Origin: Ruegeria atlantica
GTDB taxonomy: Bacteria; Pseudomonadota; Alphaproteobacteria; Rhodobacterales; Rhodobacteraceae
Direction of reading: 5' to 3'
NCBI RefSeq assembly: GCF_013032455.1
Contig: NZ_WQCF01000002.1
Span: forward strand, 434,001 to 498,000
Length of the DNA: 64,000 nt
Positions within the stretch are counted from its first letter, which is position 1. Every line of letters begins with the position of its first letter. The notes beneath the pieces were generated by a model that was not told the origin of the DNA, searched no databases, and saw only the letters and a program-made list of their open reading frames with translations. Of the stretch, positions 1 to 64,000 are shown one piece after another. Position numbers and translations under genes: made by a program.

Positions 1-557
1 GCGCTGTGCGTAGCTTTGGCACAATGTTGATTGATATGTATCCGCAAGGCCCCGTGGACGCGGAACCCTATAGCGAAGGACAGGACCCGTTTGAAATCGC
101 GCGCTGGTTCGATGCCGGCAACTACATGATCACCCAAAACCCAGCCTATAAGAACCTTTGGATTCAAGGTGGCCCACGCGCCCGTGTTTTCTTTCGTGAT
201 AACCCTTCGAAAGCGCCTGCGCTGAACAAGATTCCTCTGGTGAAGTGGGACAAGCGGTATGTCTATGTCAGCTCGACGCATTCACTGCTGCCGCGCGGAT
301 TGAACCAAGTGTATGATGAATGGGGTGGTGAAAAGGCTAGTGGTGCGCTGCTGCATGCCAAGCTGATCAGCACACTAGGCGAAAAAGCCTCGGAAGAGAT
401 GCACCGCCGCCAGCATTACCGCCGCTCGGGCGAATACCGTGCCTATTCCGAAGGGCTGGGAGACAAACCCGTGTTCTGGTGTGAGCAGTCCGAAAAATAC
501 ATCAATTGGCGACAGCTTGAAATCTTGGGCCTCATGTCGAAGGGAAACTGGGCATGA
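1..557 (+). CDS. glycosyltransferase family 2 protein, C-terminal fragment
   Basis: The reading frame is open to the left edge, so only the last ~185 residues are present and the catalytic GT-A core lies outside the window. The fragment has the run ARWFDAGNY, ...NLWIQGGPRARVFF, ...YINWRQLEILGLMSKGNWA at its end. I recall this tail from family 2 glycosyltransferases of Rhodobacteraceae, but family membership is a recollection and no catalytic motif is visible here. The stop overlaps the next start by ATGA, so it is translationally coupled to the branching-type glycosyltransferase. With the sulfotransferase after that, it suggests assembly of a cell-surface or secreted glycan. Confidence 0.65.
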   Translation, partial: AVRSFGTMLIDMYPQGPVDAEPYSEGQDPFEIARWFDAGNYMITQNPAYKNLWIQGGPRARVFFRDNPSKAPALNKIPLVKWDKRYVYVSSTHSLLPRGLNQVYDEWGGEKASGALLHAKLISTLGEKASEEMHRRQHYRRSGEYRAYSEGLGDKPVFWCEQSEKYINWRQLEILGLMSKGNWA

Positions 558-2254
558 ATCGTCTGGGCATCGTCATGCTGGCCCATACGGCCTTGCACCG
601 GGCCGCCCAGGTTGCGCGGCACTGGACAGCATCCGGTTGCCCGGTTGTGATCCATGTGGACCGCAAGGTGCCTGCGCAGGACTATTCCGACTTCGTGGCC
701 GCCTGCACAGATGATCCGCTGATCCGTTTCTCAGAGCGTCATATTTGCGAATGGGGAGGCTGGGGCATCGTCGCGGCTTCTCAATCCGCAGCCGAACTTA
801 TGCTCGAGGCGTTTCCGGATGTGCACCATGTTTTTCTGTCTTCGGGTGCTTGCCTGCCATTGCGGCCAATAGACGAGCTGATCGCCTATATTGCTGACCG
901 GCCCCGTGTGGATTTCATTGAAAGTGCAACCACGGCCGATGTCGGCTGGACGATCGGCGGGTTGGACCAAGAGCGATTTACGCTGCGATTTCCATTTTCC
1001 TGGCGCAGAAACCGCACGCTGTTTGATGCCTACGTGAAATTCCAGCGAACCGTCGGCATGCGTCGCAAAATCCCTGATGGGTTGATGCCGCATATGGGCA
1101 GCCAGTGGTGGTGCCTGACACGACAGACCTTGTCGGCTATACTTCAGGATCCAAAGCGCCAGATTTATGATCGCTATTTCCGCCAGGTCTGGATTCCGGA
1201 TGAAAGTTATTTCCAAACGCTAACCAGACTCTATTCCACCCATATCGAAAGCCGGTCTTTGACTCTGTCCAAATTCGATTACCAGGGGCGGCCCCACATC
1301 TTTTATGATGACCATTTACAGTTGCTACGCCGGTCGGATTGTTTTGTGGCTCGCAAAATCTGGCCGCGTGCAGACCGGCTTTACCAGGCCTTTCTGACCG
1401 ATCAGAACAGCGCAATGCGACCGACCGAGCCCAACCCGGGCAAGATCGACCGAGTGTTCTCCAAAGCGGTTGAGCGCCGGACGCGTGGGCGTGACGGGCT
1501 GTATATGCAAAGCCGTTTTCCGCGCCACGGTAGTGAAAACGGGCTGACCTCTTTCCCTTATTCAGTATTTCAAGGCTTTGCCGAACTATTCGATGATTTC
1601 GTGCCCTGGCTGAGCGAAGCCACAGGGACCCGCGTCCACGGACATCTATTTGCACCTGAGCGGGCCCAGTTTGCGGACGAGGACACCATTACCAACGGTG
1701 CGCTCAGTGATTGCCCCGTATTGCGAGACTATAATCCGACGGCCTTTGTCTCGAACCTGATCTGGAACACACGCGGCGAGAGGCAGTGCTTTCAGTTCGG
1801 CCCTGCAGACACCCAGAAAATCAACTGGTTTCTGGCACGCGACAAGAATGCGCAGATCTCGGTCATTACCGGAGCCTGGGCGATTCCACTGTTCCTGTCG
1901 AACATGAATTTCGCCGATATCCGTTGTGAGGCCGCACGTCTGCAGCAAATCGAGACCAAACAGCTTGAAGTTCTGAACTCGGTCTGGACCAAGGCACGTG
2001 TACGTACTTGGTCGCTGGCGGAATTCGTGGAGTCCCCGATGGAGCCCCTGCAAACCGTGATCGAGGAAATCGGGACCAAACGCGCCAGCCACCTGACCGA
2101 AACTCCGGTGATGGTAGATCTATCCGGCTTTGGGAAATTCCTGCAGAACCTCAAGAACCAAGGTATGCATCCCTATCTGGTAGGAGATTTTCCCACGGAC
2201 GATGTGTTTGGTTCACGGGTCCGTCCGTTCAAAAAACCTTATCTGGTGCAATAA
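554..2254 (+). CDS. core-2/I-branching (GT14-like) beta-1,6-N-acetylglucosaminyltransferase family protein
   Basis: 566 residues. The N-terminal ~270 residues resemble the Branch family: the start GIVMLAHTALHRAAQVARHW, then VIHVDRK, the stretch HHVFLSSGACLPLRPI (the family's SG-D-PL region) and a W-W-LTR motif near residue 195 followed by PDESYFQTL. These enzymes transfer a sugar, usually GlcNAc, from a nucleotide sugar to a glycan acceptor; the real donor here is unknown. Residues ~300-566 form a second region of unknown role that I think corresponds to a domain of unknown function often fused to this family in roseobacters (DUF5928, from memory). The start ATG overlaps the previous stop by 4 nt, and the sulfotransferase follows 6 nt later, so the three form one operon. 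Confidence 0.75.
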   Translation: MNRLGIVMLAHTALHRAAQVARHWTASGCPVVIHVDRKVPAQDYSDFVAACTDDPLIRFSERHICEWGGWGIVAASQSAAELMLEAFPDVHHVFLSSGACLPLRPIDELIAYIADRPRVDFIESATTADVGWTIGGLDQERFTLRFPFSWRRNRTLFDAYVKFQRTVGMRRKIPDGLMPHMGSQWWCLTRQTLSAILQDPKRQIYDRYFRQVWIPDESYFQTLTRLYSTHIESRSLTLSKFDYQGRPHIFYDDHLQLLRRSDCFVARKIWPRADRLYQAFLTDQNSAMRPTEPNPGKIDRVFSKAVERRTRGRDGLYMQSRFPRHGSENGLTSFPYSVFQGFAELFDDFVPWLSEATGTRVHGHLFAPERAQFADEDTITNGALSDCPVLRDYNPTAFVSNLIWNTRGERQCFQFGPADTQKINWFLARDKNAQISVITGAWAIPLFLSNMNFADIRCEAARLQQIETKQLEVLNSVWTKARVRTWSLAEFVESPMEPLQTVIEEIGTKRASHLTETPVMVDLSGFGKFLQNLKNQGMHPYLVGDFPTDDVFGSRVRPFKKPYLVQ

Positions 2255-2260
2255 CCTGCC

Positions 2261-3706
2261 ATGACATCCAGATTTGACTATTTCATCATTCTTGCCGCCA
2301 TGCGTACCGGGTCCAACCTGCTTGAGTTCAACCTGAACGCACTGGAAGGCGTCGCGTGCCATGGTGAGGCGTTCAACCCCCATTTCATCGGTCGGCTCAA
2401 ATCGGACAACCTGCTTGGCGTGACGTTGGAAGAACGCGACAACGACCCGATGAAACTTGTCCGCGCAATCAAATCAGACGGTGGAAAACTGAACGGTTTC
2501 CGTTTCTTTCAGGGGCACGATCCCCGAGTGTTAGAGCCTGCATTGAACGATCCGCGCTGCGCCAAGATTATCCTGACGCGGAACCCATTGGATAGCTATG
2601 TCTCATTGAAAATCGCGCGTGAAACAAAGCAATGGCAGCTCAAGAACATAAAACGTCGCCGCGAGGCTCAAATCGAATTCGACGCGCAGGAATTTGAAAG
2701 ATATTTGGATCAACAGCAGGATTTCCAACTCCTGTTACTCAACGCTTTGCAGACGACAGGGCAGACCGGTTTTTACATTGCCTATGACGATCTCAACAAT
2801 CTGGACGTACTGAACGGCCTTGCCGACTGGCTGGGCGTCAATGCGCGGTTGTCCGCGATCGACGACACGATCAAGCCGCAAAACCCGGAACCGACCCTGT
2901 CCAAGGTGACGAACCCTGAAGAAACAGCGTTAGCCTTGGCCGAGGTCGACAGTTTCAATCTGCATCGCACACCAAATTTCGAACCCCGTCGCGGGCCGGC
3001 GGTGGGTAATTACATCGCCGCCCCGGACACACCGCTGTTGTATCTGCCGATCCGCAGCGGGATTGAGGGGCCAGTGACCCAATGGCTGGCCGATCTGGAC
3101 AAGGTCAGCACCGACAGGTTGATCACCAATCAAAATCGCAAACAAATGAAGCGCTGGCTTCAAAATCAATCTGGGCACCGCAAGTTCTGCGTGCTCCGTC
3201 ACCCGCTGGCCCGCGCGCATTCAGCCTTCTGTTTGTATATCCTCAGCACCGAACCCGGCGCATATCTGAAGATCCGCAACATGCTGCGCAACAGGTTCAA
3301 GGTACCGATTCCCGGTCAGCTACGCCCGGAAAACTACCCTATCGACCAGCATTATCAGGCATTTTCGGCCTTCCTTACCTTTTTACGTCAGAATCTTGCC
3401 GGGCAAACACCCGTTCGGGTCGACGGGGTTTGGGCCAGCCAATCTCAGGTCTTGGACGGCATGGCCTCATTTGCCATTCCTGATCTAATCTTGCGAGAAG
3501 AAGAAATAAAAACGGCCTTGCCCGATTTGGCGCGCCGCTTGGGCCATGACGCCCCGCCCAGCCCCGGACAATGCCCAACGGACGGGCCGTTCAAGCTGGA
3601 CGACATCTATGACGCAAAACTAGAAGCGCTGGCGACCGAGGTCTACCAGCGCGATTATATGCAGTTCGGGTTCGGAGAGTGGAAATCTCCTACGGGCGCA
3701 GCGTGA
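2261..3706 (+). CDS. sulfotransferase with two sulfotransferase-like domains
   Basis: 481 residues. The first half has the PAPS 5'-phosphosulfate loop near residues 13-20 (AAMRTGSNLLE) and a 3'-phosphate motif KIILTRNPLDSYVSLK near residue 103, as in NodH/Stf0-type carbohydrate sulfotransferases. The second half, after a linker near residue 230, has a second pair: LLYLPIRSGIEG near residue 255 and KFCVLRHPLARAHSAF near residue 305, the latter like the R-P-R-S signature of family 2 sulfotransferases. The protein therefore looks like a fusion of two domains; the second 5' loop is degenerate, so perhaps only the first is active. Likely role: transfer of sulfate to a glycan made by the upstream glycosyltransferases (inference). 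The end overlaps the convergent L,D-transpeptidase gene by 17 bp. Confidence 0.75.
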   Translation: MTSRFDYFIILAAMRTGSNLLEFNLNALEGVACHGEAFNPHFIGRLKSDNLLGVTLEERDNDPMKLVRAIKSDGGKLNGFRFFQGHDPRVLEPALNDPRCAKIILTRNPLDSYVSLKIARETKQWQLKNIKRRREAQIEFDAQEFERYLDQQQDFQLLLLNALQTTGQTGFYIAYDDLNNLDVLNGLADWLGVNARLSAIDDTIKPQNPEPTLSKVTNPEETALALAEVDSFNLHRTPNFEPRRGPAVGNYIAAPDTPLLYLPIRSGIEGPVTQWLADLDKVSTDRLITNQNRKQMKRWLQNQSGHRKFCVLRHPLARAHSAFCLYILSTEPGAYLKIRNMLRNRFKVPIPGQLRPENYPIDQHYQAFSAFLTFLRQNLAGQTPVRVDGVWASQSQVLDGMASFAIPDLILREEEIKTALPDLARRLGHDAPPSPGQCPTDGPFKLDDIYDAKLEALATEVYQRDYMQFGFGEWKSPTGAA

Positions 3707-4208
3707 TCAGCGTGCCCTTGTTCACCATCGCATAGATTTCTTCGATCTCTTCATTCTTGACGGCGATGCAACCTGCGGTCCAATCCGGCGTCTTTTTGGC
3801 GCGCTTCAGTTCCGCCCGCTTTTTCGGCTGGCCGTGAATGAAAATATCGCCGCCCGGATCGACACCGGCTGCCTTGGCCTGCGCAATATCATTCGAATTC
3901 GGATAGGAAATCCCCAATGACAAGTGATAGCGGCTGTTGGGATTGCGACGGTCGATCAAATAGCTGCCTTCGGGCGTGCGTCCATCGCCGCGCTTGGTCT
4001 TTGTGCCATTCGGTGCAAAGCCCAAATCAACCTTGTATTCCTTGAGAATGGTTTCGTTGTGCAGAAGATACATCTTCCGCGCACCCTTGTTGATGACCAA
4101 AGAGGTCACCTCGGGGCCATCATAGGTTAGAAATCGCGGGCTGGCCGAAGCACAGGCCGAAAGGCCCAGCGTTGCCACAGCACCCAATCCAAATGCTCGA
4201 CGATCCAT
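3690..4208 (-). CDS. L,D-transpeptidase (YkuD family) lipoprotein
   Basis: 172 residues. The N-terminus MDRRAFGLGAVATLGLSAC combines a twin-arginine-like start with a lipobox (LSAC), so the protein is probably exported and lipid-anchored, with the mature part beginning at Cys19. The YkuD catalytic signature is complete: an HG (DIFIHGQP, near residue 125) and then TAGCIAV with the nucleophile Cys near residue 147. Family members cross-link peptidoglycan stem peptides (3-3 links) or attach proteins to them. The conserved RNPNSRYHLSLGISYPN stretch precedes the active site. It is monocistronic on the minus strand, converges with the sulfotransferase gene, and lies 63 bp downstream of the sodium channel gene. 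Confidence 0.88.
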   Translation of the reverse strand: MDRRAFGLGAVATLGLSACASASPRFLTYDGPEVTSLVINKGARKMYLLHNETILKEYKVDLGFAPNGTKTKRGDGRTPEGSYLIDRRNPNSRYHLSLGISYPNSNDIAQAKAAGVDPGGDIFIHGQPKKRAELKRAKKTPDWTAGCIAVKNEEIEEIYAMVNKGTLITLRP

Positions 4209-4271
4209 GTTTCACTGCCTGCTACTGCTCATTTTTTTTAAGCATTATGCCAAATTTCTGAAAATCTGAAA

Positions 4272-5057
4272 TCACTTTTTTCTGTGTTGTTGCTCAGTCA
4301 GACGACGTTCGATGCTTTCCAGCCGTTCCAGCACTTCGTCACGATAGGCATCGGTCTTCACCTCATCCTCGGCATGGTGTGCATCCTGCATCGAGTTCAC
4401 GATCAGACCGACCAAAAGGTTCACCACCGCAAAGGTGGTGACCATGATGAAAGGCACGAAGAACAGCCAGGCATAGGGGTAGACCTCCATCACCGGGCGG
4501 ACGATGCCCATGGACCAGCTTTCCAGCGTCATGATCTGGAACAGCGTATAGGCCGACAGACCCAGATCACCGAACCAGTCTGGAAATGAGACCGAGAACA
4601 GCTTGGTCGAGATTACCGCGCCGATATAGAACAGGATCGCCATAAGCAGGAACACGCTGGCCATGCCAGGCAAGGCCGAGATGAATCCTTCGACCACCCG
4701 GCGCAGGCGAGGCGCAACCGAGATGACCCGGAGAACCCGCAAAATCCTCAGCGCCCGAAGCACTGACAAGCCACCCGCACTTGGGATTAAGGCGATGCCA
4801 ACAACGATAAAGTCAAAGATGTTCCAGCCATTGGTAAAGAACCGCTGCCTGGTTGCCAGCAGTTTCATGGCAATCTCGGCCACGAAGATAGCCAGACAGA
4901 TGCTGTCCAGCGTCACGATCAGGGGGCCAGCGGCCTCCATAAGCGTAGGTGAGGTCTCCATCCCCAGCAAAATGGCGTTGAAGATAATGACCGCGGTGAT
5001 GAACCGGCCAAAGGTGGGATTTTCAATGATGTTCAGCAGGCGCTGATTAAATCCCAT
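4272..5057 (-). CDS. bacterial voltage-gated sodium channel (NaChBac/NavSp type)
   Basis: 261 residues from the chosen start. A single-domain, six-helix channel that assembles as a tetramer in the inner membrane. S4 is clear near residues 95-120 (SVLRALRILRVLRVISVAPRLRR, arginines every third residue), and the pore loop near residue 180 has the sodium-selectivity filter TLESWSM. S6 (FIMVTTFAVVNLLVGLIVNSM) is followed by an acidic linker and a short C-terminal coiled coil (VLERLESIERRL). NavSp1 of Ruegeria pomeroyi is the well-known relative. The ATG at 5057 has AGGAG nine bases upstream. An ATG at 5081 (overlapping the methyltransferase stop as ATGA) is possible but lacks a ribosome site. The gene lies just after the RNA methyltransferase gene and is probably co-transcribed with it. 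Confidence 0.92.
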   Translation of the reverse strand: MGFNQRLLNIIENPTFGRFITAVIIFNAILLGMETSPTLMEAAGPLIVTLDSICLAIFVAEIAMKLLATRQRFFTNGWNIFDFIVVGIALIPSAGGLSVLRALRILRVLRVISVAPRLRRVVEGFISALPGMASVFLLMAILFYIGAVISTKLFSVSFPDWFGDLGLSAYTLFQIMTLESWSMGIVRPVMEVYPYAWLFFVPFIMVTTFAVVNLLVGLIVNSMQDAHHAEDEVKTDAYRDEVLERLESIERRLTEQQHRKK

Positions 5058-5077
5058 CGTTACATTCTCCTGTGTGC

Positions 5078-6307
5078 TCATGATCCGGGGCCCCGTACAA
5101 ACCGTGCGGCAAGTTCTGTGTGTGACGACCACCGAAATTGGTCCACCACCTGCACCCATTCAAGGGTGTAGCCTGCGTTTACCAGCATTTTTGCATCTCG
5201 CGCGAAAGTCACCGGGTTGCAGGAAACATAGGCGATTGTCGGAAGAAGGGCGTGCGCCAGCTCTGACACCTGCGCCTCGGCCCCGGCGCGGGGCGGGTCG
5301 ATGACCACCGCGTCAAAGGGTTTTAGTTCATCCGGCATCAGCGGACGACGGAACAAGTCTCGGGCCTCGACCGTGACGCGCTTCAACCCCTGCGTTCGGC
5401 GCCAACCTTGATCCAGCGCATCTGTCATCGCGGCCTCGCCTTCCACCGCATGAACTTCGGCTGTCTGAGCAAGGGGCAGAGAGAAGGTACCGCTGCCCGC
5501 AAACAGATCCACAACGCGCTTTGCGCCTTGGGTGGCTTGCAAAACGGCCTGTAATAGAGCCTTTTCTCCGTCTTTTGTCGCCTGCAGGAAAGCCCCCGGG
5601 GGTGGCAACACCCCAGCCGCACCAAAGCGCTGAACGGGGGGCTCACGCATGGCGATCACCTCACCATCCCAGCTGAGGCGTGCAAGCCCGTGTTTCTCGG
5701 TCGCCTGAGCCAACGCTAGTTCCAACGGGCCATCCAAAGGCTTGCCGTCCTTGACTGCCACATCCAACCCACCTTCGGACAGAGTCAGCGTCACGGCCAG
5801 CACGCCTTTACGACTGCCGCCCAGAATGGCCAAGGCTTCGGCCACCGGAATGGCGGCGATCAAAGCCGGATCCAGCAGGTGGCAATCGGTGATCTCGGTG
5901 ATCGTGTCGGATGCACGACCGTGAAACCCGGCCAGCGTGCCTTTCTTTGTACGGCGTACCGCAATGGTTGCCCGGCGGCGTGATCTGGCCGGAGAAGTGT
6001 GGATCGGGCGCATCTGCGCCTCCATCCCCTGCGCAGCCAGTGCATTGCGCACCACATCGACCTTCCAGTTGGCTACAAACTCATCAGCAGCATGCTGCAA
6101 TTGGCACCCGCCGCACGCCTTGTAGTGGCGACAAGGCGCCTTGACCCGCTGATCCGAGGGCGTTTCAACCCGGATATCAGTCAACACCTGCCCTTCCAGA
6201 GACCCGCTGACCACTTCACCCGGAAGGGTGCGCGGTGCATAAACGGGGCCATCGGCGATGCCGTCGCCCTGATGGCCAAGACGGGTTATGGTGAACTGCT
6301 GGGTCAT
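5078..6307 (-). CDS. class I SAM-dependent RNA (uracil-5-) methyltransferase, TrmA/RlmD family
   Basis: 409 residues. The N-terminal TRAM-like part (TITRLGHQGDGIADG...VYAPRTLPGEVV) is followed by a cysteine cluster C-x5-C-GG-C near residues 59-68 and another Cys near residue 142, the usual 4Fe-4S ligands of RlmD/RumA. The methyltransferase domain has the SAM motif VVDLFAGSGTFSLPLA near residue 268, then DPPRAG near residue 341, the catalytic Cys in YVSCNP near residue 365 and the general-base Glu in HTELAARF at the end. It should make 5-methyluridine in rRNA (or tRNA); which position cannot be told from sequence. It heads a unit with the sodium channel gene 20 bp downstream. Confidence 0.88.
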   Translation of the reverse strand: MTQQFTITRLGHQGDGIADGPVYAPRTLPGEVVSGSLEGQVLTDIRVETPSDQRVKAPCRHYKACGGCQLQHAADEFVANWKVDVVRNALAAQGMEAQMRPIHTSPARSRRRATIAVRRTKKGTLAGFHGRASDTITEITDCHLLDPALIAAIPVAEALAILGGSRKGVLAVTLTLSEGGLDVAVKDGKPLDGPLELALAQATEKHGLARLSWDGEVIAMREPPVQRFGAAGVLPPPGAFLQATKDGEKALLQAVLQATQGAKRVVDLFAGSGTFSLPLAQTAEVHAVEGEAAMTDALDQGWRRTQGLKRVTVEARDLFRRPLMPDELKPFDAVVIDPPRAGAEAQVSELAHALLPTIAYVSCNPVTFARDAKMLVNAGYTLEWVQVVDQFRWSSHTELAARFVRGPGS

Positions 6308-6323
6308 ATGGCGCCTGATACCG

Positions 6324-6347
6324 GGGCTTTTCGGACAACAAAAGCCC
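6324..6347 (-). terminator. inverted repeat between ABC exporter gene and RNA methyltransferase gene
   Basis: GGGCTTTT at 6324-6331 and AAAAGCCC at 6340-6347 form a perfect 8-bp stem with an 8-nt loop. It sits between the stop of the second exporter gene (6365) and the start of the methyltransferase gene (6307), so it probably terminates or attenuates read-through from the exporter pair. There is no long T-tract beyond the stem. Confidence 0.45.
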
Positions 6348-6364
6348 TTAGCGTGTTTTGTGCT

Positions 6365-8197
6365 TTATTCGGCGGCTTCTGCCTGAATAAATCCGCCCGA
6401 CTGGCGATGCCAGAACCGCGCGTAAAGCCCCCCTTGCTTCAACAGCACGTCGTGGGTACCGGTTTCGACAATCCGTCCCTGATCCAGAACGATGATCCGG
6501 TCCATCTCGCTGAGCGTCGACAGGCGATGCGCAATCGCCAGCACTGTCTTGCCCTGCATCACCCGGTGCAGCGCCGCCTGTATCGAGGCTTCAACCTCGG
6601 AATCCAGCGCAGACGTCGCCTCATCCAGGACCAGGATTGGCGCATCCTTTAAGATCGCGCGAGCCAGAGCAATCCTCTGCCGCTGGCCACCGCTGAGTTT
6701 CACGCCCCGCTCACCCAGATGAGCGTCGTAACCCTTGCGACCATGGGCATCCTGTAGGCTGAGGATAAATTCATGGGCTTCAGCCTTCTTCGCTGCCGCG
6801 ATCATCTCGTCTTCTGAAGCACCCGGACGGCCGTATAGAATATTCTCACGCGCCGAGCGATTGAACATCGCCGTTTCCTGCGTAACCATTCCGATCTGTC
6901 CGCGCAAACTGTCCTGCGTCACCTGCGCCACATTCTGCCCGTCGATACGGATAGCGCCCTTTTCCCCGTCATAGAGCCTAAGGAGCAGTGAAACTAAGGT
7001 CGACTTCCCGGCCCCTGAGGCCCCAACGATACCCAGTTTTTCACCTGGATGAACGGTCATGCTCACGTCAGACACACCGCCTACATCGCGGCCATAGGCA
7101 AAGCTAACCTGATCGAAATCAATCTGTCCTTCGGTCACGGTGAGTTCAGTTGTACCTGCCAAATCCTCCACCCGGTCGCGCTTGGTCAGCGTCTTCATGC
7201 CGTTCTCGACTTCACCCACATTCGCGTACAACCCCATCAGCGTGAAACTGACCCAACCAGTCATCTGCGCGATTCGAATAGAAACGGCTCCCGCTGCGAC
7301 GATATCCCCTGCCGTTGCGATCCCGTTCCGCCACAACAACAATGTCGCGCCTAACAGAAGCACCGGCAGTACCCCCGCCAGAACCATCAAGATAAAGCGG
7401 AAGCTGGCGGACAGTGCACCAAAGGCCAGCATCTTTTCGCGTAGGTCGACCATCGAGTTTCGCGCAGCCTGATCCTCGAACGCGGAATGTGCGAACAGTT
7501 TGACGGTTTTGATGTTGGTGATCGTGTCAACCACCTGCCCCGACACCATCGCACGCGCCCCAGCCCGCGCGGCAGACCGCACGCGGATGCGTGGTAAGTA
7601 CCAACGGATCAGCAGGAAATACACGACCAGCCAGGCGGCAAAAGGCAGCATCACCAATGGATGAATAGACCCTAACAAAAGCAAAGAGCCCACAAGTGAG
7701 GCAAGCGCAAATACAATCGCGCTGATCGTTTCTGAGACGACCGAGGCCAGCGCATTTGAGGTTTGCATCTGTTTCTGTGCGATCCGACCGGCGAAATCGT
7801 CGTCGAAATACGTGACCGATTGGCCAAGGGTCCAACGGTTCAGCTTGGCCAGAACTAGAGGCGGCACATTCGGCATGACGATGTAATTGTTGGTAACCGA
7901 AGACAGTCCGAACAAGGCCGGGCGCAGCACCATGAAAAACACGACCACACCAAAAAGCATCCACAGGCTGTCGCCCGAGAAAAAACCTTCGGGGCCACTT
8001 TGCGTCGCCAGATCAACCACCAAACCCAGCATCCAGGCAGTACCAGCCTCCATCGCACCCGCCGAAGCCGAGAAAAAAGCGGCAACGAATATCATCGGCC
8101 ACGCGCCGGATAGACACCAGCGAATGAACGCCCCCAACGTTTGCGGCGGGGGCGTCTCAGTGTTTTTGAACGGATCGATCAGGTCGGCAACCTTCAT
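6365..8197 (-). CDS. ABC exporter, fused permease and ATPase (second of a pair)
   Basis: 610 residues. Six predicted membrane helices occupy about residues 30-330 (type IV exporter fold, MsbA/LmrA-like). The ATPase domain follows, with Walker A GASGAGKST near residue 392, signature LSGGQRQR near residue 498, Walker B ILVLDEATSALD with the catalytic Glu near residue 522, and a switch His in AIAHRLS. The N-terminus (LIDPFKNTETPPPQTL) matches the start of the neighbouring exporter, so the two are paralogues. Start and neighbour stop overlap as ATGA. Such pairs usually act as heterodimers exporting lipids, peptides or drugs; the substrate here is unknown. Both ATP sites look canonical, unlike the asymmetric TM287/288 type. 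Confidence 0.9.
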   Translation of the reverse strand: MKVADLIDPFKNTETPPPQTLGAFIRWCLSGAWPMIFVAAFFSASAGAMEAGTAWMLGLVVDLATQSGPEGFFSGDSLWMLFGVVVFFMVLRPALFGLSSVTNNYIVMPNVPPLVLAKLNRWTLGQSVTYFDDDFAGRIAQKQMQTSNALASVVSETISAIVFALASLVGSLLLLGSIHPLVMLPFAAWLVVYFLLIRWYLPRIRVRSAARAGARAMVSGQVVDTITNIKTVKLFAHSAFEDQAARNSMVDLREKMLAFGALSASFRFILMVLAGVLPVLLLGATLLLWRNGIATAGDIVAAGAVSIRIAQMTGWVSFTLMGLYANVGEVENGMKTLTKRDRVEDLAGTTELTVTEGQIDFDQVSFAYGRDVGGVSDVSMTVHPGEKLGIVGASGAGKSTLVSLLLRLYDGEKGAIRIDGQNVAQVTQDSLRGQIGMVTQETAMFNRSARENILYGRPGASEDEMIAAAKKAEAHEFILSLQDAHGRKGYDAHLGERGVKLSGGQRQRIALARAILKDAPILVLDEATSALDSEVEASIQAALHRVMQGKTVLAIAHRLSTLSEMDRIIVLDQGRIVETGTHDVLLKQGGLYARFWHRQSGGFIQAEAAE

Positions 8198-10032
8198 TCC
8201 GCAGCCTCCGGGTTCAGGAAGCCTCCAGATTGCCGCGCCCAGAACTGGGCGTAAAGCCCGCCATGCGCCAACAGCTCGGAATGCCCGCCCTGTTCCACGA
8301 TCCGTCCCCCATCCATCACCAGAATACGGTCCATCTGGGCAATGGTACTCAGCCGGTGGGCAATGGCGATCACGGTTTTACCTTGCATCATGCCGTAGAG
8401 GGTCTCCTGAATGGATGCTTCGACCTCGGAATCTAGGGCGGATGTCGCCTCGTCCAACAGTAGGATCGGCGCATCCTTCAGGATCACCCGCGCCAGCGTC
8501 ACCCGCTGCCGCTGACCACCGCTTAGCTTCACGCCCCTCTCGCCCACATGTGCGTCGTACCCGGTACGCCCCTGCGGGTCTTGCAGATCGAGGATGAACT
8601 CATGCGCCTCGGCCTGTTTGGCGGCGGCGATCATCTGCTCTTCGGAGGCATCGGGACGACCGTAAAGGATGTTGTCGCGCACCGAACGATGCAGCAGCGC
8701 GCTGTCTTGTTGCACCATACCGATATGGCTGCGCAAACTGTCCTGAGTGACATAGGCAATGTTCTGATCGTCGATCAGGATCGCACCCTGTTCCACGTCA
8801 TAAAACCGCAAAAGCAGCTTAACTAGAGTCGATTTTCCTGCGCCAGACCGCCCGATCAGACCGATCTTTTCGCCTGGGTGGATCGTTAGATTGATGTGAT
8901 CCAACCCGCCTGTCTTGCGACCGTAGTGGTGCGACAGATCACGAATTTCGATCTGACCATTTGTCAGCTTCAACGGCTTGGCATCCCCCGAATCCAGCAA
9001 GTCGATCGGTTGCGCTATCGTCTCCATCCCCTCAGCCACCACACCAAGCTGGCGGAAGAAACTGGTCAGCGCCCACATGATCCACCCCGTCATCGCGTTC
9101 AGCCGCAGGGTCAGGGCGGTTGCCGCGGCCACGACACCAACCGAAGCACTGCCCTGCATCCATAAAGCAATCGCCCAGCCAACAACACCAACAATCAGCA
9201 GACCGTTCAGCGTGACCAGAACCGCATCCATGATGGTGAAGATCCGCATCTCGATCTGGAAGGTCCGGCGCGTTTCCGCGATGGCTTCGCGGGCGTAGTC
9301 CAGCTCTTGCTCATCATGGGCGAACATCTTGACTGAGTGGATGTTGGTGTAGCTATCGACCACCCGACCCGTCACCGCCGAACGCGCATCAGATGCAGCT
9401 TTTGACGCGGGGCCAACCCGCTCTACCGTCCAACGCACCAGCAGGGCATAGAGCGCAAACCAGATCAGCAAGGGCAGTAGCAGGCGCGGATCGGCCGCCA
9501 TCAACAGGATCGCTGCACCAACCAGATAGGCCAGTGAAAAGGAAATCGCATCGAACACCTGAAACACCGCCTCACCTGCAGCGGGGGGCGTTTGCATGAT
9601 CCGGTTGGCGATACGGCCAGCAAAGTCATTCTCGAACCAGCCTACCGACTGCCGCAGCACGTGCTTATGAGCCCGCCAACGTATGATGGTGCCAAAGTTC
9701 GGCAGGATCGTGTTGTTCAACAGCAGAACGTCGACCACATGCAGCATCGGGCGCAACAGCAGCACAAACACCGCCATCAGGATCAATTCCGTACCATGCG
9801 CCTGCCAGACCTCAGCCGGGGAGCCAGATAACAGATCAACCACCCGACCCATATAGTAGATCAGCCCGACCTCGACCGCTGCCACGATGATCGAGATCAG
9901 CGCGGTCCAGAAGAAAACCCGCATGAAGGGCCGAGAATACTCCAGCATGAACGGCCACAACCGCGTGGGCGGCGTGTCGGTCTCGGTATAGTCAGCAAAA
10001 GGGTCAACAAGGTTTTCGAAATAGCGAAACAT
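8194..10032 (-). CDS. ABC exporter, fused permease and ATPase (first of a pair)
   Basis: 612 residues with the same architecture as its downstream partner: membrane helices to about residue 330, Walker A GRSGAGKST near residue 391, LSGGQRQR near residue 496, ILLLDEATSALD near residue 518 and AIAHRLS near residue 552. Start FRYFENLVDPFADYTETDTPPTRLW. The partner gene begins inside its stop codon (ATGA), so stoichiometric synthesis of a heterodimer is likely. All ATPase motifs are intact. The 191 bp upstream (10033-10223) separates it from cca and should hold the promoter of the pair; I see no clear regulator site there. Confidence 0.9.
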   Translation of the reverse strand: MFRYFENLVDPFADYTETDTPPTRLWPFMLEYSRPFMRVFFWTALISIIVAAVEVGLIYYMGRVVDLLSGSPAEVWQAHGTELILMAVFVLLLRPMLHVVDVLLLNNTILPNFGTIIRWRAHKHVLRQSVGWFENDFAGRIANRIMQTPPAAGEAVFQVFDAISFSLAYLVGAAILLMAADPRLLLPLLIWFALYALLVRWTVERVGPASKAASDARSAVTGRVVDSYTNIHSVKMFAHDEQELDYAREAIAETRRTFQIEMRIFTIMDAVLVTLNGLLIVGVVGWAIALWMQGSASVGVVAAATALTLRLNAMTGWIMWALTSFFRQLGVVAEGMETIAQPIDLLDSGDAKPLKLTNGQIEIRDLSHHYGRKTGGLDHINLTIHPGEKIGLIGRSGAGKSTLVKLLLRFYDVEQGAILIDDQNIAYVTQDSLRSHIGMVQQDSALLHRSVRDNILYGRPDASEEQMIAAAKQAEAHEFILDLQDPQGRTGYDAHVGERGVKLSGGQRQRVTLARVILKDAPILLLDEATSALDSEVEASIQETLYGMMQGKTVIAIAHRLSTIAQMDRILVMDGGRIVEQGGHSELLAHGGLYAQFWARQSGGFLNPEAAE

Positions 10033-10223
10033 GGAGAGTGCTCCAATTGAGCAGATAACAGGTCATGCGAAGAATGATGGCGCCAGAACACCACCCCTAC
10101 GGGTCAAAGTGTTCCGGATTTAGCCGAACCAGATCCCGTAATACATTCGCATCCCTCCATTCATGTGACAGCCGCACGTAACCACAAAGAAGTTGATTTG
10201 TCATCCCCTTTTGAGACTTCGCC

Positions 10224-11378
10224 TCAGCCGCCCAATAGCTCTTCGCGGGTCAGGGTGAAACCTGAGGCGATCCAGCGGGCCTCCAATTCGGCCAGCTTCT
10301 TGCCCAACGCGGGGCCAGTGAATTCAGGGATCAGATCAATGGCCTGAATTGGGAAATCGGCCTTCGCCCCTTTGTTCAATTCCTGACGTAAGTCTTCACT
10401 CCAGGGCTGTTCCAGAAAGGCGCAGCGCAGCAGGGTCTCGTGCAAACCGCCTTCTTCGCCATAGCGAAATCCCATCTCAGCCACACTTGCGGTACCTGAT
10501 GCCTCGTCCCGCATACGTGTCAGACGCTGCAGCTGTGCTTTGCTGAGGCGTAGGGTTTTGGCAATATCGGATGTCGCAATGGCGGCCAATCGGCGGATCG
10601 GCTCGGGCTCTGCCCCGGCCTGTTCCTCCAACGCGATCAAAGGGGCCAGCGCGCGATCCTCGGCCCCGGGCAACAGCCGCGCCAGAACACCTGTCTGACG
10701 CATCGCCGCAATCGAGGGCGCGGGATCAGGCGCGCCCATTAGCTTGAGCAGCTCGGCCCCGACCCGTTCACGGGATAACTCCTCCAACCCGTCCAGATTA
10801 GCCGCAATCGCCGCCAGAGCGTCCGGATCAAACCCGGCTTCGGCATCGCCATACCAGGCGTGAAACCGGAAATAGCGCAGCGAGCGCAGGTAATCTTCGC
10901 GGATACGATTCGCGGCAGCGCCGATGAACCGTACATGCCGCGCCTGAAGGTCCGGCAACCCGATCAACGGGTCAAGAATAGTGCCGTCGGGCCGCGCGTA
11001 GATCGCGTTCATTGTGAAATCGCGCCGCGCCGCGTCTTCCTCGACCTTGTCGGAAAATGCCACCACCGCACGACGCCCATCTGTTTCCACATCCCGGCGA
11101 AAAGTGGTGATCTCATGCGGCGCACCACCGCTGACCACCGTGACCGTACCGTGTTCAATCCCGGTAGGGATGGCTTTCAGCCCTGCCGCCTGCGCCAATT
11201 CCATAACCAGCTCGGGCCTCGCATCAGTGGCAATGTCGATATCCGAGACCGGTGCACCCAACAGCGCGTTGCGGACACAGCCCCCAACGAACAAGGCCTG
11301 CGCCCCGGCATCCGTCAGCGCCGAGCAGACTTTTTGCGTGGCTGGGTCAGAAACCCAACCTTCGGTAATTTGCGTCAT
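10224..11378 (-). CDS. cca: CCA tRNA nucleotidyltransferase / poly(A) polymerase family
   Basis: 384 residues. The class II nucleotidyltransferase head is clear: LFVGGCVRNALLGAPVSDIDIATDARPE near residues 30-56 with the DxD metal site, then the FRRD motif (EITTFRRDVETDGR) and RRDFTMNAIYARPDG. The RNA-binding neck follows (RFIGAAANRIREDYLRSLRYFRFHAWYG). It adds or repairs the 3' CCA end of tRNAs. The very similar poly(A) polymerase cannot be excluded from motifs alone, but alphaproteobacteria of this group usually have a single family member acting as CCA enzyme. Its start overlaps the stop of the NUDIX gene (ATGA). Confidence 0.88.
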   Translation of the reverse strand: MTQITEGWVSDPATQKVCSALTDAGAQALFVGGCVRNALLGAPVSDIDIATDARPELVMELAQAAGLKAIPTGIEHGTVTVVSGGAPHEITTFRRDVETDGRRAVVAFSDKVEEDAARRDFTMNAIYARPDGTILDPLIGLPDLQARHVRFIGAAANRIREDYLRSLRYFRFHAWYGDAEAGFDPDALAAIAANLDGLEELSRERVGAELLKLMGAPDPAPSIAAMRQTGVLARLLPGAEDRALAPLIALEEQAGAEPEPIRRLAAIATSDIAKTLRLSKAQLQRLTRMRDEASGTASVAEMGFRYGEEGGLHETLLRCAFLEQPWSEDLRQELNKGAKADFPIQAIDLIPEFTGPALGKKLAELEARWIASGFTLTREELLGG

Positions 11379-11974
11379 TCATTCACCCGCGCGGCCAATC
11401 CCCGCAACATCCGGGCCGTCGCGCCCCAGATATAATAAGGACCGAACGGCACTGTGTAATAATACCTTTTCTGACCCCGCCAGCGGCGCGATTCAATGAT
11501 ATAATTCGCAGGGTTAAGCACATGTGCAAGCGGAACCGAGAACACTTCGTCCACTTCTCCCGGTTCGGGGATCGACTGGAACGTGTCACGTAGAATCGCA
11601 ACGACGGGCGTCACGGTGAAAGAAGTGACTGTTTCATGAGGCGACAAGTGGCCCAGAATTTCTGGCAGCTCAGGCGGCAGACCGATCTCCTCCTGCGCTT
11701 CGCGTAACGCGGTGGCGGTCACATCGACATCGCCGTCATCCTGCTTGCCGCCGGGAAAAGCGATCTGGCCGGGATGATGTTTCAGGGCCGAAGACCGTTT
11801 CGTCAAAATCAAACGCGGTGTGTCGCCCGCCAGCGTGATCGGCACCAGCACTCCAGCCGGACGCAGCTTGCGCCCTTCGGGCAGAACAGTTTCGGGGTTC
11901 AGGTCGAAATCACTCGACTCGATGCCGGGGCGACTAAGTGCCGCCCGCAACTTTTCCGTTGGATCAGGCGTCAT
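11375..11974 (-). CDS. NUDIX hydrolase, CoA pyrophosphatase type (NudL/YeaB-like)
   Basis: 199 residues from ATG 11974; an ATG two codons upstream (11980) is equally possible. The NUDIX box is FPGGKQDDGDVDVTATALREAQEEIG near residue 82, and the preceding LTKRSSALKHHPGQIAFPGG is the UPF0035-type signature (RS..l..H.GQiaFPGG) of CoA diphosphatases, which cut CoA to phosphopantetheine and 3',5'-ADP. It ends VAILRDTFQSIPEPGEVDEVF...RRWRGQKRYYYTVPFGPYYIWGATARML, also typical. The gene overlaps hslO at its start and cca at its end, so hslO, this gene and cca form one tightly packed minus-strand operon. Confidence 0.87.
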   Translation of the reverse strand: MTPDPTEKLRAALSRPGIESSDFDLNPETVLPEGRKLRPAGVLVPITLAGDTPRLILTKRSSALKHHPGQIAFPGGKQDDGDVDVTATALREAQEEIGLPPELPEILGHLSPHETVTSFTVTPVVAILRDTFQSIPEPGEVDEVFSVPLAHVLNPANYIIESRRWRGQKRYYYTVPFGPYYIWGATARMLRGLAARVNE

Positions 11975-12941
11975 CCGCATCAAAGCCAACCGAACCCGGA
12001 TCCAATACGTAATGGGCACCGCAAAACTGGCAATCCGCCGTCACTTTACCCTCGGGAGTGGTCATCTTTTCGATGTCCTTGGCCGAATAAATCGACAGGC
12101 TTTGCCGCACGCGATCTTCCGAGCAGGTACAGCCAAACTGCACCGACTGCGCATCGTAAACACGGGGCTGTTCCTCGTGGAACAGTCGGATCAACAGGTC
12201 GGTTGGTGCCACCGAAGGCCCGATCAGCTCTAAATCCTCGACCGTATCCAGCAGAATGTTTACGCGGCCCCAGTTTTCGCCCTCTTCGCCATCAACCAGA
12301 TCTTCGGCGGTCAGAATTTGACCCTCACCGTCTCCGGTGGCGACAAAAGGCGACGCCTTGGGCATGTGCTGCAACATGACACCGCCCGCGCGCCAGTGTT
12401 CCCCCACGCCCGGCTCGGTCGATTTGCCGAAGCTCAGCGAGAAGCGGGTCGGCAGCTGCTCGGACTGCGCGAAATAAGCCTCGGCACAGGCAGAGATCGA
12501 GCCGCCGGCCAGCGGGGTGATCCCCTGATAGGGTTGCGTACCCTCACCCTGATCGATCATGATGGCGAAGTAGCCCTCACCCACCTGTTCGAACGGCGCA
12601 CCATCGGTTAGGCGCTCGCGGTCGAAACTGGCATAAGCACGGATGCGGGCCGGCTCACCCTCTTGCTTGGGCGCATAATAGTCGGTCGCGATCATGCGCA
12701 CCGGACCCTTGGACTGGACCTGCAGCGACAGCTTCCAGCGCAGCGAAACGGTCTGGCCGATCAACGCGGTCAGCAAGGCCATCTCAGCCACCAAGGCTTC
12801 GACCTTTTCGGGATAGTCGTGCTGTTTCAGAATGCCGTCCAGCACACCGTCCAGACGGGCCACACGGCCGCGCATATCCGATAAATCGAGTTGAAAGGGC
12901 AGGACGGTGTCGTCCCACGCGATTTTCGTTCCAAGAGACAT
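11964..12941 (-). CDS. hslO: Hsp33 redox-regulated holdase chaperone
   Basis: 325 residues. The C-terminal zinc switch is present as CTC (VQFGCTCSEDRV, near residue 273) and CQFC (ADCQFCGAHYVLDPG, near residue 305), the CxC...CxxC set that releases zinc when oxidised and activates the chaperone. The N-terminal fold matches the family (RGRVARLDGVLDGILKQHDYPE, LTALIGQTVSLRWKLSLQ). It protects unfolded cytosolic proteins during oxidative heat stress. First gene of a unit with the NUDIX and cca genes. A divergent NUDIX gene begins 76 bp away, so both promoters share that gap. The acidic C-terminal end is normal. Confidence 0.95.
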   Translation of the reverse strand: MSLGTKIAWDDTVLPFQLDLSDMRGRVARLDGVLDGILKQHDYPEKVEALVAEMALLTALIGQTVSLRWKLSLQVQSKGPVRMIATDYYAPKQEGEPARIRAYASFDRERLTDGAPFEQVGEGYFAIMIDQGEGTQPYQGITPLAGGSISACAEAYFAQSEQLPTRFSLSFGKSTEPGVGEHWRAGGVMLQHMPKASPFVATGDGEGQILTAEDLVDGEEGENWGRVNILLDTVEDLELIGPSVAPTDLLIRLFHEEQPRVYDAQSVQFGCTCSEDRVRQSLSIYSAKDIEKMTTPEGKVTADCQFCGAHYVLDPGSVGFDADDA

Positions 12942-13017
12942 GGGGTTTCCTTACACGCCACGGGTTGGCATACCGGCACCATATAGGTCGTACAGTTTGG
13001 GTTGTAAGGGGCCATAC

Positions 13018-13464
13018 ATGATCAGACGGTTCGGTGAAACCCCGGAAACGGGTCGGTCCTATACACGCAGACCGGGAGTTTATGCCCTTCTGCCGCAGGG
13101 AAAGGACCTGTTGGTGACTTGGTACGACGATGGTCTGAACCCTGAATTGCAGCTGCCGGGCGGTGGCATCGACCCCGGTGAATCGCCGATCACTGCCCTG
13201 CACCGAGAAGTGTTCGAGGAAACCGGCTGGCTGATCGCGGCCCCCCGTCGGATTGGAGCGTTTCGCAGGTTCACCTATATGCCCGAATACGACCTCTGGG
13301 CCGAGAAAATCTGCATGATCTACAGCGCCCGCCCCGTGCGCCGGATGGGACCACCCCGCGAAGCCTTTCACGAGGCGATCTGGATGGAGACCGCCGATGC
13401 AGTACATATGCTGGGTAATGACGGGGACCGTCACTTTGCTACCCGGCATCTGAACGGGCTTTAA
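13018..13464 (+). CDS. NUDIX hydrolase
   Basis: 148 residues from ATG 13018, which is preceded by a weak AAGGGG. The NUDIX box lies near residues 46-68: PGGGIDPGESPITALHREVFEETG, complete with the REVxEE metal ligands. The core starts with RRFGETPETGRSYTRRPGVYALLPQGKDLLVTW, a form common in alphaproteobacterial proteins annotated only as NUDIX. Substrate unknown; a nucleoside diphosphate derivative is likely. It is divergent from hslO and converges with the PP2C gene: the two stop codons share the palindrome TTAA at 13461-13464. Confidence 0.82.
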   Translation: MIRRFGETPETGRSYTRRPGVYALLPQGKDLLVTWYDDGLNPELQLPGGGIDPGESPITALHREVFEETGWLIAAPRRIGAFRRFTYMPEYDLWAEKICMIYSARPVRRMGPPREAFHEAIWMETADAVHMLGNDGDRHFATRHLNGL

Positions 13465-14732
13465 GGACCGTCATATTCAAAGAAAACTGCAGAAACATCG
13501 TCATCCATACCCGTTCCGGGGGCCATGGCCTGCGTCAGACGCCAGAACATGTCGTCCAGAAATTCAGGGCCCGTACGATCAGGTGCGCAGTCCTTGGCCA
13601 TCTGGCGCAACCCCTCTTCCTCCAGCAAGCCTCCTCCGGCCAGACCGCATTCTGTAAACCCATCCGAGTACAGCAACACCTTGTCGCCCGGCTGCAAATA
13701 GGTTTCGGTTCGCTGGAAACTGATATCCGGCAACAATCCGATGGGCAGTCCGCCCTCGCCCAGAAACTCGGTACTGCCATCGTGGCGCAGCACAAGCGGA
13801 TGCGGGTGCCCGGCCTGCACCATTTTCAGGTGACCGTTTCGCAGGTCGACGATAGCGTAAACCATCGTGAAGTATTCTTCGACGCCTGCATCGGCCATCA
13901 GGCGGCAATTCAGCATGCCGGCGACTTGTTCGGGCGGCAGCAGTGCGTAGAATTTGTCAAAGCGCTTTTCCATCGCCACGTTCTGGTCGAAATGGTTGCT
14001 GGACAGATACCCCCCCAACCGCGCCGTCATCATAGCCGAGGTAATTCCGTGGCCCGATACGTCGATGCTGTAGAACCCCAGACGATTGACGCCGGGCGAG
14101 AACATCCCCACCAGATCGCCACCAATGTGGCCACAGGGTTTCAGCAAAAGGCTGACCTGCGACCTTCCAAAGGTTCGCGTCAGTTCCGGAACCAGTGATT
14201 CCTGTATCTTTCGGGCTTGAATCAAATCTTTGTCGATGGCGTCATGCGCGACCCGCAGCTCTTCCAGCGCGGATTCGATCATCCGGTTTTTTTCCGACAG
14301 TTCGCGCTGCATATCCAGAATCCGGACCCCCGCCGAAATACGTGCGCGCAGCTCATCAGCCTCAAGTGGTTTGATCAGGAAATCATCGGCACCAGCATCC
14401 AGCCCGCGCGCCACTTCCTGCTTTTCGCTTTTCGAGGTCAGAAGGATGAAATAGCTGTACTGATCTCTTTCCAGCGCCCGAAAAGCTCGGCAGAATTCCA
14501 GCCCGCTCATCCCCGGCATTATCCAGTCGCTTAGAACAAGGTCCGGCGGGTCATTGGCACACATCTCAATGGCCAAATCACCACTGTCGGCCTCCAGCAC
14601 TTCAAAGCCCCATTTCTTCAGCGAAGCCACGAGAATCCGCCGCTGCAACCGGCTGTCATCGACGACCAGCACCTTTTGGATCGCGCCAAAATCCAGCTCT
14701 GCTCTGGCCTCTACCTGATTGCCCTCTGCCAC
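13461..14732 (-). CDS. response-regulator PP2C (RsbU-type) serine/threonine phosphatase
   Basis: 423 residues from GTG 14732, chosen because AGAGGG lies five bases upstream; the open frame continues to 14831 but without family-like sequence. An N-terminal receiver domain (KVLVVDDSRLQRRI, phospho-acceptor Asp in PDLVLSDWIMPGMSG, Lys in LLTSKSEK) is followed by a linker coiled coil (residues ~130-180) and a SpoIIE/PP2C domain with GGDLVGMF, IDVSGHGITSAMM, VLLYSDGFTE and a final DDDVSAV. Such proteins dephosphorylate an anti-sigma-factor antagonist when the receiver is phosphorylated. RbaY of Rhodobacter capsulatus has this architecture. A divergent Hpt gene next door is a plausible phosphate donor or route (inference). 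Confidence 0.85.
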   Translation of the reverse strand: MAEGNQVEARAELDFGAIQKVLVVDDSRLQRRILVASLKKWGFEVLEADSGDLAIEMCANDPPDLVLSDWIMPGMSGLEFCRAFRALERDQYSYFILLTSKSEKQEVARGLDAGADDFLIKPLEADELRARISAGVRILDMQRELSEKNRMIESALEELRVAHDAIDKDLIQARKIQESLVPELTRTFGRSQVSLLLKPCGHIGGDLVGMFSPGVNRLGFYSIDVSGHGITSAMMTARLGGYLSSNHFDQNVAMEKRFDKFYALLPPEQVAGMLNCRLMADAGVEEYFTMVYAIVDLRNGHLKMVQAGHPHPLVLRHDGSTEFLGEGGLPIGLLPDISFQRTETYLQPGDKVLLYSDGFTECGLAGGGLLEEEGLRQMAKDCAPDRTGPEFLDDMFWRLTQAMAPGTGMDDDVSAVFFEYDGP

Positions 14733-14877
14733 CTGAACCCTCTGCACTGTGACCCACACGGAACAGGGCGACCCTAACGCGCGGTGGTTTAACATCCCGT
14801 GAAAGCCTTGCTTAACCTGCCTTTTACCCATCCGGGGTTACCAAGCTCAGGTCGCGGTTTGTTTGGAAGGGCAGGAC

Positions 14878-15207
14878 ATGATCGACTGGTCTAGAGTCAG
14901 GCAGCTGCGGGATGAGGTCGGCGCAGCCGAATTCGACGAAGTGGTTGAGATTTTCCTGGACGAGGTAAAGGAAACCATCGATCGGCTGCATGAGGACACA
15001 AACCGCATTGAGTTTGAGCAGAACATGCATTTCCTGAAAGGCAGTGCGCTGAGTCTCGGCTTCGACCGGTTCTCGAAACTCTGTCAGGACGGCGAACGCA
15101 TTGCTGCGGCAGGCAACGCGGATGAGGTTGATTTGCCCGCCATCTTGCAGACCTATGACGACTCCAAAGCGATGTTCATCGCGAACAAGGCCGCGAACCT
15201 GACCTAG
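14878..15207 (+). CDS. Hpt-domain phosphotransfer protein
   Basis: 109 residues from ATG 14878, preceded by GGAAGGG; a TTG five codons upstream is less likely. It is one four-helix Hpt module. The phospho-accepting His lies near residue 48 in NMHFLKGSALSLGF, the H-x-LKG-S signature. There is no kinase or receiver attached, so it must work with separate partners. It is divergent from the receiver-PP2C gene (gap of 145 bp holding both promoters) and convergent with ilvA: the two stops share CTAG at 15204-15207. Confidence 0.85.
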   Translation: MIDWSRVRQLRDEVGAAEFDEVVEIFLDEVKETIDRLHEDTNRIEFEQNMHFLKGSALSLGFDRFSKLCQDGERIAAAGNADEVDLPAILQTYDDSKAMFIANKAANLT

Positions 15208-16430
15208 ATCACGAACTGCGCCAGTGTCTCGTCCTCAGTGATGTCGGTATAAGTGAACCCGGCCTCATCCAGATGGGCGAACAGACGCGCGAAATTTTCG
15301 GGTTTACGGGTTTCGATGCCGATCAGAACCGAGCCGAAGTTGCGTGCCGATTTCTTCATGTATTCAAACCGAGCAATGTCATCCTCGGGGCCGAGAATGC
15401 CCAGAAACTCCTTAAGCGCGCCGGGCCGCTGAGGCAGGCGCAGGATGAAGTATTTTTTGACGCCGGAATAACGCTGCGCCCGTTCCTTGACCTCGGGCAG
15501 GCGTTCGAAATCGAAATTCCCACCCGATGTAACGCAGACCACTGTCTTGCCGCGGATAAAGCTTTGCACGTCGGCGACCGCTTCGATCGCCAAAGCACCG
15601 GCGGGCTCCAGAACGATGCCTTCGACATTCAGCATTTCGATCATGGTGGTGCAGATGCGGTCCTCGGACAGCACCAGCACGTCGGACAGGTGACGATCCT
15701 TGAGCAGTTCAAAGGGTTTCGCACCGATCCTTCCGACCGCTGCGCCATCGACGAAGTTATCCACCTGATCCAGCACCACCGGATGCCCCGCCGCCATGGC
15801 GGCATGCAGGCACGCCCCGCCCTTGGGTTCGACAAACAGGCAATGGGTCCGATCCCCGAACCACGTCGCCACGCCCGAGGACATGCCGCCCCCGCCCACC
15901 GGCAAGATCACATGATCAGGCAAGCCGCCCAGCTGCGCCTCGATCTCAACTGCCAATGAGGCCTGACCTTCGATCACATCTTCATCGTCGAAAGGCGACA
16001 AGAAATGCCCACCCTGCTGCGTGCACCATTTCTGAGCCGCATTCAGCGTGTCGTCGAAGTAGTCGCCGATCAGGTGGACCTCGATATTGTCGCCACCAAA
16101 AATACGGGTCTTCTGGATTTTCTGCTGCGGGGTCGTCACCGGCATGAAAATCACACCCTTCACACCCAGATGCTTGCACATGAAGGCCACGCCCTGTGCG
16201 TGGTTGCCCGCACTGGCACAGACGAACAGGTCCTGCCCCTGCTGTTTGCGCATGGCATTGAACGCGCCGCGGATCTTGTAGGACCGCACCGGGCTGAGGT
16301 CTTCTCGCTTGAGCCAGATATCCGCGCCATAACGGTCGGACAGATGAGCATTGCGCTGCAGGGGCGTTGCCGGAAACACAGAGCGCATAGCCTGTTCGGC
16401 AGCGCGGGCGCGGGTCATGAAATCACTCAT
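15204..16430 (-). CDS. ilvA: threonine ammonia-lyase (threonine deaminase)
   Basis: 408 residues from ATG 16430; ATGs at 16436 and 16418 are alternatives. PLP-dependent fold type II: the cofactor Lys is in SPVRSYKIRGAFNA near residue 54, the glycine loop is LPVGGGGMSSG near residue 180, and CVTSGGNFDFERL lies near residue 302. The C-terminal ~80 residues (KKYFILRLPQRPGALKEFLGILGP) form one ACT-like regulatory domain, as in the ~400-residue IlvA class. It converts threonine to 2-oxobutanoate and ammonia, the first step toward isoleucine. The upstream region also has to serve as the end of the membrane-protein gene (58-bp gap). Confidence 0.92.
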   Translation of the reverse strand: MSDFMTRARAAEQAMRSVFPATPLQRNAHLSDRYGADIWLKREDLSPVRSYKIRGAFNAMRKQQGQDLFVCASAGNHAQGVAFMCKHLGVKGVIFMPVTTPQQKIQKTRIFGGDNIEVHLIGDYFDDTLNAAQKWCTQQGGHFLSPFDDEDVIEGQASLAVEIEAQLGGLPDHVILPVGGGGMSSGVATWFGDRTHCLFVEPKGGACLHAAMAAGHPVVLDQVDNFVDGAAVGRIGAKPFELLKDRHLSDVLVLSEDRICTTMIEMLNVEGIVLEPAGALAIEAVADVQSFIRGKTVVCVTSGGNFDFERLPEVKERAQRYSGVKKYFILRLPQRPGALKEFLGILGPEDDIARFEYMKKSARNFGSVLIGIETRKPENFARLFAHLDEAGFTYTDITEDETLAQFVI

Positions 16431-16488
16431 GACCATTTCAGTGCCGCATCACCGCCGAAAGGGCAAGGAATACATATGTGTACGCAGG

Positions 16489-17268
16489 TCAGGCGAGTTC
16501 GCGTTTTTCAACGAAGACGCCGTACATGGTGGTCCATACACTTACATGCACAAGCGAAAAAAACAGATGAAATACTACATCAGCGGCCAAAGAAAGCATC
16601 GGAAGAAAACTTGCGACCACACCGATGATAACTTCGGCAAGAAAAATACCAGTCAATTGTACAATAGCAAGAAAAAGCAATGACCCGGCTTTACCTTTGG
16701 TAAAATAATATGCGTTCTTCATACTCAAAGTCTGACCAATGGCGGTTGCCGGAAAGGTTATCCCCAAGCGAAAGACAACGAAAAAGGAAATAAAGGACGA
16801 AACAAGCGGCGGTAGGTTCAAAACTCCGCGCGGAAGTGAAGATGCGCTCGTCAAGAAAACCAATACCAGCAGGCAAACGAAACTGATCAAAAAAGACACG
16901 ACAAAAGCAACGGCTAAAACTTTTACGCCCTGTTTCAGATATTGACCTAAATACATGGCGTGCAAAGGCGGAATCCAACCATTTGGATACTCTTCCAGCA
17001 GCACAAATCTATGCCAAGCCACAAAAACCCAGAGAATAACAAAAAGATTTCCAACAACGACTAGGGCAAACCCGGCTTGCCCAGCACTACTCATCGATTC
17101 AAACCACGCGAACCAAGACTGATTTGTAGAACCAATCGCTTGCGAACCATGAAAGATGAATGTGAGCACTGCAATCAGTGTGGAGGGTATTAACCCAATC
17201 CGGAGAGCTTGGCGCCAATTTCGAATAACCATCCGCACCGAATGGACAAAAATCTGCCAACCCAACAT
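16489..17268 (-). CDS. hypothetical integral membrane protein
   Basis: 259 residues that I do not recognise. About six hydrophobic segments are visible: residues ~25-40 (LIPSTLIAVLTFIF), ~68-88 (FALVVVGNLFVILWVFVAW), ~118-140 (VLAVAFVVSFLISFVCLLVLVFL), ~155-175, ~195-222 and ~225-245. The motif AWHRFVLLEEYPNGWIPP sits in the middle. The gene is visibly richer in A and T than its neighbours (for example 26 G+C in the 60 bases of 16561-16620), so codon use differs, which may mean acquisition or weak selection. It is single, between ilvA (same strand, downstream) and divergent argG. No function can be assigned. Confidence 0.7.
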   Translation of the reverse strand: MLGWQIFVHSVRMVIRNWRQALRIGLIPSTLIAVLTFIFHGSQAIGSTNQSWFAWFESMSSAGQAGFALVVVGNLFVILWVFVAWHRFVLLEEYPNGWIPPLHAMYLGQYLKQGVKVLAVAFVVSFLISFVCLLVLVFLTSASSLPRGVLNLPPLVSSFISFFVVFRLGITFPATAIGQTLSMKNAYYFTKGKAGSLLFLAIVQLTGIFLAEVIIGVVASFLPMLSLAADVVFHLFFSLVHVSVWTTMYGVFVEKRELA

Positions 17269-17409
17269 CCTAATGCTACCCTCTCAACCAATACTTGTAC
17301 GCTTTCCGCCTGTTTCACCCCAATTCCCACCCTGCGTCAACTCAGACAACTTGCTCCCACGTTCAAAACCCGTTAGGGGCCAAGCGTTCTACGCATAAGG
17401 GGAAGTCAG

Positions 17410-18636
17410 ATGTCCGCGCCCAAGAAAGTTGTTCTGGCCTATTCCGGTGGCCTTGATACCTCGATCATCCTGAAATGGTTGCAGACCGAGTATGGCTGTG
17501 AGGTGGTAACCTTCACCGCCGATCTGGGTCAGGGTGAGGAACTGGAGCCCGCCCGCAAAAAGGCTGAGCTGCTGGGGATCAAACCCGAAAACATCTATAT
17601 CGAGGACATCCGCGAAGAATTCGTTCGCGATTTCGTCTTCCCCATGTTCCGCGCCAATGCCGTTTACGAAGGTCTGTACCTGCTGGGCACGTCGATCGCG
17701 CGTCCGCTGATCTCGAAACGTCTGGTTGAAATTGCCAAGGAAACCGGTGCTGACGCTGTGGCCCACGGTGCGACTGGCAAAGGCAACGATCAGGTCCGTT
17801 TTGAGCTGGCCGCGTATGCACTGAACCCCGACATCAAGGTGATTGCGCCGTGGCGTGAGTGGGACCTGACCAGCCGCACCAAGCTGCTGGAATTTGCCGA
17901 AGCGAACCAGATTCCGATTGCCAAGGACAAGCGCGGAGAAGCTCCGTTCTCGGTCGATGCCAACCTGCTGCACACCTCGTCCGAGGGCAAGGTTCTGGAA
18001 GACCCCGCAGATATGGCGCCCGACTACGTCTATCAGCGCACCGTCCACCCCGAGGACGCGCCGAACGAGCCGGAATTCATCGAGATCGGCTTTGAAAAAG
18101 GCGACGCGGTCAGCATCAATGGCGAGGCGATGAGCCCCGCGACCATCCTGACCAAGCTGAACGAATATGGCGGCAAGCACGGCATTGGCCGTCTTGATCT
18201 GGTCGAAGGTCGCTTTGTCGGCATGAAATCGCGCGGCATCTACGAAACGCCCGGCGGCACCATTCTGCTGGAAGCGCACCGTGGTATCGAATCCATCACA
18301 ATGGACCGTGGCGCGATGCACCTAAAAGACCAGCTGATGCCGCAATATGCCGAGCTGATCTATAACGGCTTCTGGTACTCGCCTGAACGCGAAATGCTGC
18401 AGGCCGCCATCGACAAGTCTCAGGAGCATGTGACCGGTACTGTTCGCGTGAAGCTGTACAAAGGTCTGGCCTCGACCGTGGGCCGCTGGTCGGATCACTC
18501 GCTGTATTCCGAGGCGCATGTGACCTTTGAGGAAGACGCCGGTGCCTACGATCAGACCGACGCGGCAGGCTTCATCCAACTGAACGCCCTGCGCCTGAAG
18601 CTGCTGGCGGCGCGGGACAAGCGCTTGTCCAAGTGA
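17410..18636 (+). CDS. argG: argininosuccinate synthase
   Basis: 408 residues, usual family length. The ATP-binding P-loop is [15 protein letters not shown] near residue 9, and the substrate motifs are [14 protein letters not shown] near residue 118 and the region [42 protein letters not shown]. It joins citrulline and aspartate in the penultimate step of arginine synthesis. SD sequence AAGGGGAAG lies ahead of ATG 17410. The 141-bp gap upstream separates it from the divergent membrane-protein gene. The DUF1810 gene starts inside its stop codon (GTGA), so the two are co-translated. Confidence 0.97.
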
Positions 18637-19073
18637 TCGACGACGACGATCTCAACGACGAGCTCGATATGTTCATCGAGGCGCAGGACGCGGTCTGGTC
18701 CGACGTCCTGCGCGAATTGGAACACGGGCAGAAAACCAGCCACTGGATGTGGTTCGTGTTTCCGCAACTAGCCGAACTTGGCCGATCTCATATGGCGCAG
18801 CTTTACGGGATCGAGGATCTTGACGAAGCTACGGCCTATCTGGACCACACGGACCTCCGCCAACGCCTGACCAAGGTTGCAGGGCTGATGTTGCAGCACA
18901 AAGGACGCGATGCCAGCGACATTCTGGGTGGGATCGACGCAAAAAAACTACGGTCCTCTATGACGTTGTTTTCATCCGTCCCCGGAGCCCCACCCGAGTT
19001 TCAGGCTGTGCTTGATGCCTTCTATGCAGGGCAACCCTGTGAGCGGACTCTGCAGATCTTGCAGATGTCGTAA
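18633..19073 (+). CDS. DUF1810 family protein
   Basis: 146 residues starting at a GTG that overlaps the argG stop (GTGA). The family signature is clear: [49 protein letters not shown] in the first 60 residues. A helical soluble protein of unknown biochemical function, found in many bacteria. Its coupling to argG suggests only shared expression. Nothing in the sequence shows a catalytic site. A 79-bp gap follows. Confidence 0.85.
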
Positions 19074-19152
19074 ACGCAGAGTCCAGTTGGGTCATCCTTG
19101 CACAAGAACGCCCCTTCTCTTTACGCATACGCAAATTGTGAAGGGGACGAGA

Positions 19153-19434
19153 ATGCTTCAGGACATCGCCAATGGGATTCAACAAGGTTTGAATGGCAAA
19201 AGCTTTGAAGGCTCACTCAAATTCGATTGCGGCGAGGATGGCGTTATCGTTTTGGCTGACAATCAGGCCACCACGCAAGATCGCGACACCGATTGCACTA
19301 TTCGGATTTCGCAAGACAATCTGGCCAAATTACTGACCGGCAAGCTGAACCCGATGACCGGCGTGGCGTTAGGCAAACTCAAAATCTCGGGCAATATGGG
19401 CGTGGCAATGAAGTTGGGGCAATTGCTGGGTTAG
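19153..19434 (+). CDS. SCP2 sterol-binding domain protein
   Basis: 93 residues from ATG 19153, preceded by AAGGGG eight bases upstream. The stand-alone SCP2 fold is recognisable by the pattern of the second half: DCTIRISQDNLAKLLTGKLNPMTGVALGKLKISGNMGVAMKLGQLL, which lines a lipid tunnel in family members. It probably binds or carries a hydrophobic ligand such as fatty acyl-CoA in the cytosol; the ligand is unknown. No signal peptide. It lies between the DUF1810 gene and msrA with gaps of 79 and 95 bp. Confidence 0.85.
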   Translation: MLQDIANGIQQGLNGKSFEGSLKFDCGEDGVIVLADNQATTQDRDTDCTIRISQDNLAKLLTGKLNPMTGVALGKLKISGNMGVAMKLGQLLG

Positions 19435-19529
19435 GCGATAAAATCGTCTCACCACCCCGTGACAAACCATGTCGGCAGATTGCGCCAGTACATAAGTCAG
19501 GGCAACCTGATCCTGAAAGGAGACCTGCC

Positions 19530-20201
19530 ATGACCCGCATCGCCTATCTCGACTTTCTCAAACCAACCCTTCTTTTTTCGCTAATGGCGCTGACGACACT
19601 GTTGCGGGCCGCTCCGGCACCTGCGGCCGAGACCGAAACCTTGACGGTTGCCGGGGGTTGTTTCTGGTGCGTCGAATCCGATTTCGAATCCGTTCCGGGC
19701 GTGATCGGTGCCGTTTCGGGTTTTACCGGTGGTACATCCGCCAACCCGAGTTACAGTCAGGTCACCAAAGGCGGCACTGGCCACTATGAAGCGGTTCAGA
19801 TCACATTTGACCCGTCCCGCGTTTCCCGTGAAACCCTGCTGAACATGTTCTTCCGATCAGTCGATCCTACCGACGCAGGTGGTCAGTTCTGTGACCGGGG
19901 GGATAGCTACCGAACAGCTATTTTCGTCTCTAACACAGGAGAAAAGGCGCTTGCTGAACAAGCCAAATCCAATGCTCAAAATGCGCTGGGTCAGAAAATT
20001 GTGACCCCAATCCTGCAAGAAGGCGCGTTTTATCCAGCTGAGGCCTACCATCAGGACTATTACAAAGGCACCAAACTGGTTTTCACCCGCTTTGGCCCAA
20101 AACGGCAGGCCAGCGCGTACAAAGCCTATCGCAAGGCCTGCGGTCGCGACGCCCGGGTCAAGCAATTGTGGGGAAGTGAAGCTCCCTTTGCCGGGTCTTA
20201 A
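19530..20201 (+). CDS. msrA: peptide-methionine (S)-S-oxide reductase, exported
   Basis: 223 residues from ATG 19530, which has AAAGGAG at ideal distance. The N-terminal ~35 residues are a signal peptide (FLKPTLLFSLMALTTLLRAAPAPAAETE), so this MsrA should act in the periplasm, unlike the usual cytosolic enzyme. The active-site motif GGCFWC lies near residue 44, followed by GFTGG, the partner motifs HYEAVQITFDP and FFRSVDPTDAGGQFCDRG, and a YHQDYY near residue 173. It reduces methionine-S-sulfoxide in exported proteins. Convergent with rbsK; the stop codons share TTAA at 20198-20201. Confidence 0.92.
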   Translation: MTRIAYLDFLKPTLLFSLMALTTLLRAAPAPAAETETLTVAGGCFWCVESDFESVPGVIGAVSGFTGGTSANPSYSQVTKGGTGHYEAVQITFDPSRVSRETLLNMFFRSVDPTDAGGQFCDRGDSYRTAIFVSNTGEKALAEQAKSNAQNALGQKIVTPILQEGAFYPAEAYHQDYYKGTKLVFTRFGPKRQASAYKAYRKACGRDARVKQLWGSEAPFAGS

Positions 20202-21067
20202 CCCAACTGCGCCTCGCGCACCTCTTTAAGATCTGGAATAACATCCGCCGTCCCGTGCCGCGTGACCATCAGGGCCGCGGCACGATTTGCCTGGGTGATC
20301 GCCTGCGCCATTGGCATGCCTCGGTCCATCCCAGCCAGAACATATCCGGTAAAGGTATCCCCCGCGCCGGTGGTATCTACAGCCTGCACCTTGTGCGCCG
20401 GAAAGTCAGAATCCGCGCCATTGTGGAAATACCGCGCACCTTGTGACCCCAACGTGACGATCACGTGCTGCACGGTCAGGTCAGACACCGTCTGACCAGT
20501 TGCCTGTTGCAACTGTTCTGCTTCGATTTCGTTCAGGATCAGGAAATCCAGGTAAGGCAGCACAGCCTGCACCGCATCAGCTTGAAATGGTGCAGCGGCA
20601 TAACAGACGGTCAGGCCAAGTTCACGCCCCATCTTTGCAGCTTCGACCTGCAAGTTGGTTTCGTTCTGCATCACCAGAAGATCGCCCGGTTCGGCGGATG
20701 ACAGGGCCTGCCCCAGCTGATCCTGCGAGATCGCATGGTTCGCGCCCTGAAACAGGATGATGTTATTCTCACCCTCAGCGTCGACTGCAATGATGGCGTG
20801 GCCTGTGGGAACCTCGGCCACAGCAATATGACGCGTATCCACACCATATTCGGTCAGACGATCCCGCGCCCAGCGCCCATCAGGCCCCACAGCACCGATA
20901 TGTGCCGTCCGCGCGCCCGCCCGCGCCGAAGCCACCGACATATTGGCCCCCTTACCGCCCAGAAACTGATCCAGACGGTTGGCCGAAAGCGTCTCTCCCG
21001 GCCCGGGCAGGTGCGGTACATCATAGATCATGTCCGCATTGATCGAGCCGAGATTCCAGATCGTCAT
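20198..21067 (-). CDS. rbsK: ribokinase (PfkB family)
   Basis: 289 residues. PfkB signatures are both present: GGKGANMSVASARAGA near residue 37 and the catalytic loop DTTGAGDTFTGYVLAG near residue 232 (Asp base). The start GSINADMIYDVPHLPGPGETL and the length fit ribokinase, which phosphorylates D-ribose to ribose-5-phosphate, though other sugars or nucleosides are possible. It starts 3 bp after the maeB stop and is surely co-transcribed with it; a functional link to malic enzyme is not obvious. No ribose transporter is nearby. Confidence 0.85.
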   Translation of the reverse strand: MTIWNLGSINADMIYDVPHLPGPGETLSANRLDQFLGGKGANMSVASARAGARTAHIGAVGPDGRWARDRLTEYGVDTRHIAVAEVPTGHAIIAVDAEGENNIILFQGANHAISQDQLGQALSSAEPGDLLVMQNETNLQVEAAKMGRELGLTVCYAAAPFQADAVQAVLPYLDFLILNEIEAEQLQQATGQTVSDLTVQHVIVTLGSQGARYFHNGADSDFPAHKVQAVDTTGAGDTFTGYVLAGMDRGMPMAQAITQANRAAALMVTRHGTADVIPDLKEVREAQLG

Positions 21068-21070
21068 GGC

Positions 21071-23326
21071 TTACCCGATATCGCAGGAGGCCAGAATGGC
21101 CATGTTCAGGATGTCATTTGCCGTCGACACGGTCGAACAGATCTGAATGGGTTTATCGACGCCCGAAAGGATCGGGCCGATAACGGTAGCACCGCCCATT
21201 TCCTGCATCAGCTTGGTCGAGATCGACGCCGAATGGCGTGCTGGCACGATCAGGATATTTGCAGGACCAGTCAGACGCTGGAACGGATAGCCTGCCTGCT
21301 GATCTACGTTCAGGGCCACATCCACGGTCATTTCGCCCTCATACTCAAAGTTCACACCGCGCTGGTCCAGAACCGCAGGCGCGCGGTGCATCTTCTCCGC
21401 CCGTTCCGACACCGGATAACCGAAGGTCGAGAAACTGACGAAAGCTACGCGTGGCTCAAGCCCCATGTGACGCGCAACGGCGGCCGAACGCTCGGCGATA
21501 TTGGCCAGATCGTTCTCATCCGGCCATTCATGCACCAACGTATCGCCAATCAGCACAATCCGACCTTTGTGCAACAAAGCTGTCACACCCGCCGCCCCGT
21601 GCGAGGCATCGGCATCAAATACGTGATTGATGCGGTCCAGAACATGCGCCGATTTGCGCGTGGCCCCGGTGACTAGACCGTCGCCATGCCCATGCGCCAG
21701 CATCAGAGACGAGAATACATGCCGATCACGAGCCGCGAGGCGGTGAATGTCCTTGCTGTCAAAACCCTTACGCTGCAGTCGCTGGTACAGGAAATCCGAA
21801 TAAGTCTCGAGATGCGTGGTATTGGCGGCATTCACCACCTCCAGTTCGCGCACCGCATCGCCCAGACCGGCCTCTTCCAGCTTTTGCTTTACGTCATCGG
21901 GCCGACCTACAACCAACGCTTTGCCAAAACCCGAGCGTTGATACATCACCGCCGCACGCAACACACGGGGATCGTCACCCTCGGCAAAGATCATCCGGCT
22001 TTGCGCCTGGCGCGCACGAGCATTCAGACCGCGCAGGATGGAGGCAGTCGGGTCCATGCGGGATTTGAGGCTCAGCTCATAGGCTTCCATGTCGATGATC
22101 GGACGCCGCGCTGCTCCGGTATCCATACCTGCCTTTGCCACGGCGGGCGGGATGCGGTGAATCAAGCGCGGGTCAAACGGTGTAGGAATGATGTAGTCAC
22201 GACCAAAAGTCAGCGATTTGCCGTAGGCCATGGCGACCTCATCCGGCACGTCCTCACGCGCCAGACGGGCCAGCGCGTGGGCGCAGGCAATCTTCATTTC
22301 GTCATTGATGGCGCGGGCGTGAATATCCAGCGCGCCGCGGAACAGGTATGGGAAGCCCAGAACGTTGTTCACCTGGTTGGGATAGTCGCTGCGCCCGGTG
22401 GCGACGATAGCATCCACGCGGACCTCATGTGCCTCTTCCGGCGTAATTTCAGGATCTGGGTTTGCCATCGCAAAGATCACCGGATTATCGGCCATGCTGG
22501 CAACCATATCCTGCGTCACGGCCCCTTTGACCGATACACCCAAGAATACGTCCGCGCCTTTCATGGCGTCTTCCAGCGTGCGCAGGTCGGTAGTGATGGC
22601 GTGGGCCGATTTCCACTGGTTCATCCCCTCGGTGCGGCCCTGATAGATCACGCCCTTGGTGTCACAGACGATACAATTTTCGTGCTTGGCCCCCATCGAC
22701 TTAAGCAGCTCGATACAGGCAATACCCGCAGCGCCCGCGCCGTTCAGAACGATCTTCACATCCTCGATCTTCTTGCCAGAGATATGCAGCGCGTTCAGCA
22801 GACCCGCCGCACAGATCACCGCTGTCCCGTGCTGGTCGTCGTGGAAGACAGGGATATCCATCTCTTCCTTCAGGCGCTGTTCGATGATGAAACACTCGGG
22901 CGCCTTGATGTCTTCGAGATTGATGCCGCCAAAAGTCGGCCCCATCAGCCGCACGGCGCGGCAGAATTCATCCGGGTCTTCAGTATCCAATTCGATGTCA
23001 ATCGAGTTCACATCGGCGAACCGTTTGAAAAGGACAGATTTCCCCTCCATCACCGGTTTCGACCCCAACGCGCCGAGGTTTCCAAGACCCAGAACAGCCG
23101 TCCCGTTTGAGATCACAGCGACCAGATTACCCTTGTTGGTATAGTCATACGCGGTTTCGGGTGCTTCGGCGATTGCTTCACATGGAACAGCCACACCGGG
23201 GCTGTAAGCCAGCGACAGATCGCGCTGTGTGGTCATGGGAACGGTGGCCTGCACCTCCCACTTGCCGGGGGTCGGGTCGAGGTGAAAGGCCAGCGCCTCT
23301 TCTTTGGTGATCTTCGCTTTAGGCAT
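21071..23326 (-). CDS. maeB: NADP-dependent malic enzyme with phosphotransacetylase-like domain
   Basis: 751 residues from ATG 23326 (MPKAKITKEEALAFH); an upstream extension of the frame is not family-like. The malic-enzyme half spans about residues 1-430: YTNKGNLVAVISNGTAVLGLGNLG, the metal-binding VFHDDQHGTA and the dinucleotide fold IVLNGAGAAGIACIELL. The C-terminal half (residues ~440-751) is the PTA-like domain (MIFAEGDDPRVLRAA, GATRKSAHVLDRI, ARHSASISTKLMQEMGGATVIGPILSG), which regulates rather than acetylates in known MaeB. It makes pyruvate and NADPH from malate. First gene of maeB-rbsK. Divergent from mutS with a 145-bp shared upstream region. Confidence 0.95.
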   Translation of the reverse strand: MPKAKITKEEALAFHLDPTPGKWEVQATVPMTTQRDLSLAYSPGVAVPCEAIAEAPETAYDYTNKGNLVAVISNGTAVLGLGNLGALGSKPVMEGKSVLFKRFADVNSIDIELDTEDPDEFCRAVRLMGPTFGGINLEDIKAPECFIIEQRLKEEMDIPVFHDDQHGTAVICAAGLLNALHISGKKIEDVKIVLNGAGAAGIACIELLKSMGAKHENCIVCDTKGVIYQGRTEGMNQWKSAHAITTDLRTLEDAMKGADVFLGVSVKGAVTQDMVASMADNPVIFAMANPDPEITPEEAHEVRVDAIVATGRSDYPNQVNNVLGFPYLFRGALDIHARAINDEMKIACAHALARLAREDVPDEVAMAYGKSLTFGRDYIIPTPFDPRLIHRIPPAVAKAGMDTGAARRPIIDMEAYELSLKSRMDPTASILRGLNARARQAQSRMIFAEGDDPRVLRAAVMYQRSGFGKALVVGRPDDVKQKLEEAGLGDAVRELEVVNAANTTHLETYSDFLYQRLQRKGFDSKDIHRLAARDRHVFSSLMLAHGHGDGLVTGATRKSAHVLDRINHVFDADASHGAAGVTALLHKGRIVLIGDTLVHEWPDENDLANIAERSAAVARHMGLEPRVAFVSFSTFGYPVSERAEKMHRAPAVLDQRGVNFEYEGEMTVDVALNVDQQAGYPFQRLTGPANILIVPARHSASISTKLMQEMGGATVIGPILSGVDKPIQICSTVSTANDILNMAILASCDIG

Positions 23327-23471
23327 CGGATATGTCGTTTCTTTACATCTGTTGGGCTGTCGCCTCATAGCGCAGGTGAACGCGCGCCTCAACGAGAATG
23401 AGTTTTCGGCTTTTACAGAAGATGCGGGATTTGTAAGGTCGCGTCCGGAACACGCCAGAAGGGGGCCACCT

Positions 23472-26105
23472 TTGTCCACAGTCACGCCGATGATGGCGCA
23501 ATATCTCGAAATCAAAGAGGCGCATGCCGACGCCCTGCTGTTTTACCGCATGGGTGACTTTTACGAGATGTTCTTCCAAGACGCCGTCAACGCCGCCGAG
23601 GCACTGGACATCGCCCTGACCAAACGTGGCAAGCATAACGGCACCGATATTCCCATGTGCGGCGTCCCGGTTCATGCGGCTGAAGGTTACCTGCTGACTT
23701 TAATCCGCAAAGGCTTTCGCGTGGCCGTCTGCGAACAGATGGAAAGCCCGGCTGAGGCGAAGAAAAGAGGCTCTAAATCGGTGGTAAAGCGCGATGTCGT
23801 GCGTCTGGTGACACCCGGCACGCTGACCGAAGACGCGCTGCTTGAAGCCCGCCGCCACAACTTTCTCGCAGCCTATGCCGAGGTACGGGATGAGGCCGCG
23901 CTGGCCTGGGCCGATATTTCAACCGGCGCCTTTCACGTGATGCCGTTGACCTCCGTGAGGCTCAGCCCCGAGTTGGCACGCTTGGCCCCCTCCGAACTGA
24001 TCGTGGCTGACGGGTCGGAGCAGCCATTGTACGAAACGGTCCGCGATCTAGGGATTTCGCTGACCCCCATCGGGCGCGCCAGTTTCGACAGCACTGCGGC
24101 AGAGAAGCGCATTTGCGGTTTGTTTCACGTGGGTGCACTGGATGCTTTCGGGAGCTTTGGTCGCGCAGAAGTTTCGGCCATGGGCGCGTTGATCGACTAT
24201 CTAGAGATCACACAGAAGGGCAAACTTCCGCTCCTGCAAACGCCGCTAAAAGAATCCGAGGACCGCGTGGTCCAGATCGACGCCGCCACGCGCCGCAATC
24301 TGGAACTGACCCGGTCCTTGTCCGGTGGTCGCGCCGGATCGCTGTTGTCCGTAATCGACCGCACCGTGACCCCTGGCGGCGCGCGGCTGCTGGAACAACG
24401 CCTCTCCAGCCCCTCGCGCAATCTGGATGTGGTCCATGCACGGCTCGACGCCGTGTCATTCGCAGCTGAGGAAAGCCTGATCGCATCAGACTTGCGCGAA
24501 GCGCTGCGCAAAACCCCTGATCTCGACCGTGCGTTGTCCCGCTTGTCGCTGGAACGTGGCGGCCCGCGCGATCTGGCCGCTATCCGCAACGGGCTGACGC
24601 AAGCTGCGTCAATCGCCGAAATCTGTGCAGAGCAAGACCTGCCGGTCCTTCTGGCGACCGCGGTGCAAAACCTTGTCGGCTTTGACGACCTGCTTGCCCT
24701 GCTAGACGAAGCCTTGGTGGCTGAGCCCCCGCTGTTGGCCCGCGACGGCGGCTTCATTGCGCCCGGCTTCGATTCCGAACTGGACGAAGCCCGCACCTTG
24801 CGCGACGAAGGCCGCTCAGTTATTGCCGGGTTCCAACAAAAATACGCGGAACACACCGGCATCACCTCGTTGAAGATCAAGCACAACAACGTGCTCGGCT
24901 ATTTTATTGAAACCACGGCCACGCATGCCGAGAAAATGTTGAACCCGCCGTTCAGTGAAACCTATATCCACCGCCAAACCACAGCCAACCAGGTACGGTT
25001 TACAACCGTAGAACTGTCCGAGATTGAAACCCGCATCCTGAACGCAGGCAATCTGGCGCTTGATGTCGAAAAGCGGCTCTATCAAAGGCTATCTGAAGAG
25101 ATTCTGACCCTCGCCGCGCGCCTGAACCAGGCCGCCCGAGGGCTGGCTGAACTCGACCTGACCACGGCCCTGGCCGATCTCGCGCGTGGAGAAAACTGGT
25201 GCCGCCCGCAAGTCGACACCTCCCGTGCCTTTGATGTGCAAGGCGGCCGCCACCCGGTTGTCGAGCACGCCCTGCGCCAACAAAGCGGCGATGCCTTCAT
25301 CGCCAATGATTGCGGCCTCAGCGCAGAAAACGGAGCTGCCATCTGGCTGCTGACTGGTCCCAACATGGCTGGTAAATCGACCTTCCTGCGCCAGAACGCG
25401 TTGATCGCCCTGCTGGCCCAAATGGGCAGCTATGTCCCCGCCGAACAGGCGCATATTGGCATGGTCAGCCAACTGTTCAGCCGTGTCGGAGCCTCCGACG
25501 ATCTGGCGAGGGGTCGTTCGACCTTCATGGTCGAGATGGTCGAAACCGCCGCCATCCTGAACCAGGCCGACGACCGCGCGCTGGTCATCCTCGACGAGAT
25601 TGGCCGTGGCACCGCCACCTATGACGGTCTGTCGATCGCCTGGGCTACGCTGGAACATCTGCATGCCACCAACCAGTGCCGCGCCTTATTCGCCACCCAC
25701 TACCATGAACTGACCGCTGTGGCCGGAAAGCTGGAAGGTGTCGACAACGCCACCGTCGCCGTCAAGGAGTGGGAGGGTGAGGTGATCTTCCTGCATGAGG
25801 TCCATAAGGGCGCTGCCGACAGGTCTTACGGCGTGCAAGTCGCCCAACTTGCGGGCCTGCCCACATCAGTTGTCGACCGCGCCCGCGTGGTGCTAGAGCA
25901 GTTGGAAAAGACAGAACGTGAAGGTGGTAAGCAAAAGGCATTGATCGATGATCTGCCGCTGTTCTCTGCTGCTGCTCCGCCTCCCCCCCCAGCACCCAAA
26001 GCGTCACCAGTTACGGATATGTTGAATGATGTACTGCCCGACGAACTCACTCCGCGCGAGGCCCTGGACCTGATCTACAAATTGAAAGAGGCGGCCAATT
26101 CCTGA
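23472..26105 (+). CDS. mutS: DNA mismatch repair protein MutS
   Basis: 877 residues if it starts at TTG 23472 (giving STVTPMMAQYLEIK, the usual N-terminus in relatives), preceded by GGGGG; ATG 23490 is the fallback. The mismatch-reading wedge Phe-x-Glu is in YRMGDFYEMFF near residue 31. The clamp and lever core follows, then the ATPase near residues 635-790: Walker A TGPNMAGKSTFLRQ, Walker B ALVILDEIGRGTATYDG, and ATHYHEL. A proline-rich linker (APPPPPAPK) precedes the C-terminal dimerisation helix. It recognises base mismatches and recruits MutL, which is not in this window. Divergent from maeB, convergent with grpE across a hairpin. Confidence 0.96.
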   Translation: MSTVTPMMAQYLEIKEAHADALLFYRMGDFYEMFFQDAVNAAEALDIALTKRGKHNGTDIPMCGVPVHAAEGYLLTLIRKGFRVAVCEQMESPAEAKKRGSKSVVKRDVVRLVTPGTLTEDALLEARRHNFLAAYAEVRDEAALAWADISTGAFHVMPLTSVRLSPELARLAPSELIVADGSEQPLYETVRDLGISLTPIGRASFDSTAAEKRICGLFHVGALDAFGSFGRAEVSAMGALIDYLEITQKGKLPLLQTPLKESEDRVVQIDAATRRNLELTRSLSGGRAGSLLSVIDRTVTPGGARLLEQRLSSPSRNLDVVHARLDAVSFAAEESLIASDLREALRKTPDLDRALSRLSLERGGPRDLAAIRNGLTQAASIAEICAEQDLPVLLATAVQNLVGFDDLLALLDEALVAEPPLLARDGGFIAPGFDSELDEARTLRDEGRSVIAGFQQKYAEHTGITSLKIKHNNVLGYFIETTATHAEKMLNPPFSETYIHRQTTANQVRFTTVELSEIETRILNAGNLALDVEKRLYQRLSEEILTLAARLNQAARGLAELDLTTALADLARGENWCRPQVDTSRAFDVQGGRHPVVEHALRQQSGDAFIANDCGLSAENGAAIWLLTGPNMAGKSTFLRQNALIALLAQMGSYVPAEQAHIGMVSQLFSRVGASDDLARGRSTFMVEMVETAAILNQADDRALVILDEIGRGTATYDGLSIAWATLEHLHATNQCRALFATHYHELTAVAGKLEGVDNATVAVKEWEGEVIFLHEVHKGAADRSYGVQVAQLAGLPTSVVDRARVVLEQLEKTEREGGKQKALIDDLPLFSAAAPPPPPAPKASPVTDMLNDVLPDELTPREALDLIYKLKEAANS

Positions 26106-26123
26106 CCGCCTCTTCATCTTTTC
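26087..26123. terminator. hairpin terminator between convergent mutS and grpE
   Basis: AGAGGCGG at 26087-26094 pairs perfectly with CCGCCTCT at 26106-26113, with an 11-nt loop containing the mutS stop codon. TTCATCTTTTC follows on the plus strand and the sequence before the stem is A-rich (GAAAG), so it can act in both directions for mutS and for the hrcA-grpE unit. Confidence 0.65.
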
Positions 26124-26163
26124 AAAAATACTCTCGCCGAAGGCTTGGCTTCTTTTAAGCCAA

Positions 26164-26727
26164 TCAGTTAGCAGGCATTGACGACACACCAACCTGCGCC
26201 GGACGCAGCAAACGGTCATGTAGCATGAACCCTTCAGCCGAGACCTGAATGATGTCACCGGCACGAGTGCCCGGTACAGGCGCTTCGAACATCGCTTCAT
26301 GAATGTTCGGATCAAACCGATCACCAACCTCGGGGGTGATTACCTGAATCCCGTGCTTCTGGAACACGTCCTTCAGCGCGCGCATGGTCAGTTCAACACC
26401 TTCCAGCAGACCGGCGGCAACTTCTTTCTGCTCATCGGTCGCGGCCTCAAGCGCGCGTTTCATGTTGTCATAAACCGGCAGCATGTCGCGGGCGAGTTTC
26501 GACCCACCGTATTGTTCCGCGTCACGACGCGCCTTGTCACCGCGTTTGCGCGCGTTTTCTGCATCCGCCAACGCGCGCATGAATTTGTCCTTGAAGTCGT
26601 CCCTCTCAGCACGCAGCGCGTCTATTTCCAACGCTTCTTCGCTGATCTCAGCAAATTCTTCGGCCAACTCTTCCGCTTCAGCGGTTGCGATATCATCCAG
26701 AAAATCTTCGTTCTTGGGCTCTGCCAT
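26164..26727 (-). CDS. grpE: nucleotide exchange factor GrpE
   Basis: 187 residues with GAGGG ahead of the ATG. A long acidic N-terminal coiled coil (residues ~10-80: AEAEELAEEFAEISEEALEID) leads into the conserved head: FMRALADAENARKRGDKA, LLPVYDNMKRAL-type sequence and VEGVELTMRALKDVFQKHGI, then DRFDPNIHEAMFEAPVPGTRAGDIIQVSAEGFMLHDRLLRPAQVGVS. It exchanges ADP for ATP on DnaK. It follows hrcA by 10 bp in the same operon; dnaK is not in the window. Confidence 0.96.
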   Translation of the reverse strand: MAEPKNEDFLDDIATAEAEELAEEFAEISEEALEIDALRAERDDFKDKFMRALADAENARKRGDKARRDAEQYGGSKLARDMLPVYDNMKRALEAATDEQKEVAAGLLEGVELTMRALKDVFQKHGIQVITPEVGDRFDPNIHEAMFEAPVPGTRAGDIIQVSAEGFMLHDRLLRPAQVGVSSMPAN

Positions 26728-26737
26728 CTCTTACCCT

Positions 26738-27802
26738 CTAGCTCCGGTCGGATATCAGCTTGCCGACCAGTTGCGCCGTATAATCCACGATCGGCACGAT
26801 CCGTCCATAATTCAGACGCGTGGGTCCGATGACCCCGACCGCACCGATTATCTTTCGATCAGCGTTCATATATGGAGACACCACCAAAGAGGAACCCGAA
26901 AGTGAGAAAAGTTTGTTCTCAGACCCGATAAAAATGCGCACACCCTCGCCTTCTTCGGTCAATTCAAGGAATTCGGCGATGTCACGTTTGCGTTCCAGAT
27001 CATCAAACAAGGTGCGGATTCGGTCTAATTCCTCTTCCTGACCGGTCTCACCTAGCAGATTCGCCCGCCCCCGCACGATCAACCGGGCCGAGTCGCTCCC
27101 GTCGCCGTCCCAAGCGGCCATGCCGCTTTCGACCATTTCGCGCGCCAATACGTCTATCTCTTGTTTGCGGGCGGCGATCTGGCTTTGCAACTGGCGGCGC
27201 ACCTCGCTCAACGTGCGACCCTCGATCAGTGCGTTCAGGAAATTCGCCGCCTCGCGCATCGAACTGGGCGTCTGTCCGGGCGGCGGTGTGAACAGTCGGT
27301 TCTCCACTTGACCATCCGAAAACACCAGAACCACCAACGCACGATCATGTGCCAGCGAAACAAACTCGATATGCTTGATTTCGGCCTCATGCTTGGGCGT
27401 CAGCACCAGCGACGCACCATGTGTCACGTGTGACAGGGCCGAGCCGACCCGATCTAGCATTCCGCCCACATCGCCTGCGTTAGAGCCTAATGTCTCGTCC
27501 AGTTTCTGCCGATCATCGGCCCCCAAATCACCAACTTCAAGCAAGCCGTCCACGAACATGCGCAAACCTTGCTGCGTCGGTATCCGACCTGCACTGACAT
27601 GCGGACTGTCTAGCAGGCCCAGAAACTCCAGATCCTGCATCACATTGCGCACGGTCGCGGCGCTGACTTTTTCTGAAAGTGTGCGAGTCAATGTGCGGCT
27701 GCCAACGGGCTCGCCACTGTCCAAATAGCTCTCGACGATCAACCGGAACACCTCACGCGACCGGTCACTCATCTCGTCCAGAATTTTGCTCGCTGCGCTC
27801 AT
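26738..27802 (-). CDS. hrcA: heat-inducible transcription repressor HrcA
   Basis: 354 residues. The N-terminal winged helix (SDRSREVFRLIVESYLDSGEPVGSRTL, then SAATVRNVMQDLEFLGLLDSPHVSAGRIPTQQGLRMFVD) is characteristic. The C-terminal domain ends ...GAVGVIGPTRLNYGRIVPIVDYTAQLVGKLISDRS, the family's final signature. It represses groESL or dnaK genes by binding CIRCE elements and needs GroEL for activity. I find no CIRCE inverted repeat in the 112 bp between it and divergent rph, so self-regulation by CIRCE is not supported here. grpE follows in the same unit. Confidence 0.95.
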   Translation of the reverse strand: MSAASKILDEMSDRSREVFRLIVESYLDSGEPVGSRTLTRTLSEKVSAATVRNVMQDLEFLGLLDSPHVSAGRIPTQQGLRMFVDGLLEVGDLGADDRQKLDETLGSNAGDVGGMLDRVGSALSHVTHGASLVLTPKHEAEIKHIEFVSLAHDRALVVLVFSDGQVENRLFTPPPGQTPSSMREAANFLNALIEGRTLSEVRRQLQSQIAARKQEIDVLAREMVESGMAAWDGDGSDSARLIVRGRANLLGETGQEEELDRIRTLFDDLERKRDIAEFLELTEEGEGVRIFIGSENKLFSLSGSSLVVSPYMNADRKIIGAVGVIGPTRLNYGRIVPIVDYTAQLVGKLISDRS

Positions 27803-27914
27803 CGGCGGTCCCCTGCTGGGTCGTCATTAAATCGCAGGTGTGCGAAAGGTCAATCGGGGTTGCATCGTAAGCCAAGGGGGCGTTATCCCCAACCCAGCAA
27901 ACAAAGGATTTTCC

Positions 27915-28628
27915 ATGCGACCCTCAGGACGAGATTTAAGCGAAATGCGCGCCGTTTCAATCGAAACGGGGTTCACCAAACATGCCGAAGGTTCCTGCCT
28001 GATCAAAATGGGCGACACCCATGTGCTGTGCACTGCCACGATCGAGGATCGTGTACCGCCCTTCATCAAAGGATCGGGCCTGGGCTGGGTTACCGCTGAA
28101 TACGGTATGTTGCCCCGCGCAACCAACACCCGGATGCGGCGCGAGGCGGCAAGCGGCAAACAAGGTGGTCGCACTGTGGAAATTCAGCGCCTGATTGGCC
28201 GCGCACTTCGTGCGGGTGTGGATCGGGTTGCCTTGGGTGAACGCCAAATCACCGTTGACTGCGATGTAATTCAAGCCGACGGCGGCACGCGCTGTGCTTC
28301 GATCACCGGCGGCTGGGTTGCGCTGCGTCTGGCCGTAAACAAGCTGATGAAGGCAGGTGATGTGATCTCTGACCCTTTGTTAGACCCTGTTGCGGCCGTT
28401 TCCTGCGGAATTTATGCAGGTCAACCAGTTCTGGATCTGGACTACCCCGAGGACAGCGAAGCCGGTGTTGACGGCAACTTTATCATGACAGGTTCTGGCA
28501 AACTGATCGAAGTACAGATGTCTGCCGAAGGTTCGGTCTTTAGCCGTACTCAGATGGATCAGCTGATGGATCTGGCGGAAAAAGGCGTGGCCGAATTGGC
28601 CTCAGCACAGAAAGCTGCAACTGCATGA
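27915..28628 (+). CDS. rph: ribonuclease PH
   Basis: 237 residues from ATG 27915 (AAAGGA ahead). The full RNase PH pattern is present: MRPSGR at the start, [83 protein letters not shown] with catalytic aspartates, and [23 protein letters not shown]. It trims tRNA 3' ends phosphorolytically. rdgB starts within its stop (ATGA), so rph-rdgB-hemW is one operon, an order common in alphaproteobacteria. Confidence 0.97.
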
Positions 28629-29239
28629 CCCGTAAGTTCGACGGTGACAGGCTGCTGGTGGCCACCCATAACAAAGGCAAACTTGAGGAGATGGCACATC
28701 TCCTCGAACCCTTTGGGGTAGCTGTAATAGGCGCAGGTGAAATGAGCCTGCCGGAACCGGAAGAGACCGAGGATACTTTCGTTGGCAACGCGCGAATCAA
28801 GGCCCATGCCGCCGCCAAGGCCACTGGCCTGCCTGCACTGTCGGACGATTCCGGGCTTACTATCGACGCACTGGACGGCGCGCCGGGCGTCTATACCGCC
28901 GATTGGGCTGAAACTAGCAATGGCCGCGATTTCCTAATGGCCATGACCCGGGCCCACAAAGAGCTTGAGGCAAAAGGCGCCGCACATCCCCGCGCGGCGC
29001 AATTCCGCTGCACGTTGGTTCTGGCTTGGCCAGACGGGCACGATGAAGTGTTTGAGGGCGTTGCGCCCGGCCACTTGGTCTGGCCAATCCGCGGCAAGGA
29101 TGGGTTCGGTTATGACCCAATGTTTGTCCCAGAAGGGCATGACATTACCTTTGCCGAGATGGATCGCTGGGAAAAGAACAAGATCAGCCATCGCGGTCGT
29201 GCGGTGGAGATGTTCGTGAAGGGCTGTTTTGGCGGATGA
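28625..29239 (+). CDS. rdgB: non-canonical purine NTP pyrophosphatase (RdgB/HAM1)
   Basis: 204 residues. Signature [14 protein letters not shown] near residue 9, then [26 protein letters not shown] near residue 74, [23 protein letters not shown] near residue 158 and the terminal [14 protein letters not shown]. The enzyme hydrolyses dITP/ITP and XTP to keep them out of DNA and RNA. It overlaps rph by 4 nt and hemW by 11 nt. Confidence 0.96.
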
Positions 29240-30383
29240 TTGGCGCAATGGGGGCTTTGGCCTGTACGTGCATTGGCCTTTCTGCGAGGCCAAGTGTCCC
29301 TATTGCGATTTCAACAGCCATGTTTCCAAAACTATTGATCAAAAACAATGGCTTGATGCGTATCTGAGCGAGCTTCGCCGCTCTGCCCTGGAAACTCCCG
29401 ACCGTGTCTTGAACACCATCTTTTTCGGTGGCGGAACGCCGTCTCTGATGGATCCCGACACCGTCGCCGCAGTTATCGACGAGGCCCGCGCCCTCTGGCG
29501 ACCAGCCAACGATATGGAGATTACGCTCGAGGCCAATCCCGGCTCGGTAGAAGCCGGCCGGTTCGCGGCTTATCGCGATGCTGGCGTGAACCGTATCTCG
29601 ATGGGTATACAAGCGCTGAACGACGAAGATCTCCGCCGTTTGGGTCGCATTCACACGGTGGCCGAGGCTCGTAGTGCATTTAATATCGCCCGTAATTGCT
29701 TTGAAAGAGTCAGTTTTGATCTGATTTACGCCCGGCAGCATCAAACCCTTGAAGCCTGGCGTGCCGAGTTGACCGAAGCTTTGACGATGGCTGTCGACCA
29801 TTTGTCTCTGTACCAACTGACCATCGAGGACGGCACCGCCTTTGGTGACCGCTATGCTGTCGGTAAACTGCGCGGTCTGCCGGAAGACGACAGCGCCGCC
29901 GATATGTATCTGGCCACACAGGAAATCTGCGAAGCGCATGGCCTGCCCTCCTATGAGGTCTCAAATCACGCACGGCCGGGGTCCGAATCTCAACACAACC
30001 TTATCTATTGGCGCTATGGCGATTACGTCGGAATCGGCCCCGGTGCGCATGGACGGATCACACTGAACGGCCAAAAGCTGGCGACGGAAACTTATCTGTC
30101 CCCGAACGCATGGCTAACCGCTGTGGGAAAAGGGACAGGAGAAAAAGAACGGGTAGCTCTCTCAACGCAAGATCAAGCAGTAGAATACCTTATGATGGGA
30201 TTGAGGATAACAGAGGGACTAGATATTGATAGATTTAACGCCTTAACTGATCAGCCTCTACAGCAGAAAAAGCTGTCTGATTTGATGGAAATCGGCATGT
30301 TAGAACAGAAAAATGGTCGTCTTATTGCCACCAAGAATGGACGCGCGGTTCTTAATGCGGTGATCCGGGAACTGTTGGGGTAG
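29229..30383 (+). CDS. hemW: radical SAM protein HemW (heme chaperone, CPO-like)
   Basis: 384 residues, starting at a TTG (29229) inside the end of rdgB; this start gives the family N-terminus [16 protein letters not shown]. The radical-SAM cysteines are CEAKCPYC near residues 19-26, the glycine-rich FFGGGTPSLM lies near residue 65, and the heme-related HNxxYW appears as QHNLIYW near residue 257. HemW handles heme insertion rather than oxidising coproporphyrinogen. About the last 90 codons (from ~30120) are clearly AT-richer than the first 290: 21 G+C in bases 30181-30240 against about 40 in 29461-29520. The fold motifs continue across this break, so the gene looks intact. Confidence 0.93.
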   Translation: MADDWRNGGFGLYVHWPFCEAKCPYCDFNSHVSKTIDQKQWLDAYLSELRRSALETPDRVLNTIFFGGGTPSLMDPDTVAAVIDEARALWRPANDMEITLEANPGSVEAGRFAAYRDAGVNRISMGIQALNDEDLRRLGRIHTVAEARSAFNIARNCFERVSFDLIYARQHQTLEAWRAELTEALTMAVDHLSLYQLTIEDGTAFGDRYAVGKLRGLPEDDSAADMYLATQEICEAHGLPSYEVSNHARPGSESQHNLIYWRYGDYVGIGPGAHGRITLNGQKLATETYLSPNAWLTAVGKGTGEKERVALSTQDQAVEYLMMGLRITEGLDIDRFNALTDQPLQQKKLSDLMEIGMLEQKNGRLIATKNGRAVLNAVIRELLG

Positions 30384-30385
30384 TG

Positions 30386-30739
30386 ATGCAATATGTCTGG
30401 GCCACCTTGGGGTTGATCTGTGTTGGGCTTGCAGCGGTAGGTATTGCTCTACCTCTTCTGCCGACTGTACCATTCTTGTTGTTGGCCGCTTTCTTCTTTG
30501 CCCGCTCTTCTTCGCGTCTTCATCACTGGCTGATGACTCATCAGACTTTTGGGCCATTGATCGTTGATTGGCAAACCTCTGGTGTCATTCGACCGGGCGC
30601 AAAAAAGGCGGCCACCATTTCAGTCACCGCCGTGTTTGGATTATCCATTCTGCTAGCCCTGCCTTCCCACGTTCTGATTATTCAGGCTGTGGTTTTAGGC
30701 TGTGTCATGATCTTTATCTGGACACGGCCTAACGGCTGA
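30386..30739 (+). CDS. DUF454 (YbaN) family membrane protein
   Basis: 117 residues from ATG 30386; GTG 30383, sharing a base with the hemW stop, is the alternative. DUF454 signature near the start: VWATLGLICVGLAAVGIALPLLPTVPFLLLAAFFFARSSSRLHHWLM, followed by FGPLIVDWQTSGVIRPGAKKAA. Three membrane segments (residues ~5-45 as a hairpin, ~75-95, ~97-113). Function unknown. It ends by overlapping parB for 11 bp in convergent orientation. Confidence 0.82.
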   Translation: MQYVWATLGLICVGLAAVGIALPLLPTVPFLLLAAFFFARSSSRLHHWLMTHQTFGPLIVDWQTSGVIRPGAKKAATISVTAVFGLSILLALPSHVLIIQAVVLGCVMIFIWTRPNG

Positions 30740-31622
30740 GCTTGGCACAAAGATCGTCTAACTGATCCAGATTTTCATAGGTCAAAACCACCTGCCCAGT
30801 TTCAGTACCAGCCTTGTGGTTGATCGCAACTTTCATAGCCAGAATCGCCGAGAGATCTTTCTCTAATGCACGCGTATCCGCGTCCTTGCCAGCATTCAGA
30901 TTTCTGGACCGCGGCGCGGCCTTGGCAGGATCTGCTTGTTGTTTTTTCACCAACGCTTCGGTCGCACGCACCGAAAGGCCATCCCGAACAACAATTTTGG
31001 CCAATTCTGATGGGTTTTCCGCTGTTATCAAAGCCCGTGCATGACCCGCTGACAACTTGCCCTCAATGACCAATGTCTGAACGTCCAACGGCAAGGAAAG
31101 CAATCGCAATAGATTCGCAATGTGGCTGCGGCTTTTCCCAAGAGCTTCAGCCAGCTTTTCCTGTGTGTGCCCGAAACGGTCCATAAGCTGCTTGTATCCA
31201 GCAGCCTCTTCAACGGCATTCAGATCTGCACGCTGAATATTCTCGATAATCGCAACTTCGAGCACTTCGGTATCGTCGAATTCACGCACGATAACCGGGA
31301 TATCATGCAGCTGCGCCATCTGAGCAGCACGCCAACGACGTTCACCGGCAACAATTTCATACTCGCCGCCACTTATTTCGCGTACGATCAGCGGCTGGAT
31401 TATACCTTTTTCCTTAACAGACGCGGCGAGCTCATCAAGATGTTCAGCCGAAAATGTCCGGCGCGGCTGATTTGGGTTGGCCCGCAACTTTTCAATAGGA
31501 ACCGTCATGTCCGGGCGGCGCGGCTCTGATGAGACCAGACCTTCTGCTTCTTGTGTTACATCAGCCATCAAGGCGGAAAGGCCTCGGCCTAGACCTCTGT
31601 GTTTAGTTTTTTTGGCGGTCAC
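30729..31622 (-). CDS. parB: chromosome partitioning protein ParB (CTPase, parS-binding)
   Basis: 297 residues. The N-terminal CTPase/arm domain holds the ParB boxes: PNQPRRTFSAEHLDELAASVKEKGIIQPLIVRE and the GERRWRAAQMA motif near residue 95. The helix-turn-helix follows (HTQEKLAEALGKSRSHIANLLRLLSLP, residues ~152-178), then HARALI and the dimerisation C-terminus. It loads at parS as a sliding clamp and, with ParA, segregates the new origin. Two perfect parS copies lie 1.4 and 3.3 kb upstream in the same operon. It starts 20 bp after the parA stop. Base composition is lower in GC than the average of the window. Confidence 0.96.
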   Translation of the reverse strand: MTAKKTKHRGLGRGLSALMADVTQEAEGLVSSEPRRPDMTVPIEKLRANPNQPRRTFSAEHLDELAASVKEKGIIQPLIVREISGGEYEIVAGERRWRAAQMAQLHDIPVIVREFDDTEVLEVAIIENIQRADLNAVEEAAGYKQLMDRFGHTQEKLAEALGKSRSHIANLLRLLSLPLDVQTLVIEGKLSAGHARALITAENPSELAKIVVRDGLSVRATEALVKKQQADPAKAAPRSRNLNAGKDADTRALEKDLSAILAMKVAINHKAGTETGQVVLTYENLDQLDDLCAKLSR

Positions 31623-31642
31623 TGAGCCCTCCTCACTGCCGC

Positions 31643-32446
31643 TCAGGCGGCGACATTTTTGTTCTTGTGAATGACTTCGCGAGCCAGATGCCGATACGCC
31701 ATCGCACCCAACGATCCCGAATCATATTGCAGAACTGGCAAAGCGTAAGACGGCGCTTCGCTGACCCGCACATTCCTGGGTATTTTGGTTTTAAATACCA
31801 TCTCACCCAAATTGTCACGTGCATCCTTTTCGACCTGACGGGACAAGTTATTGCGGTTGTCATACATGGTAAGCACAACACCTTCGATTCTGAGGTCAGG
31901 ATTTGCGGTTTGACGAACTTCTCTGATCGTCAGCATCAATTGCGAAAGACCCTCCAAGGCAAAGAACTCACTTTGCAGCGGAACCAATACCGAATGCGAT
32001 GCCACCATCGCATTCACAGTCAGAAGATTGAGAGACGGAGGGCAATCAATCAGGATAAAATCCAACTTGAATTTATCAATAGCCGTCTGACGCAGTGCGT
32101 CATGAAGAAGATAGCTGCGTTTTTCATTGGAAATCAGTTCAATATCAGCCGAACTCAAATCAACGGTCGCAGGCACAACAAAAAGCCCTTCGATATCCGT
32201 TTCCTGCAGTACTGCCTCAAGCGGTGCTTCATCCAGGATCAGATCATAAGTCGTCCAATCCCTATCCTCGACCCCTAATCCTGTCGACGCATTGCCCTGA
32301 GGGTCCAAATCAACGACCAACACCCGGCACCCTGCTTCGGCAAGTCCAGCGGCAAGGTTAATCGCTGTCGTAGTTTTTCCCACCCCACCCTTTTGATTGG
32401 CAACCGCAATTATCCGGGGCCCTGAAGGGCGAGACAGATCAACCAC
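31643..32446 (-). CDS. parA: chromosome partitioning ATPase ParA
   Basis: 267 residues. The deviant Walker A NQKGGVGKTTTAINLAAGLA begins near residue 17, Walker A' is VVDLDPQGNASTGLG near residue 44, and Walker B is FILIDCPPSLNLLTVNAM near residue 132. This is the chromosomal Soj/ParA class without an N-terminal DNA-binding extension. It works with ParB and parS in origin segregation. Its start overlaps the end of rsmG by 8 nt, and parB follows 20 bp later. Confidence 0.97.
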   Translation of the reverse strand: MVDLSRPSGPRIIAVANQKGGVGKTTTAINLAAGLAEAGCRVLVVDLDPQGNASTGLGVEDRDWTTYDLILDEAPLEAVLQETDIEGLFVVPATVDLSSADIELISNEKRSYLLHDALRQTAIDKFKLDFILIDCPPSLNLLTVNAMVASHSVLVPLQSEFFALEGLSQLMLTIREVRQTANPDLRIEGVVLTMYDNRNNLSRQVEKDARDNLGEMVFKTKIPRNVRVSEAPSYALPVLQYDSGSLGAMAYRHLAREVIHKNKNVAA

Positions 32447-33053
32447 GCGATACTCCTTTGATCCTTAGGATAACAGCTTGGGGTTCAGTTAAACTTGTAA
32501 TCGGCTCGCAATCGAATTTCCATTCCTCGCGTGCGTCATCCAGCTCTTTTTTCCAGTTTGCGCCTTTAGGCAACAACGCCGTGCCGTGTTCTCCTAAATG
32601 TCTGTCGCAAAAGGACAATAACATCTTCAAATCAGCTAGCGCGCGCGCTGACAGGATATCTGCGCTCAAGGGGTCTACGTCTTCGATTCGCTTTGAAACG
32701 ACAGTACATTTTGCCCCACACTCCCGCGCAACGGTGCGTAGAAACGCCGATTTTCTCTGATCGCTTTCAACAAATGTAAAATGTGTATCTGGCGCTTCAT
32801 CAGCGGCCATAATCGCGCAAACCATCCCTGGAAAGCCTCCTCCACTTCCTAAGTCTACCCAGGTTTGGAAAGCTTCTGCACACCGAAAGACTTGGACCGA
32901 GTCCAATATATGCCGGGTCCAGATGTCATTAAGACTGTTCCTAGAGACCAAGTTTATCTTGGGATTCCATCGCTGCACCAGATTTACGTAGACCTCAAGC
33001 CGATCGAGTGTTTCACGTGAAACATTCAACCCGTTCAGCACTTCGGAGCTCAT
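32439..33053 (-). CDS. rsmG: 16S rRNA (guanine-N7) methyltransferase RsmG (GidB)
   Basis: 204 residues. The SAM motif [14 protein letters not shown] lies near residue 67, with [21 protein letters not shown] before it. It methylates G527 of 16S rRNA, the site linked to streptomycin sensitivity. The first codons ([11 protein letters not shown], residues 10-20) are encoded over a parS palindrome, so the DNA there carries two messages. It starts inside the mnmG stop codon (ATGA), and its end overlaps parA. Confidence 0.96.
33009..33024. promoter_or_regulatory. parS site inside the start of rsmG
   Basis: TGTTTCACGTGAAACA, a perfect 16-bp palindrome identical to the classical ParB-binding consensus. 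It lies at codons 10-15 of rsmG and encodes the residues VSRET. Location within 6 kb of the putative oriC is as expected for a chromosomal parS. Confidence 0.95.
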
Positions 33054-34927
33054 ACTTTGCGCACCCGCTGTTCACGCCGCAACTTGGCCAGCAACAAAGT
33101 CAGTGCAGCGGGTGTTACACCTTCTACGCGCCCTGCCTGTGCAATATTTACCGGTCTTGCCGTCGATAGCTTCTGTTTCACCTCAGATGACAGACCTTCC
33201 AACGTTGAATAGTCGAAATCTCGCGGAATCTCATAAGATTCATCGCGTTTCATAGCTTCAACATCCTTCTTTTGCCGCGCAATATAGTTCGCATATAGCG
33301 CGTCCCGTTCGACCTGAAGGCGGATATCTGCTTCAATACCCTCTAGCTCCGGAACAAGTGGCAAAAGGTTTTCGAATGACACATCTGGAAATGCCAAAAT
33401 CGCCATTCCGTCCCTGCGATTCCCATCTTGGTTGACATTAATGCCTGCTGATCGCATTTCCCTCGGTGTAAATGTGCGATCTGTCAATTTAGACTTAGCT
33501 GTCTCCAGCTTGTCCATTTTCCCTTCGAAGTGAATTTTTCGCGTATCACCAACACACCCAATATCAATACCCATTGGCGTTAACCTTTGATCTGCGTTAT
33601 CTGCTCGCAGCGATAGACGGAATTCTGCGCGAGAGGTAAACATTCGGTAAGGCTCCGCCACTCCGCGAGTAGTAAGATCGTCAATCATCACACCGATATA
33701 ACTGTCCGCACGCGTGAAATGGAGCGGGTCACGTCCCAAAACGGCTAGAGCAGCGTTCAACCCCGCAACAAGTCCCTGCGCTGCTGCTTCCTCATATCCT
33801 GTTGTTCCGTTGATTTGACCAGCAAGATATAGACCCGGCGCCTCTGGCAATGACAAAGATGACGTCAATACGCGTGGATCGACGTAATCGTATTCTATGG
33901 CATAGCCAGGTTGCAATATGACTGCATTCTCCAATCCCTTGATTGATCGAACATAATCTTGCTGTACATCTTGCGGCAAAGACGTTGAAATCCCGTTTGG
34001 ATAGATCGTGTTGTCGTTAACTCCTTCGGGTTCCAAGAAAATTTGGTGCGATTCCTTGTCGGAAAACCGGACGATTTTATCCTCGATGGATGGGCAATAG
34101 CGAGGACCTACACCATCAATATGCCCGCCATACATTGCTGATTGTGACAGGTTTTTTTGGATGATCTCGTGCGTCCGCGCATTTGTATGCGTAATTCCGC
34201 AAGAAATTTGCGGCGCAACAACTGAGGTCGAGAGAAAAGAAAACAGCGTGGGATCTTCATCGCCGTCCTGTCGTTCAAGATCTGTCCAATCTATTGTGCG
34301 ACCATCCAGCCGGGGTGGTGTACCGGTTTTCAATCGACCTAGCGGAAGATCAAAACTGTCCAGACGTTCAGCCAACTTCACCGACGGCCGGTCCCCCATC
34401 CGGCCACCGGGTTTGGATACGTCTCCAATGTGAATGACGCCCCGCAAAAATGTACCAGATGTTAGGATGACAGCTCCGGCATGAATTTCCGAACCGTCCG
34501 CCAGCTTGATTCCAACAACCTTCGAGCCATCCATCAGAAAGTCGACAACTTCTCCTACAACAATGGATAGATGCTCTTGCTGCTTCGTCTCTTTCTGCAT
34601 GGCCGCACGATACAGCGCTCGGTCCGCTTGCGTTCTTGGCCCCTGCACTGCCGGGCCTTTTCGGCGGTTCAAAAGGCGAAACTGAATCCCGGCCTGATCA
34701 GCCACACGCCCCATGACGCCATCCAGCGCATCGATTTCACGCACCAAATGACCTTTACCAAGGCCACCAATAGCAGGGTTACAAGACATGACGCCGATAT
34801 CCTGCCCTGACAAGGTTACCAAAGCAGTTTCGACACCCATCCGGGCAGCCGCATGAGCTGCTTCGGTTCCAGCATGGCCAGCCCCAATGACCACCACATC
34901 AAACTTCGAATGTTTCACGTGAAACAC
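33050..34927 (-). CDS. mnmG: tRNA 5-carboxymethylaminomethyluridine synthesis enzyme MnmG (GidA)
   Basis: 625 residues. The FAD site is [21 protein letters not shown] near residue 9; the MnmG signatures [15 protein letters not shown] (near residue 276) and [20 protein letters not shown] (near residue 369) are intact. The C-terminal helical domain ends [18 protein letters not shown]. With MnmE it modifies wobble U34 of several tRNAs. The first six residues, MFHVKH, are encoded by a parS palindrome. mnmE ends 3 bp before it and rsmG begins in its stop codon. Confidence 0.97.
34911..34926. promoter_or_regulatory. parS site at the start of mnmG
   Basis: A second perfect TGTTTCACGTGAAACA, beginning one base inside the ATG of mnmG (start at 34927) and encoding most of MFHVKH. 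ParB loading here would directly cover the translation start region of mnmG. The two parS copies are 1.9 kb apart. Confidence 0.95.
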
Positions 34928-34930
34928 TCC

Positions 34931-36217
34931 TTATTTCCCAAGGCAGAAACTGGAGAATATTTCATCCAACAGGTCCTCGACCCCTATTCTACCAACCAAT
35001 GTTTCAAGTGCGCGGATCGCCGTACGTAGCTCTTCTGCCGCGATATCATACAAGTCCGGTCCTGATTCCAGAACCGTCATTGCATCGGCTAGCGCCGAGC
35101 TGGCGTCATTTAGCGCGACGCGATGCCGTTCTCGCGTTGCGATACCATGGCTAGTAGATCTATTAGCTAACTCACGCGATATATGGGAAATTAGCTGATC
35201 AATCCCTTGACCAGTTTTCCCAGAAACACCGCCTTCGGCGCCATCACGAAGATCAGATTTCGGCAAAAGTTGAATATCCCCATCTACCATAGGAACACTC
35301 AGCTCTTTTGGATTCTCTGTTAGAAACACGCGCAGATCAGCCGCATCAGCGCGTTTTCGGGCCAGTTCGATTCCCAAGTTTTCAACGTGATCCTCAGTTT
35401 CACGCAACCCAGCTGTGTCCAGCAAAGTGACGGGTAGACCGCTAAGATCCATACGAACTTCGATCACGTCTCGTGTCGTTCCCGCGTATTCTGAGGTAAT
35501 CGCTGCTTCCCGCCCTGCCAGTGCGTTCAATAAGGTAGACTTACCCGCGTTAGGTAAACCAACAATTGCAACCTCAAATCCAGTACGAATACGTTCAGCG
35601 ATCTTGACGCCATCTGCCTCACGCTGAAGATCTTGCATGACTCCGGTAATCAAGTTCCGAACCTCAGGCGTGACATCTGTGGGCACTTCTTCATCGGCAA
35701 AATCAATGACCGCCTCCAGCAATGATGCCGCCCGTATCAGATCACGACGCCAACGCTCCGCCAAGCCGCCCAGTTCGCCAGCCAGAATGGTCTGGGCCTG
35801 TTTGCGCTGCGCTTCGGTTTCCGCATCAATCAGATCAGCAAGTCCTTCAACCTGCGTCAGGTCCATTTTGCCATTCTCAAGCGCGCGCCGTGTGAATTCT
35901 CCAGGTTCCGCCAAACGCAAACCATCTGTGTCCGACAAACAGCGCATCACAGCATTGATCGCAGCCGTACTTCCGTGAATCTGAAGCTCAGCGACATCTT
36001 CACCGGTGAAACTCGCCGGCGCTTGAAACGTCAAAACCAGCCCATCGTCCAGGCGCGATCCATCATCCGCATACAAAGATCGAACCCGCATACCGCGGGC
36101 TGGCAGCGGGCCGTCTGTTAGATCAGCCGCTGCAGAATGCGCCAAAGGACCAGAGAGGCGGATGACCGCCACCCCTGCTTTGCCTTGCGCGCTGGCCAAG
36201 GCGAATATCGTATCCAT
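34931..36217 (-). CDS. mnmE: tRNA modification GTPase MnmE (TrmE)
   Basis: 428 residues. The N-terminal folate-binding domain ([23 protein letters not shown]) is followed by helices and the inserted G domain near residues 215-350: P-loop [16 protein letters not shown]2 TTRDVIE, G3 DTAG. It ends FCLGK, retaining the conserved C-x-GK catalytic Cys. It is the partner of MnmG in U34 modification. First gene of the unit mnmE-mnmG-rsmG-parA-parB; rho lies 30 bp upstream and may read into it. Confidence 0.96.
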
Positions 36218-36247
36218 TCGAAGGCCTCGCGTCAGTTTAGACCTGTG

Positions 36248-37519
36248 TCAGGTGTTCATCGAATCGAAGAACTCGCCATTTGTCTTCGTCTGTTTCAACT
36301 TGGACAACAGGAATTCGATTGCGTCGGTGGTACCCATCGGGTTGAGGATGCGGCGCAGAACGAAGGTCTTGGCCAGATCGCCCTTGTCGACCAGCAGGTC
36401 TTCTTTCCGGGTACCGGACTTGAGGATGTCGATCGCCGGGAACACGCGCTTGTCTGCAATCTTGCGATCCAAAACGATTTCAGAGTTACCGGTGCCTTTA
36501 AATTCTTCGAAGATCACTTCGTCCATCCGACTGCCGGTGTCGATCAGGGCGGTGGCGATGATGGTCAGCGAGCCACCCTCTTCGATATTACGCGCCGCAC
36601 CAAAGAACCGCTTTGGCCGTTGCAGAGCATTCGCATCTACACCACCGGTCAGAACTTTACCCGAAGATGGGACCACAGTGTTAAAGGCTCTACCAAGTCT
36701 TGTGATTGAGTCAAGAAGGATAACAACATCTCGTTTATGTTCGACCAAACGCTTGGCTTTTTCGATGACCATTTCCGACACAGCCACGTGGCGGGTCGCC
36801 GGTTCATCAAAGGTCGAGGACACAACCTCGCCCTTCACCGAGCGCTGCATGTCCGTCACCTCCTCGGGGCGTTCATCGATCAGCAGGACGATCAGGTAGC
36901 ACTCGGGGTGGTTCTGTTCGATAGAGTGCGCGATGTTCTGCAGGATCACGGTTTTACCGGTCCGCGGCGGGGCCACGATCAGCGACCGCTGGCCTTTACC
37001 GATGGGCGACACAAGGTCGATCACACGGGCCGACTTGTCTTTGATGGTGGGATCTTCGATCTCCATCTTCAGACGTTCATCCGGGTACAGAGGCGTCAGG
37101 TTATCGAACAGGATCTTGTGCTTGGCTTTTTCGGGATCTTCGAAGTTGATCTTGGTGACCTTGGTCAGCGCAAAGTACCGTTCATTCTCGTCCGGCGCTT
37201 TGATCTCACCTTCAACGGTGTCGCCGGTGCGCAGCGAGTGCAAGCGGATCATGTCCGGAGAAACATAGATGTCGTCAGGGCCCGGCAGATAGTTCGCTTC
37301 GGGTGAGCGTAGGAAACCGAAGCCGTCCTGCAGAACCTCAAGCACGCCATCGCCGCCAACGGTCCAGCCTTCATCCGCGCGTTCGCGCAGAATCTGGAAC
37401 ATCATCTCGCCTTTACGCATGGTCGAGGCGTTTTCGATCTCCAGTTCTTCGGCCATCGCCAGAAGATCTTTGGGGCTTTTGGCTTTCAGGTCGGCCAGAT
37501 TCAGGGATTCAGTGGACAT
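36248..37519 (-). CDS. rho: transcription termination factor Rho
   Basis: 423 residues from ATG 37519 ([30 protein letters not shown]), with AAGG ahead; a GTG at 37534 would add five residues. Domains: the N-terminal Rho domain and RNA-binding cold-shock fold ([27 protein letters not shown]), then the hexameric ATPase with Walker [15 protein letters not shown] near residue 180, Walker [19 protein letters not shown] near residue 263 and the R-loop-like [34 protein letters not shown]. It stops untranslated transcripts. Strongly GC-rich again, unlike the adjoining mnmE-parB stretch. Confidence 0.97.
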
Positions 37520-37580
37520 GATACATACCTTCACCGCTGACTGTGCGGCTTGAAGTGGAATTTCAGTACGGAAAATACGC

Positions 37581-37594
37581 CGCCCGGACGGGCG
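37581..37594 (-). terminator. short GC-rich hairpin after hemJ
   Basis: CGCCC at 37581-37585 pairs with GGGCG at 37590-37594 around GGAC. On the minus strand the stem is followed by GCGTATTTTCC. It lies between hemJ (stop 37642) and rho (start 37519) and may partly end hemJ transcription. The U-run is short, so support is modest. Confidence 0.35.
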
Positions 37595-37641
37595 TGTTGA
37601 TCCCTACATAAGCGCGGCAGCCTTCGGAGTCAAACAGGCCT

Positions 37642-38091
37642 TCAGAACTTCAGAACGACCGCCAGAACGATGGCAACCATCAGAATGGTCGGAACCTCGT
37701 TCATCATGCGATATTGCCGCCCAGTGAGCTTATTTTCGCCCTCTAAGAAGTCCTTGCGCCGTGCCATCAGCCAATGATGGAACCAGGTCATCCCGAGCAC
37801 AGCGGCGCCCTTGACCCAGGGCCAGGACCAGTCCCATCCTACGATGCCTGGCGTAAACACCATGATCAGCCCGCAAACCCATGCCACGTACATCGCTGGT
37901 CGCATGATCACACGCAGCAACTTGTCTTCCATTTCAAAGAAGATGGTTTCGGCCCCGTCTACCGCCTGTGCCTTTTCTACGTGATAGACGAACAGCCTGG
38001 GCAAATAGAACAGCCCTGCCATCCACGAGATCACGGCCATGATGTGTAAAGACTTCACCCACGGGTAAATCGTGAAAAGCAGATCAGTCAT
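37642..38091 (-). CDS. hemJ: protoporphyrinogen IX oxidase HemJ
   Basis: 149 residues with four membrane helices (about 10-30, 55-75, 83-100, 128-147). Family signature near the start: WVKSLHIMAVISWMAGLFYLPRLFVYHVEKA, including the conserved His of helix 1; later EDKLLRVIMRPAMYVAWVCGLIMV and GMTWFHHWLMARRKDF. It oxidises protoporphyrinogen IX to protoporphyrin in heme and bacteriochlorophyll synthesis, in place of HemY or HemG. It faces away from the putative oriC gap; hemE and hemH are not in the window. Confidence 0.92.
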   Translation of the reverse strand: MTDLLFTIYPWVKSLHIMAVISWMAGLFYLPRLFVYHVEKAQAVDGAETIFFEMEDKLLRVIMRPAMYVAWVCGLIMVFTPGIVGWDWSWPWVKGAAVLGMTWFHHWLMARRKDFLEGENKLTGRQYRMMNEVPTILMVAIVLAVVLKF

Positions 38092-38189
38092 TCTGGCTCC
38101 GGGCGTTGTTCGGAACTCTCCCTAATAAAAAAATAAGAAAAGAAAAAGGAAGATGGTTTTGTAGGGCGAACAAAATCCGTGGATTACTT

Positions 38190-38198
38190 TTTTACACA
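38190..38198 (+). promoter_or_regulatory. candidate DnaA box
   Basis: TTTTACACA, a full match to the relaxed bacterial DnaA-box consensus TTWTNCACA, next to the A/T-rich left part of the putative oriC. Confidence 0.5.
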
Positions 38199-38306
38199 TG
38201 CTTTTTCCCCAGGTGGAAAGAGTTCCGTGATTTTCAGGTGATTCTGTGAATTTCATTATTTTTTGTTTTATAACAATGTGTTGTGCGGTAATAACTAGAA
38301 TATCTA

Positions 38307-38315
38307 TGAGGATAA
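38307..38315 (-). promoter_or_regulatory. candidate DnaA box
   Basis: TTATCCTCA on the minus strand, one mismatch from TTATCCACA, in the middle of the putative oriC. Confidence 0.55.
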
Positions 38316-38487
38316 CTCTTTGGGTAAACCCGGAATGCTGGGTTATCCATGTCGTTAGACTTATCCTTGTCCCGGATGGACAGGGTTTGAGCGACTCAGG
38401 GAAGTTTTGGGCGAAAATCCCGGGGTTGCGTGTCAATCTGAAAACCATACAAACCGTCCAGTAACGCTCAACGATTTGCACACGGGG

Positions 38488-38496
38488 TTGTCCACA
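38488..38496 (+). promoter_or_regulatory. candidate DnaA box overlapping the maf start
   Basis: TTGTCCACA, one mismatch from TTATCCACA. Its last base is the A of the maf start codon, so DnaA bound here would cover the maf translation start region. Confidence 0.5.
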
Positions 38497-39095
38497 TGTC
38501 TGTCCCCATCATCCTGGCCTCGGGGTCATTTATTCGCGCACAGCTGCTGGAAAACGCAGGCGTGCCATTTTCCGTTCAGGTGGCGCGCGTGGATGAGGAT
38601 ACCATGAAACGCGCACTGTTGGCCGGAGAGGCATCTCCCCGTGATATTGCTGATGCACTGGCCGAGATGAAAGCTCGCAAAGTTAGCGATAAAAATCCTG
38701 GGGCGATGGTTCTGGGCTGCGATCAGGTGTTGGACTTTGACGGGCAACTGTTGTCGAAACCTGAAACACCCGAGGATGCGCTGGGGCAGCTCAAGGCGAT
38801 GCGGGGCAAGCGGCATATGCTGTTGTCTGCTGCGGTGATCTATCAGGATGGAGAGCCGATCTGGCGTCACGTCGGGCAAGTGCGCCTGCGGATGCGGATG
38901 AGCTCGGATGCGTATCTGCGCGATTATATCAACCGCAACTGGGACAGCATCCGCCATGCGGTGGGTGCTTATAAGCTGGAAGAGGAAGGCGTACGCCTGT
39001 TCGCCACCATTGACGGAGACTATTTTAATGTCTTGGGTATGCCCCTGTTGGAACTGCTCAATTATCTGGCTGTCAAAGGGGTGATCGACCAATGA
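38496..39095 (+). CDS. maf: Maf family nucleotide pyrophosphatase
   Basis: 199 residues. Start IILASGSFIRAQLLENAGVPF (the family's S/A-S-x-x-R motif, here ASGSFIRAQ), then VLGCDQVLDFDGQLLSKPETPEDALGQLKAMRGKRHMLLSAAVI, with the catalytic Asp and Lys region. Maf proteins hydrolyse non-canonical or modified NTPs (m5UTP or m7GTP types); which one cannot be told. First gene to the right of the putative oriC and first of the run maf-aroE-coaE-dnaQ, each overlapping the next by 4-8 nt. Confidence 0.92.
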   Translation: MSVPIILASGSFIRAQLLENAGVPFSVQVARVDEDTMKRALLAGEASPRDIADALAEMKARKVSDKNPGAMVLGCDQVLDFDGQLLSKPETPEDALGQLKAMRGKRHMLLSAAVIYQDGEPIWRHVGQVRLRMRMSSDAYLRDYINRNWDSIRHAVGAYKLEEEGVRLFATIDGDYFNVLGMPLLELLNYLAVKGVIDQ

Positions 39096-39925
39096 CGCAT
39101 AATCATATTCCGCTGGCCGGGGTGATCGGGCATCCGATTGCACATTCCAAATCGCCCAAGCTGCATGGGCACTGGCTAAAAAGCTATGGGCTGTCCGGAC
39201 ATTACATTCCTATGGATGTTGCGCCTGCGGATCTTGAGACTGTTTTGCGCACTTTACCCAAAGCGGGTTTTGTGGGCGTAAATGTGACAGTACCCCATAA
39301 AGAGGCTGCGCTGCGGATTGCAGACCATGTATCTGAGCGGGCCAAGTTGATTGGTGCTGCCAATACATTGGTGTTTCAGAACGACGGCTCAATCCATGCG
39401 GACAACACAGATGGCTACGGGTTTATGCAGAACCTGCATAGCGGCGCGCCGGACTGGGTGCCATCAGACGGACCAGCAGTGGTGTTTGGCGCAGGCGGCG
39501 CGGCGCGGGCGGTTCTTCAAGGGTTGCTTGAGGCTGGCGTACCGAAAGTTATGCTGACCAACCGTACGCGAGAGCGGGCAGAGCAGCTGAAAGAGGAATT
39601 CGGAGAACGCATTACCGTGGTGGATTGGGTTCAGGCTGGAAATTCTGTTGAAGAGGCTGAACTGGTTGTCAACACTACCTCTCTGGGTATGCAGGGCCAG
39701 CCTGAACTACGGGTGCCACTGGATGGGTTGCAGTCTGGCGCGGTGGTTACGGATTTGGTCTATGCCCCGCTGCAAACACATTTGCTGAAAACGGCGGACG
39801 AGGCGGGCTGCACGACGGTCGACGGGTTGGGTATGTTGCTACATCAGGCTGCACCTGGATTTGAACGCTGGTTCGGCATCCGCCCCGAGGTGACCGACGA
39901 TCTACGCGCGGCGGTTCTGGGATGA
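39092..39925 (+). CDS. aroE: shikimate dehydrogenase
   Basis: 277 residues. Substrate motif GHPIAHSKSPKLHGHWL near residue 12, catalytic Lys in NVTVPHKEAAL near residue 71, Asp in DNTDGYGF near residue 108, dinucleotide loop VVFGAGGAARAVLQGL near residue 131 and NRTRERAEQL. It reduces 3-dehydroshikimate with NADPH in aromatic amino acid synthesis. Overlaps maf and coaE by 4 nt each. Confidence 0.96.
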   Translation: MTHNHIPLAGVIGHPIAHSKSPKLHGHWLKSYGLSGHYIPMDVAPADLETVLRTLPKAGFVGVNVTVPHKEAALRIADHVSERAKLIGAANTLVFQNDGSIHADNTDGYGFMQNLHSGAPDWVPSDGPAVVFGAGGAARAVLQGLLEAGVPKVMLTNRTRERAEQLKEEFGERITVVDWVQAGNSVEEAELVVNTTSLGMQGQPELRVPLDGLQSGAVVTDLVYAPLQTHLLKTADEAGCTTVDGLGMLLHQAAPGFERWFGIRPEVTDDLRAAVLG

Positions 39926-40515
39926 GTTTTGCGCTTGGCCTGACAGGCTCGATTGGGATGGGCAAAAGCACTACGGCGCAGATGTTCGTTCAGGAAGGCT
40001 GCGCACTGTGGGATGCCGATGCGGCCGTACATAGACTCTATTCAAGGGAAGGAGCCGCAGTTGAGCCCATGCGCGAGGCCTTTCCTGAGGCGATTGTCGA
40101 GGATACCGTCAGTCGTGATGCGCTGAAACGGATCATTGTGCAGGACCCATCTGCACTGGAACAGATCGAGGCCATCGTGCACCCTCTGGTAGCCGCTGAT
40201 CGTGCTGTGTTCCGGGAACAGGCCTCGGCGGATATTCTGGTGTTCGATATTCCCTTGCTGTTTGAAACCGGTGGCGATGCGGCGATGGATGCCGTTGCCT
40301 GCGTCTCGATTCCCGCCGATGAACAAAAGCGCCGGGTGATGGAGCGCGGTACGATGACCGAGGCGCAGTTCGAACATATCCGCGCCAAGCAGATGCCGAA
40401 TGATGAGAAATGCGCGCGGTCGGATTATGTGATCGTTACCGACACTCTGGACCATGCCCGTGCGCAGGTGCAGGATGTGGTCAGGCAGATACGGGCGGGG
40501 ATGGCAGATGCGTGA
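39922..40515 (+). CDS. coaE: dephospho-CoA kinase
   Basis: 197 residues. P-loop GLTGSIGMGKSTTAQMF near residue 6, DADAAVHRLY near residue 32, IVHPLVAADR near residue 87, and VFDIPLLFETGGDAAMDAV near residue 108. It performs the last step of coenzyme A synthesis. In operon between aroE (4-nt overlap) and dnaQ (8-nt overlap). Confidence 0.96.
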   Translation: MSFALGLTGSIGMGKSTTAQMFVQEGCALWDADAAVHRLYSREGAAVEPMREAFPEAIVEDTVSRDALKRIIVQDPSALEQIEAIVHPLVAADRAVFREQASADILVFDIPLLFETGGDAAMDAVACVSIPADEQKRRVMERGTMTEAQFEHIRAKQMPNDEKCARSDYVIVTDTLDHARAQVQDVVRQIRAGMADA

Positions 40516-41230
40516 GATTGTACTCGACACCGAAACCACCGGGTTCGACCCAGAAAGCGGCGATCGGATTGTCGAGATCGGCGCGGTTGAGTTGTGGAAC
40601 CACGTGGCCACGGGCGAGACCTATCACGTCTATATCAACCCCGAACGGTCCATGCCTGAAGAGGCGTTTGGCGTGCACGGCATCGGCCCCGACCTTTTGG
40701 AGAGCCCGCGCCCGGCAGAAAAAGGCGAGGTCACGCTGAAGGACAAGCCGGTCTTTGCCAAGGTGGGTCAGGGATTTCTTGATTTCATCAAGGATTCAAA
40801 GTTGTTGATCCACAATGCATCCTTCGATATGAAATTCCTGAACGCGGAACTCAGATGGATGGGTTTGCCCCAGATCCCCATGGATCAGGCGCTGGATACG
40901 CTGGCGATTGCGCGCAAACGGTTTCCGGGTTCGCCCGCGTCACTAGACGCGCTATGCCGGCGATTTAACATCGACAATACGAACCGGGTGCTGCACGGAG
41001 CCTTGCTCGACTCGGAAATTCTGGCCGAGGTCTATCTGGAACTGATCGGGGGTCGGCAACCGGATTTTGGCCTGTCGTCTGCTGCTTCCTCGGGTGCGGG
41101 TGGCCAGGACGACTGGCGCCCAACAGCGCGCCCAACCCCGTTGGCGTCGAAGATCACCGAAGAAGAGCGTTCTGCGCATGAGGCGTTTGTAGAAAAACTG
41201 GGCGAGAATGCCCTGTGGACCCGCGCCTGA
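40508..41230 (+). CDS. dnaQ: DNA polymerase III epsilon subunit (3'-5' proofreading exonuclease)
   Basis: 240 residues from ATG 40508, inside the end of coaE. Exonuclease motifs: ExoI IVLDTETTGFDPESGDRIVEIG at the start with DxE, ExoII HNASFDMKFLNAEL near residue 100, ExoIII HGALLDSEILAEVYLEL near residue 165. A flexible Gln/Ala/Gly-rich segment (SSAASSGAGGQDDW) links to the C-terminal part that binds the alpha subunit. It proofreads for Pol III. Convergent with secB across a hairpin. Confidence 0.95.
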   Translation: MREIVLDTETTGFDPESGDRIVEIGAVELWNHVATGETYHVYINPERSMPEEAFGVHGIGPDLLESPRPAEKGEVTLKDKPVFAKVGQGFLDFIKDSKLLIHNASFDMKFLNAELRWMGLPQIPMDQALDTLAIARKRFPGSPASLDALCRRFNIDNTNRVLHGALLDSEILAEVYLELIGGRQPDFGLSSAASSGAGGQDDWRPTARPTPLASKITEEERSAHEAFVEKLGENALWTRA

Positions 41231-41251
41231 GAAACTAACCCAGCGCGGGTC
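41218..41251. terminator. hairpin between convergent dnaQ and secB
   Basis: GACCCGCGC at 41218-41226 and GCGCGGGTC at 41243-41251 form a perfect 9-bp stem with a 16-nt loop containing the dnaQ stop codon. The plus side continues AGACTTATTAAGC. It probably serves both genes, though there is no strong U-tract. Confidence 0.5.
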
Positions 41252-41258
41252 AGACTTA

Positions 41259-41756
41259 TTAAGCTTGCGCTTTCTGAGCTTCGGCCTGACGGCGCATCAA
41301 CTCGTTGCGATACAGTGCAACAAAGTCGATATTGTCCAGATTGACCGGCGGATAACCACCGTCGCGGGTGACGTCACTGACGATGCGGCGCAGGAACGGG
41401 AACAGCATCCGCGGGCATTCAATCAGCAGGAACGGATGCAGTTGATCTTCGGCAACGCCTTCCACGTGGAACAGACCGCAATAGTCGATCTCGCACAGAA
41501 ACAGGACGTCTTCCATGCCTTTGGCTTTGGACGTCAGATTCAGTTTTATCGAGATTTCGTACTGATGTTCTACCTTACGCTTTTTCGCATCCAGGTTTAC
41601 CTGAACTGCAATCTCGGGCTGTACGTCCCCGGATACGCCCTTTTGCGCCATTACATTTTCAAAGGACAAATCGCGAATGAATTGTCCCAGAACGCGCATC
41701 TGAACTTGAGGGGCGGTTTGGGCCGCAGTGTTTTCTGCAGCGTTTTCTTCGGCCAT
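41259..41756 (-). CDS. secB: protein-export chaperone SecB
   Basis: 165 residues from ATG 41756 (AEENAAENTAAQTAPQ), preceded by GGAG; the open frame extends to 41795 without family sequence. SecB signature: MRVLGQFIRDLSFENVMA, then EIAVQVNLDAKKRKVEHQYEISIKLNLTSKA, FLCEIDYCGLFHVEGV, and the strongly conserved LLIECPRMLFPFLRRIVSDVTRDGGYPPVNLDNIDFVALY. It keeps precursor proteins unfolded for SecA. It lies 54 bp downstream of fxsA on the same strand. Confidence 0.96.
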   Translation of the reverse strand: MAEENAAENTAAQTAPQVQMRVLGQFIRDLSFENVMAQKGVSGDVQPEIAVQVNLDAKKRKVEHQYEISIKLNLTSKAKGMEDVLFLCEIDYCGLFHVEGVAEDQLHPFLLIECPRMLFPFLRRIVSDVTRDGGYPPVNLDNIDFVALYRNELMRRQAEAQKAQA

Positions 41757-41810
41757 GGAACTACTCCAAAAATAAAATCCGCCATTGCTTAGCAAGTTGG
41801 ACGCGGTACC

Positions 41811-42308
41811 TCAATGCTGGTGCGGTCCTTCGACCCATTTCGACGGTTTCGCCGGGTTTTGGCGTGGCTTTACCTCGGTGAATTCGCCATCGATCACGTC
41901 ATCGCCAAACGGTGCCGATCCTGATTGAAACTGCGATCCAGTGCCCATTTGGAATTGAGTGATCTTCACTCTGGATTTCAGATAGCGAAAGACCGAGATT
42001 CGAACGCCGGGAATAAGGAGTGCAAATCCAACCACGTCGGTGAAAAATCCGGGCGTCAGCAGCAACATGCCAGACATCAGGATCATTGCGCCATGAGCCA
42101 GCGGCTCGGTCGGGTCATCCAGTTCGGCAAAAGATCGCTGCAGATCGGCCAGCGCCATGCGACCTTGTGTCCTGACCAATGCGGTGCCCAGAACGGCCGT
42201 CAGCACCACAATTGCCAGCGTGGGCCACAACCCGATCAGGCCACCCACCTGAATGAACAGGGCAATCTCGATGATCGGGACCAATAAAAATGCCAAGAAC
42301 AGGTACAT
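41811..42308 (-). CDS. fxsA: FxsA family membrane protein
   Basis: 165 residues. The family core is at the N-terminus: LFLAFLLVPIIEIALFIQVGGLIGLWPTLAIVVLTAVLGTALVRTQGRMALADLQRSFAEL. Then GAMILMSGMLLLTPGFFTDVVGFALLIPGVR. Four membrane segments followed by a hydrophilic tail. E. coli FxsA relieves F-plasmid exclusion of phage T7 when overproduced; its normal role is unknown. Transcribed toward secB; divergent from the Tim44-like gene (107-bp gap). Confidence 0.88.
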   Translation of the reverse strand: MYLFLAFLLVPIIEIALFIQVGGLIGLWPTLAIVVLTAVLGTALVRTQGRMALADLQRSFAELDDPTEPLAHGAMILMSGMLLLTPGFFTDVVGFALLIPGVRISVFRYLKSRVKITQFQMGTGSQFQSGSAPFGDDVIDGEFTEVKPRQNPAKPSKWVEGPHQH

Positions 42309-42415
42309 TTGCGTTATCCTTTACCAGAGGTCGGGCAGTGGACTTGCCACGAACTGTCACCTACATAGTGGCATGAGGCCGCGTATACAAAGTCGCGGTC
42401 TGAAAAGAGGATGAA

Positions 42416-43075
42416 ATGAACGAACCGATGATCCAGTTGCTGGTCCTTGCCGGAATAGCCGTTTTCCTGATCCTGCGCCTGAAAAGTGTGCTGGGCACGC
42501 GTGAAGGTTTTGAGAAACCTCCTGTTCAGCAACAACCCGAAGGGCACAGTGCCCGCCGCGGGTTCGAGGTGATCGACGGCGGCCCGGATCACGACATTAC
42601 AGACCATGTCGCCGAAGACAGCGAACAGGCACAGACGCTGGCCGCGATGAAGCGGATTGAACCCAGCTTTTCCGTCAGTGAATTTGTGCAGGGTGCGCGT
42701 GGCGCCTATGAGATGATTGTCATGGGGTTCGAAAAAGGAAATCTGGACGAGATCCAGCCCTTCCTGTCCGAAGAGGTGTTCGACACATTTGTCTCTGTCG
42801 TTGCAGACCGTGAAGACAAGGGCCTGACCATCGAGGCCGAGTTCATCGGTGTGCGCGAAACAGCGCTGACTGATGCGAAGTTCGACAAGGATACCAATCA
42901 GGCCGAGATTACCATGAAATTCGTGGGTGAGTTGACCTCGGTTGTTCGGGATCGTGGCGGCGACATCATCGAAGGCAACCCAAATACCGTCAAACGCCAA
43001 AAGGACAGCTGGACCTTTGCCCGTGTCATGGGCTCGGACGATCCGAACTGGCTGCTTGTTGCCACGGACGCATGA
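42416..43075 (+). CDS. Tim44-like (TimA) membrane-associated protein
   Basis: 219 residues. One N-terminal membrane anchor (IQLLVLAGIAVFLILRLKSVLG), a hydrophilic linker, then the Tim44 C-terminal fold (residues ~85-215: FSVSEFVQGARGAYEMIVMGFEKGNLDEIQPFLSEEVFDTFVSVVADR...). It is related to the mitochondrial import motor adaptor Tim44; alphaproteobacterial copies are membrane-bound with a poorly known role in envelope biogenesis. It is the first gene of a unit with mltA (ATGA overlap) and smr, next to secB-fxsA. The neighbourhood is protein export and cell wall. Confidence 0.88.
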   Translation: MNEPMIQLLVLAGIAVFLILRLKSVLGTREGFEKPPVQQQPEGHSARRGFEVIDGGPDHDITDHVAEDSEQAQTLAAMKRIEPSFSVSEFVQGARGAYEMIVMGFEKGNLDEIQPFLSEEVFDTFVSVVADREDKGLTIEAEFIGVRETALTDAKFDKDTNQAEITMKFVGELTSVVRDRGGDIIEGNPNTVKRQKDSWTFARVMGSDDPNWLLVATDA

Positions 43076-44112
43076 TTGCCGCACTCCGGTCGCTCTTACT
43101 GGTGGGCGCGATGACCACCGCAAGTGCCGCCGGAGCTGAGGCGACGCGCTCTATCCTGTCGTTTGACGACCTTGAAGACTGGGCCGCCGATGATCACGGG
43201 GCGGCCCTTTCAGTTTTTCTGAACACATGTGGCGATCTGAGCGACCCGGACTGGCGTGCCTTATGCAGCGTTGCCCGGACCTATAAGGTCGACGCGGCGC
43301 GGTCGTTCTTTGAGCTGTTCTTCCGTCCGGTTCTGGTCGAGGACGGAAAGGATGCGCTGTTCACCGGGTATTTTGAACCCGAACTGGACGGATCACGCAC
43401 CCGGACGGATCGATACAAATACCCAATCTACAAAATGCCGCCCGAGGCACGGGCCGAAGGTCCGTGGCTCAGCCGCCGAGAAATCCTGTCTACCGATGCC
43501 ATGACGGGCCGGGGGCTTGAAATCGCTTGGGTCGATGATCCGGTTGAGTTGTTCTTTTTGCAGATTCAGGGCTCGGGCCGTATTCGCCTGCCAGATGGCG
43601 GCGCGTTGCGTGTGGGTTATGGCGGCGCGAATGGACATCCTTATCGTTCAATCGGGGCCGAGTTGATCCGCCGCGGCGCTTTGGGCGCGCATGAGGTCAG
43701 CGCCCAGATGATCCGTGCTTGGGTTCGTAAGAACCCCGAAGCCGGGGCTGAATTGCTGTTTCACAACCCCTCCTATGTGTTTTTCCGCGAGGTCACGCGC
43801 GTCGCTCCCGAGTTTGGGCCGTTGGGGGCGATGAATAGGTCCGTTACTACCATGCGCAGTATCGCGGCCGATCCATCCTACACGCCGCTGGGGGCTCCGG
43901 TTTGGGTTGAGAAAGATGGAAAGGATCCAATGCGCAGGCTGATGATTGCGCAAGACACTGGTGCTGCCATCAAAGGTGCGCAGCGGGCCGACATCTTTTT
44001 CGGCACCGGCGACAGTGCCGGTCAGGCGGCCGGGCGTCTGAAAGATCCGGGCCGAATGGTGGTCTTGCTGCCAATCCAACGCGCCTATGCCTTGATCACG
44101 GATGAGTATTGA
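43072..44112 (+). CDS. mltA: membrane-bound lytic murein transglycosylase A
   Basis: 346 residues with a signal peptide (residues 1-20, ending SAAGAEA). The MltA fold is marked by TGYFEPELDGSRTRTDRYKYPIY near residue 102, WVDDPVELFFLQIQGSGRIRLPDGG near residue 155 and the catalytic 3D domain DTGAAIKGAQRADIFFGTG near residue 305, with the conserved Asp. It cleaves peptidoglycan glycan strands leaving 1,6-anhydro-MurNAc. I see no lipobox, so outer-membrane anchoring is uncertain. Coupled to both neighbours by overlapping starts. Confidence 0.94.
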   Translation: MIAALRSLLLVGAMTTASAAGAEATRSILSFDDLEDWAADDHGAALSVFLNTCGDLSDPDWRALCSVARTYKVDAARSFFELFFRPVLVEDGKDALFTGYFEPELDGSRTRTDRYKYPIYKMPPEARAEGPWLSRREILSTDAMTGRGLEIAWVDDPVELFFLQIQGSGRIRLPDGGALRVGYGGANGHPYRSIGAELIRRGALGAHEVSAQMIRAWVRKNPEAGAELLFHNPSYVFFREVTRVAPEFGPLGAMNRSVTTMRSIAADPSYTPLGAPVWVEKDGKDPMRRLMIAQDTGAAIKGAQRADIFFGTGDSAGQAAGRLKDPGRMVVLLPIQRAYALITDEY

Positions 44113-44699
44113 TGTCTCGCCGTAAACTGACCGCTGAAGAGATCGAGCTATGGCGCAAGGTCGCCAAACAGGCCGAGCGCATGCATCCCGAGATACCGCA
44201 AACGGTACATCCAACGCCTTTGCCCAAACCCAAGCCCAAAAAGGCACCAAAACCCCGTTTTGAAGCGTTCGAGCTGGGCCAGTCACATCAACCAAAGACA
44301 AAGCTCAACGATCTGAAACCATCGGTAACAGATACGCTACGCAATGCGCCGGTTCAGATGGACAGCAAGGCCTTTGGCCGGATGAAGCGTGGTAAGCTGA
44401 AGCCGGAAGGCAAGTTGGATCTGCATGGAATGCGGGTTGATGCAGCACATCCGGCGTTGATCCGTTTTGTTCTGACAGCTCAGGCGCAGGGCAAACGGTT
44501 GGTCCTTGTGGTGACAGGCAAGGGAAAGGACAGGGACGAACCCGGCCCAATCCCGACCCCGCGTGGTATTCTGCGCAATCAGGTTCCACATTGGTTGACG
44601 ATCCCACCATTGGCGCAAGCGGTTATGCAGGTTACGCCAGCGCATGTCAGTCACGGTGGTGACGGCGCCTATTACGTCTATCTTCGCCGTATTCGCTAA
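44112..44699 (+). CDS. Smr-domain protein
   Basis: 195 residues from ATG 44112, sharing a base with the mltA stop. The basic, proline/lysine-rich N-terminal part (LPKPKPKKAPKPRF) is followed by the Smr domain near residues 95-190: GKLDLHGMRVDAAHPALIRFV, then LVLVVTGKGK and the final VSHGGDGAYYVYLRRIR. Smr domains nick DNA or cut RNA; the cellular role of these stand-alone proteins is unclear. Convergent with an MFS gene, the stops sharing CTAA at 44696-44699. Confidence 0.9.
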   Translation: MSRRKLTAEEIELWRKVAKQAERMHPEIPQTVHPTPLPKPKPKKAPKPRFEAFELGQSHQPKTKLNDLKPSVTDTLRNAPVQMDSKAFGRMKRGKLKPEGKLDLHGMRVDAAHPALIRFVLTAQAQGKRLVLVVTGKGKDRDEPGPIPTPRGILRNQVPHWLTIPPLAQAVMQVTPAHVSHGGDGAYYVYLRRIR

Positions 44700-45916
44700 A
44701 GGCTGCGCTCTGCGCGGGAAACACCTGTCCAGACCAGCACGCAGACTCCAACAAAAAAACCACCAATCCAAAGAAACTGCGTGCTAAGCGGGACACCCAG
44801 GTCGATCAGAACTCCGGTCAGGCCGGGTCCAATGGCAGATCCAAGAACTAAGACCGCCGTGGCCAGCGCCTTGATTGCGCCGATATGCTGTGTGCCGTAG
44901 AACTCGGCCCAGAATGCACTTGGTAAAGTGCTGTTGGCACCCACTGTCAGCCCCAGGAAAACCAGGCCGACTGTAGCGCCACCAATGGTTGATGATATGG
45001 CCAAGATGACAAAACCAAGCGCCATTGGCAGTTGATAAAATGGCATCAGACGTGCCGTGCCCCACTTATCCAGTGCCCAGCCTGCGGCGAACATCGAAAT
45101 CAGTGATACACCTGTGTAGACGGGAAAAAGCGCTACAAGTTGGATATGTAGCCAGCCCTTAACCTCTGCCAGATGAACCTGATGAAAGAAAAAGGCGGTG
45201 ATAAAGGCTGACGGACCCAGAACAGCGGGCATCATGAACCAGAACAATGGATGCAGCAGCGCCTCGCGTCGTGTCCAATGGTGGTCTTGCATGCCGGTAG
45301 ACGAATACCTGGCCGCAAGACTTTGTGGCGTTCTTTCCTGACGCAAGAACCTTATCAGTATGGAAATACCCAAAGCAGCGATGCCCGCTGCGACAACCCA
45401 AAGCCAGCGCCAATCCAGAAAAACCATCGCCGCAACAAAGGCCAGCGGCAGCAGCGCCTCGCCAAACGCATAGCCGATTGAGGCAATCGACAGCGCTTTG
45501 CCACGGTTTGCGGTGAACCAGCGCGCCATGGCGACCAAAGCAAGATGGGTGCTCATCCCTTGCCCGAACAAACGCAACAGGAAAATCACCAGAGGCAACA
45601 GAAATACCCAGCTGTTCAGCGCCATGGCTAGCGCGGCAAGTGTTAATCCAGCCAGCACCACTGGGCCCAATACCCGCACGCGGAGAATGTCAGTCAACCC
45701 TCCTGCCCAGATCATCACAACGGCCGACAGGGTAGTGCCCAGTGAATAGATTGCGCCCCATGATCCGTGGCTTAGCCCATAGGCCGCGCGGATTTCACCA
45801 GCGAAGATCGAGATAAAGAATGTCTGGCCAAAACTAGACAGGAAGGTCAACAAAACACCGGCACTCAGCCATGAGGCGTTCTGGTAAAGGAAACCAAGCA
45901 GTTTGTACTGCGTCAC
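44696..45916 (-). CDS. major facilitator superfamily transporter
   Basis: 406 residues with 12 predicted membrane helices. The first half has the MFS loop-2/3-like sequence AGGLTDILRVRVLG and the ARWFTANRGKALSIASIGYAFGEALLP motif, which resembles the family near monocarboxylate/oxalate transporters. The substrate is unknown. Its start overlaps the stop of the upstream esterase gene (ATGA), so the pair is co-expressed; perhaps the hydrolase frees what the transporter moves (inference). Confidence 0.85.
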   Translation of the reverse strand: MTQYKLLGFLYQNASWLSAGVLLTFLSSFGQTFFISIFAGEIRAAYGLSHGSWGAIYSLGTTLSAVVMIWAGGLTDILRVRVLGPVVLAGLTLAALAMALNSWVFLLPLVIFLLRLFGQGMSTHLALVAMARWFTANRGKALSIASIGYAFGEALLPLAFVAAMVFLDWRWLWVVAAGIAALGISILIRFLRQERTPQSLAARYSSTGMQDHHWTRREALLHPLFWFMMPAVLGPSAFITAFFFHQVHLAEVKGWLHIQLVALFPVYTGVSLISMFAAGWALDKWGTARLMPFYQLPMALGFVILAISSTIGGATVGLVFLGLTVGANSTLPSAFWAEFYGTQHIGAIKALATAVLVLGSAIGPGLTGVLIDLGVPLSTQFLWIGGFFVGVCVLVWTGVSRAERSL

Positions 45917-47007
45917 GGAGTTGAAACCTGCGCCTGCCCGGTTTCCGTCAAGACGATTTCGGTTGCGCCGACAGGGTTGCGTTCGTCAGGCGGAACCAGA
46001 ATGTCGAGGGTTTTTTCATCTGGCCCGAACGTATTTGTGACACGGCGGACCGAGCTAAGGATTGCCAGCAGAGCCGGAGACGTCGCTGCAACGAAATGCG
46101 AAGATTGAGCATCGCTGTTAAATGCAGTCGTGTCGATCACGTTGATCGGGAATTCCTTTAATGTCTCAATCGAGCTGATGTTGCCCAGCCGCTCTCCTTC
46201 ATCCGTACCACGAAGGCGGGATGATATGTTCAGAATCTTGTCCTTTTGTGAAACCATGACAATGAATGGGTCAGGCGGGTTATTGATCCGTCCCATCTGT
46301 GACCGGAACAGATCCACATCCAAATCGGGAGAGATCAGAACCACACCTTCAATGTTTCTGTTAGCCCATCCAGGTTCCTGCAGTTCCGCTTGGCGCATCA
46401 CCTCCATTGAAAGGGCGCTGCCCATGGAATGTGCAACGAGAAGAACCCGTTTGACGCCCATGGATTTCAATTCACGAATGGTCTGTTCCAGACCATCGCG
46501 GGCGAAAAGCATGCTGTCCAGGTCGTAAGCATATCCAAATCCGGTCGCGCGACTGGGCCAGGAATAAACCAGAATAGAACCCGGAATGCCGATGTCGTGG
46601 GAAAGTTGAGCCGCACGGAATATGGTTTCTGTTTGGGTGGAGTTGTAGCCGTGCACAAAGATCGTGACGTCGTCTTGACCGCGCAGATGCTCGTGCAGCC
46701 CCTGTGGCCCGTCCAGTTCGGTCACATTTGCAAGGACGAATTCTTTTTTCGGATTCGGGTTCGCATATGAAAACTGAAGGGTTCCGGGCGTATGCGTTGG
46801 GGGTATGGATACCGTAGTTTCCAGAAACCTCAGTTTTTCGCCGCGTTGAAATCCATAAGTCCCGTCTGCCTCACGAGCACGGGTTGTACTGGCAAACACC
46901 GTTTTAGGTGTTCCAACAGATGCAGCGGATGGCACAATTTCAGATACGGACCTGTCAACGCAGGCGCCCAATGAAAGGGACACTAATAAAATGATTAGAT
47001 AGCGCAT
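45913..47007 (-). CDS. alpha/beta hydrolase lipoprotein (DUF900-type esterase)
   Basis: 364 residues. N-terminal lipoprotein signal (IILLVSLSLGAC, Cys16). The DUF900 hydrolase core has the oxyanion stretch DDVTIFVHGYNSTQTET near residue 112, ILVYSWPSRATGFGYAYDLDS near residue 150, and the nucleophile elbow LLVAHSMGSALSMEVM near residue 197; the acid and His are likely in LISPDLDVDLFR and SSHFVAAT. Probably an exported esterase or lipase of unknown substrate. SD AAGGA lies nine bases ahead of the ATG and partly inside a 9-bp inverted repeat. The MFS gene follows by ATGA overlap. Confidence 0.85.
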   Translation of the reverse strand: MRYLIILLVSLSLGACVDRSVSEIVPSAASVGTPKTVFASTTRAREADGTYGFQRGEKLRFLETTVSIPPTHTPGTLQFSYANPNPKKEFVLANVTELDGPQGLHEHLRGQDDVTIFVHGYNSTQTETIFRAAQLSHDIGIPGSILVYSWPSRATGFGYAYDLDSMLFARDGLEQTIRELKSMGVKRVLLVAHSMGSALSMEVMRQAELQEPGWANRNIEGVVLISPDLDVDLFRSQMGRINNPPDPFIVMVSQKDKILNISSRLRGTDEGERLGNISSIETLKEFPINVIDTTAFNSDAQSSHFVAATSPALLAILSSVRRVTNTFGPDEKTLDILVPPDERNPVGATEIVLTETGQAQVSTP

Positions 47008-47009
47008 CG

Positions 47010-47060
47010 CGTGGGGTCCTTGAGCCCTTTTGCGCTAAGCTATCGAATTCTGACCCCACG
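47010..47060 (-). promoter_or_regulatory. inverted repeat covering the ribosome site of the esterase gene
   Basis: CGTGGGGTC at 47010-47018 and GACCCCACG at 47052-47060 are perfect 9-bp arms 33 nt apart. It lies between hslU (stop 47107) and the esterase gene (ATG at 47007). In minus-strand RNA the second arm overlaps the AAGGA ribosome site by two bases and fills its spacer, so the structure could terminate hslU transcripts or hinder esterase translation. Confidence 0.4.
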
Positions 47061-47106
47061 TCCAGCGACATAGGGTCAGAACAGCAGCGAAATCTGGCTG
47101 AAAAGG

Positions 47107-48414
47107 TTACAGGACGTAACGACTCAGGTCAGTTGATTTGGTCAGTTCGCCCAGATTGTCCTCTACAAACTGCGCGTTTACCGTGATCTCGGCTCCGGCC
47201 TGATCGGGTGCGGTGAATGAAAGCTCTTCGAACACGCGCTCCATCACAGTGTACAGCCGCCGCGCACCGATGTTTTCGACGCTCTGGTTCACGTCAGCAG
47301 CGATACGCGCCAGCGCAGCGATGCCGTTATCTGTAAAGCTGACGGTGACTTCTTCTGTTCCCATCAATGCGGTGTACTGGCGGGTCAAGGCGTTGTCTGT
47401 TTCGGTCAGGATGCGAACGAAATCTTCTTCGGTCAGGGCGCGCAGTTCCACGCGGATCGGAAGACGGCCCTGAAGTTCCGGCAACAGGTCTGACGGTTTG
47501 GCAATGTGGAACGCACCAGATGCGATGAATAGGATATGATCGGTTTTCACCGCGCCGTACTTGGTTGAAACAGTGGTGCCTTCGATCAGAGGCAGCAGGT
47601 CCCGCTGCACCCCTTCGCGGCTGACATCGCCACCGCGTGCGTCTGTGCGCGCGCAGACTTTGTCGATCTCGTCCAGAAACACGATACCGTTCTGTTCGAC
47701 CGACTCCAGCGCCACACGGTTGACGGTTTCATCATCCAGCAGCTTGTCGGCCTCTTCCCCGATCAGTGCGTCGTAGCTTTCTGCGACGGTCATGCGTTTC
47801 TTGACAGTGCGTCCGCCAAAGGCTTTGCCAAAGATATCACCTAGGTTCATCATCCCCATCTGGCTGCCGGGCTGCCCGGGAATGTCGAACATTGGCATCG
47901 GGTTTGAGCTGTCGGACAGTTCCAGCTCGATCACTGTGTCGTCCAGTTCACCTGCTTTCAGCTTTTTGCGAAACATCTCGCGCGTGCCTTCGCGGGCGTC
48001 TTCGCCTGCAATGGCAGCAATCACCCGATCTTCGGCGGCTTGATGAGCACGCGCCTTGACGTCTTCGCGCATGTATTCGCGGGTCTGGATGATGGCCGCA
48101 TCGGCCAGATCGCGGATAATCTGTTCCACGTCGCGACCCACATAACCGACCTCGGTGAACTTGGTCGCTTCGACTTTGATAAAAGGTGCGCGGGCCAGCT
48201 TGGCCAGACGGCGGCTGATTTCGGTCTTGCCGACGCCGGTGGGGCCAATCATCAGGATGTTCTTGGGATAGACCTCGTCCCGAATGTCATCGGCCAATTG
48301 CTTGCGCCGCCAGCGGTTGCGCAGCGCCACGGCCACGGCACGCTTGGCGTCTTTCTGCCCGATGATAAAGCGGTCCAGTTCCGAGACGATCTCGCGCGGG
48401 GTCAGGTCGGTCAT
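47107..48414 (-). CDS. hslU: HslU, ATPase subunit of the HslUV protease
   Basis: 435 residues, the usual length. [33 protein letters not shown] at the start, Walker [18 protein letters not shown] near residue 57, [14 protein letters not shown] near residue 90, Walker [16 protein letters not shown] near residue 247, and sensor-2 [15 protein letters not shown] near residue 384. The C-terminal tail ...DLSRYVL is the conserved end that docks into HslV. It unfolds substrates for HslV. Unusually, hslV is not adjacent: it lies 2 kb upstream with two opposite-strand genes between. Confidence 0.97.
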
Positions 48415-48614
48415 GTCAAATCTATCCGTCTGTTTCGCAGCGGAACCTAATCATACCGAGCGAAAACACAAGCCGATCACGACAACATCACGACATCTCA
48501 CGGAACGCACACGGGTTTTCGCCATGATGTGAATCGCTTTGTGACCATTGCCTGCGGCATAACTTGCGGCGATGGGCACCCTAGCCCGCGACAATTTTTT
48601 GGAGATACCTCATC

Positions 48615-49016
48615 ATGATGACTCGTCGTTCGCTTTTCGTGAAAGCTGCTGCCACCGGTGCGGCGCTGACCTTGGCCGGCACCACCACTGCTTTGGCTGG
48701 CGGCGCCAAAAAGAACGGCACGTTCGAGGGCCGTTCGAACCACATAACCAGCGGCTCGGTGAAACTGGTCAAGGATGGCGAGCGCTACATCGTAGAGCTG
48801 GGCGACGACTTCTCGCTGGATGGCGGCCCCGATCCCCGCGTGGCCTTTGGTAAGGACGGCACCTACGCCCCCGACAGCAAACTGGGCGCGCTGCTGAACC
48901 TGACCGGCAAACAGTCTTATGCCGTGCCGCCGACCATGGATGTGTCGGGCTACAACGAAGTGTACATCTGGTGCGAGGTCGCCGGTGTCCCGCTGGGTGT
49001 TGCATCGCTGAAATAA
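48615..49016 (+). CDS. Tat-exported DM13 domain protein
   Basis: 133 residues; ATGs at 48615 and 48618 are both possible, with TTGGAG ahead. A twin-arginine signal (MTRRSLFVKAAATGAALTLAGTTTALAGG) covers the first ~32 residues. The mature part is one DM13 domain: GTFEGRSNHITSGSVKLVKDGERYIVELGDDFSLDGGPDPRVAFGKDG, then a C-terminal YNEVYIWCEVAGVPLGVASL with the single conserved Cys. DM13 proteins are predicted to act in redox or electron transfer in the envelope; this is not proven for the bacterial type. It stands alone, followed by a strong hairpin. Confidence 0.85.
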   Translation: MMTRRSLFVKAAATGAALTLAGTTTALAGGAKKNGTFEGRSNHITSGSVKLVKDGERYIVELGDDFSLDGGPDPRVAFGKDGTYAPDSKLGALLNLTGKQSYAVPPTMDVSGYNEVYIWCEVAGVPLGVASLK

Positions 49017-49024
49017 TTCTACTG

Positions 49025-49053
49025 GTCAGAGGCCGGTTCGCCCGGCCTCTGAC
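49025..49053 (+). terminator. strong hairpin after the DM13 gene
   Basis: GTCAGAGGCCGG (49025-49036) and CCGGCCTCTGAC (49042-49053) form a perfect 12-bp stem with a TTCGC loop, starting 8 bp after the DM13 stop. Only TTGG follows, so it may act as terminator or as an RNA-stabilising 3' structure. Confidence 0.6.
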
Positions 49054-49122
49054 TTGGCATTAGGTGACGCAACGCCTGTCTGCTACACTCGCCCCAAGGC
49101 ATTGGAACCGAGGGCGAATTTT

Positions 49123-50364
49123 ATGACGAAGATTGCCAAAATCACCTTGCTGTTCGTGGTGTTTGTAGACCTGATCGGGCAAGGGTTGGTTTTTCCCATC
49201 ATCAATTCCCTCATAATGGAAACTAAATCCGGATTTCTGCCCGACAGCACGCCTGTGGGCCGCCGCCATTTCTTTTATGGGCTGGTGATCGGGTGCTTTT
49301 TTCTGTCCTGGTTTCTGGGCGTGGTTTACGTGTCGAAAGTCTCGGATTCCATAGGGCGCAAAAATGCGTTGCTGGTTTGTCTGGGCGGAGCGCTTGTCGG
49401 TTATGCCCTGACTATCGCATCACTTTACATGAACAGTCTGCTGCTGCTGATCATTGGCCGCTCGATCACGGGGTTTACTGCTGGCAATCAGCCGATCGCA
49501 CAGGCGGCGATGATTGACGGTAGTACCGACGCTGCCGACCGGGACCGCAATATGGGTTACATCGTGACCGGTGTCAGCTTTGGCCTGGTCGGGGGCCCGA
49601 TTATCGGGGCCGTCCTTTCAGATGCGGCCCTGCTGGGCAGCTTTGCAACGTTGAAAACGCCCTTTTATGGGGCTTTCGTTCTGGTGCTGATTGCCATCTT
49701 CCTTGTGATGACCTTCTTCAAGGATACGCGCACCGAACGTGAACCTTTTGTGTTCCGTCCTCGCGATATCACGGACAGTCTGATCGCGGTGCGTGAACAT
49801 CCGATGGTTCTGAAAATCCTGCCGGTCTATGCACTATTCATGATCGCTAATGTCACGTTTTATGTCTTCGTCGACAACTTCTTGACCAGCGCATGGGGAT
49901 ACGGCGTGATCGGTGGCAGCATGGCAATGGTGACAATCGGTTTTGCGCTGGCGTTCTCCAGTACCTTCCTTGTGAAACCTGCGCAGCAGCGGTTCAGTAA
50001 ACACCAGATAATCTATACCTCGCTGGTCACAATGGTCGTCTGTGGCTTTGCCTTCGCCTTCAGTCCCAGCGGAGTGTTGAGCTATATTCCGGTGTTCTTC
50101 TTCTACTTCTTCTTTGGCGTATCCTACCCGACCATGCTGGGCCTGTTTTCATCATCCGTCAGTGAGGCCGACCAAGGTTGGGTCATGGGCGTTACCACCG
50201 CTGTTTTCTGTTTGGCCGGAGGGGTCATGTCCTTGGTAGGCGGCGGATTGATGAGCATCGACATCCGCGTGCCTTATTACATCGTGATCATTGCCGCGAT
50301 CATGGGTCTGATCGGCATGCATCTGCGCTGGAAAGGAAAAGAAATAAAGGCGCTGCTAGCCTGA
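49123..50364 (+). CDS. major facilitator superfamily transporter (DHA1/multidrug-like)
   Basis: 413 residues from ATG 49123, with GAGGG ahead. Twelve helices. Start FVVFVDLIGQGLVFPIINSLI and the loop-2 motif SDSIGRKNALLVCLGGALVGYAL (G-x3-D-x2-GR[KR] type) are those of proton-driven drug exporters; GRSITGFTAGNQPIAQAAMID is the second half of that signature. The substrate is unknown. It is a single gene between hslU and hslV, in opposite orientation to both, and is followed by an 11-bp inverted repeat with a T-run. Confidence 0.87.
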   Translation: MTKIAKITLLFVVFVDLIGQGLVFPIINSLIMETKSGFLPDSTPVGRRHFFYGLVIGCFFLSWFLGVVYVSKVSDSIGRKNALLVCLGGALVGYALTIASLYMNSLLLLIIGRSITGFTAGNQPIAQAAMIDGSTDAADRDRNMGYIVTGVSFGLVGGPIIGAVLSDAALLGSFATLKTPFYGAFVLVLIAIFLVMTFFKDTRTEREPFVFRPRDITDSLIAVREHPMVLKILPVYALFMIANVTFYVFVDNFLTSAWGYGVIGGSMAMVTIGFALAFSSTFLVKPAQQRFSKHQIIYTSLVTMVVCGFAFAFSPSGVLSYIPVFFFYFFFGVSYPTMLGLFSSSVSEADQGWVMGVTTAVFCLAGGVMSLVGGGLMSIDIRVPYYIVIIAAIMGLIGMHLRWKGKEIKALLA

Positions 50365-50386
50365 GACAGTTTTTCGTTTGATTTGA

Positions 50387-50438
50387 ATCGAAATACGCTG
50401 CCTCTCCCTTCGGTCGAACACGTATTTCGATGATGTGT
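50387..50438 (+). terminator. inverted repeat with T-run between MFS gene and hslV
   Basis: ATCGAAATACG at 50387-50397 and CGTATTTCGAT at 50421-50431, perfect 11-bp arms with a 23-nt spacer, followed by GATGTGTTTTT on the plus strand. It best fits a terminator for the MFS gene. The long spacer and AT-rich arms leave a protein-binding operator possible. Confidence 0.5.
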
Positions 50439-50460
50439 TTTTAGATAAACGCAAATCGTC

Positions 50461-51012
50461 TTAGATCGTCTCAACCGTCAGATTACCGTTGGTATAGACG
50501 CAGATATCGGCGGCAATCGCCATCGCCTCACGCGCAACCTGCTCGGCCTGTTTGTCGCTGTCCATCATCGCGCGGGCCGCAGCCAGAGCAAAGTTCCCAC
50601 CAGATCCAATGGCTGCCACGTTGTGTTCCGGTTCCAGCACGTCCCCTGCCCCGGTGATCACCAGTAGGTCTTTACCGTCGGTGACGATCAGCATCGCCTC
50701 AAGCTTTTGCAGGTACTTGTCGGTGCGCCAATCCTTGGCCAGCTCGACCGAGGCACGGGCCAGTTGCCCCGGTGTGGCCTCAAGCTTGGCTTCCAGCCTT
50801 TCCAGCAAAGTAAACGCATCAGCGGTCGATCCGGCGAAACCGGCAACAACCTCGAACCCGCCGGGGGACAGGCGGCGCACCTTGCGGGCGGTGCCCTTGA
50901 TTACGGTCTGACCCAGGCTGACCTGTCCGTCGCCGGCAATCACCACCTGGCCGCCCTTTTTGACGCCAATGATCGTTGTGCCATGCCAACCGGGAAAATC
51001 GCTGTCTGCCAT
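50461..51012 (-). CDS. hslV: HslV, proteolytic subunit of the HslUV protease
   Basis: 183 residues from ATG 51012, which has GGAGG five bases upstream. After removal of the propeptide [10 protein letters not shown], the N-terminal nucleophile Thr begins [37 protein letters not shown], the HslV pattern. [29 protein letters not shown] near residue 120 completes it. It forms the dodecameric protease with HslU. Separated from hslU by the DM13 and MFS genes. The MFS gene converges with it across an inverted repeat. Confidence 0.96.
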
Positions 51013-51209
51013 CAGGGCCTCCATTCTTCGCTGGCACCCTATATGGGCCGGACCCGCCCGCAGCGCAACAGGTCACAAGCTGCTTAAAAGATATGCAAGA
51101 ATCGCAATTCGGGGTTACCGGACTAGCAATTGTGAGACTCGGCTGTTGGTCCTAAATGAAGCTCACAACCGACGAAGGGTCGGCTGTTTCTGTTTGAAGG
51201 AATGCGCAA

Positions 51210-51404
51210 ATGGCAACCACTGCAAATATCCATGCGCCGCTCGGAGCAGCTACCATCCTGCACGTAGTGGACACGTTCTACGCAATCTATGACAATGCGG
51301 TCGCGTGGAATGAAACTCGCAAAACTCGCAAGGTCCTGTCGGAACTGAGCGACGCACAGCTGGACGATATCGGCCTGTGCCGTGCGGACATCAGCGACGT
51401 CTAA
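51210..51404 (+). CDS. DUF1127 small protein
   Basis: 64 residues. The C-terminal half has the DUF1127 pattern: WNETRKTRKVLSELSDAQLDDIGLCRADI. Small arginine/aspartate-rich proteins of this family have been linked to RNA turnover and phosphate or carbon metabolism in other alphaproteobacteria; nothing here tells which. AAGGAA precedes the ATG. The upstream 197 bp is shared with divergent hslV and includes a 9-bp direct repeat (TCGGCTGTT at 51139 and 51180). A clear terminator follows. Confidence 0.85.
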   Translation: MATTANIHAPLGAATILHVVDTFYAIYDNAVAWNETRKTRKVLSELSDAQLDDIGLCRADISDV

Positions 51405-51431
51405 TCCGCTAACAGTGCGAAGAAGAAAGCA

Positions 51432-51459
51432 AGCCGCTCGTCCGAGCGGCTTTTTCTTT
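51432..51459. terminator. bidirectional terminator after the DUF1127 gene
   Basis: AAGCCGCTCG (51432-51441) and CGAGCGGCTT (51444-51453) form a GC-rich stem with TTTTCTTT after it and GAAGAAGAAAG before it, the layout of an intrinsic terminator working both ways between the DUF1127 gene and the convergent Lin0512 pair. Confidence 0.85.
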
Positions 51460-51460
51460 G

Positions 51461-51823
51461 TCAGGTCAGTTTGTATTGACCGGCGAGATCCGGCAGGAAG
51501 GCCTCGATAGCGGCAGTCGCAACCACGTGCACTGTACCAGCTTCAGTATCCTCGACATCCAGCCCACCTTTGACAGCCCGAACCTCGGCACGACCACGGG
51601 GCAGATCGGCGGCGACCAAGTCGCAATCCACGCGATCCGGGTTTTGCACGCCAATCGTCACTTGCACGCGCATCTCGGCATGGTCGATGCCCAGCTTTGA
51701 AAACAGGGTGATCGACGAATGATGCAGCGCGTCTTGCACCGCCCTCTGCGCGGCCTTTGTGTAATCCTGCCCATACAGGTCGTTGCCGGTGCCCATTTCC
51801 AGAATTATTCGTTTCTCGGTCAT
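51461..51823 (-). CDS. Lin0512 family protein (second of a tandem pair)
   Basis: 120 residues. Family features: RIILEMGTGNDLYGQDYTKAAQRAVQDALHHSS at the start and the shared core VTIGVQNPDRVDCDLVAADLPRGRAEVRAVKGGLDVE. Its start overlaps the stop of the upstream paralogue (ATGA). The two proteins share G-V-Q-x-PD-x-VD and GGLD-[VI]-E but are otherwise quite diverged, so they may form a hetero-oligomer (inference). Biochemical function is not known to me; the family is small and cytosolic. Confidence 0.8.
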   Translation of the reverse strand: MTEKRIILEMGTGNDLYGQDYTKAAQRAVQDALHHSSITLFSKLGIDHAEMRVQVTIGVQNPDRVDCDLVAADLPRGRAEVRAVKGGLDVEDTEAGTVHVVATAAIEAFLPDLAGQYKLT

Positions 51824-52170
51824 GTCACGGGCTCCATGTCGAATGAGACGATGATGGCGGCATTTGCGATGACGGTGCGACCATCGGTATGCGGCTTTTC
51901 GATATCCAGCCCACCTTGCGTGACGGTGATATTCGGCTGGCCATAAGGGAAAATGGCTTTCAGCGCGTCCCGATCCACCTGATCGGGTTTCTGCACACCG
52001 ATCTCAGCGTCGATGATCATAGCCTCTTTCGGAAAACCGAACAGCTCGGCCATGTTGACCGAGTTATGCCACAGTGCATCTTTGATCGCTCGCAACGCGG
52101 CCTCGGTATAGGCCTCACGACGCAGCGACGTGCCCATTCCGAATTCCACAAGAACCCGTGTTTTTGCCAT
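51820..52170 (-). CDS. Lin0512 family protein (first of a tandem pair)
   Basis: 116 residues from ATG 52170, which has a GGAGG ribosome site; the open frame upstream runs through the trxA terminator and is not used. Core: RVLVEFGMGTSLRREAYTEAALRAIKDALWHNSV, then IDAEIGVQKPDQVDRDALKAIFPYG and TVTQGGLDIEKP. It pairs with the downstream paralogue by a 4-nt overlap. It lies directly after trxA but is separated from it by a hairpin. No catalytic motif is evident. Confidence 0.8.
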   Translation of the reverse strand: MAKTRVLVEFGMGTSLRREAYTEAALRAIKDALWHNSVNMAELFGFPKEAMIIDAEIGVQKPDQVDRDALKAIFPYGQPNITVTQGGLDIEKPHTDGRTVIANAAIIVSFDMEPVT

Positions 52171-52187
52171 CTGATCCTCCTCAGAAC

Positions 52188-52216
52188 AAAAAAAGGCGCC
52201 CGATGTCAGGCGCCTT
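52188..52216 (-). terminator. intrinsic terminator of trxA
   Basis: On the minus strand AAGGCGCC and GGCGCCTT (52209-52216 and 52193-52200 on plus) form an 8-bp stem with an 8-nt loop, followed directly by a run of seven T. It begins 24 bp after the trxA stop. Confidence 0.88.
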
Positions 52217-52239
52217 CGATGTTTTCTGATCACATCCGA

Positions 52240-52560
52240 TCAGATGGATTCTTCGATCCAGCTTTGCAGCGCCGCTTTCGGGGCCGCGCCTGCGCGGTTC
52301 GAAACAACCTGGCCATCCTTGAAGATGAACAGCGCCGGAATGCCGCGCACGCCCATGGCGGCGGCCGAGTTCGGGTTGCTGTCCACATCAACCTTGGCGA
52401 TTTTCACCTTGTCGCCGTATTCAGCGGCCAGCTCTTCCAGAGCGGGGCCAATCTGCTTGCAGGGGCCACACCATTCGGCCCAGAAATCGACAACAACTGG
52501 GATGTCGGAATTCTTGACTTCGGCGTCAAAGGTATCGTCGGTTACGGCTACGGTCGACAT
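52240..52560 (-). CDS. trxA: thioredoxin
   Basis: 106 residues, one thioredoxin fold with the canonical active site [19 protein letters not shown] near residue 30 and the cis-Pro loop [12 protein letters not shown] near residue 73. No signal peptide, so it is the cytosolic general disulfide reductase. It lies 60 bp downstream of addA and ends in a strong terminator; its own promoter may lie in that gap. Confidence 0.97.
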
Positions 52561-52620
52561 ATTCTGTCTCCTGAATGGGGTAAACTCGGGAACTGAACGT
52601 AGGGTCGGGACAATCCGAGG

Positions 52621-55600
52621 TCAAGATATCTGGGCGCGTGCCAATGCCTCTGTCACCAGATCGTGTGGCAGCCACATCAGCTCTGCTGTGCGGGTCCACA
52701 GGATGGCCGTGCGAATTTCGCGGTCCGGATAGATCTGCGCCAAAGCCTGCGCGTAAGCCCCCATCTGCCGCAACAAGCCTTCGGGGCAAGTGGTCGGACT
52801 ATTCGGAACGATGGTATTGGATTTGAAATCAATTACCTGCACATCGGTCTTCGTCACGATCAGCCGGTCGATCACACCGTGAATGCGCACCCCGCTCAGG
52901 TCCGACGTGATAGGGATTTCGGCCAGTGTGTCAGCTGCAAAAACGGCCTGCAGACGCCCGCTTGTCAAAACGCCAATTGCCTCATTCAACAGCTCCTGAC
53001 GTTCGATTTCCTGCATATCAGGTAGAATCCGGGCGCAAAGCTGCGACCACGTGTCCTGTTCGACGGATGGCAAATGCTCTAGCAACAGGTGCAGGCGCGT
53101 GCCGCGCAGTTTGGCAGCTTCTTCATCCAGGCCGCTGTCGCCGGGAACCGCCTTGGCTCCGCCCAGATCTGAAGGGCTGAGTGTATCCGGCGCTGGTTCC
53201 GGGGCGGTGGCCGAGGACGTGAAGTGTTCGGGCAAAGGCGTTTCGGCAACCTCTGCTTCCGTGTGTTCCACCATTGGCAACGCGTCCCAATCCGCGTGGG
53301 CTAGACGCAAGGTCTCGGAGCCGGGTAGCTGAGTAGCCCCTGCGCGCGCCATCGCGGCCTCAACCATCTGATACCAGCTGGTTCCGTCCTTGCCGACATC
53401 CCCAGCCGCGCCCACGATCAACCACTTTTCCGCCCGTGTTAGAGCCACATATAGCAGACGAAGCCGCTCATTTTCCTCCCTGTCGCGGGCCTCGGCCCGC
53501 GCCTGTGCAATCAAGGCCGGCGAGGCGTCTGCCGGTACTTTCCACAGCGGTATCCCCTCACCCACCATGATCTCGGCATCGCGCGGGGCCTGACGTTTGC
53601 CGGTATCCGGCAGGATCACGATAGGCGCCTCAAGCCCCTTGGAGCCATGCACCGTCATCACCCGGATCATGTTGCCAACACCGCTCATCTGACGTTTGAT
53701 TTCCAGATCGTCGGTCTGCATCCAGACGAGGAATCCTGTCAGGCTGGGGATATCGGTACGCTCATAAGCCAGCGCCTGCGACAGCAGCGCGTTGATTCCA
53801 TCCTCGGCCTCTGCCCCCAGACGCCCCAGTAATTTGCGGCGTCCGTCGTGGCGCGTGAGAATGCGCTCGATCAAGTCGTAGGGGCGCAGAAAGTCGATCT
53901 GGCCACGCAGATCATTTAGGATTTCCAGCGTTTTAGGAAACTCTTCGGCACGATGGCGCAGCGCGGCCCACAGGAATTGTTCCTGCCGCCTGTGCGACAG
54001 ATCAAAGAGTTGCTGTTCCGTCCAGCCAAACAAAGGCGATTTCAGCACGGTCGCCAGCGATAGGCTGTCCTCGGGCGTGGCCAGAAAGCTTAGCAAAGCG
54101 GCCAGATCTTTCACGGCCAGCTCCGCGCCCACCTTCAGACGGTCAGCCCCGGCAATGGGCAGGCGCAAGGCTTTGCAGGCGCGTATGATTTCGGCAAACA
54201 GGTCTGATCGGCGCTGGACGAGGATCAGGAAATCCCCCGGTTGCACCTTGCGACGCACGAAAGCGCCGGGTGTTTTGCCATCCTCGGGGATCGTCTCGCC
54301 GCTGTCGATCATGTCCTTGATCGACTTGGCCACCTTCTCGGCCAGAATGACGGTGTGATGGCGCGATCCCGGACGATCCACCGGGTCGGTCCAGTCTCCG
54401 TCGTGGTCTTCGTCGACCTTTTCAATCACCGGCCAAAGATCGACCCGACCGGGAAGATAAGACTTGAAGGCGCGATGCTGGCTGTCCTTGTGAAACCCGG
54501 CCTCAACGCGGTTTTCAAACAGGATATCGACCAGAGACAGGATCGCGCTGGAGGATCGGAACGAGTATTCCAACGTCAAATCCCACAGTTTAGAACCTGA
54601 TTCTGTCAGTTTGCGGCCAAACTCGCCCTGCATCTGGTCAAAGGCTTTTGGGTCTGCACCCTGAAATGAATAGATGGATTGTTTTTTGTCGCCGACCACG
54701 AAGATGGTGCGCTCGACTCCGGATCTCGCCCCTTCCCCGCTGGTAAATTCCTGCGCCAGCTTTTCGACCACGTCCCATTGGTCCGGGCTGGTATCCTGCG
54801 CTTCGTCCACCAGAATGTGGTCAATGCCACCGTCCAGCCGGTACAATACCCATTCAGCCACCGCGGGGTCATTCAGCACCTGCCGTGCGCGCAGGATCAG
54901 GTCGTCGAAATCCAGCCAGCCGCGCAACTGCTTGCGTCGTTCATATTCCGGTAGGAATGCGGCGGCAAAGCGGTGCAGGACATGCGTCTTGCGTGCAGCG
55001 ACCAGTGCCAACCGCTGCTCACGAGCGGCTTCGATCCGCAGCATGAACGATTCCAACTGAGGCATCTGCCCGGCCAGCGCACCCTCGCGCAGGGCTTTGG
55101 TGGGAAAGCTGTTGATCTTCGCGGCGAAAGGTTCCTTGGCCGACTTTCCCGTCAGAAATACGTTTTCCAATGTGGGCAGGCTGCTGATCCGCGCATCGGT
55201 AAATGTTGCCAGTTTGGCGGCGGCCTTGGCGTTATTGCCGCCACTTTCGGTTAGTGCGGGCAAGATCGATCGGATCAGATCGACTTCACCTCCCAGGAAA
55301 ACGCGATCCAGCAAGGCGTCTTCGTCAAACCCATCTGGTAGGTCGAATTGCTGTAAAAGATCGTGCCAATCCAAGGGTTTGGTAAACAGGTTGCGCTTGT
55401 AAGTGATGGCGGCAGTGAGGTTTTCAAATCCGGTGTCTGTAACGAACCGGGCGACATCCTCGATCAGCGCGGCCTGCGGACCTTCGGCAAAATCTTCGAC
55501 AATTTCTTCGCGCAACAGGGCTGCGGCGCGGTCCTCCATCTCGGAGAATTGCGGACTGACCCCAGCCTCCAGCGGGAACCGCCGCAGCAAGGACGCACAG

Positions 55601-55980
55601 AACGAGTGAATCGTCTGAATCTTCAGACCGCCCGGCGTCTCAATTGCGCGGGCGAACAGGGTGCGGGCCTGCGCCAGCCGATTGGGATCAATGGCACCTG
55701 TCACGCCAAGCTCGACCAATTCGGCCTCAAGCTCGTTGTTATCCAGCATTGCCCACTTACCAAGCCGCTTGAACAGCCGGTTCTGCATCTCGCTGGCGGC
55801 GGCCTTTGTATAGGTCAGGCATAGGATGTGCTGCGGCTGTACCCCGTTCAGCAACAACCGTGCCACCCGATCGGTCAGAACCCGGGTTTTGCCTGAGCCC
55901 GCATTGGCCGCCAGCCAGGTCGAGGCATCGGGCCGCGCCGCCTGCACCTGCCGCTCGGTTGCGTCGTTACGGGCGCTCAT
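52621..55980 (-). CDS. addA: double-strand break repair helicase-nuclease AddA
   Basis: 1119 residues from ATG 55980, overlapping the addB stop (ATGA). UvrD-like helicase: Walker A WLAANAGSGKTRVLTDRVARLL near residue 20, KAAASEMQNRLF, motif II HILVDEAQDTSPDQWDVV near residue 395, motif III VGDKKQSIYSFQGADP near residue 445, and VMTVHGSKGLEAPIVILPDT near residue 785. The C-terminal nuclease has the RG-x-R-H-LLEHL lead and VHGVIDRL...VQVIDFKSNT near residue 1060. With AddB it resects broken DNA ends for RecA, replacing RecBCD. Confidence 0.95.
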   Translation of the reverse strand: MSARNDATERQVQAARPDASTWLAANAGSGKTRVLTDRVARLLLNGVQPQHILCLTYTKAAASEMQNRLFKRLGKWAMLDNNELEAELVELGVTGAIDPNRLAQARTLFARAIETPGGLKIQTIHSFCASLLRRFPLEAGVSPQFSEMEDRAAALLREEIVEDFAEGPQAALIEDVARFVTDTGFENLTAAITYKRNLFTKPLDWHDLLQQFDLPDGFDEDALLDRVFLGGEVDLIRSILPALTESGGNNAKAAAKLATFTDARISSLPTLENVFLTGKSAKEPFAAKINSFPTKALREGALAGQMPQLESFMLRIEAAREQRLALVAARKTHVLHRFAAAFLPEYERRKQLRGWLDFDDLILRARQVLNDPAVAEWVLYRLDGGIDHILVDEAQDTSPDQWDVVEKLAQEFTSGEGARSGVERTIFVVGDKKQSIYSFQGADPKAFDQMQGEFGRKLTESGSKLWDLTLEYSFRSSSAILSLVDILFENRVEAGFHKDSQHRAFKSYLPGRVDLWPVIEKVDEDHDGDWTDPVDRPGSRHHTVILAEKVAKSIKDMIDSGETIPEDGKTPGAFVRRKVQPGDFLILVQRRSDLFAEIIRACKALRLPIAGADRLKVGAELAVKDLAALLSFLATPEDSLSLATVLKSPLFGWTEQQLFDLSHRRQEQFLWAALRHRAEEFPKTLEILNDLRGQIDFLRPYDLIERILTRHDGRRKLLGRLGAEAEDGINALLSQALAYERTDIPSLTGFLVWMQTDDLEIKRQMSGVGNMIRVMTVHGSKGLEAPIVILPDTGKRQAPRDAEIMVGEGIPLWKVPADASPALIAQARAEARDREENERLRLLYVALTRAEKWLIVGAAGDVGKDGTSWYQMVEAAMARAGATQLPGSETLRLAHADWDALPMVEHTEAEVAETPLPEHFTSSATAPEPAPDTLSPSDLGGAKAVPGDSGLDEEAAKLRGTRLHLLLEHLPSVEQDTWSQLCARILPDMQEIERQELLNEAIGVLTSGRLQAVFAADTLAEIPITSDLSGVRIHGVIDRLIVTKTDVQVIDFKSNTIVPNSPTTCPEGLLRQMGAYAQALAQIYPDREIRTAILWTRTAELMWLPHDLVTEALARAQIS

Positions 55981-58904
55981 ATCAGGTCCTCTGGCGTGGT
56001 TTCGTCTGTACGGTCCCACTCGCCGAAGCGGGATAGATGGTCATAATCCCCGATGTCGGAGTCCTTGTGCAACATTCTACGGGACGTGAAGCCCTGATCA
56101 GGCTCTAAATAAGCCGAAATCAACTCTTTTAGCTCGGCCAGTACCTTATCTGGCGGCTCCTTGGCCAAGGGTGCCTGGACCTCTTTGTAGGTTCCGCCCA
56201 TGCCGATAAAGATAGCCTCGGCCACAGGCAGCGGGTCGATCCCTTCGATAGCGCCCTGCTCGGCCATGGCGGCCTCAATCAACAGCTGCTTGTCGAATTT
56301 GGCCTGCTGGCTTTCGGTCGGTGGCGTACCGGTTTTGTAATCCACGATCCGCAGCGCGCCCCGGCTGTTGACGTCAATCCGATCGGCCCGACCTGCGATG
56401 GTGAAATCCAGTGGCGACAGCACCAATTTCATAGCTGCCTCAAACGCCACCGGCCCTCCGTCACCGCGCCGGGACGTTTCGGCGCGCAGGAAATCGTCTG
56501 CGATCCGTTCTAACCGTGCCAGCCAAAGTTTTCGGGCGGTGGGCCACGCCACGTGCCGGTCCAGCAGAGTCTCTGCGCGTTTCAGAAAGTTTTCGCGGGT
56601 CAGCAAGGCGGAATCAAGAACACTGTCCTTGACGAAATGTTCGAGGATTTCGTGGATAACGATCCCGCGCAGCAAAGCATCCGGCGCCTGTACCAGAGGA
56701 TCCAGTGGCCGCAGGCGCAGCACGTGCTTGGCGTAGATTGCGTATGGATCACGGATCAGGCGCTTGATCTCGGTCACGCTCAGGCGGCGCGGGCGGGCCG
56801 CAACAGGGGGGCGCGGCGACGGGCGTGGGGCGGGTTCTATCCGGGGTGCAGTCTCGAGCTGTTCTGCCCAGCGCAGGTATTTTTGACCCCGTGAACGCAT
56901 GGCTGACAGGGCTTCGGGACCACCCTGCCCAGTCAAGCCCTGCAACAGGTTCGTCATGCGGTTCAGCCAGCGTGATGCCACGGTTTCGGCGTCATCGGAT
57001 CGGGTTGCACGGGTTAGCCAGACCTCGGGCGCGCCGACAGCTTGTTGGAAATCGTGGGCCGACAGACCGATCCGGCGCTCAGGCAGCAACAAACCTGCCT
57101 TGTCGCGCATCTGTCGGTTAAGCCATGGGTCTGGTGCAGCGGCCTCGGGCCAACTGCCCTCGTTTAAGCCGCCCAGGATCAGCAGATCGGCGCCCTGTAC
57201 CCGCGCTTCGAGCGTACCCCAGATCATGATATGCGGGTGCGGCGCATCACGGTCGCGAACTTCTTCTCCGGCCAGCAATGCACCCAGCAGATCGGTAAAA
57301 TCGTGGGCGGTCATCTGGCCGCCATGTTGGGCCTCGTTCTCCATTGCGGTCAGAACTGCCAATGCCTTTTGACCTGCGTTCTTCTCCCACAGTGGTCCGG
57401 TTTCACCCTCGCTTCCGGCGGAAATCGCCTCGGCCAAACTCCGCAGACGCGATACCCACTCTGACAATGGCAGCTCACCGGTTACGTGCTGGTTGCAAAA
57501 ATGCGTGGCGAGCCAGAGCATCCAGCGCTCGGGTACCTCTTTGCGGATGGCGAACGCGGTCAGGCTGGCGCTGTTGGGAAACGGAGGGCCATGCCGCCGC
57601 AAATCCAGTTCCAGATCGCGGCTATGCAGCAGATGTGCGCCGCGACCACCGCCGCCATGGCAGAGCGGGTGTTTCAGCAGGGTCAGCAGCGCCTCACCTT
57701 CGAGCCTCCGGGCGAACAGACCCGCCACGTGGCGTAGGAACCGACCCGGAGGTGACAATTGCAACGGCAGGCCCGCACTGTCGTCGGGCAGGATGTCCCA
57801 TCTATCCAACGCAGCGCTGACTTGACGGGTCAACATCCGGTCAGGCGTGATCAACGCTGCGGTCTGGCCGGTTTCGGCTGCTTCTCGCAGGCGTAAAGCG
57901 ATGGCCAGCGCCTCGGCCCGGGGGGATTGCGCCTCGACCAGCGTCAGGTCTTGGGTGGCATCGTCCAGATTGGTCAGTTGAGGGCCTTCGGACATCCAGG
58001 CATCGGTGATTGGGGCAGGGCGTAATGCAAGTGAAATCAGTTTGTTACGGGCGGGTGAGGGGGCAGAACCATTTGTCCAATGCTTGATTTGTCCGGGCTG
58101 AAGCTCAAGCCGTGTCATCAGCTTCCGGAACCGGTATTGCGGGTGATCTTCCGAGGTCAGCGCCTCGTCCAACCCCCGCCAGACAGTGTCCGGCTGGTCG
58201 AAATCATAGCCGGGCAGGATCAATGCCCCTTGCGGCAGGCGGGCCACAGCCTCCATCAGCATAAGCGTGGTACCGCGCGACCCGGTCGAGCCCGCAAGGA
58301 TCACCGGATGCTGCGGCGGTGAAACCTGCCAGCGGTCAATCAGGTTTTCCACCACGCGCCGCTGTCGCGCTTGCGCATCCAGCGCATCGGGGCCGGAATC
58401 GATGAAATGATCGGCAATCCCGATAAACGCCTGCGCGCGGGCCCAATGACCGGACATATCGCTGACATCCAGTTGCCGGATCGCGTCGGGGGATACCCCT
58501 TCGCCCTGCATTTCATCAATCAGCGCGGCCAGACTGTCGGACAGGTCAAACAATGAGGATCGCGCAGCGAGATCCGGTTGTTGCTCCAACAGCTTGGAGA
58601 TCAACTGCGTCAACTCCAACCTGCGCCGCAGGGGTGGAATGGCCGGAGGGATTTGCGCGAGATCGACGCTTTCACCCAGGTCGGTCAGCAAAGAAAGCCG
58701 CGGCAAAAGACAGGCCGGGCCCTGATCGAACAGTTCGCGCACGCGGCGGGCCATGCGTCGGGTGTTGACGACCAGTTGTATGCGCGCCAGCGCTTCGGGC
58801 GGGTGATCGGCGCTGCGCACCCGCAATCCGTTTACCAACGCTTTGGGGAAATCAGCGCCGGGTGGAACGGCAAAGACACGCGGCGCGGCGCTGGGCTCAA
58901 ACAT
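55977..58904 (-). CDS. addB: double-strand break repair protein AddB, alphaproteobacterial type
   Basis: 975 residues from ATG 58904, overlapping the upstream gene by 8 nt. The C-terminal nuclease is clear: LLRGIVIHEILEHFVKDSV near residue 765, then IAGRADRIDVNSRGALRIVDYKTGTPPTESQQAKFDKQLLIEAAMA. The N-terminal helicase-like part is inactive-looking: where a Walker A should be, the sequence reads VFAVPPGADFPKALVNGL, without G-K-[ST]. There are also no cysteines in the last 200 residues, so the 4Fe-4S cluster of Bacillus AddB is missing. It partners AddA. Confidence 0.93.
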   Translation of the reverse strand: MFEPSAAPRVFAVPPGADFPKALVNGLRVRSADHPPEALARIQLVVNTRRMARRVRELFDQGPACLLPRLSLLTDLGESVDLAQIPPAIPPLRRRLELTQLISKLLEQQPDLAARSSLFDLSDSLAALIDEMQGEGVSPDAIRQLDVSDMSGHWARAQAFIGIADHFIDSGPDALDAQARQRRVVENLIDRWQVSPPQHPVILAGSTGSRGTTLMLMEAVARLPQGALILPGYDFDQPDTVWRGLDEALTSEDHPQYRFRKLMTRLELQPGQIKHWTNGSAPSPARNKLISLALRPAPITDAWMSEGPQLTNLDDATQDLTLVEAQSPRAEALAIALRLREAAETGQTAALITPDRMLTRQVSAALDRWDILPDDSAGLPLQLSPPGRFLRHVAGLFARRLEGEALLTLLKHPLCHGGGGRGAHLLHSRDLELDLRRHGPPFPNSASLTAFAIRKEVPERWMLWLATHFCNQHVTGELPLSEWVSRLRSLAEAISAGSEGETGPLWEKNAGQKALAVLTAMENEAQHGGQMTAHDFTDLLGALLAGEEVRDRDAPHPHIMIWGTLEARVQGADLLILGGLNEGSWPEAAAPDPWLNRQMRDKAGLLLPERRIGLSAHDFQQAVGAPEVWLTRATRSDDAETVASRWLNRMTNLLQGLTGQGGPEALSAMRSRGQKYLRWAEQLETAPRIEPAPRPSPRPPVAARPRRLSVTEIKRLIRDPYAIYAKHVLRLRPLDPLVQAPDALLRGIVIHEILEHFVKDSVLDSALLTRENFLKRAETLLDRHVAWPTARKLWLARLERIADDFLRAETSRRGDGGPVAFEAAMKLVLSPLDFTIAGRADRIDVNSRGALRIVDYKTGTPPTESQQAKFDKQLLIEAAMAEQGAIEGIDPLPVAEAIFIGMGGTYKEVQAPLAKEPPDKVLAELKELISAYLEPDQGFTSRRMLHKDSDIGDYDHLSRFGEWDRTDETTPEDLI

Positions 58905-59583
58905 CGGCAATCAGACCTTCGGCCAAAGCGATACCTTCTGGGCGGCCCACATCGCACCAGCGGCCGGGATAGATGGCGGCGAACAGACGCCCTTTCCTTT
59001 GCATCTGATCCCAGAGAATGTTTAGCGAGAACGCTTTTTCTGAAATCGCCACCAGCCCTTCGGTCTTCATGATCTGCGCCCCGCCATAGATAAGCCCCGG
59101 CCCGCGCATGATTCGCCCATCCGCATCCGCGGTGAAATCGCCGGACCCGGAATGGCCAATGGTTTGCCCGATTGGCACACACATCAGCAAGGCATCCATC
59201 CGGTCAGGGTCCCAGATATCGCGCAGAAGGGTCAGCGGGTTCGGCCCAGACCAGATCGCATCGGTGTTCAGGGTGTAAACCGGACCCTCTCCCAATAAGG
59301 GTAGGGCGGCGCGCAGACCGCCGCCTGTTTCCAGAATTTCGGGCTCTTCGCGCGATAGCTTTATGCCTTTCGGGGCCAGATGCGCCTCGAGTTGGTCGGG
59401 CAGGTAATGCAGGTTGGCAACAACTTGCGCCGGTTGCAGATCGTCGACCATATCCAACGCGTGGTCAATCAAAGGGCGACCTGCGACTTCGATCAGCGGT
59501 TTGGGCCGGTCTTTAGTCAACGCGCCCATGCGAGTGCCAAACCCGGCAGCAAACAGCATCACGGCGTCGGGGTGTCGGGTCAT
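58897..59583 (-). CDS. murU: nucleotidyltransferase, likely N-acetylmuramate-1-phosphate uridylyltransferase MurU
   Basis: 228 residues from ATG 59583, overlapping the amgK stop (ATGA). The nucleotidyltransferase loop is VMLFAAGFGTRMGALTKDRPKPLIEVAGRPLIDHAL near residue 8, with the G-x-G-T-R-M and K-P-L metal/nucleotide motifs, followed by ETGGGLRAALPLLGEGPVYTLNTDAIW (DxD-like NTD). In Pseudomonas and Caulobacter the homologue makes UDP-MurNAc in cell-wall recycling. The pairing with the amgK-like kinase is what supports this call; another sugar-1-phosphate is possible. Confidence 0.78.
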   Translation of the reverse strand: MTRHPDAVMLFAAGFGTRMGALTKDRPKPLIEVAGRPLIDHALDMVDDLQPAQVVANLHYLPDQLEAHLAPKGIKLSREEPEILETGGGLRAALPLLGEGPVYTLNTDAIWSGPNPLTLLRDIWDPDRMDALLMCVPIGQTIGHSGSGDFTADADGRIMRGPGLIYGGAQIMKTEGLVAISEKAFSLNILWDQMQRKGRLFAAIYPGRWCDVGRPEGIALAEGLIADV

Positions 59584-60584
59584 GTCTGTCTGAGCCTGTC
59601 CAGATTCTCGGGGGTTGGTGCGGGCAGGGCATCTCGCAGCAGATCGGAGACTGTGACCAACGCAGGGTGGTTCAGATCGCGCATAAGATGCGCCCATGTG
59701 GCCGGGATCAGGTCAATGTAATTTGGCTTGCCATGTTCTGTTGCCAGACGAGCAAACACCCCGAGAATTCGCAAGTTTCTTTGTGCACCCAGCACAGCAT
59801 AAGCGGTGCGAAAATCGTGATCATTCACTCCTGTTGCTGTGATATACCGGTTCACCATCCGCATCTCAGTACCCGGGGATACGTCGCGACGCACATCCTG
59901 CAGCATCGAGACAAGGTCATAAGCCGGATGCCCCAGCATGGCGGTTTGGAAGTCCAGAAGGCCTACCCGCTTCACTCCCTCGCGATTTGGCAGCCAGATC
60001 ATGTTTTCCGCATGATAGTCGCGCTGGACGACCACTTTGCTGCCCGAGGTTTCGCGATGCAGAATGTCCGAAAAGCGGTGCTCGAATCGGACCCGGGCGT
60101 CCGTGTCGTGTTCACCAAAAACCGCCTGTGCGTATTTGGTGAAAGCCAGCGCCGCTAGCTCGGTCATCAGGGTCGGGTCGTACGAGGGCAGCGACAAGGT
60201 TGGCGCCTTATGTAGCTCGATCAGTACATCGGTTGCGGCCTCATACAGTTCGCGCTCTTTCTTCGGGTGTTGCTCCAGAACGCGGGCGAACAGGTCATCG
60301 CCGAAATCTTCCAGCAGCAAAAAGCCGAATTCTGTGTCCTCGGCATAGATCTCGGGCGCGCTGAGGCCGATTTTTCTTAAGTATTTTGCCATGCGGACAA
60401 AGGCCTCGACCGGTTCAGCCTTGTCGGGAGCAGAGTCCATAAGAACCGCTGTCTGGCCAGTGTCAGGATCGGTCAATCTCTCATACCGGCGGTGCGAGGC
60501 ATCCCCGGCCAGCGGAGTGCGTATCGCGTTGGACCAAGGTGTTTGTGCAATCAGGGCCTCGGCCAGAACAGCCCGGTTTGTCAT
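59580..60584 (-). CDS. amgK: aminoglycoside-phosphotransferase-fold kinase, likely anomeric MurNAc/GlcNAc kinase AmgK
   Basis: 334 residues from ATG 60584, overlapping the tsaE stop (ATGA). The APH fold is marked by TPLAGDASHRRYERLTDPDTG near residue 22, FGFLLLEDFGDDLFARVL near residue 90, the catalytic loop VVVQRDYHAENMIWLPNR near residue 182 (H-x-D replaced by QRDYHAEN, the amgK-type form) and VGLLDFQTAMLGHPAYDLVSML with the metal-binding Asp. AmgK phosphorylates MurNAc and GlcNAc at C1 before MurU acts. The downstream murU-like gene supports this. Confidence 0.78.
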   Translation of the reverse strand: MTNRAVLAEALIAQTPWSNAIRTPLAGDASHRRYERLTDPDTGQTAVLMDSAPDKAEPVEAFVRMAKYLRKIGLSAPEIYAEDTEFGFLLLEDFGDDLFARVLEQHPKKERELYEAATDVLIELHKAPTLSLPSYDPTLMTELAALAFTKYAQAVFGEHDTDARVRFEHRFSDILHRETSGSKVVVQRDYHAENMIWLPNREGVKRVGLLDFQTAMLGHPAYDLVSMLQDVRRDVSPGTEMRMVNRYITATGVNDHDFRTAYAVLGAQRNLRILGVFARLATEHGKPNYIDLIPATWAHLMRDLNHPALVTVSDLLRDALPAPTPENLDRLRQT

Positions 60585-61054
60585 GCGGCGCACTCCAGTT
60601 TTTGGGGCCATTTCGGATCGGACCAGCATAGGTTCAAGTGACGTTTTTCCATTGAATTAGGGTCTGTTTGTAAGTGGAGTGTCAGGGCGTTGGTTGGGGT
60701 TAACGGGCCCAGTTTGCCGGGCCATTCGATCAGACAGATGGCAGTGTCGAATGCTTCGGTCAGGCCCAATTCTTCGATCTCTTCCACCGCGCTCAGTCGG
60801 TACAGATCGCAATGCCAGATATCGCCGGACGGGGTGTCATAGGCTTGCACCAGTGTGAAGGTGGGTGATGGGACATCCTCTGGCACAATCATCAGTGATT
60901 GGATCAGGCTGCGGGCAAAATGGGTTTTGCCGCTGCCGATCTCGCCCTCAAGCAAAACGATATCGCCAGGTTGCAATTTCGCACCCAGGCCGGTGGCCAG
61001 TTCTGCGGTTTCTTCAGGCGAATTCAGGGTGATCGAACGTGAATGCGGCGTCAT
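60581..61054 (-). CDS. tsaE: tRNA threonylcarbamoyladenosine synthesis ATPase TsaE
   Basis: 157 residues. P-loop LLEGEIGSGKTHFARSLIQSL near residue 33, then VPSPTFTLVQAYDTPSGDIWHCDLYRL near residue 58 and ICLIEWPGKLGPLTPTNALTLHL near residue 105. It is the small ATPase that works with TsaB and TsaD to make t6A37 in tRNAs. First gene of the coupled run tsaE-amgK-murU-addB-addA, in which every junction overlaps. The PAS gene ends 41 bp upstream. Confidence 0.95.
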   Translation of the reverse strand: MTPHSRSITLNSPEETAELATGLGAKLQPGDIVLLEGEIGSGKTHFARSLIQSLMIVPEDVPSPTFTLVQAYDTPSGDIWHCDLYRLSAVEEIEELGLTEAFDTAICLIEWPGKLGPLTPTNALTLHLQTDPNSMEKRHLNLCWSDPKWPQKLECAA

Positions 61055-61095
61055 GGCGCCACAATGGCCTTACGTCCGGTCGGCTGCAACCCGGT

Positions 61096-62601
61096 TCAAG
61101 CGCTGATTTGCCGGATTGGCAGAGCTTTCGGTGCATCTTCGGTCGTGAACCGGACGATCGTTGCGCCGTTCTGCATAGGGCTGACAGTACAGGTTAGGTT
61201 GGTGCCGTTTCGCAAGCGAAGCCCGCTGGACCATTCGGCGCGATTTTCCCGCATTTCCACAAAATCCCGGATTTCTCCCAGTATTGGTGTGGCCGCGCAA
61301 TGCTCCTGCCAAGTGCGCGTCACTTCCAGTACGGAATCCGGCTCGAACCCGACCTCTCCGGTATCGCCCCACAGCTGTTGATATGCACGATTGGTGAAGG
61401 CCAGGGTTCCGTCGTCGCCAAATACAGCGATGGCGTCGACCAACTTGTCCAGCACTGACTGCATCAAATCCATTTCCGAACGGAACCTCCGGGTCAGAGT
61501 GATCTCGGCAGTGATATCTTCGAACAAAAAGGCCACGGCGCCGTCAGGGTGGGGGCGGCCGCTGACCGAATAAACTGAACCGGACGGCAGCGACCAGGTT
61601 TCCTGATAATTCCCGTCCTCGGCAGCTTCGAGAAGATCATTCATCTGATTGCGCCAGCTTCGGTAGTTCTTGGGTTCTGGTATCATTTGCTGATCGCGCA
61701 GCCGGTCAAAAAAGCTGGACAGGCTAGGGCGGCAGCTCAGGAAGTCCGGGGGTAAGGCGGTCAGGTCGATCAAGGCCGGGTTGAACAGAGCCAGTTGGCG
61801 GTTTCGGTCGAAAATGGCTAACCCTATGGAAAGCTGGGCAAAGGTTTTCGTCATTGTCTGGACGAATTTGCGCTGGGTGGTTTCGGCCGCAACGATGGCG
61901 TTTATATCGACCGCATAGCACAGGTGCCCTTCGGTATGATCAACTAATGTCAGGTCGAACCATAGCTTGTTTTCACTGTCTTGGGACGAGATTGATATAC
62001 GAGTTTTTGTGCTCAACCGCGTTTCGCCGTCCGCGCCCGGAAACAGAGGAGCAGTCAGATCGGTATCCTGACCGCGCACTTTACGCACCAAAGAGACATA
62101 GGCGGCATTGCACCACCGTACATTGCCTTGGTGATCCTGCAACCAGACAGGATACGGAGCCTGCTCCATCGCCAGTCGGATTGGGTCCTGTGCGTCGCGT
62201 TGCACCGCTGACGGTCGATCTATGCTATCGCGCAGCTGAACGCGGACGATCCCGTCGATCCATTCACAAAGAACATCCCGTTCGATGGTGCAGTCAATAG
62301 CAGGGATGACCAAACTACCTGCCTGCCGAATATGATCGGGAACCTCCGGAAAGGTTGGGAAATCCCTTTGCAACAGGCGGCGAAGATCGGCCCAATCGCG
62401 CACAGATTCAAACCCGTCCAGTGCGATGTCCGAATGGCTGATTAACCGGTCTTCGTCGAATAGGAATACCGAGTTAAACAGCGATGCCGGGGCGGACAGT
62501 CCGAAATTGTCACCTGTTTGTCGGCGACGGGGTAAAAGCCACTGCGCTGCCAGACTGGCTGATACTAGGCTGATAGCGGCCAGGATGATCCACTCGACCA
62601 T
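61096..62601 (-). CDS. membrane-anchored PAS-domain protein without output domain
   Basis: 501 residues. One N-terminal membrane helix (WIILAAISLVSASLAAQWLL), then PAS-like regions: FNSVFLFDEDRLISHSD near residue 45, MEQAPYPVWLQDHQGNVRWCNAAYVSLVR near residue 150, KTFAQLSIGLAIFDRNRQLALFNPALIDLTALPPDFL near residue 247, and SEMDLMQSVLDKLVDAIAVFGDDGTLAFTNRAYQQLWG near residue 380. FLFEDITAE near residue 357 resembles a PAC end. After the last PAS (to ~485) there is no kinase, cyclase or phosphodiesterase. The region SVLDKLVDAIAVFG follows RFRSEMD, where a kinase would have its H-box, but no His is present. A TTAA-N7-TTAAC CtrA-type box lies 49-63 bp upstream of the ATG, and GAGGA sits ahead of it. 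Confidence 0.82.
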   Translation of the reverse strand: MVEWIILAAISLVSASLAAQWLLPRRRQTGDNFGLSAPASLFNSVFLFDEDRLISHSDIALDGFESVRDWADLRRLLQRDFPTFPEVPDHIRQAGSLVIPAIDCTIERDVLCEWIDGIVRVQLRDSIDRPSAVQRDAQDPIRLAMEQAPYPVWLQDHQGNVRWCNAAYVSLVRKVRGQDTDLTAPLFPGADGETRLSTKTRISISSQDSENKLWFDLTLVDHTEGHLCYAVDINAIVAAETTQRKFVQTMTKTFAQLSIGLAIFDRNRQLALFNPALIDLTALPPDFLSCRPSLSSFFDRLRDQQMIPEPKNYRSWRNQMNDLLEAAEDGNYQETWSLPSGSVYSVSGRPHPDGAVAFLFEDITAEITLTRRFRSEMDLMQSVLDKLVDAIAVFGDDGTLAFTNRAYQQLWGDTGEVGFEPDSVLEVTRTWQEHCAATPILGEIRDFVEMRENRAEWSSGLRLRNGTNLTCTVSPMQNGATIVRFTTEDAPKALPIRQISA

Positions 62602-62649
62602 GCGTTCCTCGGGGATAACACCACAAAAGAAAACTATGCGCCGGAATAG

Positions 62650-62664
62650 TTAACGGGGTCTTAA
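62650..62664 (-). promoter_or_regulatory. candidate CtrA-binding box upstream of the PAS gene
   Basis: Read on the minus strand the sequence is TTAAGACCCCGTTAAC, an exact match to the CtrA consensus TTAA-N7-TTAAC. It sits 49-63 bp upstream of the PAS gene ATG (62601), inside the 64-bp gap behind the regB stop. This is a usual position for a CtrA-controlled promoter. Confidence 0.6.
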
Positions 62665-62665
62665 T

Positions 62666-64000
62666 TCAGACCTGAATACGTTGATTTGCGCCCGAAGGCA
62701 CTGGTGTATCGCCGGTCTGTGCGTCTACCAGGTTACGCGGCCATGAAACCCTTACGATTGCGCCCCGGCGTTCGGGATCATCACACAAGTTCTGATAGGG
62801 GTCCGAGCCGTTAGCAAAATGCAGCTCGGCACCGCTGCGTTCCAACAAGGTTTTAGCGATGAACAGGCCCAAGCCCATTCCTTCATATTCCGGGCGTGTT
62901 TGCTGATCTGTTTCGGCCCGGCGACGACGCATGAAGGGATCGCCAATCCTGCCGATCATATATACAGGGTAGCCGCGCCCGTCATCCATAATGTCGATGA
63001 TAATATGATCGGTGGTCCATTCTGCTTCGACCCAGACGTTGCCCCGGGCGAAATCCACTGCATTCTGGATCAGGTTGCGCAGGCCGTGGATAATCTCGGG
63101 CTTTCGCAGGATCGAGGGCTGCTGCACATCGCCGTCCCCAACCGGACCTTCAGCGAAATGAACGGTCTTGCCCCGATGAATATGAGGTTCGGCAGCCTCA
63201 TGCACAACGGTGGACAGAGGTGCCTGTCGCAAATGCAGATCGTCTTTGCCTGCACGCCCCATGTCGCGCAGTATATCGCGGCAACGGTTGGCCTGTTCGC
63301 GGATCAGGGCGGCGTCTTCCTTCAGTTCGGGGCGGTCATCCAGTTCTTCGATCAATTCTGCGCTGGTCAGTTTGATTGTGGCCAGTGGCGTGCCTAGCTC
63401 ATGCGCAGCGGCCGCGACCACGCCTCCCAGATCGGTCAGCTTCTGTTCGCGCGCCAAGGCCATGTGGGTTGCAGCAAGCGCTTCGGACATGGACTGCACT
63501 TCGGAACTGACCCGGTGGGAATAGGCGCCGATAAAGACAATGGCGATGACAATGGCGGCCCAGTTTCCGAACAGCAATATGCCAGGGATCACAAGCTCAA
63601 CCCCTGCAGCCGTGCGCAGGGGGAGATGAAACTCTGCCAGCACCGTTGTCAGCGCAAGCGCGACGCCCCCGACGATCAGTGTCGAACGGGTACTCATTAC
63701 ATTGGCTGAAATTGTCACCGGACCCAGCAGCAACAAGGCAAACGGATTGTTGAGGCCCCCCGTCAGGTACAAAAGAATCGACAACTGTAGCAGATCGAAC
63801 AGGACCATCAGAAAGTTCTGGAACTCACTCAGTCGTTTGTTTTGGGGAAACAACAGGATGGCCGTCATGTTCCCCATGACCGAGATACCGATCGCCAGAT
63901 AGCACAGCGCCAGTTCCAACTGCACGTGATAGTACTGTTGCGCAACGGTGATGGCCGTGAACTGGCCGATGATAGCGACCCAGCGTAGCAGGATAAGGGT
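62666..64000 (-). CDS. regB: sensor histidine kinase RegB/PrrB (start beyond window)
   Basis: The frame is open to the right edge, so the first residues are missing; the window holds about 444 residues. The first visible stretch, LRWVAIIGQFTAITVAQQYYH, is membrane helix 1. The quinone-site motif GG-x2-NPF appears as TGGLNNPFALLLLGP in the membrane part. The H-box is AAAHELGTPLATIKLT, and the redox box with its reactive Cys is EQANRCRDILRDMGRAGKDDL. The ATPase boxes are HGLRNLIQNAVDFA, IMDDGRGYP and GMGLGLFIAKTLLE. With RegA, outside the window, it controls energy and photosynthesis genes by redox state. The PAS gene follows after 64 bp. Confidence 0.94.
   Translation of the reverse strand, partial: TLILLRWVAIIGQFTAITVAQQYYHVQLELALCYLAIGISVMGNMTAILLFPQNKRLSEFQNFLMVLFDLLQLSILLYLTGGLNNPFALLLLGPVTISANVMSTRSTLIVGGVALALTTVLAEFHLPLRTAAGVELVIPGILLFGNWAAIVIAIVFIGAYSHRVSSEVQSMSEALAATHMALAREQKLTDLGGVVAAAAHELGTPLATIKLTSAELIEELDDRPELKEDAALIREQANRCRDILRDMGRAGKDDLHLRQAPLSTVVHEAAEPHIHRGKTVHFAEGPVGDGDVQQPSILRKPEIIHGLRNLIQNAVDFARGNVWVEAEWTTDHIIIDIMDDGRGYPVYMIGRIGDPFMRRRRAETDQQTRPEYEGMGLGLFIAKTLLERSGAELHFANGSDPYQNLCDDPERRGAIVRVSWPRNLVDAQTGDTPVPSGANQRIQV

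Follow-up and report, generated by a model that had tools for sequence, protein, structure and literature searches.

In Escherichia coli, the unwinding element of the chromosome replication origin (oriC) adjoins a DnaA box in the R1 orientation, and in Caulobacter crescentus, the origin (Cori) sits at hemE/RP001. Opening of the origin is described in detail for Bacillus subtilis, whose basal unwinding system (BUS) consists of a DnaA box, a spacer of 13 that starts with G/C, an array of triplets (DnaA-trios), and an A/T tract, in that order (PMC8287927, PMC10721633). In a published survey of BUS elements, which requires A as the middle base of the triplet, 13 bp was the commonest spacer (PMC8287927). 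Arg202 and Glu228 of the Bacillus DnaA contact the G of the trio, and Asn187 contacts the middle A; T as the middle base impairs opening, and none of these three residues is universal (PMC10721633). Thermotoga maritima (the eTrio) and Helicobacter pylori are also described as having triplets in tandem next to the DnaA boxes, on a single strand of the DUE; in both cases, these are TAG repeats with a conserved middle A (PMC10316083, PMC8235120). Within the Rhodobacteraceae, Ori-Finder was used to place oriC in 101 strains, in an intergenic region near parAB, at the skew minimum, and with weak DnaA boxes (PMC6699656). What that work offers on oriC, in the portions that describe these predictions, is places and not anatomy: they hold no module, triplets, or box map (PMC6699656).

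Here we analyze a 64-kb stretch of DNA from Ruegeria atlantica (the window). A first-pass annotation of the window had put forward the 404-bp gap between hemJ and maf as a putative oriC. We found that this gap lies at the skew minimum of the window, contains its least stable DNA and conserved boxes, is single-copy, has conserved synteny in 79 of 79 relatives, and has the only parS sites of the genome nearby. Given its place, its skew and instability, its conserved boxes and triplet module, and the parS sites, all of which we know from sequence, this gap is very probably the chromosome replication origin.

The gap resembles each of the described systems in part. It shares with the BUS of B. subtilis the order of elements, the strand and polarity of the triplets, and the G of each triplet, and Arg202/Glu228 correspond to Lys/Glu; but T or G is common where Bacillus has the middle A, and Asn187 is replaced by Tyr (PMC10721633, PMC8287927). 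It shares tandem triplets on one strand beside boxes with T. maritima and H. pylori, but not the conserved middle A (PMC10316083, PMC8235120). As in the Ori-Finder predictions, it is intergenic, near parAB, at a skew minimum, and has weak DnaA boxes (PMC6699656). Cori is similar in its type of neighborhood (hemE, PPSR, and maf are near related modules), its weak DnaA boxes, and parS within 8 kb, but it has five CtrA sites (PMC4468827). Finally, the gap is similar to E. coli oriC in having an unwinding element by an R1-oriented box and differs in that the window has no IHF consensus (PMC10316083).

The gap between hemJ and maf

The features of the locus are listed in Table 1. The first-pass annotation had given the limits of the gap exactly and had described it as AT-rich, which it is (57% AT versus 43% in the window).

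Table 1. Features in and around the putative oriC (positions in the window)
Feature	Position	Strand	Remarks
parB	30729..31622	-	PF02195 2e-38, PF17762 6e-34
parA	31643..32446	-	PF13614 3e-60
parS 2	33009..33024		exact; within 5' end of gidB/rsmG
parS 1	34911..34926		exact TGTTTCACGTGAAACA; within 5' end of gidA/mnmG
hemJ (UPF0093), left flank	37642..38091	-	PF03653 8e-57; start at 38091
Putative oriC (hemJ/maf intergenic gap)	38092..38495		404 bp
A/T tract I, proposed DNA unwinding element	38120..38151		sequence conserved
Triplet array AGG AAG ATG GTT TTG TAG	38147..38164	+	proposed single-strand DnaA contact (DnaA-trio position)
Spacer, 13 bp	38165..38177		starts with G/C cluster; 13 bp in 26/36, 14 bp in 8/36
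DnaA box TAATCCACG	38178..38186	-	E. coli R1 orientation; box-like 9-mer in 94% (weighted) of 80 sequences; two mismatches
DnaA-box-like TTTTACACA	38190..38198	+	exact TTWTNCACA; absent from family-wide conserved positions
DnaA-box-like TTTTCCCCA	38203..38211	+	89% (weighted) of 80 sequences; two mismatches
A/T tract II	38231..38300		AT 73% here, 70% in family; conservation 0.51, sequence varies
DnaA box TTATCCTCA	38307..38315	-	83% (weighted) of 80 sequences; one mismatch to TTATCCACA
DnaA-box-like 9-mer	from 38319	-	two mismatches to TTATCCACA
Weak DnaA-box-like TTATCCATG	38343..38351	+	42% (weighted) of 80 sequences; two mismatches
DnaA box TTGTCCACA	38488..38496	+	100% of 80 sequences; one mismatch; ends on the first base of the maf start codon (ATG)
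maf, right flank	38496..39095	+	PF02545 1e-42; start at 38496

To the left of the gap are rho, trmE, gidA, gidB, parA, and parB, and to the right are aroE, coaE, and dnaQ. The flanking genes had been said to all point outward, which does not hold for secB and fxsA (41259-42308): they are right of the gap, on the minus strand, and face back. Two parS sites had been reported near the gap, and both are there as exact matches. They are 3.2-5.1 kb from the gap, and they are the only two in the whole 4.24-Mb genome, which consists of 40 contigs (the contig with the gap is a draft). Because both sites lie in the first codons of gidA and gidB, the starts of these proteins encode the partition site. 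parS recurs at these two places in nearly all of the named relatives, with one exact copy in L101; L089 and L091 have a third parS, about 5.79 kb from maf.

As plain DNA, the 404-bp gap has one match in each of 54 same-genus genomes (including its own) and has matches in only 9 of 149 genomes from the family. For a comparison of gene order, we kept 80 named relatives out of 391, and dropping L106 (contig end) left 79 usable ones. Each of the 79 has hemJ pointing away, an exact parS, and a gap of 371-432 bp. An origin is expected to be single-copy and conserved in its place, and this is what we see in the 54 same-genus genomes and the 79 relatives. In relatives that are named Ruegeria, Maf is up to 95% identical.

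When 30-bp stretches of the 64 kb are ranked by stability, the bottom three are all in the gap, as expected for an origin with an unstable, A/T-rich unwinding element. The least stable of all starts at 38248, in A/T tract II; the second starts at 38122, in A/T tract I; and the other starts at 38289. A/T tract I is 83% AT at 38122-38151 (82% in the family), with a mean conservation of 0.78. A/T tract II keeps its composition without keeping its sequence, as expected for an element that needs to melt. Unwinding is likely at the left module, on the side of A/T tract I.

DnaA boxes

The first-pass annotation had counted at least five box-like 9-mers. We find one TTWTNCACA (38190), two 9-mers with one mismatch (38307 and 38488), and four with two mismatches (38178, 38203, 38319, and 38343). 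We take the box at 38178-38186 to have the R1 orientation, judging from the layout of E. coli oriC. No perfect TTATCCACA is present in the gap. Single box matches prove nothing, because their counts in the 64-kb window are within chance expectation: we found 1 exact TTWTNCACA versus 3.02 expected and 12 matches to TTATCCACA with at most one mismatch versus 8.62 expected. Within the gap, there are 6 matches to TTATCCACA with at most two mismatches versus 1.54 expected (1.4% of shuffles reach this number; p = 0.014) and 5 matches to TTWTNCACA with at most one mismatch versus 1.25 expected (p = 0.010), while only 1 match to TTATCCACA with at most one mismatch is wholly inside the gap (p = 0.11).

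We also scored clusters of boxes in a 404-bp frame, with 4, 2, or 1 points for 9-mers with 0, 1, or 2 mismatches. The gap scores 7, and the 404 bp from 38093 score 9, which is the maximum for the window. Elsewhere on the contig, 18 stretches of 10 kb scored no higher than 5. The 4.4-kb dnaA locus (L002) scored no higher than 4. In all 79 usable relatives, the highest-scoring 404-bp frame at the locus overlaps the gap, and the orthologous gap outscores 240 kb of sampled sequence in three of four relatives (the exception is G039, with 6 versus 7). Across the family, there are 5.24 box-like 9-mers per gap, as compared to 1.33 in shuffles (n = 80). The evidence from the box cluster in a single gap is modest, with p of about 0.01, and it is conservation in 79 of 79 loci that carries the case for an oriC.

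The rightmost box overlaps the start codon of maf by one base in all 80 family sequences. If DnaA binds at this predicted box (38488-38496), it might also control maf.

A conserved module in the probable origin

From 36 aligned sequences (38119-38214 and its relatives), we built a sequence-only model with 97 positions, which we will call module R1. Its layout is an A/T tract, G-phased triplets, a 13-bp spacer, and a DnaA box. At a threshold of E = 0.01, module R1 has one match each in 109 of the 149 genomes from the family and no match in the other 40; the 149 may include genomes that contributed to the training. The genome of our R. atlantica has one match (8e-21), and its next-best hit has E = 0.63. 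Among 31 family loci that we inspected, the module has maf and rho as flanking genes in all 31 and hemJ in 26; in the five loci without hemJ, rho itself is the left neighbor. Because the module is kept where hemJ is missing, it goes with the origin and not with hemJ. (In L240, L248, L250, L251, and L252, which belong to the family, rho and the origin have no hemJ between them.)

Across the class, 28 of 190 genomes have a match to module R1 at E = 0.01, and three of these are members of the family. Of the 17 loci that the module alone detected outside the family, 13 have maf, hemE, or PPSR as a neighbor, which bears out the earlier argument that the order of genes around the gap is one seen next to oriC in other alphaproteobacteria. 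The matches in L255, L258, and L265, outside the family, look like chance. L268, from an alphaproteobacterium with a 0.8-Mb genome, has fifteen perfect copies of TTATGCACA, in either orientation, at 1545-1776, next to a fabI-like gene and a module-like match. Of these copies, eleven share one orientation and recur every 11 bp up to the end of the contig. This looks like an origin with an array of DnaA boxes in another neighborhood. In one relative (L118:9622-9716), there is a shortened module, with TGTAG almost directly abutting a GTGGATAA box.

GC skew

The minimum of cumulative G-C in the window is at 38062, or 30 bp from the gap. To sample the skew more widely, we turned to four genomes of the same genus that each have one large contig, took 20 stretches of 12 kb from each, and treated the contig as a circle. 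In these four relatives, the mean skew is +0.023 to +0.032 on the maf side and -0.023 to -0.035 on the hemJ side. Pooling the 80 points, 34/40 are positive on the maf side and 34/40 are negative on the hemJ side (Mann-Whitney p = 6e-11). A free two-point fit recovered the locus as the switch in G039 and G035, and it chose another point in G034 and G010. In G034, the free fit was at 0.68-0.72 and the locus is at 0.80, and the error grows from 0.0122 to 0.0144 when the switch is forced to the locus; in G010, the free fit was at 0.68-0.72 and the locus is at 0.94, and the error grows from 0.0206 to 0.0229. The GC skew favors the locus by the minimum in the window and by the change of sign in all four sampled relatives; the free fit agrees in two of the four. 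The skew of the contig itself is noisy: about the first 180 kb (9420-192447 of the contig) are positive or zero where negative values would be expected, and values right of the gap are mixed. The left end of this contig may have been rearranged or may belong to a different replichore.

Triplets beside the R1-oriented box

Among 36 aligned relatives, four Gs of the triplet array are nearly invariant and share one 3-nt phase: 38152 (36/36), 38155 (35/36), 38161 (36/36), and 38164 (36/36). The phase is broken at 38158, which is T in 34/36 (triplet 38156-38158). From the box outwards, the middle bases are A (35/36), T (30/36), the interruption, T (34/36), and T (31/36; the window has A at this last one). 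The first triplet, TAG, lies within 0-16 bp of the box, as in a BUS (13 bp in the window and 13-14 bp in 34/36). However, the published BUS rule of at least three consecutive middle-A triplets near a box does not describe these gaps: the best run is 3.44, as compared to 4.12 in shuffles (n = 80), and the array in the window has no run of three. By the middle-A rule, the array does not qualify as a Bacillus-type BUS.

To escape the family that the model was trained on, we used loci that were found via PPSR genes, independently of module R1. PPSR was present in 68 genomes. We took loci from 30 of them, and two of these lacked a match for hemE, which left 28 hemE/PPSR gaps. From the other 38 genomes, we used 34 upstream regions and left out G218 (already included) as well as G259, G252, and G311 (partial or weak). 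We chose a set of triplets (TAG, TTG, TGG, ATG, and AAG, which excludes a middle C) after viewing some of the loci. Forward runs of these triplets exceed shuffles in the 28 gaps (Fisher 9e-9), but this test is not independent, because the set was picked after viewing loci. The 34 fresh upstream regions are independent, and forward runs exceed shuffles in these as well (Fisher 4.5e-4 for forward and 1.0 for reverse). On the reverse strand, runs were not above shuffles in either the gaps or the upstream regions. In a control with 30 dnaA-upstream regions, forward exceeded reverse in 12 and reverse exceeded forward in 2, although neither was above shuffles; therefore, counts of forward versus reverse are not a clean control, and the shuffles are.

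We also computed the autocorrelation of G in patches that were selected by composition alone (an A/T tract, then G over C), pooled across 62 other alphaproteobacterial loci. Pairs of Gs are overrepresented at lags 3, 6, and 9 (z = 4.8, 3.5, and 3.8) and underrepresented at lags 1, 2, 4, 5, and 8. For lags 3, 6, and 9, the fresh loci alone give z = 3.2, 2.2, and 2.2, as compared to 0.0, -0.8, and 1.5 for the dnaA-upstream control and -1.7, -0.4, and -2.6 for the reverse strand. This pooled analysis was designed after a weaker test of phase, with short anchored segments from the 34 of 62 loci that were usable, gave no significant result (p = 0.48 and 0.89); the two ask different things. With no preset set of triplets, the middle bases of NNG in the anchored segments are T (44), A (40), G (30), and C (4).

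The DnaA residue that would read the middle base

In the DnaA from this genome (L002), the residues that align to Arg202, Glu228, and Asn187 of Bacillus are Lys217, Glu243, and Tyr202; the Asn187 of a Bacillus-type BUS is thus lacking here. For a broader view, we considered the 30 best-scoring DnaA loci per search, which are not a random draw; L363 could not be parsed, which left 29 from the alphaproteobacteria. Among these 29 best-scoring DnaAs, the G-reader positions are Lys in 29/29 and Glu in 29/29, and the Asn187 position is Tyr in 27 and Phe in 2. Among 26 DnaAs from the search in Pseudomonadota outside the class, this position is Ala (10), Gln (8), Thr (4), Ser (2), or Asn (2), and it is aromatic in none of the 26. 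As judged from these alignments, this residue varies across many lineages, and an aromatic one is peculiar to the alphaproteobacteria within our sample.

We propose, as a possibility that we hold to be somewhat less likely than not, that the Alphaproteobacteria have an altered DnaA-trio code. NNG triplets with T, G, or A in the middle (TTG, TGG, ATG, TAG), on the strand (3'-GAT-5') and at the distance known from Bacillus, would be read by a DnaA with an aromatic residue (Tyr/Phe) and with the G-readers (Lys, Glu) kept, and the Ruegeria gap would be one instance. We infer a consistent picture, in which the G and its readers are kept while the middle base is relaxed and its reader is changed, but a correlation within one class amounts to one event. 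A weak search, limited to open-licence literature, did not turn up an alphaproteobacterial middle-T trio in print.

Other elements in the gap

An ORF of 119 amino acids (38122-38481, minus strand) was rejected as a gene: it has no match in Pfam, and in only 8 of 79 relatives' gaps do at least 110 codons follow one another without a stop. The gap has no match in Rfam. The CtrA motif TTAA-N7-TTAA is absent from the window and from 75 of 80 gaps (it is found in 5), so we also rejected a Caulobacter-type, CtrA-controlled origin. The IHF consensus is absent from the window; it is found in 10 of 80 gaps, in one orientation, with a mean of 0.12 as compared to 0.01 in shuffles. There are 2 GANTC sites in the window (the mean for the family is 2.08 versus 1.57). 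The only repeats in the gap are short two-copy families.

How the probable origin might open, and alternative explanations

In the mechanism that we propose, DnaA would bind the R1-oriented box and grow leftwards across the 13-bp spacer. It would then grip the upper strand at the G-phased triplets and open A/T tract I. The triplets would act like the DnaA-trios of the Bacillus BUS, except that the middle base would be less constrained. Additional DnaA would sit on the boxes at 38203, 38307, and 38488 and may help to open A/T tract II. Forks would leave in both directions, and ParB-parS, 3-5 kb away, would segregate the new origins.

Alternatively, the true oriC might be by dnaA or elsewhere, and the gap might be a region near the par genes that is conserved for regulation only. 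The window comes from a draft contig, and free skew fits in two of four relatives favored another point. However, the skew flips at the locus, on average, in all four of these relatives; the dnaA locus has no cluster of boxes (maximum 4); parS is on this contig only; and the module is single-copy. We consider an origin elsewhere to be very improbable. We give almost no credence to the idea that the conservation stems from a missed small gene or RNA or from the promoters or leader sequences of hemJ and maf. These genes are divergent and both need promoters, and there is the 119-amino-acid ORF, but this ORF is not kept and has no Pfam match, and the gap has no Rfam match. Also, the module is kept in the 5 of 31 family loci where hemJ is missing, and in other families it lies between hemE and PPSR or between hemE and maf. 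The gap may be used for promoters alongside its use as an origin.

An alternative to our proposed mechanism, which leaves the gap as the origin, is that opening occurs as in E. coli, with the single strand recruited back to box-bound DnaA via TTGT/TTATT motifs (PMC10316083), and that the phase of the triplets is incidental. This seems unlikely to us, but it deserves weight: there is a TTGT within the array (38159-38162), the T-rich triplets TTG TTG contain TTGT, and some of the gaps in the family (10/80) have the IHF consensus. Against this, the IHF consensus is absent from the window, the invariant letters are Gs that are 3 nt apart and not TTGT units, and many of the arrays in the class are TAG/TGG/ATG.

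Implications

As an oriC, the gap between hemJ and maf is expected and ordinary, and an altered trio code would be the new part. With the model of module R1, an origin can be located in a draft genome and no skew plot is needed. If the altered code is true, then such origins would escape the published searches that require A in the middle. How homologs of DnaA recognize different single-strand motifs has been named as an open question (PMC10316083, PMC10721633), and one residue (Tyr202 here, Asn187 in Bacillus) together with one array would make this question testable. If the reading of the triplets as DnaA-trios is true, it explains how the base code could change in a whole class whose origins retain the shared unwinding machinery.
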